Shown here: in pieces, positions 1 through 37,694 of the stretch | Layout: each line of letters opens with the position of its first letter | Position numbering within the stretch: position 1 is the stretch's first letter | Source: Myxococcales bacterium | GTDB taxonomy: Bacteria; Myxococcota_A; Polyangia; Polyangiales; Polyangiaceae | Assembly: GCA_020430845.1 (NCBI GenBank) | Contig: JAGQJA010000067.1 | Span: forward strand, 1-37,694 | Direction of reading: 5' to 3' | DNA length: 37,694 bases | Notes under the pieces: generated by a model | The model's input: the letters and a program-made list of their open reading frames with translations, nothing else | The model's database searches: none | What the model was told of the DNA's origin: nothing | Program-made: the position numbers and the translations under genes

Positions 1-94
1 ACGTCGGGCGCGGGGCGGGGCACGCCGACAGCGCGACGGCGAGGGCGGCCGCGAGCACCGGGGGCCGCGGCGCGCGTGCGCCGCGCGGGCTCAT
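1..94 (-). CDS. Lipoprotein, N-terminal fragment (runs off the window)
   Basis: Only the first 31 codons are in the window; the gene continues beyond base 1. The ATG at 94-92 overlaps the stop of the upstream kinase-like gene in an ATGA arrangement, so translation is probably coupled. The visible residues have a basic, proline-rich start, a hydrophobic core (VLAAALAVALSA) and then a cysteine in the lipobox LSAC. This is a type II signal peptide, so the product should be a lipoprotein. Nothing of the mature domain can be seen, so its function is unknown. Its position beside a chain-length/kinase-like gene makes a role in the polysaccharide locus plausible, but that is inference. Confidence 0.6.
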   Translation of the reverse strand, partial: MSPRGARAPRPPVLAAALAVALSACPAPRPT

Positions 95-699
95 CGCGAG
101 AGGGAGGCGTTGAGAACGACGCTGCCGAGGAACTTCTGGCGGCCGACCTCGTCGATGGTGCGCGACGCCGCGACCACGCTGGTCTCACCGATGAACACGC
201 CGAGCAGCGCCGCGTCGATGTTCTGCGCCATCGGCACGGTCGTCGGGTTCTCGGTGACGAGCTTGAGCACGACGATGCACTTCTTGCCGCGGCTGGTGAT
301 GCTCTGCACCTGCGAGAGCATACGCTGCATGTCCTTGAGGCCGAGGGCGCGCGCGTCGAAGACGGTGAGCTCCTGGCCGAGGTCGGACGCGAGGCGCGCC
401 ATGCCGTGGGCGATCTCGAGCAGACCGTCAGGGTCCTTCTTGCTCGACCCGATGAACGCGAGCGACTTCCACTCCGCCTGTTGGCAGCGCAGCCAGAGGC
501 GCTGCCACACCGGGTCCATCGTGTTGGGCCCGCCGGGCAAGTTGAAGCCGCCGGTGCCGCCCGACGTCTGCGTCGGGTTGGGGAAGGCGGGGCTGCTGCC
601 GCCGCCGTGGGCCTGTGCTTGTTGCGCCTGCGCCCCCACGCCCGGCAGATCGACGGCGCTGGCGAGGGGAATCGTGGCGTTGAGCGGGCGTTTGTTCAC
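91..699 (-). CDS. BY-kinase/Wze-like protein without a P-loop (pseudo-kinase)
   Basis: A 202-residue protein starting at GTG 699. Residues 1-60 are low-complexity (Gly/Pro/Gln). Residues 65-202 align by eye with the bacterial tyrosine kinase / ParA-like fold used as the cytoplasmic partner of Wzz/Wzc proteins: a first strand (SLAFIG, 79-84), a second strand with FDAR (114-117) where Walker A' would be, a third strand (CIVVLKL, 141-147), then the IDAALLGV strand and a terminal LGSVVLN (191-197), which matches the usual LGVVLN ending. The P-loop GxxGxGK(S/T) is replaced by GSSKKDPDGLLE (84-95), and the protein contains no tyrosine at all, so kinase activity and tail autophosphorylation are unlikely. 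It may act as a structural partner of the Wzz-like protein at 6711-8252. The link to the BY-kinase family is judged by eye. Confidence 0.72.
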   Translation of the reverse strand: MNKRPLNATIPLASAVDLPGVGAQAQQAQAHGGGSSPAFPNPTQTSGGTGGFNLPGGPNTMDPVWQRLWLRCQQAEWKSLAFIGSSKKDPDGLLEIAHGMARLASDLGQELTVFDARALGLKDMQRMLSQVQSITSRGKKCIVVLKLVTENPTTVPMAQNIDAALLGVFIGETSVVAASRTIDEVGRQKFLGSVVLNASLSR

Positions 700-725
700 C
701 GCGCCACCTTCGGCAGCCTGACCAT
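696..725 (-). CDS. Possible 9-codon leaderless leader ORF
   Basis: ATG at 725-723 lies 7 bases after a TATACT hexamer, the spacing at which transcription would begin on or next to the ATG. It encodes MVRLPKVAR and stops with a TGA (698-696) that overlaps the GTG start (699-697) of the kinase-like gene. It could be a coupling leader peptide. It could also be the true N-terminus of the kinase-like protein separated by a one-base frameshift (real or sequencing). Confidence 0.3.
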   Translation of the reverse strand: MVRLPKVAR

Positions 726-732
726 CCTCCGG

Positions 733-738
733 AGTATA
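733..738 (-). promoter_or_regulatory. Candidate -10 (TATACT) for the kinase-like gene
   Basis: TATACT on the minus strand, 7 bases before an ATG at 725 and 33 bases before the GTG at 699. No convincing -35 was seen. Confidence 0.4.
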
Positions 739-796
739 GACCGACTCCTGACCTCGCCAGAAGCCCGAATTCCAAAGAACGAACGCGGGTTTGCGG

Positions 797-1534
797 TCAG
801 GGGTAGACGCCCTTGAGCGTCGCCGAGGCGAGGGAGAGCCCTTGAATCGTCGACTCGTACGCGGCGGGCGTCGAGACGATGGGGGTCGGCAGCTGGGCGG
901 CGCTCAGGGCGTACAGCGTAAAAACGTACTCGTGCGAGCCGTTGGGCGGGCAGGGGCCCAAGTAGCCCACGTCGACGTTGAACGAGTCGGCGATCTGCTT
1001 GGCGCCCGCGGGCGCTGCCGGCGTGGCGCCCGTCGGCACGCCTTCGGGCAGCGATGACGTGGCCGCGGGCATGTCGAAGATCGTCCAGTGGAAGTTGTCG
1101 TTCCCGCCCAGCGTCACGTCGCGCATCACGACCGCGAACGTCTGCGTGCCCGCGGGCGCCCCCGTCCAGGCGAGGGGGGGGGACACGTTGGTCCCGCCGG
1201 CGCCTGCGCAGAACGTGTTGGCGTACTTGGCCGCGAGCTTGCCACCGTCGACGAACGCCGACGACGTGAGGACGAGCTTGGCCTGCGCGTCGACCCCGCC
1301 GTCGGCCGTGCCGGCGTCACTCTCGCCGTCGGCTCCGCCATCGGCCGAGCCCCCGCCGTCGCTCGCGTTGCCGCCGTCGTTGCCAGCGCCCGCTTCGTTG
1401 CCGCCCGCGCCCGTGTCTGCGGCCGCGCTGTCGGAGCCGGCGTCGGTCGCAGGTGCGTCGTCGGACGACGAGCAGGCGACGACGAGCAGGGCGGCGGACG
1501 CGAAGCAGAGCCACGAAGCGAAGACCGAGCGCAT
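797..1534 (-). CDS. YbhB/YbcL-family (PEBP-like) lipoprotein
   Basis: A 245-residue secreted protein of the phosphatidylethanolamine-binding / Raf-kinase-inhibitor-like family. The start at ATG 1534 gives a clean lipoprotein signal peptide (FASAALLVVAC, Cys21); longer in-frame extensions lack one. A low-complexity Ala/Asp/Gly linker follows to about residue 85, a layout common for myxobacterial surface lipoproteins. The PEBP domain shows the family strings NVSPPLAWTGAP, FAVVMRDV, HWTIFDMP and GPCPPNGSHEYVFTLYAL. Bacterial members are small-ligand binding proteins without a settled function. A nine-base C run in the coding strand (1174-1182) is a possible slippage site but the frame is intact. 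A TATGCT hexamer sits 6 bases before the ATG, suggesting a leaderless mRNA. Confidence 0.9.
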   Translation of the reverse strand: MRSVFASWLCFASAALLVVACSSSDDAPATDAGSDSAAADTGAGGNEAGAGNDGGNASDGGGSADGGADGESDAGTADGGVDAQAKLVLTSSAFVDGGKLAAKYANTFCAGAGGTNVSPPLAWTGAPAGTQTFAVVMRDVTLGGNDNFHWTIFDMPAATSSLPEGVPTGATPAAPAGAKQIADSFNVDVGYLGPCPPNGSHEYVFTLYALSAAQLPTPIVSTPAAYESTIQGLSLASATLKGVYP

Positions 1535-1540
1535 GACGCC

Positions 1541-1546
1541 AGCATA
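1541..1546 (-). promoter_or_regulatory. Candidate -10 (TATGCT), leaderless spacing
   Basis: Minus-strand TATGCT ends 6 bases before the ATG at 1534, so the transcript would start at about the start codon. Confidence 0.4.
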
Positions 1547-1627
1547 GCCCATCGGGCGCCGCCGCGGCCGCCGCCCGAGATCTGGGTCACGTCGTGCGCC
1601 TGAGGCACCGATTTGCCCCGTGCCGGG

Positions 1628-1633
1628 TATACT
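1628..1633 (+). promoter_or_regulatory. Candidate -10 (TATACT) for the CE2-like esterase
   Basis: TATACT lies 10 bases before the ATG at 1644, leaving a leader of only about 3-4 bases. This argues against the upstream in-frame GTG at 1620 as a start. Confidence 0.4.
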
Positions 1634-1643
1634 GTGGGCGGAG

Positions 1644-3089
1644 ATGTCCTTGCGCTTGTTCCGAGATGAGACGCGCTCGCCCCTGAGGCGCGCACTGGCC
1701 GTCGCGCTCCTCGCGCTGCCCGCGTGCGTGGTGAAGTTCACGGATCGTTACTCGCCGATCCCCAACGGCGGCGTCACGGGGCCCGCGGCCGACTGCTCGC
1801 AGGTCACGCCGCTTCCCGCCGAGGGCGCGCCCGCGGGAGACCCCCGCGTGCGTCTCATCGGTCGCTTCGCCGATCCCGTCCAGACCGAGATCCCCGTGTG
1901 CGACCCGACGACGCTCAAGCCCACGAACGACGTCACGGTGGTCCCCGCGCGTCCGTTCGAATACAGCGGCACGCAGATCCAGTTCCGATTCACGGGCAAG
2001 AACGCGCTGGTGAACATCCACCTCCCGCCGCGCGCGCCCGTCACGGATCGCGTCAGCGGGCAGCCGGCGTTCGACCCGGGCGACATCATGCTCTTCACCC
2101 TCGTGGTCGACGACCTGCCGCCCGTGCTCTTCAAGGTCGTCCCGTGCAACCCGGTCTACAGCGTCGCGAGCCTCCTCGCGAAGGCCGGGCGCCCGTTCGC
2201 GCCGGGCGAGCACACCGTGACGGTTCATCGCAACTCGGAGGCCCTCTTCGGGCCCGCGTTCTTCTACGACGTCGCGATCGAGGAAGGGCAGCTCCTGCCG
2301 CCCATCGTGCGGCCGCGCCGCATCGAGATCATCGGCGACTCCATCTCGTGCGGCTACGGCATCCTGGGCCTCACGGCCACGTGCCCGTTCTCGCCGGCGA
2401 CCGAGGACAACTACTCCGCGTACGGCTCGCTCGCCGCGCGCATGCTGGGCGCCGAGGTGACGACCGAGTGCTGGTCCGGAAAGGGCGTCTACCAGAACTA
2501 CAGCGACGAGAAGTTCCCCGACGAGCCCACCGACACGCCCGAGCAGAAGAAGCTCAAGGCCGAAAGGCGCGCCGCCGCCCCTGGCGAGCTCATGCCGCTG
2601 CTCTGGACGCGCACGCTCCCGTCGCGCGGGCCGCTCACGCTGCCCGAAGCGCCCGAGATCAAGTGGGACTTCACCAAGCAGGACCAGCCCCAGGTCGTCG
2701 TGGTCAACCTCGGCACCAACGACGTCACGCGAGACGACAACTTCGACAACGTGCCCGACGGCTTCGACCCGGTGCCGTACAAGGACAAGTTCGAGGTGTT
2801 CCTCAAGGACGTTCGCTCCAAGTACAAGGACGCGCACGTCTTCGTCGCGCTCTCGCCGATGGTGAGCGATCAGTTCCCGTTCCCCGACGCGCGCGGCATC
2901 ATGCGCACGTCGACGCGCGAGCTGGTCGAGCGCCTCAACGCCGCGGGCGACGCCAAGATGTACTTCATGGAGCTCGTCGAGCAGGGCTTCAGGTACGGCC
3001 TCGGGTGCGACTACCACCCGAGCCTCGAGGTCCACCGCATCATGGCCGAGCAGGTGGCCGGCGCCATTCGCTCCAAGCTCTGCTGGTAG
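1644..3089 (+). CDS. CE2-like SGNH carbohydrate esterase, lipoprotein
   Basis: A 481-residue lipoprotein (lipobox LLALPAC) with an SGNH-hydrolase domain. The nucleophile block is GDSISCGYG with Ser233, the GxND-type block is NLGTND, and the catalytic Asp/His pair is in DYHP (Asp456, His458) near the C-terminus. The GDSISCGYG plus DYHPSxxxH pattern, preceded by a beta-sandwich region, matches carbohydrate esterase family 2, which removes acetyl groups from sugars. The lipid anchor places it in the cell envelope. The neighbouring polysaccharide assembly genes suggest it trims acetyl groups from the polymer. ATG 1644 was preferred over GTG 1620 because of the promoter position. The O-antigen-ligase-like gene starts 22 bases downstream, so the two may be cotranscribed. 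Confidence 0.85.
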   Translation: MSLRLFRDETRSPLRRALAVALLALPACVVKFTDRYSPIPNGGVTGPAADCSQVTPLPAEGAPAGDPRVRLIGRFADPVQTEIPVCDPTTLKPTNDVTVVPARPFEYSGTQIQFRFTGKNALVNIHLPPRAPVTDRVSGQPAFDPGDIMLFTLVVDDLPPVLFKVVPCNPVYSVASLLAKAGRPFAPGEHTVTVHRNSEALFGPAFFYDVAIEEGQLLPPIVRPRRIEIIGDSISCGYGILGLTATCPFSPATEDNYSAYGSLAARMLGAEVTTECWSGKGVYQNYSDEKFPDEPTDTPEQKKLKAERRAAAPGELMPLLWTRTLPSRGPLTLPEAPEIKWDFTKQDQPQVVVVNLGTNDVTRDDNFDNVPDGFDPVPYKDKFEVFLKDVRSKYKDAHVFVALSPMVSDQFPFPDARGIMRTSTRELVERLNAAGDAKMYFMELVEQGFRYGLGCDYHPSLEVHRIMAEQVAGAIRSKLCW

Positions 3090-3111
3090 CGGGGCGACCA
3101 CGAGCCAGCCC

Positions 3112-4725
3112 ATGCAGCCCGGAGACATCCCGCCCCACCTCGCGTCGCAGAGCCAGCTCTTGCGGCTCCGCGAGCGGGTCCAGCAGAAGTACGGTTCGTT
3201 CGGCAACCGCGAGGACACGGGGCGCGTCGACCTCGCCGCCGTGATGGCCGACACGGGCTTGCGGACGACGATCAAGATCGTCGCGGCCGTGTTCTTCGCG
3301 TCGCTCGCGGCCTCGTTCGTCGCCTCGCCCGAGTTCGAGCAGTTCCGCCTCGACGTGGCGCTCGTCGCCTTCTGGGGCCCCGTCCTCTACCTCTACGTGG
3401 TCAAGCCGCCGCTCTGGTCGAGCGCGCGCGTCTTCCTCACGCTGGCGCTCTTCATCGAGCCGTTCAGCGAGGCCATGTTCGTCACCAAGGGTGAGGGCGG
3501 CTACTGGAACACGGTGCTCTGGCCCGCGTCGGTGGCGTTCTACGGCACCATCAAGGAGTGGTCCGGGGCACCCGGCGCGTCGCTCTCGCTCTTCACGGTC
3601 GTGGCCGGCTACCTCGTGTACCGCGCCGTCGGCGCGCGCAAGAAGCCCAAAGGCTACGTCCGCCCGCCCGACTTCGCGCGCTTCCCGCTGCAGCTCTTCG
3701 CGGGGGCGATGGCCCTGTTCGTCGTCATCGGCGTCGTGCGCGGCGCGCCGATCGAGCCGGCTTTTCGGCAGACGTACCACATGATGCAAGTGCCGCTCGC
3801 GGCGCTGCTCTTCTTGCACGCGATCCGCACGCCGCACGATCTCCCCGCCATCGGCACCATCTTCGTGGTCGCCGCCGTCGCGCGCAGTCTGCTGGTCGCG
3901 TACATCTACTTCTTCATATGCGTGCCCAACGGCATCGCTCCCGAGTGGTGCACCAACCACTCCGACACGGTGCTCTTCGTCACCGCGCTGCTCATCCTGG
4001 TCGCCCACGGGCTCGAGCAGCGCAAGGGCAAGGTGATCCTCAAGTGCCTGGCCATCGGCACGGTGATCCTCGCCGGCATCGCGCTCAACAACCGCCGCCT
4101 CGCGTTCGTGAGCCTCGGCGCGGCGCCCGTGGGCATGTACCTCGCGCTCAAGCCGAGCCCGCGCAAGACCAAGGTCACGATCCTGATGACGGTGCTGTCC
4201 GTCCTGGCCGTGGCGTACGTGAGCATCGGCTCGCAGATCGACTCGCCTTCGCCCCTGCTCAAGCCCGCGCGCGCCGTCGTGTCGGTCATGGAGCAGCGCG
4301 ACTCGTCGAGCAAGTCGCGCGACATCGAGAACGAGAACCTGATCTACACCCTCAAGCAGAGCCCCCTCATCGGCACGGGCTTCGGCTTCGAGTACAAAGA
4401 GGAGAAGAACGCCGTCGACCTGGGCGTCGCCTTCAAGGACTTCAAGCTCATCGCCCACAACGGCGTTCTGTGGATCTGGTCGCTGCTCGGCGTCGTGGGC
4501 TTCACCGCGCTCTGGATCCTCTACCCGACGACAGCCACCCTCGCGGTCCGTGGCTATCGCGCGGCCAAGACCCCGCTCGAGCGGTCGGCGTCGCTCGCGT
4601 CGCTCGGCGCCGTGGTCGTGTGCATCATCCAGATCTGGGGCGACCAGGGCTTTCTGAGCTACACGACGCTCGTGACGTTCGGGGTCGCCTACGGGGTGTC
4701 GGCGCGGCTCGCCGAGCCGACCTGA
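3112..4725 (+). CDS. O-antigen ligase/polymerase (Wzy/WaaL)-like membrane protein
   Basis: A 537-residue polytopic inner-membrane protein. After a soluble N-terminus of about 55 residues come roughly ten or more hydrophobic helices, interrupted by a large hydrophilic periplasmic loop around residues 380-445. This is the layout of the Wzy_C family of polysaccharide polymerases and O-antigen ligases. The short stretch NNRRLAFVSLG and the loop ending SPLIGTGFGFEY (in the family the loop commonly carries a P-x-x-G-x-G block) support this. With a chain-length regulator, an initiating transferase and an OPX protein in the same locus, the likely role is polymerisation of lipid-linked repeat units. 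Polymerase and ligase cannot be told apart from sequence alone. Confidence 0.8.
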   Translation: MQPGDIPPHLASQSQLLRLRERVQQKYGSFGNREDTGRVDLAAVMADTGLRTTIKIVAAVFFASLAASFVASPEFEQFRLDVALVAFWGPVLYLYVVKPPLWSSARVFLTLALFIEPFSEAMFVTKGEGGYWNTVLWPASVAFYGTIKEWSGAPGASLSLFTVVAGYLVYRAVGARKKPKGYVRPPDFARFPLQLFAGAMALFVVIGVVRGAPIEPAFRQTYHMMQVPLAALLFLHAIRTPHDLPAIGTIFVVAAVARSLLVAYIYFFICVPNGIAPEWCTNHSDTVLFVTALLILVAHGLEQRKGKVILKCLAIGTVILAGIALNNRRLAFVSLGAAPVGMYLALKPSPRKTKVTILMTVLSVLAVAYVSIGSQIDSPSPLLKPARAVVSVMEQRDSSSKSRDIENENLIYTLKQSPLIGTGFGFEYKEEKNAVDLGVAFKDFKLIAHNGVLWIWSLLGVVGFTALWILYPTTATLAVRGYRAAKTPLERSASLASLGAVVVCIIQIWGDQGFLSYTTLVTFGVAYGVSARLAEPT

Positions 4726-4770
4726 CGCGAGACCGGTCGACCCACGCGTTCGCGGCGCCAGTCGTAAGCG

Positions 4771-4782
4771 CATGAATTCATG
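4771..4782. promoter_or_regulatory. 12-bp perfect palindrome, possible operator
   Basis: CATGAATTCATG is a perfect inverted repeat inside an AT-rich island (4770-4792) of the 170-base gap before the Ser/Thr kinase gene. It is unusual in this GC-rich context and lies about 65 bases upstream of the candidate -10 at 4847. It could bind a dimeric regulator; there is no other evidence. Confidence 0.25.
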
Positions 4783-4846
4783 ATTGATTTGAGGCTGAGG
4801 TCTCGCGGCCCACGGCGCCTTCTCGGCTGTACGGGGGTCGGCATGC

Positions 4847-4852
4847 TAACCT
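4847..4852 (+). promoter_or_regulatory. Candidate -10 (TAACCT), leaderless spacing
   Basis: TAACCT ends 8 bases before an ATG at 4861 that opens a 12-codon ORF overlapping the kinase start. Confidence 0.33.
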
Positions 4853-4860
4853 CCTGGCTT

Positions 4861-4899
4861 ATGGGCTCACTCGAGTCCGGAGGCTCCTCCAGGAGATGA
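4861..4899 (+). CDS. Possible 12-codon leaderless leader ORF
   Basis: ATG 4861 begins MGSLESGGSSRR and stops at TGA 4897-4899, which overlaps the kinase ATG (4896-4898) as ATGA. It lies at leaderless distance from a TAACCT hexamer. The kinase has an AGGAG (4891-4895) directly abutting its own ATG, too close for a normal ribosome site, so coupling through the short ORF is plausible. The arrangement repeats that upstream of the kinase-like gene at 91-699. Confidence 0.3.
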   Translation: MGSLESGGSSRR

Positions 4900-6638
4900 A
4901 CGCGCAACAGGCCGAGCGCAGGGTGGGGTCCGTCATCGGGGCGAAGTGGCGCGTCGATGCCCTTTTGGGGTCGGGCTCGATGGCCGCCGTGTACGCGGTG
5001 ACGCACCGCAACGGCGCGCGCGCCGCGCTCAAGATCCTGCACCCCTCGCTGTGCACCGACCCGGCCGTGTGCGAGCGCTTCCTGGGCGAGGGCTACCTCA
5101 CCAACGCGGTCAAGCACCCCGGCATCGTGCGCGTGCTCGACGACGGCGTCACCGAGGACGGCTGCGTCTTCTTGGTGATGGACCTGCTCGAGGGCGAGAC
5201 GCTCGAGGCGCTCCGCCAGCGGCGCGACGGTCGCATCCCGCTCGTCGAGACGCTCGACCTCTCCGACAAGCTCATGGACGCGCTCGCCGCGGTGCACGCC
5301 GCGGGAATCATCCATCGCGATCTCAAGCCCCAGAACGTCGTCGTGTGCAACGACGGCGCCGTGAAGCTCCTCGACTTCGGCGTGGCGCGCGTCTTCGACC
5401 GCACGTCGCAGAGCAAGCTCTCGATGTTCGGGCTCGTCCTCGGCACGCCGTCGTTCATGTCGCCCGAGCAGGCGATGGGCTCGCGCGACAAGGTCGACAA
5501 CACGAGCGACATCTGGTCGCTCGGGGCCACGATGTTCACGTCGCTCACGGGCGAGACCGTGCACCTCGGGCCGAACGTGCAGGCCAAGCTGCTCGCGGCG
5601 GCCACGCAGAAGGCGCGCTCGATCTCGATGGTCATGCCCGATCTGCCGCCGCAGATCGCGTCGATCATCGACATGGCGCTGCGCTTCAAGAAAGAGGACC
5701 GCTGGCAGAGCGTCGACGCCATGCGGCGCGCCCTCCGCGAGGCGCGCGAGCAGCTCGGGCTCGGAAAGCCTGCGTCGCAGCGCGAGGGGCTCTTCGACAG
5801 CCCGCTCGACGACCAGACCGTCGTCGACGCCGGCGCCCCGCGCTTCAGCTCGAACACGATGGCGAGCGCGCCGCCGGCGCACGGCCCCGAGGGCACGTTC
5901 ATCGGCATGGGCTCGGGCGCGAGCGGCGAGATGTCCGCGGTCGTCGGCAACGACGGCTCCGTCCCGCCCGCGCGCAACATGACCGGGCCGCCGCCGCCAG
6001 CCCGCGCGCAGATGGCCTCGTCGCACCCCACGCCCGGCGCCGTCACGAGCTCGGTCCCGAGCCCGCGTGCGCCCATGGGCTCGTTCTCCGACGGCGCCTC
6101 GACCGACAGCGAGGGCCCGTTCGGCGCCAGCGTGTCGTCGTCGGCCGACACGAGCGACGAGCTCCGCGCGATCGGCGTGCCCCGCCGTGGCCGCACGGGG
6201 TGGATGCTCGCGCTCCTCGCCGCCGCGCTCGGGCTCGGCGCCGTCGCCTTCTTCGCCGTGCGTCGCGATCCGTCGCCGTCGGCGCGTGATCCGGGCGCGG
6301 ACACCAACGTCCCGTCGCCCTCCACGACCGCGCCCGCCCTCACGAGCGCGCCCCTGCCCGACACGACCCCGAGCGCAAGCGCGCCCGCGCCGAGCGCCTC
6401 GTCGGCGACGTCGGCCACGGCCACGGTCGCCACCGCCGAAGATCCGCCGCCGGCACCGAAGCCTGTATGGACAGGTGGGAGGTGGCCGCCGCGTCCGAAG
6501 CCTGCGCCGGACCCGCCCGCGCCGACGACCGCCGCGCCGCCGGCCACGACTGCGCCTCCGACGGCCGATCCTCCGGCCGACCCGCCCAAGCCCCCCGACC
6601 CGCCCAAGCCGGTCGACCCGTTCGGCACACCCGAGTAG
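4896..6638 (+). CDS. Membrane Ser/Thr protein kinase (Hanks type)
   Basis: A 580-residue kinase. The N-terminal catalytic domain (about residues 12-285) has the glycine loop GSGSMAAVY, the lysine in AALKIL, the catalytic loop HRDLKPQN, LLDFGVAR and the activation segment ending in GTPSFMSPEQ, so it should be active. A long Ala/Pro/Ser-rich linker follows, then one membrane helix at about residues 435-457 (MLALLAAALGLGAVAFFAV). The tail to the C-terminus is rich in Pro, Thr and Ala with no recognisable sensor fold. The kinase faces the cytoplasm and the Pro-rich tail the periplasm. It sits between the polymerase-like and Wzz-like genes, so control of polysaccharide assembly is a reasonable guess. 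The start follows an AGGAG and overlaps a possible 12-codon leader ORF. Confidence 0.92.
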   Translation: MNAQQAERRVGSVIGAKWRVDALLGSGSMAAVYAVTHRNGARAALKILHPSLCTDPAVCERFLGEGYLTNAVKHPGIVRVLDDGVTEDGCVFLVMDLLEGETLEALRQRRDGRIPLVETLDLSDKLMDALAAVHAAGIIHRDLKPQNVVVCNDGAVKLLDFGVARVFDRTSQSKLSMFGLVLGTPSFMSPEQAMGSRDKVDNTSDIWSLGATMFTSLTGETVHLGPNVQAKLLAAATQKARSISMVMPDLPPQIASIIDMALRFKKEDRWQSVDAMRRALREAREQLGLGKPASQREGLFDSPLDDQTVVDAGAPRFSSNTMASAPPAHGPEGTFIGMGSGASGEMSAVVGNDGSVPPARNMTGPPPPARAQMASSHPTPGAVTSSVPSPRAPMGSFSDGASTDSEGPFGASVSSSADTSDELRAIGVPRRGRTGWMLALLAAALGLGAVAFFAVRRDPSPSARDPGADTNVPSPSTTAPALTSAPLPDTTPSASAPAPSASSATSATATVATAEDPPPAPKPVWTGGRWPPRPKPAPDPPAPTTAAPPATTAPPTADPPADPPKPPDPPKPVDPFGTPE

Positions 6639-6683
6639 GGCGCGCTCCGCGTCCCAAGGATCTCCACGGCCGCGCGTTCATGT

Positions 6684-6689
6684 TACGAT
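6684..6689 (+). promoter_or_regulatory. Candidate -10 (TACGAT) for the Wzz-like gene
   Basis: TACGAT lies 21 bases before the ATG at 6711. The resulting leader holds a GGGAG ribosome site, so this gene seems to use ordinary initiation, unlike many neighbours. Confidence 0.33.
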
Positions 6690-6710
6690 CGCGTCGGTCG
6701 AGGGAGCTGA

Positions 6711-8252
6711 ATGGGCAAGATCGAAGAAGCGACCCTCTTCCGTCCGGGACAAGCGGGCGGAGGCGGAGGCAAAGGACAGGGCGGCTTCGGCGGAGGCGGC
6801 GGAGGCGGCGGAGGCGGCGGCGGGCGTGGGCCCTCGGCCGACGACGACGACGGGCCGCAAATCTCGCTGCGCGAGCGCGTGGGCGAGGCGAGCCGGTCGG
6901 CGCGAAGGCGCAAGGGCCTGTCGCTCGTGGTGCTCATGCTCTGCGGCGCGCTCACCGTGCTCGGCGCGATCTTCGCGCCACGCAGCTACGAGGTCGAGGC
7001 GCGCTTGCTCGTGTCGCCGCAGCAGCAGGCCTCGCAGCAGCAGGTCTACCAGTCCCCCGAAGAGCTCCGCGCGCAGCAGAGCGAGTACGTCGAGCAGATC
7101 TTCGCCCAGGACAACCTGGTCAACATCATCAAGCAGACCAACCTCGTCGAGCGCTGGGACGAGATGCGCCAGCCGCACCGTCGCCTCATCGACAAGCTCA
7201 ATCGCAAGCTCGGCAAGCCCGCGCCCACCGACGAGCAGAAGTTCGAGGCGCTGCTCGGCCTGCTGCGTGGCCGCATGAAGGTGTTCACCGAGGCGCGCAC
7301 CGTGACCATCAAGCTCGAGTGGAGCGAGCCGGTCGCCGCCAAGGACGTCGTCGCGGCCGCCGTCACCAACTTCAAAGAGGCGCGTTTCCAGAGCGAAATC
7401 GCGATCATCCCGGCGCGCGTGAAGGTGCTCGAGGCGAGCATGTCGACCGCCCACAGCGAGCTCGAGAACGCCGCCGACGAGCTCAATCGTCAGATCAAGC
7501 TCAAGGACCCGAAGAAGGCGGGCGTGTCGGTCGCGCCGCTGCCCTTCAAGCCCAAGACCGATCCGGCCGACATCGAGGCCGATCCCGCGCTCGCCGCGCA
7601 GCTCGAGCAGACGCGCAACGATCTCGCGCAGGCCAAGGCCGCGCGCGTGCAGAAGGTCGCCGAGCTGAACAACGAGCTGACGCAGATGCAGCAGACGCTC
7701 GCGCCAGGGCACCCGTCGGTGATCGCCCTCAAGCAGACGATCGCCGCGACCGACAAGGACACGCCGCAGATCATCGCGCTCAAGGAGAAGGAGCGCCGCC
7801 TCGTCGAGGAGATCGCGGCCAAGAAGAAGGCCAAGGCCGCGGCGGCCGCGGCGGCGGCCCCCAAACCGGGTGTGCCCCGTCCGGCGGTCGCCCCCGCCCC
7901 CGCGCCCACGGTGGCCGTCGGCGGCTCGAAGTCGCTGCAGGACGCCGAGGTCCAGTTCAACGCCGCGACCAAGAAGTACGCCGAGCTCGTCACCGCCCTC
8001 GACGCCCTCAAGCTCGAGATGGAGATGGCCAAGACCGGCTTCGAGAAGAAGTACAAGGTCACGCAGCCCGCCGAGGTGCCGGCCGGTCCCAAGCGGCCCG
8101 TCGCCGTCATCGCCGTGCTCATCGGCATCATGGCCACCTTCATGGCGATCCTCGCCGTGGCGTCGCTCGCAGACCGCTTCAGCGGGCTCTTCTTCGAGCC
8201 ACGCGACGTGCGCGACAAGCTCGGGATCCCGGTCTACGCGACCTTCTCCTGA
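6711..8252 (+). CDS. Wzz/Wzc-type chain-length protein without kinase domain
   Basis: A 513-residue inner-membrane co-polymerase. A Gly-rich cytoplasmic head (residues 13-40, including a 12-Gly run) leads to helix 1 (about 70-89, SLVVLMLCGALTVLGAIF). A long charged, helical periplasmic region (100-455) follows, with coiled-coil-like stretches and an Ala/Lys run near 375. Helix 2 spans about 462-486 (VAVIAVLIGIMATFMAILAV). The short tail ends LGIPVYATFS, which is where the tyrosine kinase domain begins in fused Wzc proteins; here the protein stops. The kinase-like partner is probably the separate P-loop-less gene at 91-699. Such proteins set chain length in Wzx/Wzy pathways and contact the OPX exporter. 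Confidence 0.85.
   Translation: MGKIEEATLFRPGQAGGGGGKGQGGFGGGGGGGGGGGGRGPSADDDDGPQISLRERVGEASRSARRRKGLSLVVLMLCGALTVLGAIFAPRSYEVEARLLVSPQQQASQQQVYQSPEELRAQQSEYVEQIFAQDNLVNIIKQTNLVERWDEMRQPHRRLIDKLNRKLGKPAPTDEQKFEALLGLLRGRMKVFTEARTVTIKLEWSEPVAAKDVVAAAVTNFKEARFQSEIAIIPARVKVLEASMSTAHSELENAADELNRQIKLKDPKKAGVSVAPLPFKPKTDPADIEADPALAAQLEQTRNDLAQAKAARVQKVAELNNELTQMQQTLAPGHPSVIALKQTIAATDKDTPQIIALKEKERRLVEEIAAKKKAKAAAAAAAAPKPGVPRPAVAPAPAPTVAVGGSKSLQDAEVQFNAATKKYAELVTALDALKLEMEMAKTGFEKKYKVTQPAEVPAGPKRPVAVIAVLIGIMATFMAILAVASLADRFSGLFFEPRDVRDKLGIPVYATFS
6789..6815 (+). repeat. Three perfect 9-bp GGCGGAGGC repeats in coding sequence
   Basis: The Gly-rich head of the Wzz-like protein is encoded by three exact GGCGGAGGC units followed by a degenerate unit. 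Copy changes would keep the frame and alter only the length of the poly-Gly linker. Confidence 0.7.
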
Positions 8253-8284
8253 CGCCGAGACGTACGCTGCGCGCCGGTTTGACC

Positions 8285-8314
8285 TTGTGACGGCACCACC
8301 AAGCCCGTTAACGT
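8285..8314 (+). promoter_or_regulatory. Candidate promoter (TTGTGA, 18 bp, TAACGT)
   Basis: TTGTGA (8285-8290) and TAACGT (8309-8314) with an 18-base spacer lie between the Wzz-like gene and the barrel gene. A CGAGG at 8322-8326 could serve as ribosome site for GTG 8336. Confidence 0.3.
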
Positions 8315-8335
8315 AGGCGTCCGAGGCTCGTCCGC

Positions 8336-9634
8336 GTGTTCCCCTTCCTCACGCCGGTGCCGTTGGACATTGGGCAGACCGCTGGCGTCGTCCTCAAGGC
8401 CGAGGAGCGCGCGCGCGCGGGCAACGACGTCAACGCGATCGAGAGCGAGCTCGCCCCGACGGCCCGCTACGATCTGCTCTGGGACGGCGGCCAGAACCAC
8501 TTCGTCGCTCTGCTCGCACCCCGCGTCATCGGCACCTACGTGACGAAGACGGCGACGATCGACGAGACGATCGTCAACCCGCAGAGCATCGCCGACCGCG
8601 ACATCTTCGAGCGCCCCAACAAGAACCCCGTCGCCGCGCTCGCCAACGGCGGCTTCGTGCTCGAGCTCAATCGACCGCGCTACCGGGTCACGCTCAATCA
8701 GTTCGCGGCGTACGGCTCGATCACCACCACGGCGCTCCTGCAGAACCAGCCGTGGCCCGGCGAAGGGCGCCCCGCCGATCCCAACCCCGTCATCCCGTCG
8801 ACCACGGGCGCGCGCCTCACGCTCCTCTTCGCGCAGACGCAGCTCGGCGTGCCCATCCGCGTCTCGCGGCACTTCGCCGTCACGCCCTTCGCCGAGTTCA
8901 ACGCCTTCGGCGGCGCCGACGACGCCTCGCGCGGCGTCATCGCCCTCACGACCGGCCCCGGCGGCGGCGTCCGTCTCGAGGCGAGGGCGAGCAAGTACGC
9001 CCAGCTCGAGACGGTCCTGGGCGGCGGTCGCATCGAGACGACCTTCCAAGGCGATCGACAGGGCGCCGTCATCTACCGCGCCGTCGCCACGCAGTCGTAC
9101 CGTCACTGGCTGTCCAAGCGCCTGAGCTGGCAGGCGACCGGGGGAGGCACCGTCGGCGGCGACGAGATCAACGGCTACACGTTCTTCACGTTGGCCGACA
9201 CGGCGCTCCTGTACGACACGTGGGACGTGCCCAAGATCGCCCCAGGCGCGCAGCCCTACGGCGCGTTCGGCGGCAAGAACCCGCGCACCCAGTTCGGCCT
9301 CGTCGCCAAGGTCGAGCCGTGGCTCGACATCTTCTCGGGTGATCTCGAGCAGCGCGCCGTGGGCATCGGCGTCGCCAACTACAGCATCGGCCAGGTGACG
9401 GTCCGCGGTCAGATCGCCGCCGCGCGCGTCTTCGGCACGCCGCAGTCGGTCGCCACGTACGAGACGGTCCAGGGCGAGACGAGCCTCCAGTACCGTTTCA
9501 CGCCCACGTTGGCGGCCGACCTCGGCGCGCGCCTGCAGTACCAGAGCTTCACGAACGCGGTCCGGATCAGCACGATCCGTCAGGTGGCGGGCTTCCTGAC
9601 GCTCACCTACTCTCCGCTTCCCGCGCGCCTCTGA
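8336..9634 (+). CDS. Probable outer-membrane beta-barrel of the export system
   Basis: A 432-residue protein from GTG 8336; an in-frame stop at 8309 prevents a longer start. From residue 35 on it shows many alternating hydrophobic/polar segments separated by short Gly/Asn/Asp turns (for example ARYDLLWDGG, FVALLAPRVIG, TLLFAQTQL, RVSRHFAVTPFAEFNAFGG and VAGFLTLTYSPL at the end), the pattern of an outer-membrane barrel. It resembles no enzyme I know. In myxobacteria, short OPX proteins lacking an outer-membrane segment work with separate barrels (the EpsX/EpsY type in Myxococcus xanthus), and the OPX at 16816-17409 is of the short type, so this is the likely partner. Odd point: no signal peptide is visible, which a barrel protein needs. 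The start may be damaged or misassembled. Confidence 0.62.
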   Translation: MFPFLTPVPLDIGQTAGVVLKAEERARAGNDVNAIESELAPTARYDLLWDGGQNHFVALLAPRVIGTYVTKTATIDETIVNPQSIADRDIFERPNKNPVAALANGGFVLELNRPRYRVTLNQFAAYGSITTTALLQNQPWPGEGRPADPNPVIPSTTGARLTLLFAQTQLGVPIRVSRHFAVTPFAEFNAFGGADDASRGVIALTTGPGGGVRLEARASKYAQLETVLGGGRIETTFQGDRQGAVIYRAVATQSYRHWLSKRLSWQATGGGTVGGDEINGYTFFTLADTALLYDTWDVPKIAPGAQPYGAFGGKNPRTQFGLVAKVEPWLDIFSGDLEQRAVGIGVANYSIGQVTVRGQIAAARVFGTPQSVATYETVQGETSLQYRFTPTLAADLGARLQYQSFTNAVRISTIRQVAGFLTLTYSPLPARL

Positions 9635-9654
9635 CGGCCCGCCCGGCGCCTTCG

Positions 9655-9689
9655 TGGGGGCGTCACCCCTTTTGGGGGTCGCCACCCCG
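9655..9689 (+). terminator. Stable GC hairpin, terminator-like
   Basis: Between the barrel gene and the next kinase, ACCCC and GGGGT flank a TTTTG loop, and the stem extends through GGCG/CGCC with a two-base bulge and then a further G/C tract. No T-run follows, so termination is uncertain. Confidence 0.3.
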
Positions 9690-9701
9690 CGCCAGGCCGT
9701 T

Positions 9702-9707
9702 TAGCAT
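9702..9707 (+). promoter_or_regulatory. Candidate -10 (TAGCAT), leaderless spacing
   Basis: TAGCAT ends 6 bases before the GTG at 9714. The same hexamer is found before the genes at 18679 (minus) and 18734 (plus). Confidence 0.42.
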
Positions 9708-9713
9708 CGCTCC

Positions 9714-10568
9714 GTGCAAATGGTCCCTGGGGCCAAGATTGGGGCGTACACGCTCGAGCGGCCGCTGGGGTCCGGAGCGTTCGGCGTAGTGTGGCTCGCA
9801 AGCCGCACCGACACCGGCGATCGCGTGGCGATCAAGGTGCTTCACCCCCAAGCGGCCGTATCCCACGAGATCGTCGAGAGATTCCGCCGCGAGGCGTGGG
9901 TCCTCTCGCAGCTCCAGTCTCCCCACATCGCCCGCATGTTCGAGTTCTTGACCGAGGCGCCCTTCGGGATGGCGCTCGTCATGGAGTACATCGAGGGCGA
10001 GCTGCTGAGCGAGGTGTTCAAGCGCGCGCGGTTCGGCGTCGAGGACGCCTGCAGCCTCGGCATCGGCATCTCGAGCGGCCTCGCCACGATGCAGTCGGCG
10101 GGCATCATCCACCGCGACATCAAGCCCGAGAACATCATCCTGCGGCCCAACCCCAACGGTTGGCACGCGGTGATCTTCGACTTCAACCTGAGCCGCATCA
10201 AGAACCCGACGGGGAAGATGAGCAGCCTGACCTCGATGCACGCGGCCATCGGCACAGTGCCCTACATGGCGCCCGAGCAGCTCCTCGACGCGCGCCGCGT
10301 CAACGAGTCGTCCGACGTGTACTCCGCCGGGACGATCCTCTGGCGCGCCGTGGCCGGCCAGCTCCCCTTCGACGCGCGCGAGAGCCTGCGCGAGAAGTTG
10401 CAGCAAGAGGCCAAGCCTCTGCCCACCGGGCGCACCGATCCGCTCGCCGTCGGGTTCGCGGAGATCGTCGGCAAGGCGCTCCGCAGGCGGCCCGCGGAGC
10501 GGTACGCCAAGGCGCAGGACATGCTGGACGACCTCACCAACCTGGTGACGAGGGGTAGCCACGGATGA
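9714..10568 (+). CDS. Small soluble Ser/Thr kinase with DFN instead of DFG
   Basis: A 284-residue protein that is almost only a kinase domain, with no membrane helix. It has the glycine loop GSGAFGVVW, lysine in VAIKVL, catalytic loop HRDIKPEN (His133, Asp135, Lys137) and the activation segment end GTVPYMAPEQ. The DFG motif reads DFN (Asp156-Phe157-Asn158): the metal-binding Asp is kept but the Gly is lost, so activity is plausible with altered activation-loop flexibility. GTG 9714 lies 6 bases after a TAGCAT hexamer; ATG 9720 is an in-frame alternative. The stop overlaps the ATG of the GT-C/acyltransferase gene (ATGA at 10565), so kinase and membrane enzyme are made together and probably work together. 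Confidence 0.88.
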   Translation: MQMVPGAKIGAYTLERPLGSGAFGVVWLASRTDTGDRVAIKVLHPQAAVSHEIVERFRREAWVLSQLQSPHIARMFEFLTEAPFGMALVMEYIEGELLSEVFKRARFGVEDACSLGIGISSGLATMQSAGIIHRDIKPENIILRPNPNGWHAVIFDFNLSRIKNPTGKMSSLTSMHAAIGTVPYMAPEQLLDARRVNESSDVYSAGTILWRAVAGQLPFDARESLREKLQQEAKPLPTGRTDPLAVGFAEIVGKALRRRPAERYAKAQDMLDDLTNLVTRGSHG

Positions 10569-13500
10569 CGGCGGACGTCGAGACGACCACGACCCGCGCG
10601 CGTCGAGCCATCGTGCTCTCGGCGCTCGCGTTCTACCTGCTGTTCGTCCTGCGCACGAGCTTCACCATCGCCGGCACGCGCTACTTCGTCCTCTTCGAGG
10701 ACGCGATGATCTCGATGCGCTACGCGCGGCACGTCGCGGGCGGTCACGGGTTCGTCTGGAACATCGGCGAGCCACCCATCGAGGGCTTCACCAACCTCCT
10801 GTGGGTGCTCTGGATGAGCGTGGCGCACCTGCTCGGCATGAGCGAGTCGAAGATCTCGCTCTTCATCATGCTCAGCGGCGTGGCGATCATGCTCGCCACC
10901 GGCCACGTCGCGTCCAAGATCGCGCGCAAGCTCTCGAGCGCCCCGTGGGTGCCGCTCGTGGCGCTCGCGGCGACGCTCTTCTGCTACCCGCTCGTGTTCT
11001 GGACGCTGCGGGGCATGGAGGTCGGGGCGCTGACGCTCTTCGTCTACACGCTCTTGTGGCTCACGCTCGAGAACGAGGACGACTTCAGCATCGGACGCAC
11101 CGCCATGATGGCCGCGCTGGCCGCCGGCTCGCTGCTCATCCGGTCGGACTCGGTGGTCCCCGTCGGGCTCATCTGCCTCTACGGTCTGCTGACCGCCAAG
11201 AAGCGCTTCGCCTTCGCCGCCATCATCGGCGGCCTGTGCGTCGCGGCGCTCGGCGCCCAGACGGCGTTCCGCATCCATCACTTCCACGATCGGCTGCCGA
11301 ACACCTACTACCTCAAGCTCTTTCACATCTCGGCGGCGGCGCGCATCAAGCGCGGCGCGTTCGTGGCGCTCGAGGTCGTGGCGCTCCACCTGCCGCTCCC
11401 CATCGCGGTGGTGCTCGCCAACGTCACGGGCATCCGCAAGGACTTCTACAAGGACGTGCAGCTGCGGCGGCGCGTGCTCTTGGGCGCGCTCTTCGGCGCC
11501 CAGATCGCGTACGCGACGTACGTGGGCGGCGACGCGTGGGAGTGGATGCTCTACGCGAACCGCTACACGTGCGTCGGCATGCCCGCGCTCATCCTGCTGT
11601 CGACCGTCATGGTCGAGGCGCTGCTCTCGGCCGACGCCGAGCAGCGGGCGGTCTTCGCCAAGCGCCTCTCGATCGGCTTCGTCGTCGCGGGCGCGATCCT
11701 GGTGTTGCTCAACCTCTACGCGAGGTTCCGCCCCGAGCAGGGCATCGCGGCCACCATCACGTTCAGCAAGACGCCGTTCGCGGCGGGCGGCGCGTTCATC
11801 GGCCTGGGCTCGCTCCTGCGCCTGCGCGACATGCGCGAGGGCATCTCCGAGGGGGTGGTGGCCCTGCGCAAGTACCTGGGCAACCGGCGCACGCTGGCCA
11901 AGGCCGCCATCGGCCTCACGGTCCTCATGTGGGCGCCGTCGCACCTCTTGCCGCTCGGGCGATGGGCCGCTCAGAACGCCGCGCAGTACGCCGACGAGGC
12001 CAAGTACACGCGGCTCGGCCTGCTCATCGCGTCGGCCACCAAGCCCGACTTCCGCATCGCCGTCGCGGCGGCCGGCGCCACCCCGTACTTCTGTCAGCGC
12101 CCGACCGAAGACCTGCTGGGCAAGAACGACCGCCACATCGCCAAGCTCGCGCCGCGCGGCGTCTTCTCGCCGGGCCACGACAAGTGGGACTACGAGTGGA
12201 GCCTCGCCGAGCGCAACTCGCAGCTCATCGTCGAGGCCGTCGACGTCAACCCCGAGGACGAGGCGTACTTCAAGAAGCTCGGGTTCGCCGAGCTGCCCAA
12301 CGGCATGCGCCTGCGCGACACGGCCGACGCCAAACGCGAGATCATCGGGCGCGAGATGGAGAGCGGCGCCGACCTCGCCGAGGCGATGTCGGTGGTGGGT
12401 GCGACGTTGCCGCCGGGCTTCAAGCCCGTCGACGCCTTGGTCATCGTGGCGTTCGCGGCCTTGATCGGCCTGCTCGTCTTTCGCGTGCCGCGAGACGCCG
12501 ACTCGCTCGCGGAGCTCTCGGGCGATCCGCTGCCCGAAGAGGAGCTCGACGAGGGCGCCAAGGCGGCGCTCAAGGGCGCCGAGTCGCGACAGATCCCCAC
12601 GCTCGACGGCATGCGCGGGCTCGCCGTCATCGGCGTGCTCATCTTCCACTTCGCGTGGACGTTCCCGGGTGAGGACCCCGACGCGGCCGTCTCGCTCATC
12701 GACAAGGTCGCGGTGCGCATCCACGCGTTCCTGTGGACCGGGTGGGCCGGCGTCGACCTCTTCTTCGTCCTCTCGGGCTACCTCATCACGCGCGGCCTCG
12801 TGGGCCCGTCCAAGCGCGAGACGGGCACCCGCCTCAAGATGTTCTGGATGCGCCGCGTCCTGCGCATCTTCCCGCTCTACTACGCGTTCGTCATCGTGGG
12901 CACCGTCATCGCCCTCGCGCTCGGCGGGTGGATCCCGGGGCTGTCGTACTGGCTCTACATGCAGAACTACACGCTCGCGTTCGACCACGACGCGATGCGA
13001 TGGACGGCGCACTTCTGGTCGCTCGCGATCGAGGAGCAGTTCTACTTCGTGTGGCCGCTCGTGGCGGTGCTCACCCCCAAGAAGAAGCTCATCTGGGTCA
13101 TCCCGCTCCTCGTGGGCGCGGTCGTGATGCTGCGCGCCGGCCTCGCGTTCAAGCTCGAGCACCTCGCGCACCTCGACGAAGAGACCGTCATCAAGTTCGT
13201 CTACCGGGCCACGCCCACGCGCGCCGACGGCCTCCTGCTCGGCGCGTTCGTGGCCGTCACCCAGCGCGAAGCGGCGCACCCGATCGCCGCCGCGTGGCGC
13301 CGCCTCCGCTACCCGATCCTCGTGTCCACCGCGCTCGCCCTGGTGGGCCTCTACGCCGTGGGCAACGGCCTCAACGGCTACGACCGCCGCGTCATCGTCA
13401 TCGGCTATGTGGCCATGGCGCTCTTCTTTGCGAGCGCCGTGTCGATGTGCTCCGACTTCGTCATCAGCCCGCGTATGACCTCGCTGCTCGAGTCGCGTCC

Positions 13501-13735
13501 GCTCGTCGCGTGCGGCAAGGTCAGCTACGGCATGTACATCTTCCACTGGCCGGTCGTGGTGCTCATCGTGCCGCGACTCAAGGTCATCCAAGGCGGCATG
13601 CCCACGGCGATGCAGCTCGGCTTCTGCACACTGGTCATCGCGGGGGGGATCACCCTCGTGTACGTGGCGGCCAGCATCAGCTTCCGGTTCTTCGAGCAGC
13701 CCTTCTTGAAGCTCAAGGGCCGCTTCCACGACTGA
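10565..13735 (+). CDS. GT-C-like glycosyltransferase fused to acyltransferase 3 (OafA-like)
   Basis: A 1056-residue polytopic protein with two modules. Residues 1 to about 650 resemble the GT-C superfamily (mannosyl/arabinosyl-transferase-like): a first helix, then the acidic loop FEDAMISMRYARHVAGGHG and the string NIGEPPIEGFTNLLW typical of these enzymes, several further helices and a periplasmic domain around 430-630. After a linker the second module (about 678-1050) is an acyltransferase-3 domain: TLDGMRGLAVIGVLIFHF, the Ser-Gly-Tyr-Leu block FFVLSGYLITRG, HFWSLAIEEQFYFVWPL and a C-terminal YGMYIFHWP. Acyltransferase-3 proteins move acyl groups across the membrane onto sugars. The fusion would glycosylate and O-acylate the same lipid-linked or exported glycan. 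It is coupled to the preceding kinase by a 4-base overlap. Confidence 0.85.
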   Translation: MTADVETTTTRARRAIVLSALAFYLLFVLRTSFTIAGTRYFVLFEDAMISMRYARHVAGGHGFVWNIGEPPIEGFTNLLWVLWMSVAHLLGMSESKISLFIMLSGVAIMLATGHVASKIARKLSSAPWVPLVALAATLFCYPLVFWTLRGMEVGALTLFVYTLLWLTLENEDDFSIGRTAMMAALAAGSLLIRSDSVVPVGLICLYGLLTAKKRFAFAAIIGGLCVAALGAQTAFRIHHFHDRLPNTYYLKLFHISAAARIKRGAFVALEVVALHLPLPIAVVLANVTGIRKDFYKDVQLRRRVLLGALFGAQIAYATYVGGDAWEWMLYANRYTCVGMPALILLSTVMVEALLSADAEQRAVFAKRLSIGFVVAGAILVLLNLYARFRPEQGIAATITFSKTPFAAGGAFIGLGSLLRLRDMREGISEGVVALRKYLGNRRTLAKAAIGLTVLMWAPSHLLPLGRWAAQNAAQYADEAKYTRLGLLIASATKPDFRIAVAAAGATPYFCQRPTEDLLGKNDRHIAKLAPRGVFSPGHDKWDYEWSLAERNSQLIVEAVDVNPEDEAYFKKLGFAELPNGMRLRDTADAKREIIGREMESGADLAEAMSVVGATLPPGFKPVDALVIVAFAALIGLLVFRVPRDADSLAELSGDPLPEEELDEGAKAALKGAESRQIPTLDGMRGLAVIGVLIFHFAWTFPGEDPDAAVSLIDKVAVRIHAFLWTGWAGVDLFFVLSGYLITRGLVGPSKRETGTRLKMFWMRRVLRIFPLYYAFVIVGTVIALALGGWIPGLSYWLYMQNYTLAFDHDAMRWTAHFWSLAIEEQFYFVWPLVAVLTPKKKLIWVIPLLVGAVVMLRAGLAFKLEHLAHLDEETVIKFVYRATPTRADGLLLGAFVAVTQREAAHPIAAAWRRLRYPILVSTALALVGLYAVGNGLNGYDRRVIVIGYVAMALFFASAVSMCSDFVISPRMTSLLESRPLVACGKVSYGMYIFHWPVVVLIVPRLKVIQGGMPTAMQLGFCTLVIAGGITLVYVAASISFRFFEQPFLKLKGRFHD

Positions 13736-13758
13736 CGCCGCGCGGCGCGGAGAGCTGG

Positions 13759-13764
13759 TATCTT
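13759..13764 (+). promoter_or_regulatory. Candidate -10 (TATCTT) for the ATP-grasp gene
   Basis: TATCTT ends 11 bases before the ATG at 13776, giving a leader of only a few bases without a ribosome site. Confidence 0.33.
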
Positions 13765-13775
13765 CACGCTCTCCC

Positions 13776-15035
13776 ATGAGCGTGCTCCTCCTCGGTGCGG
13801 ACTATTACGGAACGCTCGCCGCAGCCCGTAGCTTCGGGCGGGCGGGCATCGACGTCGCGATGGCCGACGACTCCAAGCGCGGTCGTGCGCTCTTCTCGCG
13901 GTACGTGCGCGAGAAGCTGGTGCACCCGCCCCTGGACGAGCCCGAGGCGCTCGTCGCGTGGCTCGAGCGCTACGGCAAGGAGCACCCCGGGACGGTGCTC
14001 TACCCGCCCAACGATCACCTGTCTTGGCTCTTCGCCGCGTACCGCGAGCGCCTGGGCGAGGTCTTCGCGATGCTCTCTCCCCCCGAGGAGACGATCATCA
14101 CCCTGCTCGACAAGCAGCGCATGCACGAGGCGTGCGCCAAGGTGGGCATCGACGTGCCCCGCACGTGGTCGGCCGCGAGCGACGACGAGGCGCGCGCCGT
14201 GGAGCCCGAGCTCACGTTCCCGGTGCTGCTCAAGCCGCGCACGCAGGTCTTCCTCGCGAGCGGGGTCAAGGGCTTCATCGCGAGCTCGAGCAGCGAGCTC
14301 TACTCCGAGCTCGCCCGCTTTCGCGAGCTCGTCCGCTTCCACGACGTGCTCACGTCACGCCACCCCGACATCGGGACGCCGATGTTGCAGGAGTACCTCA
14401 CCGCCGCCGAGACACAGATCTTCTCGATGTCGGGCTGGCACGACCGCGACGGCACGCTGGTGGTGCGCGCCGCGATGAAGGTGCTGCAGCGACCGCGGAA
14501 GGTGGGCATCGGACTCTGCTTCGAAGGGCGGCCGATCGACTTCGTCCTCGCCGACAAGCTCCGCAAGCTCTGCGTCGAGGTGGGCTACTACGGTGCGTTC
14601 GAGTCCGAGTTCATCTGCGACGGCGACGCGCGGCTGCTCATCGACTTCAACCCCCGCTTCTACAGCCAGATGGGCTTCGACATCGCGCGCGGCCTGCCGC
14701 TGGCGCGCATCGCGTACCACGCGGCCAGGGGCGAGACCGCGCGGTCCAAGGCGCTCCTCGCCGAGGCCGCCGCGTGGAAGCCGTCGGGCGGCGAGGTGTA
14801 CTGCCACAAGACGATGCTCGACCTGGTGCTCGCGCTCCAGGGCATGAGCGGGCAGATGTCGCGCGCCGACGTGAAGCAGTGGCGGCGGTGGCACAAGGAG
14901 CACGCGCGGACGGCGACCGACGCCGTGCGCGACGCCGACGACAGGCTACCGGCGGTCGTCGACGCGGCCTCGTGGGTGCAGCACTTCGCGCGGCACCCGC
15001 GGAGCTTCGTGCGGAGCTTCGTGCTGAACAGGTGA
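13776..15035 (+). CDS. ATP-grasp family ligase in the polysaccharide locus
   Basis: A 419-residue soluble protein. The N-terminus (MSVLLLGADYYGTLAAARSF) is the Rossmann-like pre-ATP-grasp domain. ATP-grasp follows, with a lysine in VLLKPRTQVF and the metal-binding block IDFNPRFY at about residues 288-295. These enzymes join a carboxylate to an amine or similar nucleophile using ATP, through an acyl-phosphate. The overall plan resembles carbamoyl-phosphate-synthase-like and D-aspartate-ligase-like ATP-grasp proteins, often found in capsule and peptidoglycan-modification clusters. The substrate is unknown; amide decoration of a uronic acid or an amino sugar would fit the neighbours. The next gene (GT2 fusion) begins 7 bases after the stop, so they share an operon. 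Confidence 0.83.
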   Translation: MSVLLLGADYYGTLAAARSFGRAGIDVAMADDSKRGRALFSRYVREKLVHPPLDEPEALVAWLERYGKEHPGTVLYPPNDHLSWLFAAYRERLGEVFAMLSPPEETIITLLDKQRMHEACAKVGIDVPRTWSAASDDEARAVEPELTFPVLLKPRTQVFLASGVKGFIASSSSELYSELARFRELVRFHDVLTSRHPDIGTPMLQEYLTAAETQIFSMSGWHDRDGTLVVRAAMKVLQRPRKVGIGLCFEGRPIDFVLADKLRKLCVEVGYYGAFESEFICDGDARLLIDFNPRFYSQMGFDIARGLPLARIAYHAARGETARSKALLAEAAAWKPSGGEVYCHKTMLDLVLALQGMSGQMSRADVKQWRRWHKEHARTATDAVRDADDRLPAVVDAASWVQHFARHPRSFVRSFVLNR

Positions 15036-15042
15036 GGCAGGG

Positions 15043-16743
15043 ATGAGCGACCTCGAGAAGCGCTTCGGCGAAGGACTGTGGGTGAGCGTCGTGATGGCGA
15101 CGTACAACCGCGCGGAGCTGCTGCGCCGCTTGCTCCGGCAGCTCGACGAGCAGACGCTCGACGCGTCGCGCTTCGAGGTGGTCGCGGTCGACGACGGGTC
15201 CAAGGAGGACACGAAGCAGGCGCTCTCCGACCTCGAGGTGGGCTACGCGCTCACGATCGCGCGCCAGGACAACGCCGGGGCGGCCGCCGCACGTCAGCGC
15301 GGCGTCGAGCTCTCGCGCGGGAAGATCATCGTCATCATCGACGATGACATGCAGATCGCGCCCACGTTCCTCGAACGTCACCTCGCCCGGCACGAGGACG
15401 ATCAGACGGTGGTGCTGGGGCGCCTGCGCCCCGACGCGAACCTGTCGGAGATGCCTCTCTTCGAGCGCTTCTACGCGCGCACCATGGCGGCGGTGGGCGA
15501 CGCGTTCGCCAGCGGCGCGGAGCAGGTGCGCGGACACAATGTATATACAGGCAATGTCTCGATGCCGCGCGCGCTCTTCGTGAAGGCGGGGGGCTTCGAC
15601 GCGCGCTTTCGTCAGCTCGAGGACGAGGAGCTGGGCGTGCGCCTCGAGAAGGCCGGCGCGCGTTTCGCGTTCGCCGACGACGCGGTCACGGTGCACGGCT
15701 CCGACTGGACCAGCATGCAGAAGTGGATGGAGCGCGCGTACAAGGACGGGCTCTACCAGACCAAGCTCGCGCACAAACACCCGGACGTGCCCGAGTCGAG
15801 CCCGTGGCGGCACATCCCGAACATCAACCCCGTCTCGCGTCCGTTCTTGGCGTTCAGCCTGGCGGCGCCGCGCGCGGCGAGCGTGTTGGCGGGCGCGGCC
15901 ATCCGCTCGGCGTCGGTGCTCGACAAGGTGGGGCTCGAGCCCGTCGCCATCGCGGGCGCCACGCTCGTGTACGGCATCCAATACTACCGCGGCGTGCGCG
16001 AAGAGACCGGCGGCGTGCGGCAGGCCGCCAAGGAGTACCGCGAGTTCAAGCGCGGCGTGTCGCTCTTGCGCGCCGGGGCCCGCGGCGACGAGGCGGCGTG
16101 GCGCGAGCTCGTCGGCGGCATCCGCGAGGACCACCGGATGATCCGGTTCTACGCCGACAAATACGACGACCGCGTCGACGCGGGGGAGCGCAAGCTCGAC
16201 GCGGGGCCTCCTTTGCACGGCTTCGCCGGTGCGTCGCTCGGCGGCGCGCTCTCGCTCACGGGCGACGCGGTCAAGAAGATCGGCTTCCAGCTGATGATCG
16301 CCTACCGGATCATGCGCTTCTTCCGGAGCGCGGGCCTCGGCCTCGCGGCGCAGTTCATGTCGCGCACCATGCGCCACGCGTTTGCCAGCGACGTGCACTG
16401 GGACGCCGAGTTCGAGCCGGGCGTGGTCATCGTGCACGGCTTCGGCCTGGCCATCAGCTACGCGGCCAAGGTCTCGCACGGCTGCATCCTCTTCCAGAAC
16501 GTCACCCTCGGGTACGGGCCCGACCCCGACACCAAGGAGGGCGGCGCCCCTCTGCTCGAGCGGAACGTGCACGTGGGCATCGGGGCGACGCTTTTCGGTC
16601 CGATCGTGGTGGGCGAGGCCACCAAGATCATGGCTGGGTGCGTTCTCAACCGCTCGGTGCCCGCCCGGTCGATCGTCGAGTGCCCCGCGCCCGCCGTGGG
16701 CGTCCGCGCCCGCCCGGGCCCCCGCGTGGCTGGCGGGGGCTGA
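15043..16743 (+). CDS. GT2 glycosyltransferase fused to a serine-acetyltransferase-like domain
   Basis: A 566-residue bifunctional protein. Residues about 12-230 form a family 2 GT-A domain: VSVVMATYNR, VVAVDDGS, the metal-binding IIDDDMQ at about residue 100, and the LEDEELGVR block of the acceptor/catalytic region. A middle segment (230-430) has hydrophobic stretches that may contact the membrane. The C-terminal part (about 440-555) is a left-handed beta-helix of serine-acetyltransferase type: HGFGLAISYAAKVSHG, QNVTLGYG, NVHVGIGATLFGPIVVG, then NRSVPARSIVECPAP. It probably adds a sugar and acetylates it or its carrier. ATG follows a GGCAGGG ribosome site 7 bases after the ATP-grasp stop. 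Codons AAT GTA TAT ACA (15538-15549) are a rare-codon island in an otherwise GC-ending gene. Confidence 0.87.
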   Translation: MSDLEKRFGEGLWVSVVMATYNRAELLRRLLRQLDEQTLDASRFEVVAVDDGSKEDTKQALSDLEVGYALTIARQDNAGAAAARQRGVELSRGKIIVIIDDDMQIAPTFLERHLARHEDDQTVVLGRLRPDANLSEMPLFERFYARTMAAVGDAFASGAEQVRGHNVYTGNVSMPRALFVKAGGFDARFRQLEDEELGVRLEKAGARFAFADDAVTVHGSDWTSMQKWMERAYKDGLYQTKLAHKHPDVPESSPWRHIPNINPVSRPFLAFSLAAPRAASVLAGAAIRSASVLDKVGLEPVAIAGATLVYGIQYYRGVREETGGVRQAAKEYREFKRGVSLLRAGARGDEAAWRELVGGIREDHRMIRFYADKYDDRVDAGERKLDAGPPLHGFAGASLGGALSLTGDAVKKIGFQLMIAYRIMRFFRSAGLGLAAQFMSRTMRHAFASDVHWDAEFEPGVVIVHGFGLAISYAAKVSHGCILFQNVTLGYGPDPDTKEGGAPLLERNVHVGIGATLFGPIVVGEATKIMAGCVLNRSVPARSIVECPAPAVGVRARPGPRVAGGG

Positions 16744-16758
16744 CCACGCCGAATGCAC

Positions 16759-16772
16759 GGGACATGCGTCCC
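16759..16772. promoter_or_regulatory. Short hairpin between GT2 fusion and OPX gene
   Basis: GGGAC-ATGC-GTCCC forms a 5-bp stem with a 4-base loop, just upstream of the OPX promoter. It could be a weak terminator of the preceding gene or a regulator site. Confidence 0.2.
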
Positions 16773-16801
16773 CTGCTTGCGAGAGGCCGCGCGCTTCGGT
16801 G

Positions 16802-16807
16802 TATGAT
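16802..16807 (+). promoter_or_regulatory. Candidate -10 (TATGAT) for the OPX gene
   Basis: TATGAT ends 8 bases before the ATG at 16816. A TTGCGA at 16777-16782 could be the -35, although the 19-base spacer is long. Confidence 0.42.
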
Positions 16808-16815
16808 GGGACGCG

Positions 16816-17409
16816 ATGAGACCGTGGCCCTTGCTCGCGCTTTCGCTGTTCGCCGCCACCTCGATGGGGTGTGCCTCCACCGGCCCGTTCGTGTGGGTCG
16901 ACGCGCTCCCTCCGCAGGCCGCGAACGGCAGCGCCGACCTCGTGATCGCCGACGGAGACCAGGTCGTCGTCAAGGTCTTCAAGCAAGAAGACCTGGGCGC
17001 GACCGAACGCGTCCGGGCGGACGGCAAGATCGCCCTGCCGGTCATCGGCGAGGTCGTCGCCCGCGGCAAGAAGCCCGCGCAGCTCGCCGCGGAGCTGGCC
17101 GATCGGCTCAAGGCCGTCGTCGTCGCGCCCTCGGTGACCGTCTCGATCGTGCAGGGCAACGAGCTCAAGGTCGCCGTCGTCGGCGAGGTGCGCCAGGGCG
17201 GCGTCTTCCAGCTCGAGCCGGGCTCCAACGTCTTGCACGCGCTCGCCGCGGCCGGCGGGCTGAACGACTACGCCGACAACGAGAAGATCTTCGTCGTGCG
17301 CCGCTCGCTCCCGCAGCGCGTCCGGTTCCGTTTCCAGGACCTGCGCTCGGCCGAGCCCAAGAACGTGGGCTTCTTGCTCCAGCCCAACGACGTCATCGTC
17401 GTCGAGTGA
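16816..17409 (+). CDS. Short polysaccharide export (OPX/Wza-like) lipoprotein
   Basis: A 197-residue lipoprotein (signal MRPWPLLALSLFAATSMGC, Cys19). The polysaccharide-export domain covers about residues 35-115 (VIADGDQVVVKVFKQEDL, RVRADGKIALPVIGEV, APSVTVSIVQG) and one SLBB domain about 118-195 (KVAVVGEVRQGGVFQL, NVLHALAAAGGL, LQPNDVIVVE). The protein ends where SLBB ends, so it lacks the C-terminal amphipathic helix that crosses the outer membrane in E. coli Wza. It therefore belongs to the short OPX type that needs a separate barrel; the protein at 8336-9634 is the candidate. It would bridge the periplasm between the Wzz-like protein and the outer membrane. Confidence 0.9.
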   Translation: MRPWPLLALSLFAATSMGCASTGPFVWVDALPPQAANGSADLVIADGDQVVVKVFKQEDLGATERVRADGKIALPVIGEVVARGKKPAQLAAELADRLKAVVVAPSVTVSIVQGNELKVAVVGEVRQGGVFQLEPGSNVLHALAAAGGLNDYADNEKIFVVRRSLPQRVRFRFQDLRSAEPKNVGFLLQPNDVIVVE

Positions 17410-17451
17410 CGCACGTCGCGCCGCTCGAGCGCTTCTAGCAGGTCGCGTCGC

Positions 17452-17571
17452 TCAGACGAGCGGGCGCTCGGCCGCGCAGCCCGCTACGCGACGCACGGCG
17501 GAGGTGCCGTCGCCCCCGCACGCGACCGCCGACGAGGCGGCCGCGAGCGAGGCGAGGAGGACGCTGCGCAT
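17452..17571 (-). CDS. 39-residue mini-lipoprotein or lipoprotein remnant
   Basis: ATG 17571 lies 16 bases after the stop of the SMP-30-like gene, on the same strand. It encodes a near-perfect type II signal peptide (MRSVLLASLAAASSAVACGG, Cys18) and then only 21 residues before TGA. This is either a real tiny lipoprotein cotranscribed with its neighbour or the 5' stump of a lipoprotein gene cut off by a frameshift or deletion. The next 40 bases run into the end of the convergent OPX gene. It is too short for family assignment. Confidence 0.35.
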   Translation of the reverse strand: MRSVLLASLAAASSAVACGGDGTSAVRRVAGCAAERPLV

Positions 17572-17587
17572 CGCGGTGGCGAGCCGC

Positions 17588-18679
17588 TCAGTGCGGCAGG
17601 CCGGCGACGTTGAGCTTGACCTGGTAGATCTTGGAGCCCTGCGTGCCGATGAAGAGCGTCTTGCGGTCGGCGCCGCCGAAGCCGATGCTCGTCGCGGGCT
17701 CGGGGACGTTGATCGAGCCGATCTTCGTGCCGTCGTCCTTGAACGCATCGACCGCGCCGAGCGTGGCGCCGGCGTCGGTGACCCGCTTGCGCGCGACGAA
17801 GACGTCGCCCTGATCGTCGACCGCGAGGCCGTCCGGATCGCTGTCGGGCCCGACGTCGACGAACTTTGCGCGGACGCCCGGGACGCCCTTCGCGTCGAGC
17901 GGGTACTTGGCGATGAACGGCACCGCGGGAGGCGGCGGGTTGGTGAACGAGACGTAGAGCGTCTTGTCGTCCGGCGAGATCGACACGCCGTTGGGCCCGT
18001 CGAGCTGCGGGAAGGCCTCGATGAGGTTCGCGCCGCCCTGGCCCGAGATCCAGAAGATCGAGTTGGTGCCGGGGTTCTGGTACGCGGGGTCGGTCACGTA
18101 GAGGATGCCGGCCTTGCTCACCGCGATGTCGTTGGGCGCGAGGAACGGGATCGCCGCGGCGCCACCGTCGGCGCTGGACGCGATCTCCTCGACGCCGCCG
18201 TCGGGGCGCGTGCGCGTGACGCGCGGAGGCACGGCTTCGGCCGTGACGAGCTCGTTGGCCTTGTTGATGCCGTTGCCGATGGCGTAGCCGCCGCTGCGCA
18301 CGATGGTGGGCGCCGCGTCGCCGGGCTTCCACTTGTAGAGATCACCCGGATCGTAGGGCACCGTGAAGTAGAGCGTCGCGTCGGTCGCGCGCCACTGGAT
18401 GCCGTCGATGAACGTGGCGCCGACCACCTCGGTCGCCATCGTGGGGGCGGGCGCGCCCTTGATGGGGTCGACGTAGCCGCCGGCGTCCGTCGTGGCGTCG
18501 AAGTTGAAGCCACCGTCGTCGGGGGGCGGCGGCGGCGGGTTCGTGCCCGTCGTCGTCGGGTTGGGAGGCGCGCTGCCGTCGGGCTCGGCCTGAGGGGGAG
18601 GGGTCTCGTCTTTGCTCGAGCACGCGTAGACGAGGCCACCGAGGGGGAGGAACAGGGAAAGCAGGAAAAAGCGACGCAT
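17588..18679 (-). CDS. SMP-30/gluconolactonase-like beta-propeller lipoprotein
   Basis: A 363-residue lipoprotein (lipobox LVYAC, Cys20) with a Pro/Gly/Asp-rich linker to about residue 70. The rest is a six-bladed propeller typical of SMP-30/gluconolactonase/LRE or NHL-like proteins: repeated segments of the type PNDIAVSKAGILYVTD, GPNGVSISPDDKTLYVSF, DPDGLAVDDQGDVFVA and IGFGGADRKTLFIGTQG. The family covers lactonases and ligand-binding propellers; the metal-site Asn/Asp residues (PND, GPNG, DPDG) appear kept, but I cannot assign a substrate. It is transcribed away from the acetyltransferase gene at 18734 from a paired promoter region. A TAGCAT hexamer sits 6 bases before the ATG. Confidence 0.85.
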   Translation of the reverse strand: MRRFFLLSLFLPLGGLVYACSSKDETPPPQAEPDGSAPPNPTTTGTNPPPPPPDDGGFNFDATTDAGGYVDPIKGAPAPTMATEVVGATFIDGIQWRATDATLYFTVPYDPGDLYKWKPGDAAPTIVRSGGYAIGNGINKANELVTAEAVPPRVTRTRPDGGVEEIASSADGGAAAIPFLAPNDIAVSKAGILYVTDPAYQNPGTNSIFWISGQGGANLIEAFPQLDGPNGVSISPDDKTLYVSFTNPPPPAVPFIAKYPLDAKGVPGVRAKFVDVGPDSDPDGLAVDDQGDVFVARKRVTDAGATLGAVDAFKDDGTKIGSINVPEPATSIGFGGADRKTLFIGTQGSKIYQVKLNVAGLPH

Positions 18680-18685
18680 CCCGCC

Positions 18686-18691
18686 ATGCTA
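18686..18691 (-). promoter_or_regulatory. Candidate -10 (TAGCAT) for the SMP-30-like gene
   Basis: Minus-strand TAGCAT ends 6 bases before the ATG at 18679. It is the mirror partner of the TAGCAT at 18719-18724. Confidence 0.42.
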
Positions 18692-18718
18692 CCACCGACC
18701 GCGCGTCGCGCCATCTGG

Positions 18719-18724
18719 TAGCAT
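18719..18724 (+). promoter_or_regulatory. Candidate -10 (TAGCAT) for the acetyltransferase gene
   Basis: TAGCAT ends 9 bases before the ATG at 18734. With the minus-strand copy at 18686-18691 it makes a compact divergent promoter whose -35 zones would overlap. Confidence 0.4.
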
Positions 18725-18733
18725 ATAGGACCT

Positions 18734-19306
18734 ATGGGGCTATTCAGACGTGCGTTCGACGACGCGTTTCAGCTGGCCCGGGCGCTCCGCCGCAAGGAGC
18801 CTGACGCCGAGCCCACGATGAAAGACGCGCTCCGCGCGGCGCTCAGCCAGGACGGATACAAGGTCCTGCTCATGAGCCGTATCCGCGAGGCAGCGCGCCG
18901 TCGGCACATCCCCGGCGTGAACCACGCGCTGCGCCTCGCGACGACGGTGCTCTACGGGATCGAGATCGGCAACGACATCGAGCTCGGCGAGGGCATCGAC
19001 TTCACCCACACGCTCGGCACGGTCATCGGCGGCACGTCGAAGGTGGGCTCCCGCGTGAAGTTCTTGGGCAACAACACGATCGGGACCGCCAAGGACAACG
19101 GCTGTCCGATCATCGAGGACGACGTCGTCATCGGCTGCGGCGCCCGCGTGCTCGGGCCCATCCGCATCGGCGCCCGCTCGTTCATCGGCGCCAACGCCGT
19201 GGTGCTCGACGACGTGCCCCCCGACAGCGTGGTCAGCGGCATCCCTGCGAGAGCACACAAGCGGAGAGACCGCGACGGCGAAGCAGAGCAGGACCGCAAG
19301 GGTTGA
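18734..19306 (+). CDS. Serine-acetyltransferase-like hexapeptide-repeat acetyltransferase
   Basis: A 190-residue protein of the left-handed beta-helix acyltransferase family. After a helical N-terminus (to about residue 60), hexapeptide turns follow: GIEIGNDIELGEGIDFTH, GTVIGGTSKVGS, PIIEDDVVIGCGARVLGP, IRIGARSFIGANAVVLDDV, and the closing SGIPARAHKRR. The His in DFTHTLG occupies the position of the catalytic His in serine acetyltransferases. CysE is longer; short forms like this often acetylate sugars in polysaccharide loci (WcaB/NeuD-like), which fits here. The last 74 bases overlap the 3' end of the convergent deacetylase gene. Confidence 0.87.
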   Translation: MGLFRRAFDDAFQLARALRRKEPDAEPTMKDALRAALSQDGYKVLLMSRIREAARRRHIPGVNHALRLATTVLYGIEIGNDIELGEGIDFTHTLGTVIGGTSKVGSRVKFLGNNTIGTAKDNGCPIIEDDVVIGCGARVLGPIRIGARSFIGANAVVLDDVPPDSVVSGIPARAHKRRDRDGEAEQDRKG

Positions 19307-20267
19307 CGTGCTTGGTGTTGAACGGCACGTAGTCCCACGACAGCGGTCGCGATTTGGTCGCGCACGGGTCTGAGGGCGGCGTCAGCGTCGTGCCGAACGT
19401 GCCCGCCTCGGGCACGGTGACGGGGGCGAGGTCGAGCTCGTCGACGCGCACGAACTTGAAGCCCTCGGCCTTGAGGATGGGCACGATGCGCTTGACCATG
19501 TCGACCGTACGATCGTTCGCCCCGCCCGGCGGACCATCGTGCATCAGCACCACGCCGCGCCGCTTGGAGCGGATCTCCACGAGGTAGAGGTCGGAGCACT
19601 CCTCGAGGGTGCGCTGCCCGTTCCCGGCCGCGTCCCAGCAGTCCCAATCGGCCGCCGTGGTGGGCGTGAGCGCGTCGCCCATCTCCCAGTAGACCGGTCC
19701 GAAGTACTTGTTCATCGACGAGTCGCGCAGGGCCTTGTGCACGCTCGCGTCCCACCGACCGAACGGCGGCCTGAAGAGCGGCCGGGCGCCGGGCTGGAAC
19801 TGGTTGATGATGCGGTCGGTCGCGGCCACCTCGTCGACGATCGCGGTCGCGCCCTTCTCGGTGAAGAGCACGTCGAGCCCCGCGTGTGTCTGCGTGTGGT
19901 TGGCGAGCAGGTGCCCGTCGCTCACGATGCCGCGCACGACGGTCTCGCGGCCCTCGACGTTGCCCCCGTTGATGAAGAAGGCCGAGGGCGCGGCCTGGTC
20001 CCTCAGGTACGCGGACAGCTCGGCGGTGCGGTCGCCCGGTCCGTCGTCGAACGTGAGCGCGATCGTCTGGTCGGGGAGCTGGCTGCTGTACTGCCGCTCG
20101 AGGCTGATGCCGACGACGAGATCGCACAGCGGGTCCTTGGCGACAGGGCGTTCCTCTTCGCACGCGGCGACGGCCGACGCGACCAGCGCGCAGACCGCGG
20201 CGCCCAGCGCGACCCTGCGCGCGCGGCCTGCCGTGCTCGCGAGCTCTCTCCACACACTCCCACCCAC
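19233..20267 (-). CDS. NodB-type polysaccharide deacetylase, lipoprotein
   Basis: A 344-residue protein when started at GTG 20267, which has GGAGG ten bases upstream; GTG 20291 is in frame but lies only 2 bases after the candidate -10, so it would be upstream of the transcript. The signal peptide ends in a lipobox (LVASAVAAC). The NodB domain shows TFDDGPGD (catalytic Asp and metal Asp), NHTQTH (metal His pair) and RPPFGRWD. These metal-dependent enzymes remove N-acetyl groups from amino sugars in polymers or peptidoglycan. It is convergent with, and overlaps by 74 bases, an acetyltransferase gene. It lies 70 bases downstream of the initiating transferase and has its own promoter. Confidence 0.9.
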   Translation of the reverse strand: MGGSVWRELASTAGRARRVALGAAVCALVASAVAACEEERPVAKDPLCDLVVGISLERQYSSQLPDQTIALTFDDGPGDRTAELSAYLRDQAAPSAFFINGGNVEGRETVVRGIVSDGHLLANHTQTHAGLDVLFTEKGATAIVDEVAATDRIINQFQPGARPLFRPPFGRWDASVHKALRDSSMNKYFGPVYWEMGDALTPTTAADWDCWDAAGNGQRTLEECSDLYLVEIRSKRRGVVLMHDGPPGGANDRTVDMVKRIVPILKAEGFKFVRVDELDLAPVTVPEAGTFGTTLTPPSDPCATKSRPLSWDYVPFNTKHVNPCGPALLRRRGLSACVLSQGCR

Positions 20268-20293
20268 CGTATGCGCACCTCCGCGTTCCACTC

Positions 20294-20299
20294 AGTATA
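20294..20299 (-). promoter_or_regulatory. Candidate -10 (TATACT) for the deacetylase
   Basis: Minus-strand TATACT in the 70-base gap between the sugar transferase and deacetylase genes. It implies a leader of about 20 bases with a GGAGG site. Confidence 0.42.
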
Positions 20300-20337
20300 C
20301 GCCGATACGCGCGGAGAGGCTCCCCGGTTGGGTCGGG

Positions 20338-22968
20338 CTACATCCCGGTGCCCTTGATGACGACGCCGAAGGTCTTGGCGAGGATGTGGATGTCGAGCCA
20401 CGGCGACCAGTTGCGCACGTAGTAGACGTCGATCTGGCAGCGCTGCGCGAACGACGTCGCGTTGCGATCGCTCACCTGCCACATGCCCGTCATGCCCGGC
20501 GTGGCGCGCAAGATGATCTTCTCCTGGCCGCTCATCTCGGCCAGCTCGCGCTCGAGGTACGGGCGCGGGCCCACGAGGCTCATGTCCCCCTTGACGACGT
20601 TGATGAGCTGCGGGAACTCGTCGAGGCTGAACTTGCGGAGGATGCGGCCGACGCGGGTGACGCGCGGGTCCTTCTTGAGCTTGTGGTAGATCTCGTACTC
20701 GGCCTTGAGCGCGGGATCGTTCTCGAGCAGGCTCTTGAGGCGCTCTTCGCCGTCGCCGTGCATGCTGCGGAACTTGTACGCGTCGAAGTGCTCGCCGTCG
20801 CGGCCCATGCGCTTCTGCGTGTAGAAGATGGGCCCGCGCGAATCGAGCTTGATGAGGAGCGCGATCAGCACGAGGAACGGCAGCACGAAGAAGATGCCGA
20901 TGAGCGTGAGGGTCGAGTCCATCACGCGCTTGGCGAGGCGGGGGCCGGGCAGGAGGAGCTGCTGGCGGACCTCGACCGCGAGCACGCCGCCGAGGTTCTT
21001 GGCCGGGACGCCGAGCGTCGCGAAGCCGAAGAGGTCGGGCACGAGCAAGAGGTGCGAGAACTTGCCGCCGACGCGCTCGACGATGCCGAGCAGGCGATGC
21101 GAGTCGACGCCCGGCATGGCGACGACCGCGTACGGGATCTTGAGGCGCTTGGCGAGCACCGGCGCGAGCGACAGGTCACCGACGACGGGCACGCCCTCGA
21201 CCTCGGCGAACTTGCCGCGCGGGAACCACGTCGCCTCTTGCGCGGGCTTGGACTTGGGCGCCCGGACGCTCTCGGGGCCGAGGAAGTCGTCGGCGTCGTC
21301 CGAGAGCGCGAGCTCGGAGTGGAACGACGTGGGCGGTAGCGGGATGCGGGCGGAGCTGCGCGCGCCGCTGCGGCTGCTCGGAGGGTCGTCGTCGCCGAAG
21401 ATGTCGTCGGAGAGCGCGCGGCGCTGCGACTCGCTGAGGAAGTGCGCGGCCGAGACGTTGACCGAGTAGACGTCCATCACCTCGTTGGTGAAGCTCGCGC
21501 GCAGCGTCCCGTGCTTGTTCGGGTCGTCGTCGAGCAGCATGACGGGCTTCATGCCGCTCTTGGGCTGCGCCTTGAGCATGCGCACCACCAGGCGCCCCGT
21601 CTTGGCCGCGCCGAGCACGCACACGGGGATGCCCCACCACGGCTTGGTGCACAGCTTTCCGCGCACGACGCCGCGTATCACCGGCACGAGGAAGAGCGTC
21701 GCGGCCCACCACACGAGGCGGACGAAGACGCCCCACTTGACGATCGGCAGATCGCCGAGCGTGGACAGGATCGACGCGCCGAAGTGCACGAGCGACACGC
21801 CGAAGACGATGTCGCGGATCTCGTCGGGCGTGCTCTTGGCCATCGGCGAGAAGAGCTCGAGGCCCAGGAACACGAGCATGCACATGAGGACCGACGGGCC
21901 CACGACGAGCCACGCGCTCCAGTCGATCTCCTGCAGGCGCACGAAGTGCACGGTCGTCGCGAGCGCCGCCGCGAGCGAGAGCGAGAAGAGGTCGGTCATG
22001 ACCAGCGTGAGCGACGTCCACACCGGGCGCGTGAGCACGCGCAGGCCGGCGACCTCTTTGTTCTCACGCGCGGCGACAGAGATGTCCTCGTGGCCGCGCT
22101 TGGAGCGTTGCTTGAGCTGATCGATGAGCGCCTTGGCGATCTGCTCCTCGGTGCACGCGCCGAGGCGAACGAGGATGCGCCCGATCTGACCGCCTTGCTC
22201 CTCTTGGAGCGCGATGGCCTTGTCGACCATCACCTGCGATACCGCGCCGTTGCGGAGCAGGATCTCGCAGAGCATGCTGCCGCCCGCGCCCTTGACGTTG
22301 CCGAGGGACGAGCTGGGGGGCACGTCGTCCTTGGGCTCGCGGATGATGGGGGGCGCGGCGCCGAGCACGGCGCGGATCGGGCCGGGCGTCGGAGGGCGCG
22401 AGAGCTCGATGTCGAGGCGAGGGGTGGCGGGCATTCCCGCCGCCGGCGTGATGCGCCGCGGGATGATGGGGCCGATGCCTCCGCCGACGGCTGACGGCTT
22501 GACGCTCTGCGCGGGCGTGCCGGCGTTGGGCGTGAGGCGCCGGGGCATGATGCCTCCGCCGCCGCCCATGGCGAGCGGGTTGACGCCGCTCGTCTGCGTC
22601 TCGGTGAGCGACCTCGGGATGTTGATCTCGATCTTCTCGGGCGGCGTGCTGCGCGGGCCCATGGCCGGAGGGGGAGGGGTCTCGATCTTCGACGACGAAG
22701 AGGCGCGCACCTCGATCCGGTCTGGCTCTCCTTTGGGGGAGGCGGAGCTCTCGGTGACCGGTCCGGCCTCGGGCGGAGCGAAGGGGCTGCGCCCCGACAC
22801 GGGGGTCGAGATCTTGGCGCTGGAGGACGGCTGCGCCGGCGGAGGGGAGGCGTCGGCGCTCGCCTCCGGGACGGGCGACGTCACCGTCGGGCGTCCGCCG
22901 TCGGCGTCGTCTTTCACGGCCGTGGCCGTGTCGGTGTCGTCGGGGCCACCCCGCTCCGCGCTGCTCAC
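20338..22968 (-). CDS. Initiating sugar-phosphate transferase (WbaP/ExoY type) with MshEN-like domain
   Basis: An 876-residue protein from GTG 22968. Residues 1-230 are disordered, Pro/Ser/Gly-rich. Residues 232-284 hold two 24-residue motifs with a 5-residue spacer, matching the MshEN cyclic-di-GMP domain (motif [13 protein letters not shown]...ALQ, motif [14 protein letters not shown]...IDQ). Membrane helices follow at about 315-430, then a CoA_binding_3-like Rossmann part (449-510 and 588-670) split by an acidic low-complexity insert (516-586). The C-terminal bacterial sugar transferase domain (680-876) has [45 protein letters not shown] and [13 protein letters not shown]. It should transfer a sugar-1-phosphate to undecaprenyl phosphate, the first step of repeat-unit synthesis. 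A perfect TATAAT lies 7 bases before the GTG. The MshEN assignment is by motif only; the leading Arg of each motif is replaced (Met, Gln). Confidence 0.92.
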
Positions 22969-22975
22969 CGCCCGG

Positions 22976-22981
22976 ATTATA
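22976..22981 (-). promoter_or_regulatory. Candidate -10 (TATAAT, consensus), leaderless spacing
   Basis: A perfect TATAAT on the minus strand ends 7 bases before the GTG at 22968, so the message of the initiating transferase should start at or next to its start codon. The -35 zone shows no TTGACA. Confidence 0.55.
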
Positions 22982-23044
22982 CCCTATGCGCCGCGCGCAT
23001 ACATCGGCGTCATCGCAGGGATCGAGGGTGCGCCGGAGGGCGCT

Positions 23045-24043
23045 TCAGCGTGCCCGCAGCCAGCGCGGGACCGCGTGCGCGCGGAGCAGCTCACCCACGA
23101 GGTACAGGTGGTTCATGTGATCGCGCTTGGCGGTGCCCTTGAACCCGGTGACGTGAAGGTCGCCGTTGTCGGCGTGGTAGTACGCCTCCATGCCGCGCGC
23201 GTTGGTGTCGTGCGCCTCGGTGGGCGTCATACCCAGCTCGCGCAGCAGCGCCATCGTCGCCTCGCTCGCCGACGCGTAGTCGGGCGGGAGGATCGACGAG
23301 TGGGTCATCACCATGGCCTTCTTGCCTTCGATCGCCTCACGCGCGAAGCGCACGAAGGGCGCGAGCGACTTGACGTTCACGCGGTCGACCCCGAGGCCCG
23401 GGCCGAGCGGCGCGGCGCTCGTGCGCGTGTACGCCGTGTGCAGCGCGTCGTTGAGCACGACGGTGTCGACCATGTCGAAGTACTCGGGGACGGAGAGGAT
23501 CTTGGAGACGGCTGCGAAGCCGGCGCTCCACGCGGCGAGCGTGACGCGGCGGGCGTGCAGCGCGCGGCCCGCCTTGGCCCCGAGGCTCTTGAGCACCTCG
23601 CCGAGCATGCGCTTGAAGCGCGTCGGATCGCGGAAGGCCTCGACGTACGGCGTGGTGCCGATGCCGAAGCCGGCCGACACGACGACGAGGTTGGCACCGC
23701 TCGCGCGCCACTGGGCGTCGGCCATCTGGCCCGCGTGGAAGTGGAAGAGCACGTCGACGCCGCCGTCGTCGGTGACCGGCAGCTCCTTGGGCGCGAGGTA
23801 CGCGCCGAAGCTGACGCCCTGCCAGTGGGGCTCGAACGCGACGTCGCCGATCGTCGGCTCAGGCGTCTCGACGGAGCTGGGGATGGTGGGTGAGTCCTCG
23901 ACGGGCTCTTTCGTCGCGTCGAACGACAGAGCGCCGTCGCCTCGCGCGGAGGGAGAGAAGGCGGTGCACGCGAACGCGAGCGCGGCGCCGAAGCTCGCAC
24001 GCAGGATGACGCTCGTGCGCCGGCTGGGGACTTCGCCGGTCAT
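23045..24043 (-). CDS. Secreted alpha/beta-hydrolase-like protein
   Basis: A 332-residue protein. ATG 24043 was chosen because it gives a signal sequence (VILRASFGAALAFACTAFSPS; the Cys may be a lipid site) and lies 8 bases after a TAATTT hexamer; the longer upstream frame is a repeat-derived low-complexity stretch. The core looks like an alpha/beta-hydrolase: strand GVDVLFHFHAG, strand ANLVVVSAGFGIG, a nucleophile-elbow-like AAWSAGFAAV, strand TVVLNDALH, and a late His-rich HMNHLYLVGELL. The elbow has Ala in place of the first Gly of GxSxG. The substrate is unknown. Genes of this kind are common as hypothetical proteins in myxobacteria. Confidence 0.72.
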   Translation of the reverse strand: MTGEVPSRRTSVILRASFGAALAFACTAFSPSARGDGALSFDATKEPVEDSPTIPSSVETPEPTIGDVAFEPHWQGVSFGAYLAPKELPVTDDGGVDVLFHFHAGQMADAQWRASGANLVVVSAGFGIGTTPYVEAFRDPTRFKRMLGEVLKSLGAKAGRALHARRVTLAAWSAGFAAVSKILSVPEYFDMVDTVVLNDALHTAYTRTSAAPLGPGLGVDRVNVKSLAPFVRFAREAIEGKKAMVMTHSSILPPDYASASEATMALLRELGMTPTEAHDTNARGMEAYYHADNGDLHVTGFKGTAKRDHMNHLYLVGELLRAHAVPRWLRAR

Positions 24044-24051
24044 GGCGGGCC

Positions 24052-24057
24052 AAATTA
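24052..24057 (-). promoter_or_regulatory. Candidate -10 (TAATTT), leaderless spacing
   Basis: Minus-strand TAATTT ends 8 bases before the ATG at 24043, in a local AT-rich island. Confidence 0.4.
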
Positions 24058-24127
24058 CACGGAAGCGAGGAGAGGGATACCCTGAAAATCGTGGCGCACA
24101 TGGACCTACGTTGGGGACGGGGGGCGG

Positions 24128-24262
24128 GCACGTGCACGAGGGACGAGCACGAGGGACGAGCACGAGGGACGAGCACGAGCACGTGGGACGAGCACGAGCA
24201 TGGGCACGAGCACGAGCATGGGCACGAGCACGTGGCACGGGCACCTGCACGAGCACGGGCAC
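24128..24262. repeat. Intergenic tandem repeats built on GCACGAG
   Basis: Between the hydrolase-like gene and glyA: about three copies of a 13-base unit GAGCACGAGGGAC, then two copies of an 18-base unit GCACGAGCACGAGCATGG, then degenerate GCACG(A/T)G pieces and CACGTG palindromes. There are no unique spacers, so it is not a CRISPR array. Translation in any frame gives only low-complexity peptide. Confidence 0.8.
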
Positions 24263-24298
24263 GTGGCAGTGGGACGGGCGCGGGGGCTGGCTCGGGGG

Positions 24299-25579
24299 CT
24301 AGAGCAGGAGGCCGGGGGCGGGGAATTTGGCGCAGACCTCTTTGACCTCGCCGGCGATCTTCGCGAGCTTCGGCTCGTCGGTGGGGTTCTTGGAGACGTC
24401 GTCGATCCACGCGGCGACCATCTTCATCTCGGCGGCACCCATGCCTCGTGAGGTGAGCGCGGGGGTGCCGAGGCGAAGGCCCGAAGGGTCGAAGGGCTTT
24501 CGCGTGTCGAAGGGGACCGCGTTGTAGTTGAGGACGATGCCGGCCTTGTCGAGCGCCTGCGCGACGGGCTTTCCGCCGACGCCGCGGTTCGTGAGGTCGA
24601 GCAACATCAGGTGGTTGTCGGTGCCGCCCGTGGTGACCACGAAGTCGCGCGCGACGAGCTCGGAGGCCAGGACCTTGGCGTTCGCGACGACGGCCTTCGC
24701 GTACTCGGTGAACGAAGGGGCGAGGGCCTCTTTGGCCGCGACGGCGATGCCCGCCGTGGTGTGGTTGTGCGGACCACCCTGCAGTCCGGGGAACACGGCG
24801 CGATCGAGCGCCGACGCGTGCTCCTTCTTGCAGAAGATCATTCCGCCGCGCGGGCCGCGGAACGTCTTGTGCGTGGTCGACGTGACGACGTCGGCGATGC
24901 CGATCGGCGACGGGTGCACGCCCGCGGACACGAGGCCGGAGATGTGGGCGATGTCGCACGCGAGGATCGCGCCGACCTCGTCGGCGATCGCGCGGAACGC
25001 CTTGAAGTCGAGCGTGCGCGGGTACGCCGTCGTTCCGCACCAGAGCACCTTGGGCTGGTGCTCCTTGGCGAGCGCGCGCACCTCGTCGAGGTCGATGCGG
25101 TGCGTCTCCTTGCCCACGCCGTAGGGGACGCTCTTGAAGTACTTGCCCGTGATCGAGACCGCGTGGCCGTGCGTGAGGTGGCCGCCCGCGGGGAGGCCGA
25201 GGCCCATGATGGTGTCGCCGGGCTTGCAGAACGCGAGGTAGACGGCGAGGTTGGCGGGGCTGCCCGAGTACGGCTGCACGTTGACGTGGATCTCTCCGCC
25301 CCACGCCGACAGATCGACGCCGCGGCCGAACGCCTCGCGCAACCGAGAGATCGCGAGCTCTTCGACCTGATCGACGATCTCCTGGCCCTCGTAGTACCGC
25401 TTGCGCGCGTAGCCCTCGGAGTACTTGTTCGTCAGGCACGAGCCGCTCGCCTCCATGACGGCGCGCGACGCGTAGTTCTCGCTGGCGATGAGCCGCATCG
25501 AGTCGTGCTCGCGCTGGTTCTCCTTGGCGATGAGCGCTGCGATTTCGGGGTCGGCTTGGGTGAGGGTCGGCTCGGGCAT
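24299..25579 (-). CDS. glyA: Serine hydroxymethyltransferase
   Basis: A 426-residue PLP enzyme converting serine plus tetrahydrofolate to glycine plus 5,10-methylene-tetrahydrofolate, in the cytoplasm. Full family length. Signature blocks are EHDSMRLIASENYASRAV, TNKYSEGYARKRYYEGQE, NVQPYSGSPANLAVY, the PLP-lysine block VTSTTHKTFRGPRGG (Lys238) and LQGGPHNHTTAG. ATG 25579 is followed by a normal N-terminus. Upstream is only a weak TAAGCC 6 bases away, with no glycine riboswitch in the short upstream region. It is a housekeeping gene lying between accessory genes. Confidence 0.97.
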   Translation of the reverse strand: MPEPTLTQADPEIAALIAKENQREHDSMRLIASENYASRAVMEASGSCLTNKYSEGYARKRYYEGQEIVDQVEELAISRLREAFGRGVDLSAWGGEIHVNVQPYSGSPANLAVYLAFCKPGDTIMGLGLPAGGHLTHGHAVSITGKYFKSVPYGVGKETHRIDLDEVRALAKEHQPKVLWCGTTAYPRTLDFKAFRAIADEVGAILACDIAHISGLVSAGVHPSPIGIADVVTSTTHKTFRGPRGGMIFCKKEHASALDRAVFPGLQGGPHNHTTAGIAVAAKEALAPSFTEYAKAVVANAKVLASELVARDFVVTTGGTDNHLMLLDLTNRGVGGKPVAQALDKAGIVLNYNAVPFDTRKPFDPSGLRLGTPALTSRGMGAAEMKMVAAWIDDVSKNPTDEPKLAKIAGEVKEVCAKFPAPGLLL

Positions 25580-25585
25580 GGAAGC

Positions 25586-25591
25586 GGCTTA
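25586..25591 (-). promoter_or_regulatory. Weak candidate -10 (TAAGCC) for glyA
   Basis: Minus-strand TAAGCC ends 6 bases before ATG 25579. It departs from consensus at the last base but has the same spacing as the other leaderless candidates. Confidence 0.25.
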
Positions 25592-25698
25592 CCCAAAAAC
25601 GGCGGGCCCGTCACGCTCGACGGCGCCGACCCTCCACGACGCCACGCTCGCGCTCTCCCACCAGCGCGCGGCCGGTGCGCTCGTCCCCGGCCGTGTGG

Positions 25699-25704
25699 TA
25701 AAAG
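25699..25704 (+). promoter_or_regulatory. Candidate -10 (TAAAAG)
   Basis: TAAAAG ends 8 bases before the ATG at 25713, the only AT-rich hexamer in the short gap after glyA. Confidence 0.3.
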
Positions 25705-25712
25705 GGTCGGCG

Positions 25713-26405
25713 ATGCGATTCGGCGCTGGCATGGCAGCGGTTGTCCTCGGCCTGGTGGGTCTCTCTGCGACCGGCACCGCGCACGCGCAAGGCGGCAGCA
25801 AGGTCGCGGGCGCCGAAGAAGAGGAGTGGCTCCGCGACCTGCGCCCCGAGCGGCGAAACGGCGTGGTGCTCGGCTTCTCGACCGGCATCGGGTTCGCCGG
25901 GGCGAGTGGCTACCCGAACGACGCCAAGCGCATCGACAACCCGGCGTTCTATTCGTCGAGCCCGCTCCTGCTCGGGCCCTCGACGAGCATCTTCTTGATG
26001 GGCGCGCTCTCCGACATCGTGAGCTTCGGCTTCATGGTGACCACGGCGTCGTTCGAGAGCTCGCAGTGGCGGTCGAGCGCGCTCGGCATCGGTTTTCGCG
26101 TCGAGGCCTTCCCGCTCTACCACCTCGTGCCGCTGCTCCGTGACACGGCGATCTACGCGCAGCTCGGAGGCGGAGGCATGAGCCTCGAGGCGAAGGGGGG
26201 CGTCTTCCCCAAAGCCGACACCGCGGAGGCCTTCGTGGGCGCGGGCGTGCACCACGAGCTGACCCTGTGGAAGGTGCTCGGCGGTCGCCTCACGGCTGGC
26301 CCGATGATCGAGCTCGACGCCGTGGCCGGCCAGAGCGCGCAGGCCCACTGGCTCACGGGCGGCGCCCGCGTCGTGTTCTACACCTCGCGCGGCTCGATGA
26401 AGTGA
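25713..26405 (+). CDS. Secreted protein, probable small outer-membrane barrel
   Basis: A 230-residue protein with a type I signal peptide (MAAVVLGLVGLSATGTAHA, cleavage before QGG). The mature part has alternating amphipathic strands (GVVLGFSTGIGFAG, IVSFGFMVTTASF, GIGFRVEAFPLYHL, TAIYAQLGGGGMSL, KVLGGRLTAGPMIEL and ARVVFYTSRG), the pattern of an eight- to ten-strand outer-membrane barrel. No family was recognised. The start is the ATG that gives the signal peptide and follows the candidate TAAAAG. The downstream Ser/Thr kinase has its own promoter, so a functional link is not established. Confidence 0.75.
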   Translation: MRFGAGMAAVVLGLVGLSATGTAHAQGGSKVAGAEEEEWLRDLRPERRNGVVLGFSTGIGFAGASGYPNDAKRIDNPAFYSSSPLLLGPSTSIFLMGALSDIVSFGFMVTTASFESSQWRSSALGIGFRVEAFPLYHLVPLLRDTAIYAQLGGGGMSLEAKGGVFPKADTAEAFVGAGVHHELTLWKVLGGRLTAGPMIELDAVAGQSAQAHWLTGGARVVFYTSRGSMK

Positions 26406-26465
26406 TTGAAACCATTGGTGTATCTCGGGCTCGGCGCAGACTCGCTACCCGCCCGGGATCGCTGA

Positions 26466-26471
26466 TATCGT
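26466..26471 (+). promoter_or_regulatory. Candidate -10 (TATCGT), leaderless spacing
   Basis: TATCGT ends 7 bases before the GTG at 26479. Confidence 0.4.
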
Positions 26472-26478
26472 CCCTGGC

Positions 26479-28629
26479 GTGAACGCGGACCCGTTCGGGC
26501 TGAGTGGCCAGGTCCTCGATGGACAGTTCCGCGTCGACAAGCTGATCGGCGAGGGCGGGTTCAGCGTGGTCTACAAGGGCCACCACCTCGGCCTCGACGA
26601 GCCCATCGCGCTCAAGTGCCTCAAGCTGCCGTCGTCGCTCGGCACCGCGCTCGTCGAGACGTTCGTGCAGCGCTTCCGCGACGAGAGCCGGCTGCTCTAC
26701 CGTCTGTCGCAGGGCAACCTCCACATCGTCCGGTCCATCGCGAGCGGGATGGCGACCGCCAGCCTCACGGGCGCGCTCGTGCCCTACATGGTGCTCGAGT
26801 GGCTCGAGGGCCGCTCGGTGGCGCAGGACTTCACGGTACGCCGCACGCTCGGCCAGCAAGGGCGCGAGCTGTCCGAGATCATCCGGCTCTTCGGCACCGC
26901 CGCCGACGCGCTCGCGTACGCGCACTCGCAGGGCGTCATCCACCGCGACCTCAACCCCGGCAACCTCTTCTTCACGACGACGTCGACGGGACCCAAGATG
27001 AAGGTCCTCGACTTCGGCGTCGCGAAGATCATGCACGACTCGACGCTCGCGATCGGCCCGCGCGCGCAGACGCTGGGCGCGATCCGCATCTTCGCGCCCG
27101 CCTACGGCGCGCCGGAGCAGTTCGACGATCGCGTCGGCCCCATCGGCACGTGGACGGACGTCTACGGCTTCACGCTCGTCCTCCTCGAGGCGCTGACGGA
27201 CCGCACGGTCAACGACGCCGAGCACATCGGTGAGTTCGCCAACCTCGCGCGCGACACGTCGAAGCGACCGACGCCGCGCGCGCTCGGCGTCGCGGTCTCG
27301 GACGCCGTCGAGGCCGTCTTCGCCAAGGCGCTCGCGGTCGACCCCACGCAGCGATGGCAGAACGTCGGCGAGCTCTGGGCGGCGCTCGTCGAGGCGAGCG
27401 CCAAGAACGCGTCGCCGGCCGCGACCTCGCTCACGCCCAAGAAGGACAGCGGTCTCTTCAGCACGGCCGTGATGGATCCCATCGCGCACGCGCGCGCGGC
27501 GGGGCTCGCCGACCCGCGCCCGGCAGCACCGGAGGCCGCGCCCAACACCCAGAGGCTCGGCACGCCGCTGCTGCAGACGTTCGCGATGGCCGAGCGCCCG
27601 CCCATGCCCGCTGCCGGCCGTCCCCCGTCGAGCCCGGCCCTCGCAGGCCCCGCGCCCGCGCGTGAGCCGTCGTTCGTGGGCCCTCCGCCCGCGACGCCGC
27701 GCGAGCCGTCGTTCGTCGGGCCTCCGCCCGCACCGCCGCGTGAGCCGTCGTTCGTGGGCCCTCCGCCCGCGACGCCGCGTGAGCCGTCGTTCGTGGGCCC
27801 TCCGCCCGCGACGCCGCGCGAGCCGTTCGCCCGCCAGAGCGCCCTCCCTCCGAGCGCGTTGCCTCCGAGCGCGCTGCCGCCGAGCGCCCTCGCCCCGGCG
27901 CAGGGCGCGAACGGAAATGTGCAAGATGCACGCATGTCGATCGCGTCGCACGTCTACGCGCCCGCGCCGCACGACGCGTCACCGCCGGAGATCCCCAAGT
28001 CGCGCCTCCCGCTCGTCGTCGCGGCCGTCGGCGGCAGCATCCTCGCGCTCGTGGTCGTCGTCGCCGTGGTCATCCTCCTGCGGAGCCCGGCCAAGGTCCA
28101 AGGTGGCCAGCTCCCGACCGCATCTGTGAGCGGCGTCTCGTCGACCGCACCTCCGCCCGAGAGCGCGGCGCCGCCCGTCGAACAGCCCGCTGTCGCCGTC
28201 GAGGACGCGTCGGTCCCGGAGGCCGTCGAGGACGCGTCCGTCGTCGAGGCCGCCGCGCCCGCCGAGCCATCGCCGGAGCCGGCGCCCCGCCCCGCGGGAG
28301 ACCCCGCGCCCGCGCCCTGGACACCGCCGCCGCCCAAATCCGCCGACCCGCCGCTCGACCCCGACGCGTTCGACGAGGCCGCGGCCCGCGCGGCGCTCCG
28401 CAACGCCAACGGCGTGCTGGCGTTCTGCAAACGCGGCGGCACCTCCGGACCCGGCTACGCGACGGTCACGTTCGCGCCGAGCGGCGCGGTGACGTCGGTG
28501 GTCATCGCGCAGCCGTACGCGGGCACGCCCGAGGGCGCGTGCGTCGAAGGCCAGTTCAAGCGCGTCTCGACGAAGAAGTTCGTGGGCGCGCCCAAGTCTC
28601 TGACCCACGCGTTCTCCGTGCCCAAGTGA
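26479..28629 (+). CDS. Membrane Ser/Thr kinase with Pro-rich repeats and HRDLN catalytic loop
   Basis: A 716-residue protein from GTG 26479. The kinase domain (about residues 14-300) has GEGGFSVVYKG, lysine in IALKCLKL and VLDFGVAK, but the catalytic loop reads HRDLNPGN (His155 to Asn162): the usual Lys after HRDL is Asn159. Catalysis may be reduced or altered. Residues about 396-447 are four 13-residue repeats EPSFVGPPPA(T/P)PR, then three ALPPS units. One membrane helix at about 509-533 (VVAAVGGSILALVVVVAVVILL) is followed by an Ala/Pro/Glu-rich stretch and a C-terminal domain (625-716) with ANGVLAFCKRGG, GYATVTFAPSGAVTSVVI and FKRVSTKKFVGAP. That tail resembles the TonB-C-like ending of AgmX-type myxobacterial proteins; in this topology it would be periplasmic and could sense or bind envelope partners. 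Confidence 0.9.
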   Translation: MNADPFGLSGQVLDGQFRVDKLIGEGGFSVVYKGHHLGLDEPIALKCLKLPSSLGTALVETFVQRFRDESRLLYRLSQGNLHIVRSIASGMATASLTGALVPYMVLEWLEGRSVAQDFTVRRTLGQQGRELSEIIRLFGTAADALAYAHSQGVIHRDLNPGNLFFTTTSTGPKMKVLDFGVAKIMHDSTLAIGPRAQTLGAIRIFAPAYGAPEQFDDRVGPIGTWTDVYGFTLVLLEALTDRTVNDAEHIGEFANLARDTSKRPTPRALGVAVSDAVEAVFAKALAVDPTQRWQNVGELWAALVEASAKNASPAATSLTPKKDSGLFSTAVMDPIAHARAAGLADPRPAAPEAAPNTQRLGTPLLQTFAMAERPPMPAAGRPPSSPALAGPAPAREPSFVGPPPATPREPSFVGPPPAPPREPSFVGPPPATPREPSFVGPPPATPREPFARQSALPPSALPPSALPPSALAPAQGANGNVQDARMSIASHVYAPAPHDASPPEIPKSRLPLVVAAVGGSILALVVVVAVVILLRSPAKVQGGQLPTASVSGVSSTAPPPESAAPPVEQPAVAVEDASVPEAVEDASVVEAAAPAEPSPEPAPRPAGDPAPAPWTPPPPKSADPPLDPDAFDEAAARAALRNANGVLAFCKRGGTSGPGYATVTFAPSGAVTSVVIAQPYAGTPEGACVEGQFKRVSTKKFVGAPKSLTHAFSVPK
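27664..27819 (+). repeat. Four 39-bp coding repeats (EPSFVGPPPATPR)
   Basis: Four in-frame 39-base units in the juxtamembrane linker of the kinase. Units 3 and 4 are identical except for the last base; unit 2 has a Thr-to-Pro change. They suggest recent expansion by slippage or unequal exchange. Confidence 0.85.
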
Positions 28630-28638
28630 GCGCGCGGC

Positions 28639-29124
28639 TCAGGTGAGAAATCGCGCGCGCAGCTCGGGCGTCGGCACGCGACACACCTCGCTCTTGCCGA
28701 ACCACCGGTATCGGTTCTCGGCGATGAATCGATAGACGAGGTCTCGCAGCGGGCGCGGCACGACGAGGAGCACGAAGAGCACCCGCCACGGCCACGTCAG
28801 GTGCCGCGCGATACGAAGCGCGGCCGACGAACGATCGTAGAGCTTGCCTTCTTGGAAGAGCAGCACGCTGCCCGGATCGTCGCCCTCGGACGGGAGCGCG
28901 CGGTCGGCGGCGTCCTTGCCGAGCGCGCCTTCGAGGGCCGCGCGGGCCCCCTTCGACTGCAGCGCGGCGAAGCGAAGGCGCGCGCCCGGGTCGCGGTCGA
29001 TCATGAAGTTGACCGAGCCGTTGCACAGGTTGCAGACGCCGTCGAAGAGCACCAGCGGCCCGGTCATGGCGGTCGCCTCCTGCGCCTCCGCGGCCTCGTC
29101 TGTCACGCTCTCGGCCTCACCCAC
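28639..29124 (-). CDS. DCC-family (DUF393) thiol-disulfide oxidoreductase-like protein
   Basis: A 161-residue protein with the family signature LFDGVCNLCNGSVNFMIDRD, which gives the DxxCxxC motif, then LRFAALQSKGARAAL, VLLFQEGKLYDRSSAALRIA, LPLRD-like PRPLRDLVYRFIAENRYRWF. The family has a thioredoxin-like fold and is thought to act in thiol redox reactions; substrates are unknown. GTG 29124 is 6 bases after a TATCAT hexamer; an in-frame ATG closer to the domain (about 29068) is an alternative start. It is convergent with the kinase gene, with 9 bases between the two stops. Confidence 0.88.
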   Translation of the reverse strand: MGEAESVTDEAAEAQEATAMTGPLVLFDGVCNLCNGSVNFMIDRDPGARLRFAALQSKGARAALEGALGKDAADRALPSEGDDPGSVLLFQEGKLYDRSSAALRIARHLTWPWRVLFVLLVVPRPLRDLVYRFIAENRYRWFGKSEVCRVPTPELRARFLT

Positions 29125-29130
29125 ACCGGG

Positions 29131-29136
29131 ATGATA
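29131..29136 (-). promoter_or_regulatory. Candidate -10 (TATCAT), leaderless spacing
   Basis: Minus-strand TATCAT ends 6 bases before GTG 29124, and this spacing is the main reason for choosing that start. Confidence 0.4.
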
Positions 29137-29196
29137 CCTCGCCCGGTCGCCGGCGCGCTCGTGCGACGGGGCGCTTGAGTCTCTGGCCAGGTCTGC

Positions 29197-29202
29197 CATA
29201 TT
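29197..29202 (+). promoter_or_regulatory. Candidate -10 (CATATT), leaderless spacing
   Basis: CATATT ends 7 bases before the ATG at 29210. It drives the three-gene coupled set. Confidence 0.35.
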
Positions 29203-29209
29203 CCGTTCG

Positions 29210-30559
29210 ATGTACCCGCAGTCCCTACCTTCTCCTACGCGCGCGGCGCTCGGCCTCGTGGCGGCGGCCTCCGTCGCGGCCCTCTTGTCGGTCGCGTGCA
29301 GCTCCACCACCGTCGTGCAGGCGCAGCCACCTGTCGAGGAGGACGCGGGGGCCGAGGCCTCGACGCCCGACGGCCTGTCCGCCGACGGCGAGCGCCCCGC
29401 GTGCACGGGCACCTCGGGCGCTTCGACCGCGACGCCCGACCCGCGCGGCGACGCCGCCGGCGCGCTCGACCCCACGGCGCGCCGCTTCGTGTTGTTCGGT
29501 GGAGACGTGGCCGTGCCCATCTGCCCCAACGTGCCGACCGCGAAGTTCGTTGGAGACACGTGGGTGCTCGACGTCGCGTGCGGCGAGTGGCGCAAGCTCG
29601 ACGCGCAGGGGCCGAGCGCCCGATCGCGCCTCGCCTCGACGACCGACACCACGCGCGGGCGTGGCATCTTCTTCGGCGGCCGCTACAGGCAGGGCACGAG
29701 CGGCGCCTACACGCTCTACAACGACGTGTGGGCGTTCGACTTCGCGGCAGAGACGTGGGCGCAGCTGCCCACGACCGGGACCGGTCCGTCGGCCCGCGCG
29801 AACGCGACGGCCGTGTACGACGCCGAGGGCGATCGCGTGATCGTCTTCGGGGGCAACTCGAGCACCAACGGTCTGAGCTTCAAGCCCGAGGCCGACGCCT
29901 TCGCACTCGACCTCAAGACCAACGCGTGGTCGCCCGTCGGGGCCAACGGCACCAAGCCGCGCGGGCGCCTCTTTCACTCGATGGCGATCGACGCCACGAC
30001 GCGCACGGCCTACGTGTTCAGCGGCGGTGACGAGAACGCGTTCCTCGGCCCCTTCTTCAAGGACGTGTTCGCGCTCGACCTCGCCACCGACACGTGGCGT
30101 GAGGTCGCGGCGACGGGCGACACGCCGCTCGGCCGCATCAACGGCGCGGCGACGTTCGACTCCGCGCAGAAGCGCCTGCTCGTCTTCGGCGGCCACGACG
30201 ACGGGCAGGTCGGCAATCAGAACGATCTCTACGCGCTCGATGTGTCGGTCACCCCCGCGGTGTGGTCGCGCGTCGAGGGTGGCGACACGTTCAACAAACC
30301 GTCGGCGGGGCAGTGCGACTTCGCCCCCGACTTCACCAACGTCGACAAGGACCGACCCGACCGTCGCGGCGCGTTCGCGTTCGGCGTGCGCAAGGACGGG
30401 CGCGGGCTCGTGCTCTTCGGCGGCAAGACCGACTGCGGCCTCGCCGCCGACGCGTGGTGGATGGCCGCGGGCAGCGCCAAGTTCACCCCGGTCAACCAGA
30501 GCCCGGTCGGCCTGTCGTGCGTGCGCGTGTCGACGACGTGCAAAGGGCTCTGCGGGTGA
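29210..30559 (+). CDS. Kelch-repeat lipoprotein
   Basis: A 449-residue lipoprotein (lipobox LLSVAC, Cys28) with an Ala/Asp/Glu linker. The rest is a Kelch/galactose-oxidase-type propeller: repeated units of the form DTWVLD...EWRKL, NDVWAFD...TWAQLP, DAFALD...AWSPV, KDVFALD...TWREV and DLYALD, each followed by a GGG/FGG turn such as VIVFGGN and LLVFGGHDDG. Kelch propellers bind partners or glycans; no enzyme residues are identifiable. Its stop overlaps the GTG of the next lipoprotein gene (GTGA), starting a three-gene coupled operon. It acts in the envelope. Confidence 0.9.
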   Translation: MYPQSLPSPTRAALGLVAAASVAALLSVACSSTTVVQAQPPVEEDAGAEASTPDGLSADGERPACTGTSGASTATPDPRGDAAGALDPTARRFVLFGGDVAVPICPNVPTAKFVGDTWVLDVACGEWRKLDAQGPSARSRLASTTDTTRGRGIFFGGRYRQGTSGAYTLYNDVWAFDFAAETWAQLPTTGTGPSARANATAVYDAEGDRVIVFGGNSSTNGLSFKPEADAFALDLKTNAWSPVGANGTKPRGRLFHSMAIDATTRTAYVFSGGDENAFLGPFFKDVFALDLATDTWREVAATGDTPLGRINGAATFDSAQKRLLVFGGHDDGQVGNQNDLYALDVSVTPAVWSRVEGGDTFNKPSAGQCDFAPDFTNVDKDRPDRRGAFAFGVRKDGRGLVLFGGKTDCGLAADAWWMAAGSAKFTPVNQSPVGLSCVRVSTTCKGLCG

Positions 30560-31530
30560 GGTCGTCGCGCGCCTGCGCGGCGCTCGTGCTGCCGCTCGTG
30601 GCGCTCGTGGCGTGCAGCTCGACCGACGGCGCGGTGTCCGGCGACTGTCCGTCGCCGGCGTCGCTCGTCGTGGGCGTGGAGGCCGAGCAGGGCATCGCGC
30701 AGCGTGTGCGGAGCTACCGCGTCACGGCCGAGATCGACGGAGCCGTCGTCGCGCGCGATCTGCTCAGCGTCACCGGCGCGCGTCCCATGTTCCCGTCGGA
30801 GCTGCCCGTCAGCGCGAGCCGCGCGGCGCAGGTGAAGATCACGGTCGCGGGGTTCGACGCGCCCACCACCTCGAAGGAGCCCACGCCGGGCGAGCCCGCG
30901 CCCGTGCTCGTGCGCACCGCGACGACGCAGCTGGTGTGTGGTGAGCGTCTGCTCGCGCGGATGCGCTTGCAGAACGGGTGCGTGAGCGGGGGGGCCGGGG
31001 CGACGGGGCCCTCGTGCAACGAGCCGCAGACGTGCATCGGCGGCAGCTGCGTCGACGCCACGATCGTGCGCGAGAACCTCGAGACGTACGCGGCCGACTG
31101 GGCGCAGCGCAGCGACGTGTGCAGCTCGGGCGGGGAGCCGGAGCTGGTGCTCGGCACGGGCCAGGCCTCGTTCGCGCCCGTCACCGAGGCGCCGCTGCAG
31201 GCCGAGCCCGGTCCGCAGGGCGGTCACCACATCTGGATGGCCGTCCGCATGAAGAACCTCAAGCAGTACGAGTCGACCGTCATCGTCTCGGCCGAGCAGC
31301 CCGGCGGGGTCTCGGTGCCGGCCACGGCCGCGGCGTTCCCGTTCGCGCCCGACGCCGACGGCTACTGCAAGCTCGTGGGCCTGCGCTTCCAGCTCGACGG
31401 GGCCGACCGCCCCATCGCCGGCTTCTTGGGCAAGCCGCTCGACGTGACGGCGACGGCGCGCGACTCGGCGGGCAAGACCGTCACGGCGAAGGCCCGCGTC
31501 AACGTCGCCGCCACGCTCGCGAGCCCGTGA
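30556..31530 (+). CDS. Lipoprotein of unknown function (coupled operon)
   Basis: A 324-residue protein starting at GTG 30556, which overlaps the Kelch gene stop by 4 bases and gives a lipobox (LVALVAC, Cys20). The mature part has paired cysteines (CVSGG, SCNEPQTCIGGSCVD), the latter resembling the small Cys-rich CxxGxCVD motif of myxobacterial secreted proteins. The C-terminal half has beta-sandwich-like strands ending DVTATARDSAGKTVTAKARVNVAA (quoted in two parts: DVTATARDSAGKT, TAKARVNVAA). No family was recognised. The downstream GTGA overlap ties it to the protease gene, suggesting a secreted three-protein unit. Confidence 0.8.
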   Translation: MRSSRACAALVLPLVALVACSSTDGAVSGDCPSPASLVVGVEAEQGIAQRVRSYRVTAEIDGAVVARDLLSVTGARPMFPSELPVSASRAAQVKITVAGFDAPTTSKEPTPGEPAPVLVRTATTQLVCGERLLARMRLQNGCVSGGAGATGPSCNEPQTCIGGSCVDATIVRENLETYAADWAQRSDVCSSGGEPELVLGTGQASFAPVTEAPLQAEPGPQGGHHIWMAVRMKNLKQYESTVIVSAEQPGGVSVPATAAAFPFAPDADGYCKLVGLRFQLDGADRPIAGFLGKPLDVTATARDSAGKTVTAKARVNVAATLASP

Positions 31531-32444
31531 GGGCGCGGCTCGCAGCTCGGCTCGCGCTCGTGGGCCTCGCGCCGCTCGTCCTGGGGGCGTCGCGCGCAGA
31601 GGTGCGTCCGCGCGTCATCGGCGGGCAAGACTCGCCGCCGGCCCGCGACGCGGCGGTGCTCCTCGTCACCGACGATCCCGCGCTCTCGGGACGCGCGTGC
31701 ACCGCCGTGATGCTCGCGCCCCGTCTCGCGCTCACCGCGCGGCACTGCGTCTCTCGCTCCGACCCGAGCGCCGAGTGTCTCTCAGACGGCACCGCGCGGT
31801 CCGGCGGCGCGCCGGGGCCAGACCTCTCGGCGGGCTCGCTCTTCGTCGTGTCAGGCGCCCTGCTGCCCGATCTGTCCGCATTGTCGCGGTCGGCCCCGCG
31901 TGGCGTCGCGATCCTGCACGAGGGCGCCGCTTCGCTCTGCGACGCGGACGTCGCGCTCGTCGTGCTCGATCGCGACGTCGTCGACGCGACCCTCGCGCCC
32001 GTCCGCCTCGACCGCGCCACGGCGCCCGGTGAGCCGATGATCGTCGTCGGCTGGGGCGCGACCGCCGACGCGAGCCTCCCGCGCGTGCGTCAGGAGCGGT
32101 CCGCGGCGGTCACGCGCGTCGGCCCGGCGCCGGCGCCGGAGCTCGCCCTCGGCCCTCGCGAGCTCGAGGTGGGGGAGGGGCCGTGCGTGGGTGACAGCGG
32201 CGGACCGCTGCTCGCCGCGTCGTCGGGGGCCGTGGTGGGTGTGCTCTCGCGCGGCGGTCGTCCGCCGTCGGACGACGACCCGAGGGGCTGCCGCGACGCA
32301 AAGAATGTATACGCAAGTATTTCGTCGCGGGCCGAGCTCCTCCGGGCCGCCTACACGCGCGCGGGCGCCGAGCTGTGGCTCGAGGGGACGCCGCGGCCCG
32401 AGGCCCGCGGCGACGAGATCGCGGGCGGCTGCGCGGCGCGGTGA
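31527..32444 (+). CDS. Trypsin-like (S1) serine protease, secreted
   Basis: A 305-residue protein from GTG 31527 (GTGA overlap with the preceding stop). The signal sequence LAARLALVGLAPLVLGASRA is followed by RVIGGQDSP, the usual mature N-terminus after zymogen processing. The full triad is visible: His73 in LTARHC, Asp141 in CDADVALVVLD, and Ser224 in CVGDSGGPLL. It should be an active exported protease. Codons 32304-32315 (AAT GTA TAC GCA) form a rare-codon island like that in the GT2 fusion. Substrates are unknown; the coupled Kelch and Cys-rich lipoproteins may be targets or partners. Confidence 0.9.
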   Translation: MRARLAARLALVGLAPLVLGASRAEVRPRVIGGQDSPPARDAAVLLVTDDPALSGRACTAVMLAPRLALTARHCVSRSDPSAECLSDGTARSGGAPGPDLSAGSLFVVSGALLPDLSALSRSAPRGVAILHEGAASLCDADVALVVLDRDVVDATLAPVRLDRATAPGEPMIVVGWGATADASLPRVRQERSAAVTRVGPAPAPELALGPRELEVGEGPCVGDSGGPLLAASSGAVVGVLSRGGRPPSDDDPRGCRDAKNVYASISSRAELLRAAYTRAGAELWLEGTPRPEARGDEIAGGCAAR

Positions 32445-32494
32445 CGCGGCGCCCTCGACGACGCACGCGCGGTGCAATCGGCGCAGAACGGCGG

Positions 32495-32500
32495 TAGAAG
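32495..32500 (+). promoter_or_regulatory. Candidate -10 (TAGAAG), leaderless spacing
   Basis: TAGAAG ends 6 bases before the ATG at 32507. Confidence 0.33.
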
Positions 32501-32506
32501 GGGCCC

Positions 32507-35365
32507 ATGCCCCGCGCACGTCAGCTCTCCCTCGCGCTCGCCGCTGCCGCGCTCTCGTGCGGCCCTGCCCCCAAGCCCACGCCGCCGGTCGTCGACGACG
32601 TGACGCTGAGCCCCATGAGCGCGCAGGCCGACGAGACCCACCTCTCGAAGCTCCGCCAGCTCACGCTCGCCGGTGAGAACGCCGAGGCGTACTGGTCGTG
32701 GGACAGCCGGCAGCTCATCATGCAGTCTCGCAGCGGCGACGGCGACTGCGACCGCATCTACCGGATGCAGATCGCGGGCGCGCCCGCGCAGGAGGGCCCC
32801 GGAGGTCGTGAGTGGACCCCGCCGCTCATCCCGGTCTCGAGCGGAAAGGGCGTGACGACGTGCTCGTTCTTCATGCCCGGCAACGACGATGTGATCTTCT
32901 CGTCGACCCACCTCGGCGGCGACGCGTGCCCGCCCAAGCCCGACATGAGCCAGGGCTACGTGTGGCGCCTCTACGAGTCGTACGACATCTTCCGCGCACG
33001 CTCCGACGGAGAGAACCTGCGCCGCCTGACCGACACGCCTGGGTACGACGCCGAGGCGACCGTGTGCGGCAAGGACGGGAGCATCGTGTTCACGTCGGTG
33101 CGCGACGGCGACCTCGACCTCTACCGGATGGACGCCGACGGCCAGAACGTCAAGCGGCTCACCGACACCCCCGGCTACGACGGCGGCGCGTTCTTCGACC
33201 GCGACTGCAAGCGCATCGTGTGGCGCGCGTCGCGCCCGAAGCCCGGCAAGGAGCTCGACGACTACAAGGCGCTGCTCGCCAAGGGCCTCGTGAGGCCCAC
33301 CAAGCTCGAGCTCTGGACCGCCAACGCCGACGGCTCGGACGCGCGACAGATCACGTACCTCGACGCGGCGTCCTTTGCGCCGTACTGGCACCCGTCGCAG
33401 CGGCGCGTGCTCTTCAGCAGCAACTACGGCGATCCCAAGGGCCGCGAGTTCGACATCTGGGCGATCAACGACGACGGTACGGGCCTCGAGCGGATCACGC
33501 ACGCGCCCGGGTTCGACGGCTTCCCGATGTTCTCGCCCGACGGCGCGTGGCTCGCGTTCAGCTCCAACCGGGCGACCGCGAAGGGCAAGCACGACACCAA
33601 CGTGTTCATCGCCAAGTGGGTCGAGGGACCGCCGAAGGTCGTCGAGTCGGCCGCCGACCGCGTGCGCGCCGACGTCGCGTGGCTCGCCGACCCGGCGCGT
33701 GAAGGGCGGGGCATCGGCACCAAAGGGCTCGACGCGTCGGGCGCCTGGATCGAGGCGCGCATGCGTTCGCTCGGGCTCGCGCCGGCGGGGGACGCGGGCA
33801 GCCACCGGCAGGCGTTCGACGTCGCCACCAGCCTCGCCGTGAGCGGATCGGTCTCGCTCGGCGCCAAGAAGCTCGACGCGAGTGACTTCACCGCGCTCGG
33901 GTATTCGCCGCTGCGCTCCAAGGTCGACGCGCCGCTCGTGTACGCGCGCTGGGGCGTCGTGTCCAAGGACGACAAGATCGACGACTACGCGGGCGTCGAC
34001 GTGAAGGGCAAGGTCGTCGTCGTGCGGCGCTTCACGCCCGAGCTGCCCGCGTTCGAGAAGCCCGACGCGCAGCGGCGCCACGGGGACATGCGGCACAAGG
34101 CGTGGCTCGCGCGGGAGCGCGGCGCGGTGGGCATGATCATCGTCGACGCGCCGGTGCCCGCCAAGGGCGCGCCGCCCAAGAAGGACGAGGCGGAGGCCAA
34201 GCTGCCCGAGCTGCGGCCCGAGGGCTTCGGAGACGCCGGCATTCCCATCCTCGTCGTCAAGCGGGCGGCCGCGGCCGACGCCCTCGCCAAGGCGACGCGC
34301 CGCCAGCCCGTGCGCGTGCAGATCGACCTGGAGCTCACGCCGAAGAGCGAGCCTGCCTTCAACGTGGTCGGTCGCCTGGCCGCGAGCCCGCGTGACGGCA
34401 ACAAGCTGCCCGGCGCGATCGTCATCGGCGCGCACTACGACCACCTCGGGCTCGGCGGGCGCTACTCGCTCGACCCGCACTCCAAGGCGCCGCACGTCGG
34501 CGCCGACGACAACGCGAGCGGCGTCGCCGTGCTCCTCGAAGTAGCGCGCGCGCTGTCCTCGTCGCCGGCCGACCGGCGTCGTGACGTCATCTTCGCGGCC
34601 TTCAGCGGCGAAGAGACCGGCGTGCTCGGGTCGGCGCACATGGTGCGGGCGGCCGGCAAGAAGGGCCCGAACGGGATGCCCACGCTCGCGGGCGACGTGT
34701 ACGCGATGCTCAACATGGACATGGTCGGTCGCATGCGCGACAACCGCCTCATGGTGCTCGGCACCGAGACGGCGTCGGAGTGGCCCGGCCTCGTGACGCC
34801 CGCGTGTGACGGCGGCCGCGTCGAGTGCAGGCTGGGGGGCGACGGCTACGGGCCGAGCGATCAGATGTCGTTCTACGTGGCCGGCGTTCCGGTGTTGCAC
34901 TTCTTCACCGGGGCGCACAGCGACTACCACAAGCCCTCCGACGACGTGTCGAAGATCAACGCGGGCGGCGCCGGACGCGTCGCGCACATCGTCGCGTCGA
35001 TCGCGGCCGAGCTCTCACGCCGCGAGGGAGCGCTCTCGTACACCAAGGGCGTCGACGGTCCGTCCTCACGCGGCGACATGCGCGGCTTCAACGCGTCGCT
35101 CGGCACGATCCCCGACTACGGCGGCCCCGGAAAGGGCAAGAAGGGCGTGCTGCTCGCGGGCGTACGCACGGGCGGCGGCGCCGACAAGGCAGGCATGAAA
35201 CGCGGCGACATCTTGGTGCGCCTCGGCACCCACGAGATCGGCAGCGTCGAGGACCTCATGTACGTGCTCACGTCGAGCAAGCCCGGCGAGACGGTCACGG
35301 CGGTCGTCGTCCGCGAGGGCAAGGAGGTCAAGCTCCAGGTCACGTTCCAGCCGTCGCATCACTGA
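32507..35365 (+). CDS. PD40 propeller / PA / M28 metallopeptidase / PDZ lipoprotein
   Basis: A 952-residue envelope lipoprotein (LALAAAALSC). Residues about 45-380 are TolB-like PD40 propeller repeats (NLRRLTDTPGYDAEAT, NVKRLTDTPGYDGGAF, FSPDGAWLAFSSNR). A PA-type domain lies about 430-615. The M28 peptidase (620-830) has all metal ligands: His in GAHYDHLGLG (about 643), Asp in GADDNASG (about 667), the Glu pair in FSGEETGVLG (about 701), Asp in NMDMVGR (about 736) and His in SDYHKPSDD (about 806). A PDZ domain closes the protein (VRTGGGADKAGMKRGDIL). It should be an active di-zinc aminopeptidase in the envelope, with propeller and PDZ choosing substrates. It starts its own transcript after the protease gene. 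Confidence 0.93.
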   Translation: MPRARQLSLALAAAALSCGPAPKPTPPVVDDVTLSPMSAQADETHLSKLRQLTLAGENAEAYWSWDSRQLIMQSRSGDGDCDRIYRMQIAGAPAQEGPGGREWTPPLIPVSSGKGVTTCSFFMPGNDDVIFSSTHLGGDACPPKPDMSQGYVWRLYESYDIFRARSDGENLRRLTDTPGYDAEATVCGKDGSIVFTSVRDGDLDLYRMDADGQNVKRLTDTPGYDGGAFFDRDCKRIVWRASRPKPGKELDDYKALLAKGLVRPTKLELWTANADGSDARQITYLDAASFAPYWHPSQRRVLFSSNYGDPKGREFDIWAINDDGTGLERITHAPGFDGFPMFSPDGAWLAFSSNRATAKGKHDTNVFIAKWVEGPPKVVESAADRVRADVAWLADPAREGRGIGTKGLDASGAWIEARMRSLGLAPAGDAGSHRQAFDVATSLAVSGSVSLGAKKLDASDFTALGYSPLRSKVDAPLVYARWGVVSKDDKIDDYAGVDVKGKVVVVRRFTPELPAFEKPDAQRRHGDMRHKAWLARERGAVGMIIVDAPVPAKGAPPKKDEAEAKLPELRPEGFGDAGIPILVVKRAAAADALAKATRRQPVRVQIDLELTPKSEPAFNVVGRLAASPRDGNKLPGAIVIGAHYDHLGLGGRYSLDPHSKAPHVGADDNASGVAVLLEVARALSSSPADRRRDVIFAAFSGEETGVLGSAHMVRAAGKKGPNGMPTLAGDVYAMLNMDMVGRMRDNRLMVLGTETASEWPGLVTPACDGGRVECRLGGDGYGPSDQMSFYVAGVPVLHFFTGAHSDYHKPSDDVSKINAGGAGRVAHIVASIAAELSRREGALSYTKGVDGPSSRGDMRGFNASLGTIPDYGGPGKGKKGVLLAGVRTGGGADKAGMKRGDILVRLGTHEIGSVEDLMYVLTSSKPGETVTAVVVREGKEVKLQVTFQPSHH

Positions 35366-35392
35366 AGGCTCCCGCGGCGTGCGCGGAGTTGC

Positions 35393-35398
35393 TACCGT
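35393..35398 (+). promoter_or_regulatory. Candidate -10 (TACCGT) for hemL
   Basis: TACCGT lies 37 bases before ATG 35436; the leader contains GAGGAGG, so hemL seems to use ordinary initiation. Confidence 0.25.
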
Positions 35399-35435
35399 GC
35401 TCGCGCCGCCCGGCGCGGCCACGAGGAGGACGACG

Positions 35436-36719
35436 ATGAGCGACGCCAAGAGCCTGGAGCTGCATGCCCGCGCTGAGAAGATCATCCCCGGCGGCGTGAA
35501 CAGCCCGGTGCGCGCCTTCCGCTCGGTGGGAGGCCACCCGGTGTTCATCTCGCGCGCCGAGGGCGCCTACCTCTACGGCGCCGACGGCAAGCGGTACACC
35601 GACTACGTGGGCTCTTGGGGCCCCATGATCCTCGGGCACGCGCACCCCGCCATCGTCGAGGCCGTGATCGAGGCGACCCGTCGCGGCACGAGCTTCGGCG
35701 CGCCGACCGAGCTCGAGGTGCTTTACGCCGAGAAGCTCATCGAGCTCTACCCGAGCATCGAGATGGTGCGCGCCGTGTCGAGCGGCACCGAGGCCTGCAT
35801 GGCCGCCATCCGCGCGGCGCGTGGGTTCACGGGGCGCGAGGTCATCGTCAAGTTCGAGGGCTGCTACCACGGTCACGCCGACTTCTTGTTGGTCAAGGCG
35901 GGCTCGGGCGCGATGACGTTCGGCGTCCCCGACTCGGCGGGCGTGCCCGCGCCGACCGCCAAGGCGACGACGACGTTGCCCTACAACGACGTCGCGGCGC
36001 TGAAGAAGCTCTTCGACGAGCGCGGCGCCGAGATCGCGGCCGTGATCTGCGAGCCGGTCGTGGGCAACATGGGCGTGGTACCGCCCGAGCCGGGCTTCCT
36101 CGAGGCGATCGTCGAGACGTGCCGCGCGCACGGCGCGGTGAGCATCTTCGACGAGGTCATGACCGGCTGCCGCGTCGCGCGCGGCGGCATGCAGGAGCGC
36201 GCCAACGTGCGACCCGACATGACGACGCTCGGCAAGATCGTGGGCGGCGGGATGCCGCTCGCGGCCTACGGCGGGCGCCGCGCGATCATGGAGAAGGTGT
36301 CGCCGGTGGGGCCGGTGTACCAAGCCGGCACGCTGAGCGGCAACCCGGTCGCGGTGAGCGCGGCGCTCGCGCAGCTCGAGCGCCTCGACCCCTCGGTGTA
36401 CGCGCGCCTCGAGTCTCTGGGCGCGCGTCTCGAGGCCGGGCTCGTCAAGGCGTGCAAGGAGCACGACGTCCCGGCGTGCGTGCAGCGCGTCGGGTCGATG
36501 ACGACGCTCTTCTTCACGCAGGGGCCGGTGCGCTCGTTCACCGACGCGGTCAAGTCGGACACCGCGCGCTTCGGGCGCTGGCACCAGAAGATGATCGCGC
36601 GCGGGCAGTACTGGCCGCCGTCGCAGTTCGAGGCGTCGTTCTTGTCGACCGCGCACACCGAGGCCGACATCGACGCGACGGTGGCCGCGGCGCGCGACGC
36701 GCTCGTCGAGAGCGCCTGA
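35436..36719 (+). CDS. hemL: Glutamate-1-semialdehyde 2,1-aminomutase
   Basis: A 427-residue PLP enzyme, the normal length, converting glutamate-1-semialdehyde to 5-aminolevulinate in the C5 route of haem/tetrapyrrole synthesis. Signatures are IIPGGVNSPVRAF, GSWGPMILGHAHP, SSGTEACMAAIRAARG, KFEGCYHGH, EPVVGNMGVV, FDEVMTGCRV and the PLP-lysine block TLGKIVGGGMPLAAYGGR (Lys267). The ATG follows GAGGAGG. A myxobacterium using the C5 pathway fits. Convergent with ppdK, 15 bases apart. Confidence 0.97.
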   Translation: MSDAKSLELHARAEKIIPGGVNSPVRAFRSVGGHPVFISRAEGAYLYGADGKRYTDYVGSWGPMILGHAHPAIVEAVIEATRRGTSFGAPTELEVLYAEKLIELYPSIEMVRAVSSGTEACMAAIRAARGFTGREVIVKFEGCYHGHADFLLVKAGSGAMTFGVPDSAGVPAPTAKATTTLPYNDVAALKKLFDERGAEIAAVICEPVVGNMGVVPPEPGFLEAIVETCRAHGAVSIFDEVMTGCRVARGGMQERANVRPDMTTLGKIVGGGMPLAAYGGRRAIMEKVSPVGPVYQAGTLSGNPVAVSAALAQLERLDPSVYARLESLGARLEAGLVKACKEHDVPACVQRVGSMTTLFFTQGPVRSFTDAVKSDTARFGRWHQKMIARGQYWPPSQFEASFLSTAHTEADIDATVAAARDALVESA

Positions 36720-36734
36720 CCGACGTCGTCGAGG

Positions 36735-37694
36735 TCAGGCCGTCTTTGCGCCGGCGTGCGCGCCCTTGGCGGCGACGGCCGCCTGGGCCGCCGCGAGGCG
36801 CGCGATGGTGACGCGGAACGGTGAGCACGACACGTAGTCGAGCGCCACGCTGTGGAAGAAGCGGATGCTCTCCGGGTCTCCGCCGTGCTCGCCGCACACA
36901 CCGACCTTGAGGCCGGGCTTGGACGCGCGCGCCCGCTCGGTGGCGAGGCGCACGAGCGCGCCCACGCCGTCGACGTCGATGGTGACGAACGGGTCCTTGG
37001 CGAGGATCCCGCTCTCGACGTACGCCGGCAGGAAGCGCCCGGCGTCGTCACGCGAGAGGCCCATGGTGCACTGCGTGAGGTCGTTGGTGCCGAACGAGAA
37101 GAACTCGGACACGCTCGCGAGGTCGGGGGCGCGGAGCGCGGCGCGCGGCAGCTCGATCATGGTGCCGAACGCGAACGGCACGGGCTCCCGGTCGGCGAAG
37201 ACCTTGGCCGCCACGTCGTCGACGATCTGACGCATGCGGACGAGCTCCGCGCGCGTCATGGCGAGCGGGATCATGATCTCGGGGATGACCCGCTCGCCCT
37301 CGTCGACCACGGCGGCGGCCGCCTCGAGGATCGCCCGGATCTGCATCGCGTAGATCTCGGGGTAGGTGACGGCGAGCCGGCAGCCGCGGTGCCCGAGCAT
37401 CGGGTTGAACTCGTGCAGCTCGGCGATGCGCGCGTTGAGGCGCGCCGGCGTGACGTGAAGCAGCTCGGCCAGCTCGTCGATCTGCGCCGCCTCGGTGGGC
37501 AAGAACTCGTGCAGCGGCGGGTCGAGGAGGCGGATGGTGACCGGCAGCCCCTTCATGGCGCGGAAGATCTCGACGAAGTCCTGGCGCTGCACCGGGCCGA
37601 GCTTGGCGAGCGCGGCCTCGCGGGCGGTGACGTCCTCGGCGAGGATCATCTCGCGGACCGCGCGGATGCGGTCCTCCTCGAAGAACATGTGCTC
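36735..37694 (-). CDS. ppdK: Pyruvate, phosphate dikinase, C-terminal part (runs off the window)
   Basis: The last 319 codons of PPDK; the frame stays open to the window edge and reads EHMFFEEDRI, which in the family follows GLCRTE just outside. This is the PEP/pyruvate-binding TIM-barrel domain: FRAMKGLPVTIRLLDPPLHEFLP, MLGHRGCRLAV, PEIMIPLAMTRAEL, FSFGTNDLTQCTMGLSRDD (quoted in part) and the catalytic Cys in GVCGEHGGDP. The enzyme interconverts pyruvate, ATP and phosphate with PEP, AMP and pyrophosphate. Internal ATG codons such as 37688 are not starts. Confidence 0.95.
   Translation of the reverse strand, partial: EHMFFEEDRIRAVREMILAEDVTAREAALAKLGPVQRQDFVEIFRAMKGLPVTIRLLDPPLHEFLPTEAAQIDELAELLHVTPARLNARIAELHEFNPMLGHRGCRLAVTYPEIYAMQIRAILEAAAAVVDEGERVIPEIMIPLAMTRAELVRMRQIVDDVAAKVFADREPVPFAFGTMIELPRAALRAPDLASVSEFFSFGTNDLTQCTMGLSRDDAGRFLPAYVESGILAKDPFVTIDVDGVGALVRLATERARASKPGLKVGVCGEHGGDPESIRFFHSVALDYVSCSPFRVTIARLAAAQAAVAAKGAHAGAKTA

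Follow-up and report, generated by a model that had tools for sequence, protein, structure and literature searches.

An MshEN_N-type domain ahead of a WbaP-type initiating transferase in myxobacteria: a candidate cyclic-di-GMP input to exopolysaccharide synthesis

Direct control by cyclic-di-GMP (c-di-GMP) is well established for synthase-dependent polysaccharides. The locus described here, from a soil myxobacterium of the Polyangiaceae, raises the question of whether a receptor for this messenger can also be built into the enzyme that starts each repeat unit of a Wzx/Wzy-type polysaccharide. Published accounts call the post-translational control of Wzx/Wzy pathways incompletely understood; that a signalling protein can control a large monotopic phosphoglycosyl transferase (monoPGT) allosterically was reported, as a new mode, only in 2025 (PMC12802240). 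An initial annotation of the window, by which we mean the whole stretch of 37,694 nucleotides analysed, proposed such a receptor, of the MshEN type, at positions 22117-22275. These positions on the minus strand are exactly residues 232-284 of an open reading frame of 876 residues, and we examined the identity of this segment, its enzyme, its distribution and its probable ligand.

The transferase and its locus

The 876-residue reading frame has a GC3 of 0.95 and the codon-position pattern of a real gene. Its product scored 431.7 bits against TIGR03022 (WbaP; curated cut-off 403), a model that 16 of 16 family members matched when each was scanned singly, and it also exceeded the cut-off of TIGR03025 (EPS_sugtrans). 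A full Bac_transf domain occupies the C-terminal end, and the Ser, Leu, Asp and Glu of its catalytic S-L-D-E motif are invariant in all 16 sequences. All parts of a large monoPGT are present, namely four predicted membrane helices, the DUF and a catalytic domain with its Asp-Glu pair, though the PF13727 match over the DUF (residues 584-644, E 5.1e-5, 23.8 bits) fell slightly below the cut-off of 25. The membrane helices of the AF2 model (101-131, 136-155, 166-190 and 194-225 in model numbering) had pLDDT values mostly of 80-94. TIGR03022 and the AF2 model thus agree with the initial annotation that the host is a WbaP-type initiating transferase with the domain ahead of its membrane helices. 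Since the catalytic domain is PF02397 and not a family 2 processive glycosyltransferase, the protein is not an NfrB-type synthase.

Table 1. Features of the polysaccharide locus and of the transferase, in window coordinates
Feature	Position	Strand	Evidence
O-antigen ligase/polymerase-like protein (Wzy_C)	3112..4725	+	PF04932 2.2e-10
Wzz-like chain-length determinant	6711..8252	+	PF02706 6.8e-5, 23.5 bits, just below cut-off 25.5
Family 2 glycosyltransferase	15043..16743	+	PF00535 1.4e-25
Outer-membrane polysaccharide export (OPX) protein	16816..17409	+	PF02563 1.5e-18, SLBB
Polysaccharide deacetylase, directly downstream of the transferase	19233..20291	-	PF01522 2.7e-23
WbaP-type large monotopic phosphoglycosyl transferase with N-terminal MshEN_N	20338..22968	-	TIGR03022, TIGR03025, GC3
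Low-complexity, probably disordered N-terminal arm, residues 1-225	22294..22968	-	Mean identity 0.24 with relatives (MshEN part: 0.66)
MshEN_N-type domain, residues 232-284	22117..22275	-	NF053729, PDB profile search, AF2, Foldseek
Motif I, residues 232-255	22204..22275	-	Sequence, column counts
Cys234 codon, position of MshE Gly11	22267..22269	-	Column counts
Spacer (EEQGG), residues 256-260	22189..22203	-	E, E, G, G invariant in family
Motif II, residues 261-284	22117..22188	-	Gly263, Gly270 and Gln284 invariant; Gln261 invariant, replaces Arg
Linker with short helix (D-x-S-x-A-A-R) between the domain and membrane helix 1, residues 285-314	22027..22116	-	Conservation, AF2
Four predicted membrane helices, residues about 315-439	21652..22026	-	AF2
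CoA_binding_3-like (DUF) domain, as in large monoPGTs, split by a variable loop, residues about 446-644	21037..21633	-	PF13727 below cut-off, TIGR03022
Catalytic Bac_transf domain with S-L-D-E motif	20353..20931	-	PF02397 6.3e-64

The genes around the transferase belong to a polysaccharide locus (Table 1), which also has plus-strand genes for acyltransferase, ATP-grasp-like and hexapeptide-transferase proteins. A Wzx flippase was not identified in the window, and it is the Wzy_C, Wzz-like and OPX genes that point to a Wzx/Wzy-type pathway. This neighbourhood is partly conserved among relatives, often with SHMT on one side and hexapeptide, SGL, OPX and GT2 genes on the other. We also detected three genes for eukaryotic-type protein kinases (4896-6638, 9714-10568 and 26479-28629), two of which lie within the polysaccharide cluster on either side of the Wzz-like gene.

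The N-terminal arm of the protein contains two P-R-R-x-T-P-x-x-G-x-P peptides, and repeated peptides like P-(R)R-x-T-P-x-x-G-x-P were found in the disordered arms of 7 of the 16 members. Most close relatives share a conserved IRIPQG-x-x-LG stretch N-terminal to the domain; this stretch and the arm peptides are possible sites for a Ser/Thr kinase or for docking. Upstream of the GTG start codon at 22968 lies a TATAAT on the minus strand (22976-22981), and TATAAT in the window or TATACT in relatives stands 6-12 nt 5' of the start codon (relatives L001, L002, L004-L007, L009, L010, L013 and L018). Six relatives have a TGGAAG box followed at promoter-like spacing by CGTC-TATACT or a similar element. 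These elements resemble a conserved putative promoter, which would produce a nearly leaderless mRNA.

An MshEN_N domain, probably fused once

Residues 232-284 are a genuine MshEN_N homologue. The segment consists of a 24-residue motif I (232-255), the spacer EEQGG (256-260) and a 24-residue motif II (261-284), the 24-5-24 tandem that had been described from the letters alone, and these 53 residues align without a gap across 16 sequences. The pattern proposed for the motifs held in its layout, but its Leu at the second position is Ile in motif II. Residues 233-284 matched NCBIfam NF053729 (MshE-related c-di-GMP-binding domain) over nearly the full length of the model, scoring 43.3 bits (cut-off 38; E 2.3e-11), and when scanned one by one all 16 family members matched this model. 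A profile built from the 16 domains and compared with the PDB found PilF (2.9e-21, in several domains), PilB and MshE (5.1e-6).

The predicted structure agrees with this assignment. An AF2 model of 75 residues had a mean pLDDT of 84.5, with all four helices confident, and its best Foldseek match was c-di-GMP-bound MshE (5htl; 0.9 Å over 54 columns, probability 1.00), alongside c-di-GMP-bound PilF GSPII-B (8pdk; 0.8 Å over 52 columns, probability 1.00); apo PilF chains ranked lower, at 1.6-1.7 Å. VIA-align gave Z scores of 9.0-9.4 to 5htl and 8pdk over 63-65 residues, against a background in which unrelated fumarases reach Z 6, and its larger rmsd of 3.1-4.2 Å is probably due to inclusion of the C-terminal tail.

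The domain is not a complete MshEN. After residue 284 there is only a short linker before the membrane helices, so that the MshEN_C alpha/beta subdomain is absent and the four-helix MshEN_N subdomain stands without the two-subdomain fold. The initial annotation was right about the family and named more of the fold than is there, and two of the checks it had proposed had divided outcomes: the profile search succeeded with NF053729 while a Pfam scan of residues 232-284 gave no significant match, PF05157 (MshEN) included, and the structure comparison matched c-di-GMP-bound MshE closely, with the C-terminal subdomain lacking. The Pfam result is explained by the model itself, since PF05157 (90 positions) covers, in MshEN proteins of the same genome, the sequence after the tandem motifs, which is absent here. 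Data on MshE and PilF indicate that the ligand is held by the MshEN_N part (PMC11731258, PMC5013675), and deletion of MshEN_C from MshE slightly raised affinity (PMC11731258), so MshEN_C appears dispensable for the ligand.

The initial annotation had suggested looking for the same fusion in other Polyangia, where we did find it. A contig scan recovered 15 myxobacterial relatives (L001-L014 and L018, from Labilithrix, Polyangiaceae and unclassified Myxococcales), all 15 with the domain in the same reading frame ahead of the membrane helices, and a genome search added a fused protein from another genus of the same family (G055). Two further genomes of the window's genus (G061 and G111) appear to be the species of L006 and L004, with the same percentages, and were counted once, giving 17 distinct fused sequences, the window included, from separate assemblies. 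In a tree of 93 catalytic domains these 17 formed one clade (support 100/99) that requires one state change. Scans of the class and the order placed the fusion in no more than two genera, both of the family to which the window belongs: a few other proteins of the class matched the domain profile weakly, none of those that were read being a transferase, and no other genome of the order gave a comparable full-length match. When Myxococcota were scanned with both models, no other contig had both among the stronger matches listed. The genome's sole other PF02397 protein (contig C71) has no MshEN-type domain, nor do ten other unusually long Myxococcota transferases, which have the usual domains or WecG. 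The single well-supported clade, with no fusion beyond it in the class and order scans or among the phylum matches listed, looks like the product of a single event in one lineage, retained since.

Mean identity within the family was 0.80 in the catalytic part, 0.66 in the MshEN domain, 0.58 in the membrane region and 0.24 in the N-terminal arm. Among the long transferases (L086-L095), several have N-terminal extensions of a few hundred residues in which no Pfam domain was found, and two others have a WecG transferase domain at the N-terminus. Outside the transferases, the closest matches to the MshEN-type domain in the class are mostly N-termini of T2SSE/PilB-like ATPases (L107-L111, which have the T2SSE signature stretch) and not DUF4388 proteins. 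The window's own genome has 13 matches to NF053729, 7 of them above the cut-off, and among those inspected are several DUF4388 proteins, a receiver-TPR protein, a secretion ATPase and a kinase-like protein that also contains PilZ. One of these (L099, contig C524) combines two types of c-di-GMP receptor, MshEN and PilZ, around a kinase-like domain. The same genome has 14 GGDEF matches, so c-di-GMP signalling is very probably present in the cell.

The ligand site and competing explanations

We compared the ligand-site residues in 16 sequences (the window and 15 relatives) with the consensus of Wang 2016. The hydrophobic cluster and the Gln at position 24 of both motifs are as in the consensus: positions 2, 17 and 21 are hydrophobic in both motifs, except for one Cys at position 17 of motif I, position 2 is Leu or Ile in all 16, and Gln255 and Gln284 are invariant, as are Gly263 and Gly270 (positions 3 and 10 of motif II). 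The consensus Arg (or Lys/Leu) that opens each motif is not kept; here these residues are Met232 and Gln261, as the initial annotation had read them. Motif I opens with Leu, Phe or Met in 13/16, Arg in 1/16 and Glu in 2/16, and Gln261, at the position of Arg38, is invariant. The consensus Gly at position 3 is present in motif II and replaced in motif I by Cys234, at the position of MshE Gly11, a Gly that normally contacts the base; at this position the family has Cys in 12/16, Gly in 3/16 (L008, L010 and L011) and Ala in 1/16 (L009).

The loss of Arg, which had been raised as a threat to binding, carries little weight for Met232. With Lys and Leu instead of Arg, PilF GSPII-B still binds c-di-GMP, at about 6 nM, and in the view of its authors a more hydrophobic first residue predicts tight binding (PMC11731258); Met232 should therefore be no obstacle. 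For Gln at the second Arg position we found no precedent. Cys234, which had been overlooked, is a more serious change than the loss of Arg, given that ligand-induced stabilisation of MshE was lost in G11L and G40I (PMC5013675). Cys is much smaller than the replacements that abolish binding, and it is mainly for this position that we regard binding of c-di-GMP as evenly balanced between yes and no. The consensus Gly and Arg are not all present and binding is only predicted, so the domain is not to be filed as a canonical c-di-GMP receptor; c-di-GMP would still be the likeliest ligand of an MshEN_N module.

A rather unlikely but substantial alternative is that nucleotide binding has been lost and that the transferase uses the domain for dimerisation or for docking to other proteins, a role that the N-termini of some GspE/PilB ATPases have, such as those of XpsE or of PilB bound to PilZ. 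VIA-align also matched the N-terminal domains of XpsE and PilB-PilZ (2d28 and 7lkm), which have the same fold, and the replacement of the motif I Gly by Cys together with the loss of both Arg would fit a domain that has stopped binding. Moreover, the spacer (E-E-x-G-G) and Arg264 hardly vary in this family, although the spacer has been described as non-conserved in MshEN; conservation above that described for MshEN hints at a contact beyond the ligand and may reflect one with the rest of the enzyme. XpsE is known not to bind and has many changes, G11V among them (PMC5013675), but it lost many contacts at once, including both Gly and Gln61, whereas Gln255, Gly263 and Gln284 are invariant here and three relatives keep the motif I Gly. 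A different cyclic dinucleotide such as 3',3'-cGAMP, reported from Myxococcus xanthus (PMC8844925), could also occupy the site; the changed first residues and the Gly-to-Cys replacement would allow it, and MshE binds cGAMP weakly (PMC5013675). We consider this improbable, as no specific feature points to cGAMP and motif II retains the Gly that contacts the Hoogsteen edge of guanine.

Two further explanations concern the origin of the segment. It might be a stray piece of the DUF4388 (PATAN-like) family with another role, given its weak similarity to that family (E 0.027-0.087, 13-15 bits against a cut-off of 25) and the scores of DUF4388 proteins of the same genome on NF053729 (L100-L103), which suggest that DUF4388 itself contains an MshEN-like helical part. 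The family profile matched the MshEN of ATPases at about 1e-13 to 1e-14 and the genome's own DUF4388 proteins only at 1.7e-8 to 1.1, and the flanking parts of DUF4388 are missing, all of which disfavours this origin and makes it very unlikely. Helical bundles match one another, and as a matter of general caution we considered a helical repeat arisen by chance in a GC-rich protein and a chimera made during assembly; the score on a curated model (E 2.3e-11) and the recurrence of the fusion in 16 other sequences, taken from separate assemblies, refute both in practice and leave them a negligible probability.

A possible switch at the first committed step, and known systems

Returning to the regulatory reading, we think it likely that the domain is a regulatory input to this transferase. 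The more specific proposal, to which we give about as much credence as doubt, is that this WbaP-type large monoPGT initiates synthesis in a Wzx/Wzy-type exopolysaccharide pathway, that it has a cytoplasmic MshEN_N receptor ahead of its four-helix bundle, and that c-di-GMP switches the first step. In this proposal, c-di-GMP from the cell's diguanylate cyclases would sit across both motifs, with its guanines stacked on the Leu/Ile/Val clusters, its ribose-phosphate held by Gln255 and Gln284 and one base covered by Met232. Binding would reorient the four-helix module, and this movement would pass through the short conserved linker to the membrane bundle and the dimer, so that transfer of sugar-1-phosphate to undecaprenyl phosphate would be switched at the first committed step. 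With four membrane helices and the domain placed before helix 1, and by analogy with the topology of WbaP (PMC10942596), sensor and active site would both lie on the cytoplasmic side. Activation is the more likely sign of the effect, judging by NfrB (PMC8669469) and EpsZ-EpsW (PMC12802240).

For the coupling route, we infer a ligand-driven change in the dimer or bundle as the most economical scheme, because WbaP is active as a dimer (PMC10942596), a shift of EpsZ towards the dimer is the proposed means of its activation by EpsW (PMC12802240), and c-di-GMP unwinds a helical turn and reorients the subdomains in PilF GSPII-B (PMC11731258). The linker (residues 285-315) has a mean identity of 0.60 with invariant Ser, Ala, Ala and Arg columns, as expected if it transmits a change; its helix corresponds to residues 82-88 of the AF2 model, a low-confidence part. 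The full-length AF2 model had a pLDDT of 50, which leaves the route between the domains without structural support. A switch within one protein, in which c-di-GMP or another cyclic dinucleotide binds the initiating transferase and gates the shared undecaprenyl-phosphate pool through an Arg-free, Cys-bearing MshEN_N variant coupled to the bundle without MshEN_C, is offered tentatively, at a little short of an even chance.

The lineage-wide retention of the fusion suggests that a signal may switch production of the sugar coat at its very first step. If this is true, a sensor in the same chain would be a simple answer to when scarce undecaprenyl phosphate is committed to exopolysaccharide. The fusion would also test how much drift of the MshEN motif (no Arg, Gly to Cys) is compatible with binding. 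MshEN is known in fusions to many outputs, a glycosyltransferase included (PMC5013675, PMC8669469), and fusions of receiver domains to small monoPGTs have been mentioned (PMC12802240); in the openly available literature we found no description of a fusion of MshEN to a phosphoglycosyl transferase.

The closest known domains are those of MshE (Vibrio cholerae, 5HTL) and PilF GSPII-B (Thermus, 8PDK), which share the 24-5-24 tandem, the four-helix fold, both Gln and the motif II Gly with the domain described here. PilF likewise lacks the Arg, and a GRILVRxG stretch is common to PilF and this protein. In contrast, the MshE and PilF domains are fused to ATPases and are followed by a C-terminal alpha/beta subdomain, whereas the transferase has no such subdomain and has Cys for the motif I Gly and Gln for the motif II Arg. 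The same stretch weakly matches the N-terminus of the model for the chain-length tyrosine kinase EpsG (TIGR03029; 14 bits, far below the cut-off), and a second kind of polysaccharide protein may thus contain an MshEN-like module, though EpsG is a kinase and not a transferase.

Among polysaccharide enzymes, Salmonella WbaP (8T53, PMC10942596) shares the four-helix bundle, the DUF, the catalytic domain and TIGR03022, but it has no MshEN domain, and the control known for it is through UMP bound at the DUF. NfrB of E. coli (GT2-MshEN, PMC8669469) likewise combines a membrane sugar-polymerising enzyme and MshEN in one chain, and c-di-GMP is needed for its function. NfrB is a processive family 2 synthase with a C-terminal MshEN, whereas here a monotopic transferase that starts a lipid-linked repeat has the domain at its N-terminus. 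EpsZ-EpsW of Myxococcus xanthus (PMC12802240) is likewise a myxobacterial large monoPGT for which control of the first step through a signalling domain has been proposed. There the response regulator, EpsW, is a protein of its own, while in the protein described here the sensor belongs to another family and is covalently part of the enzyme.
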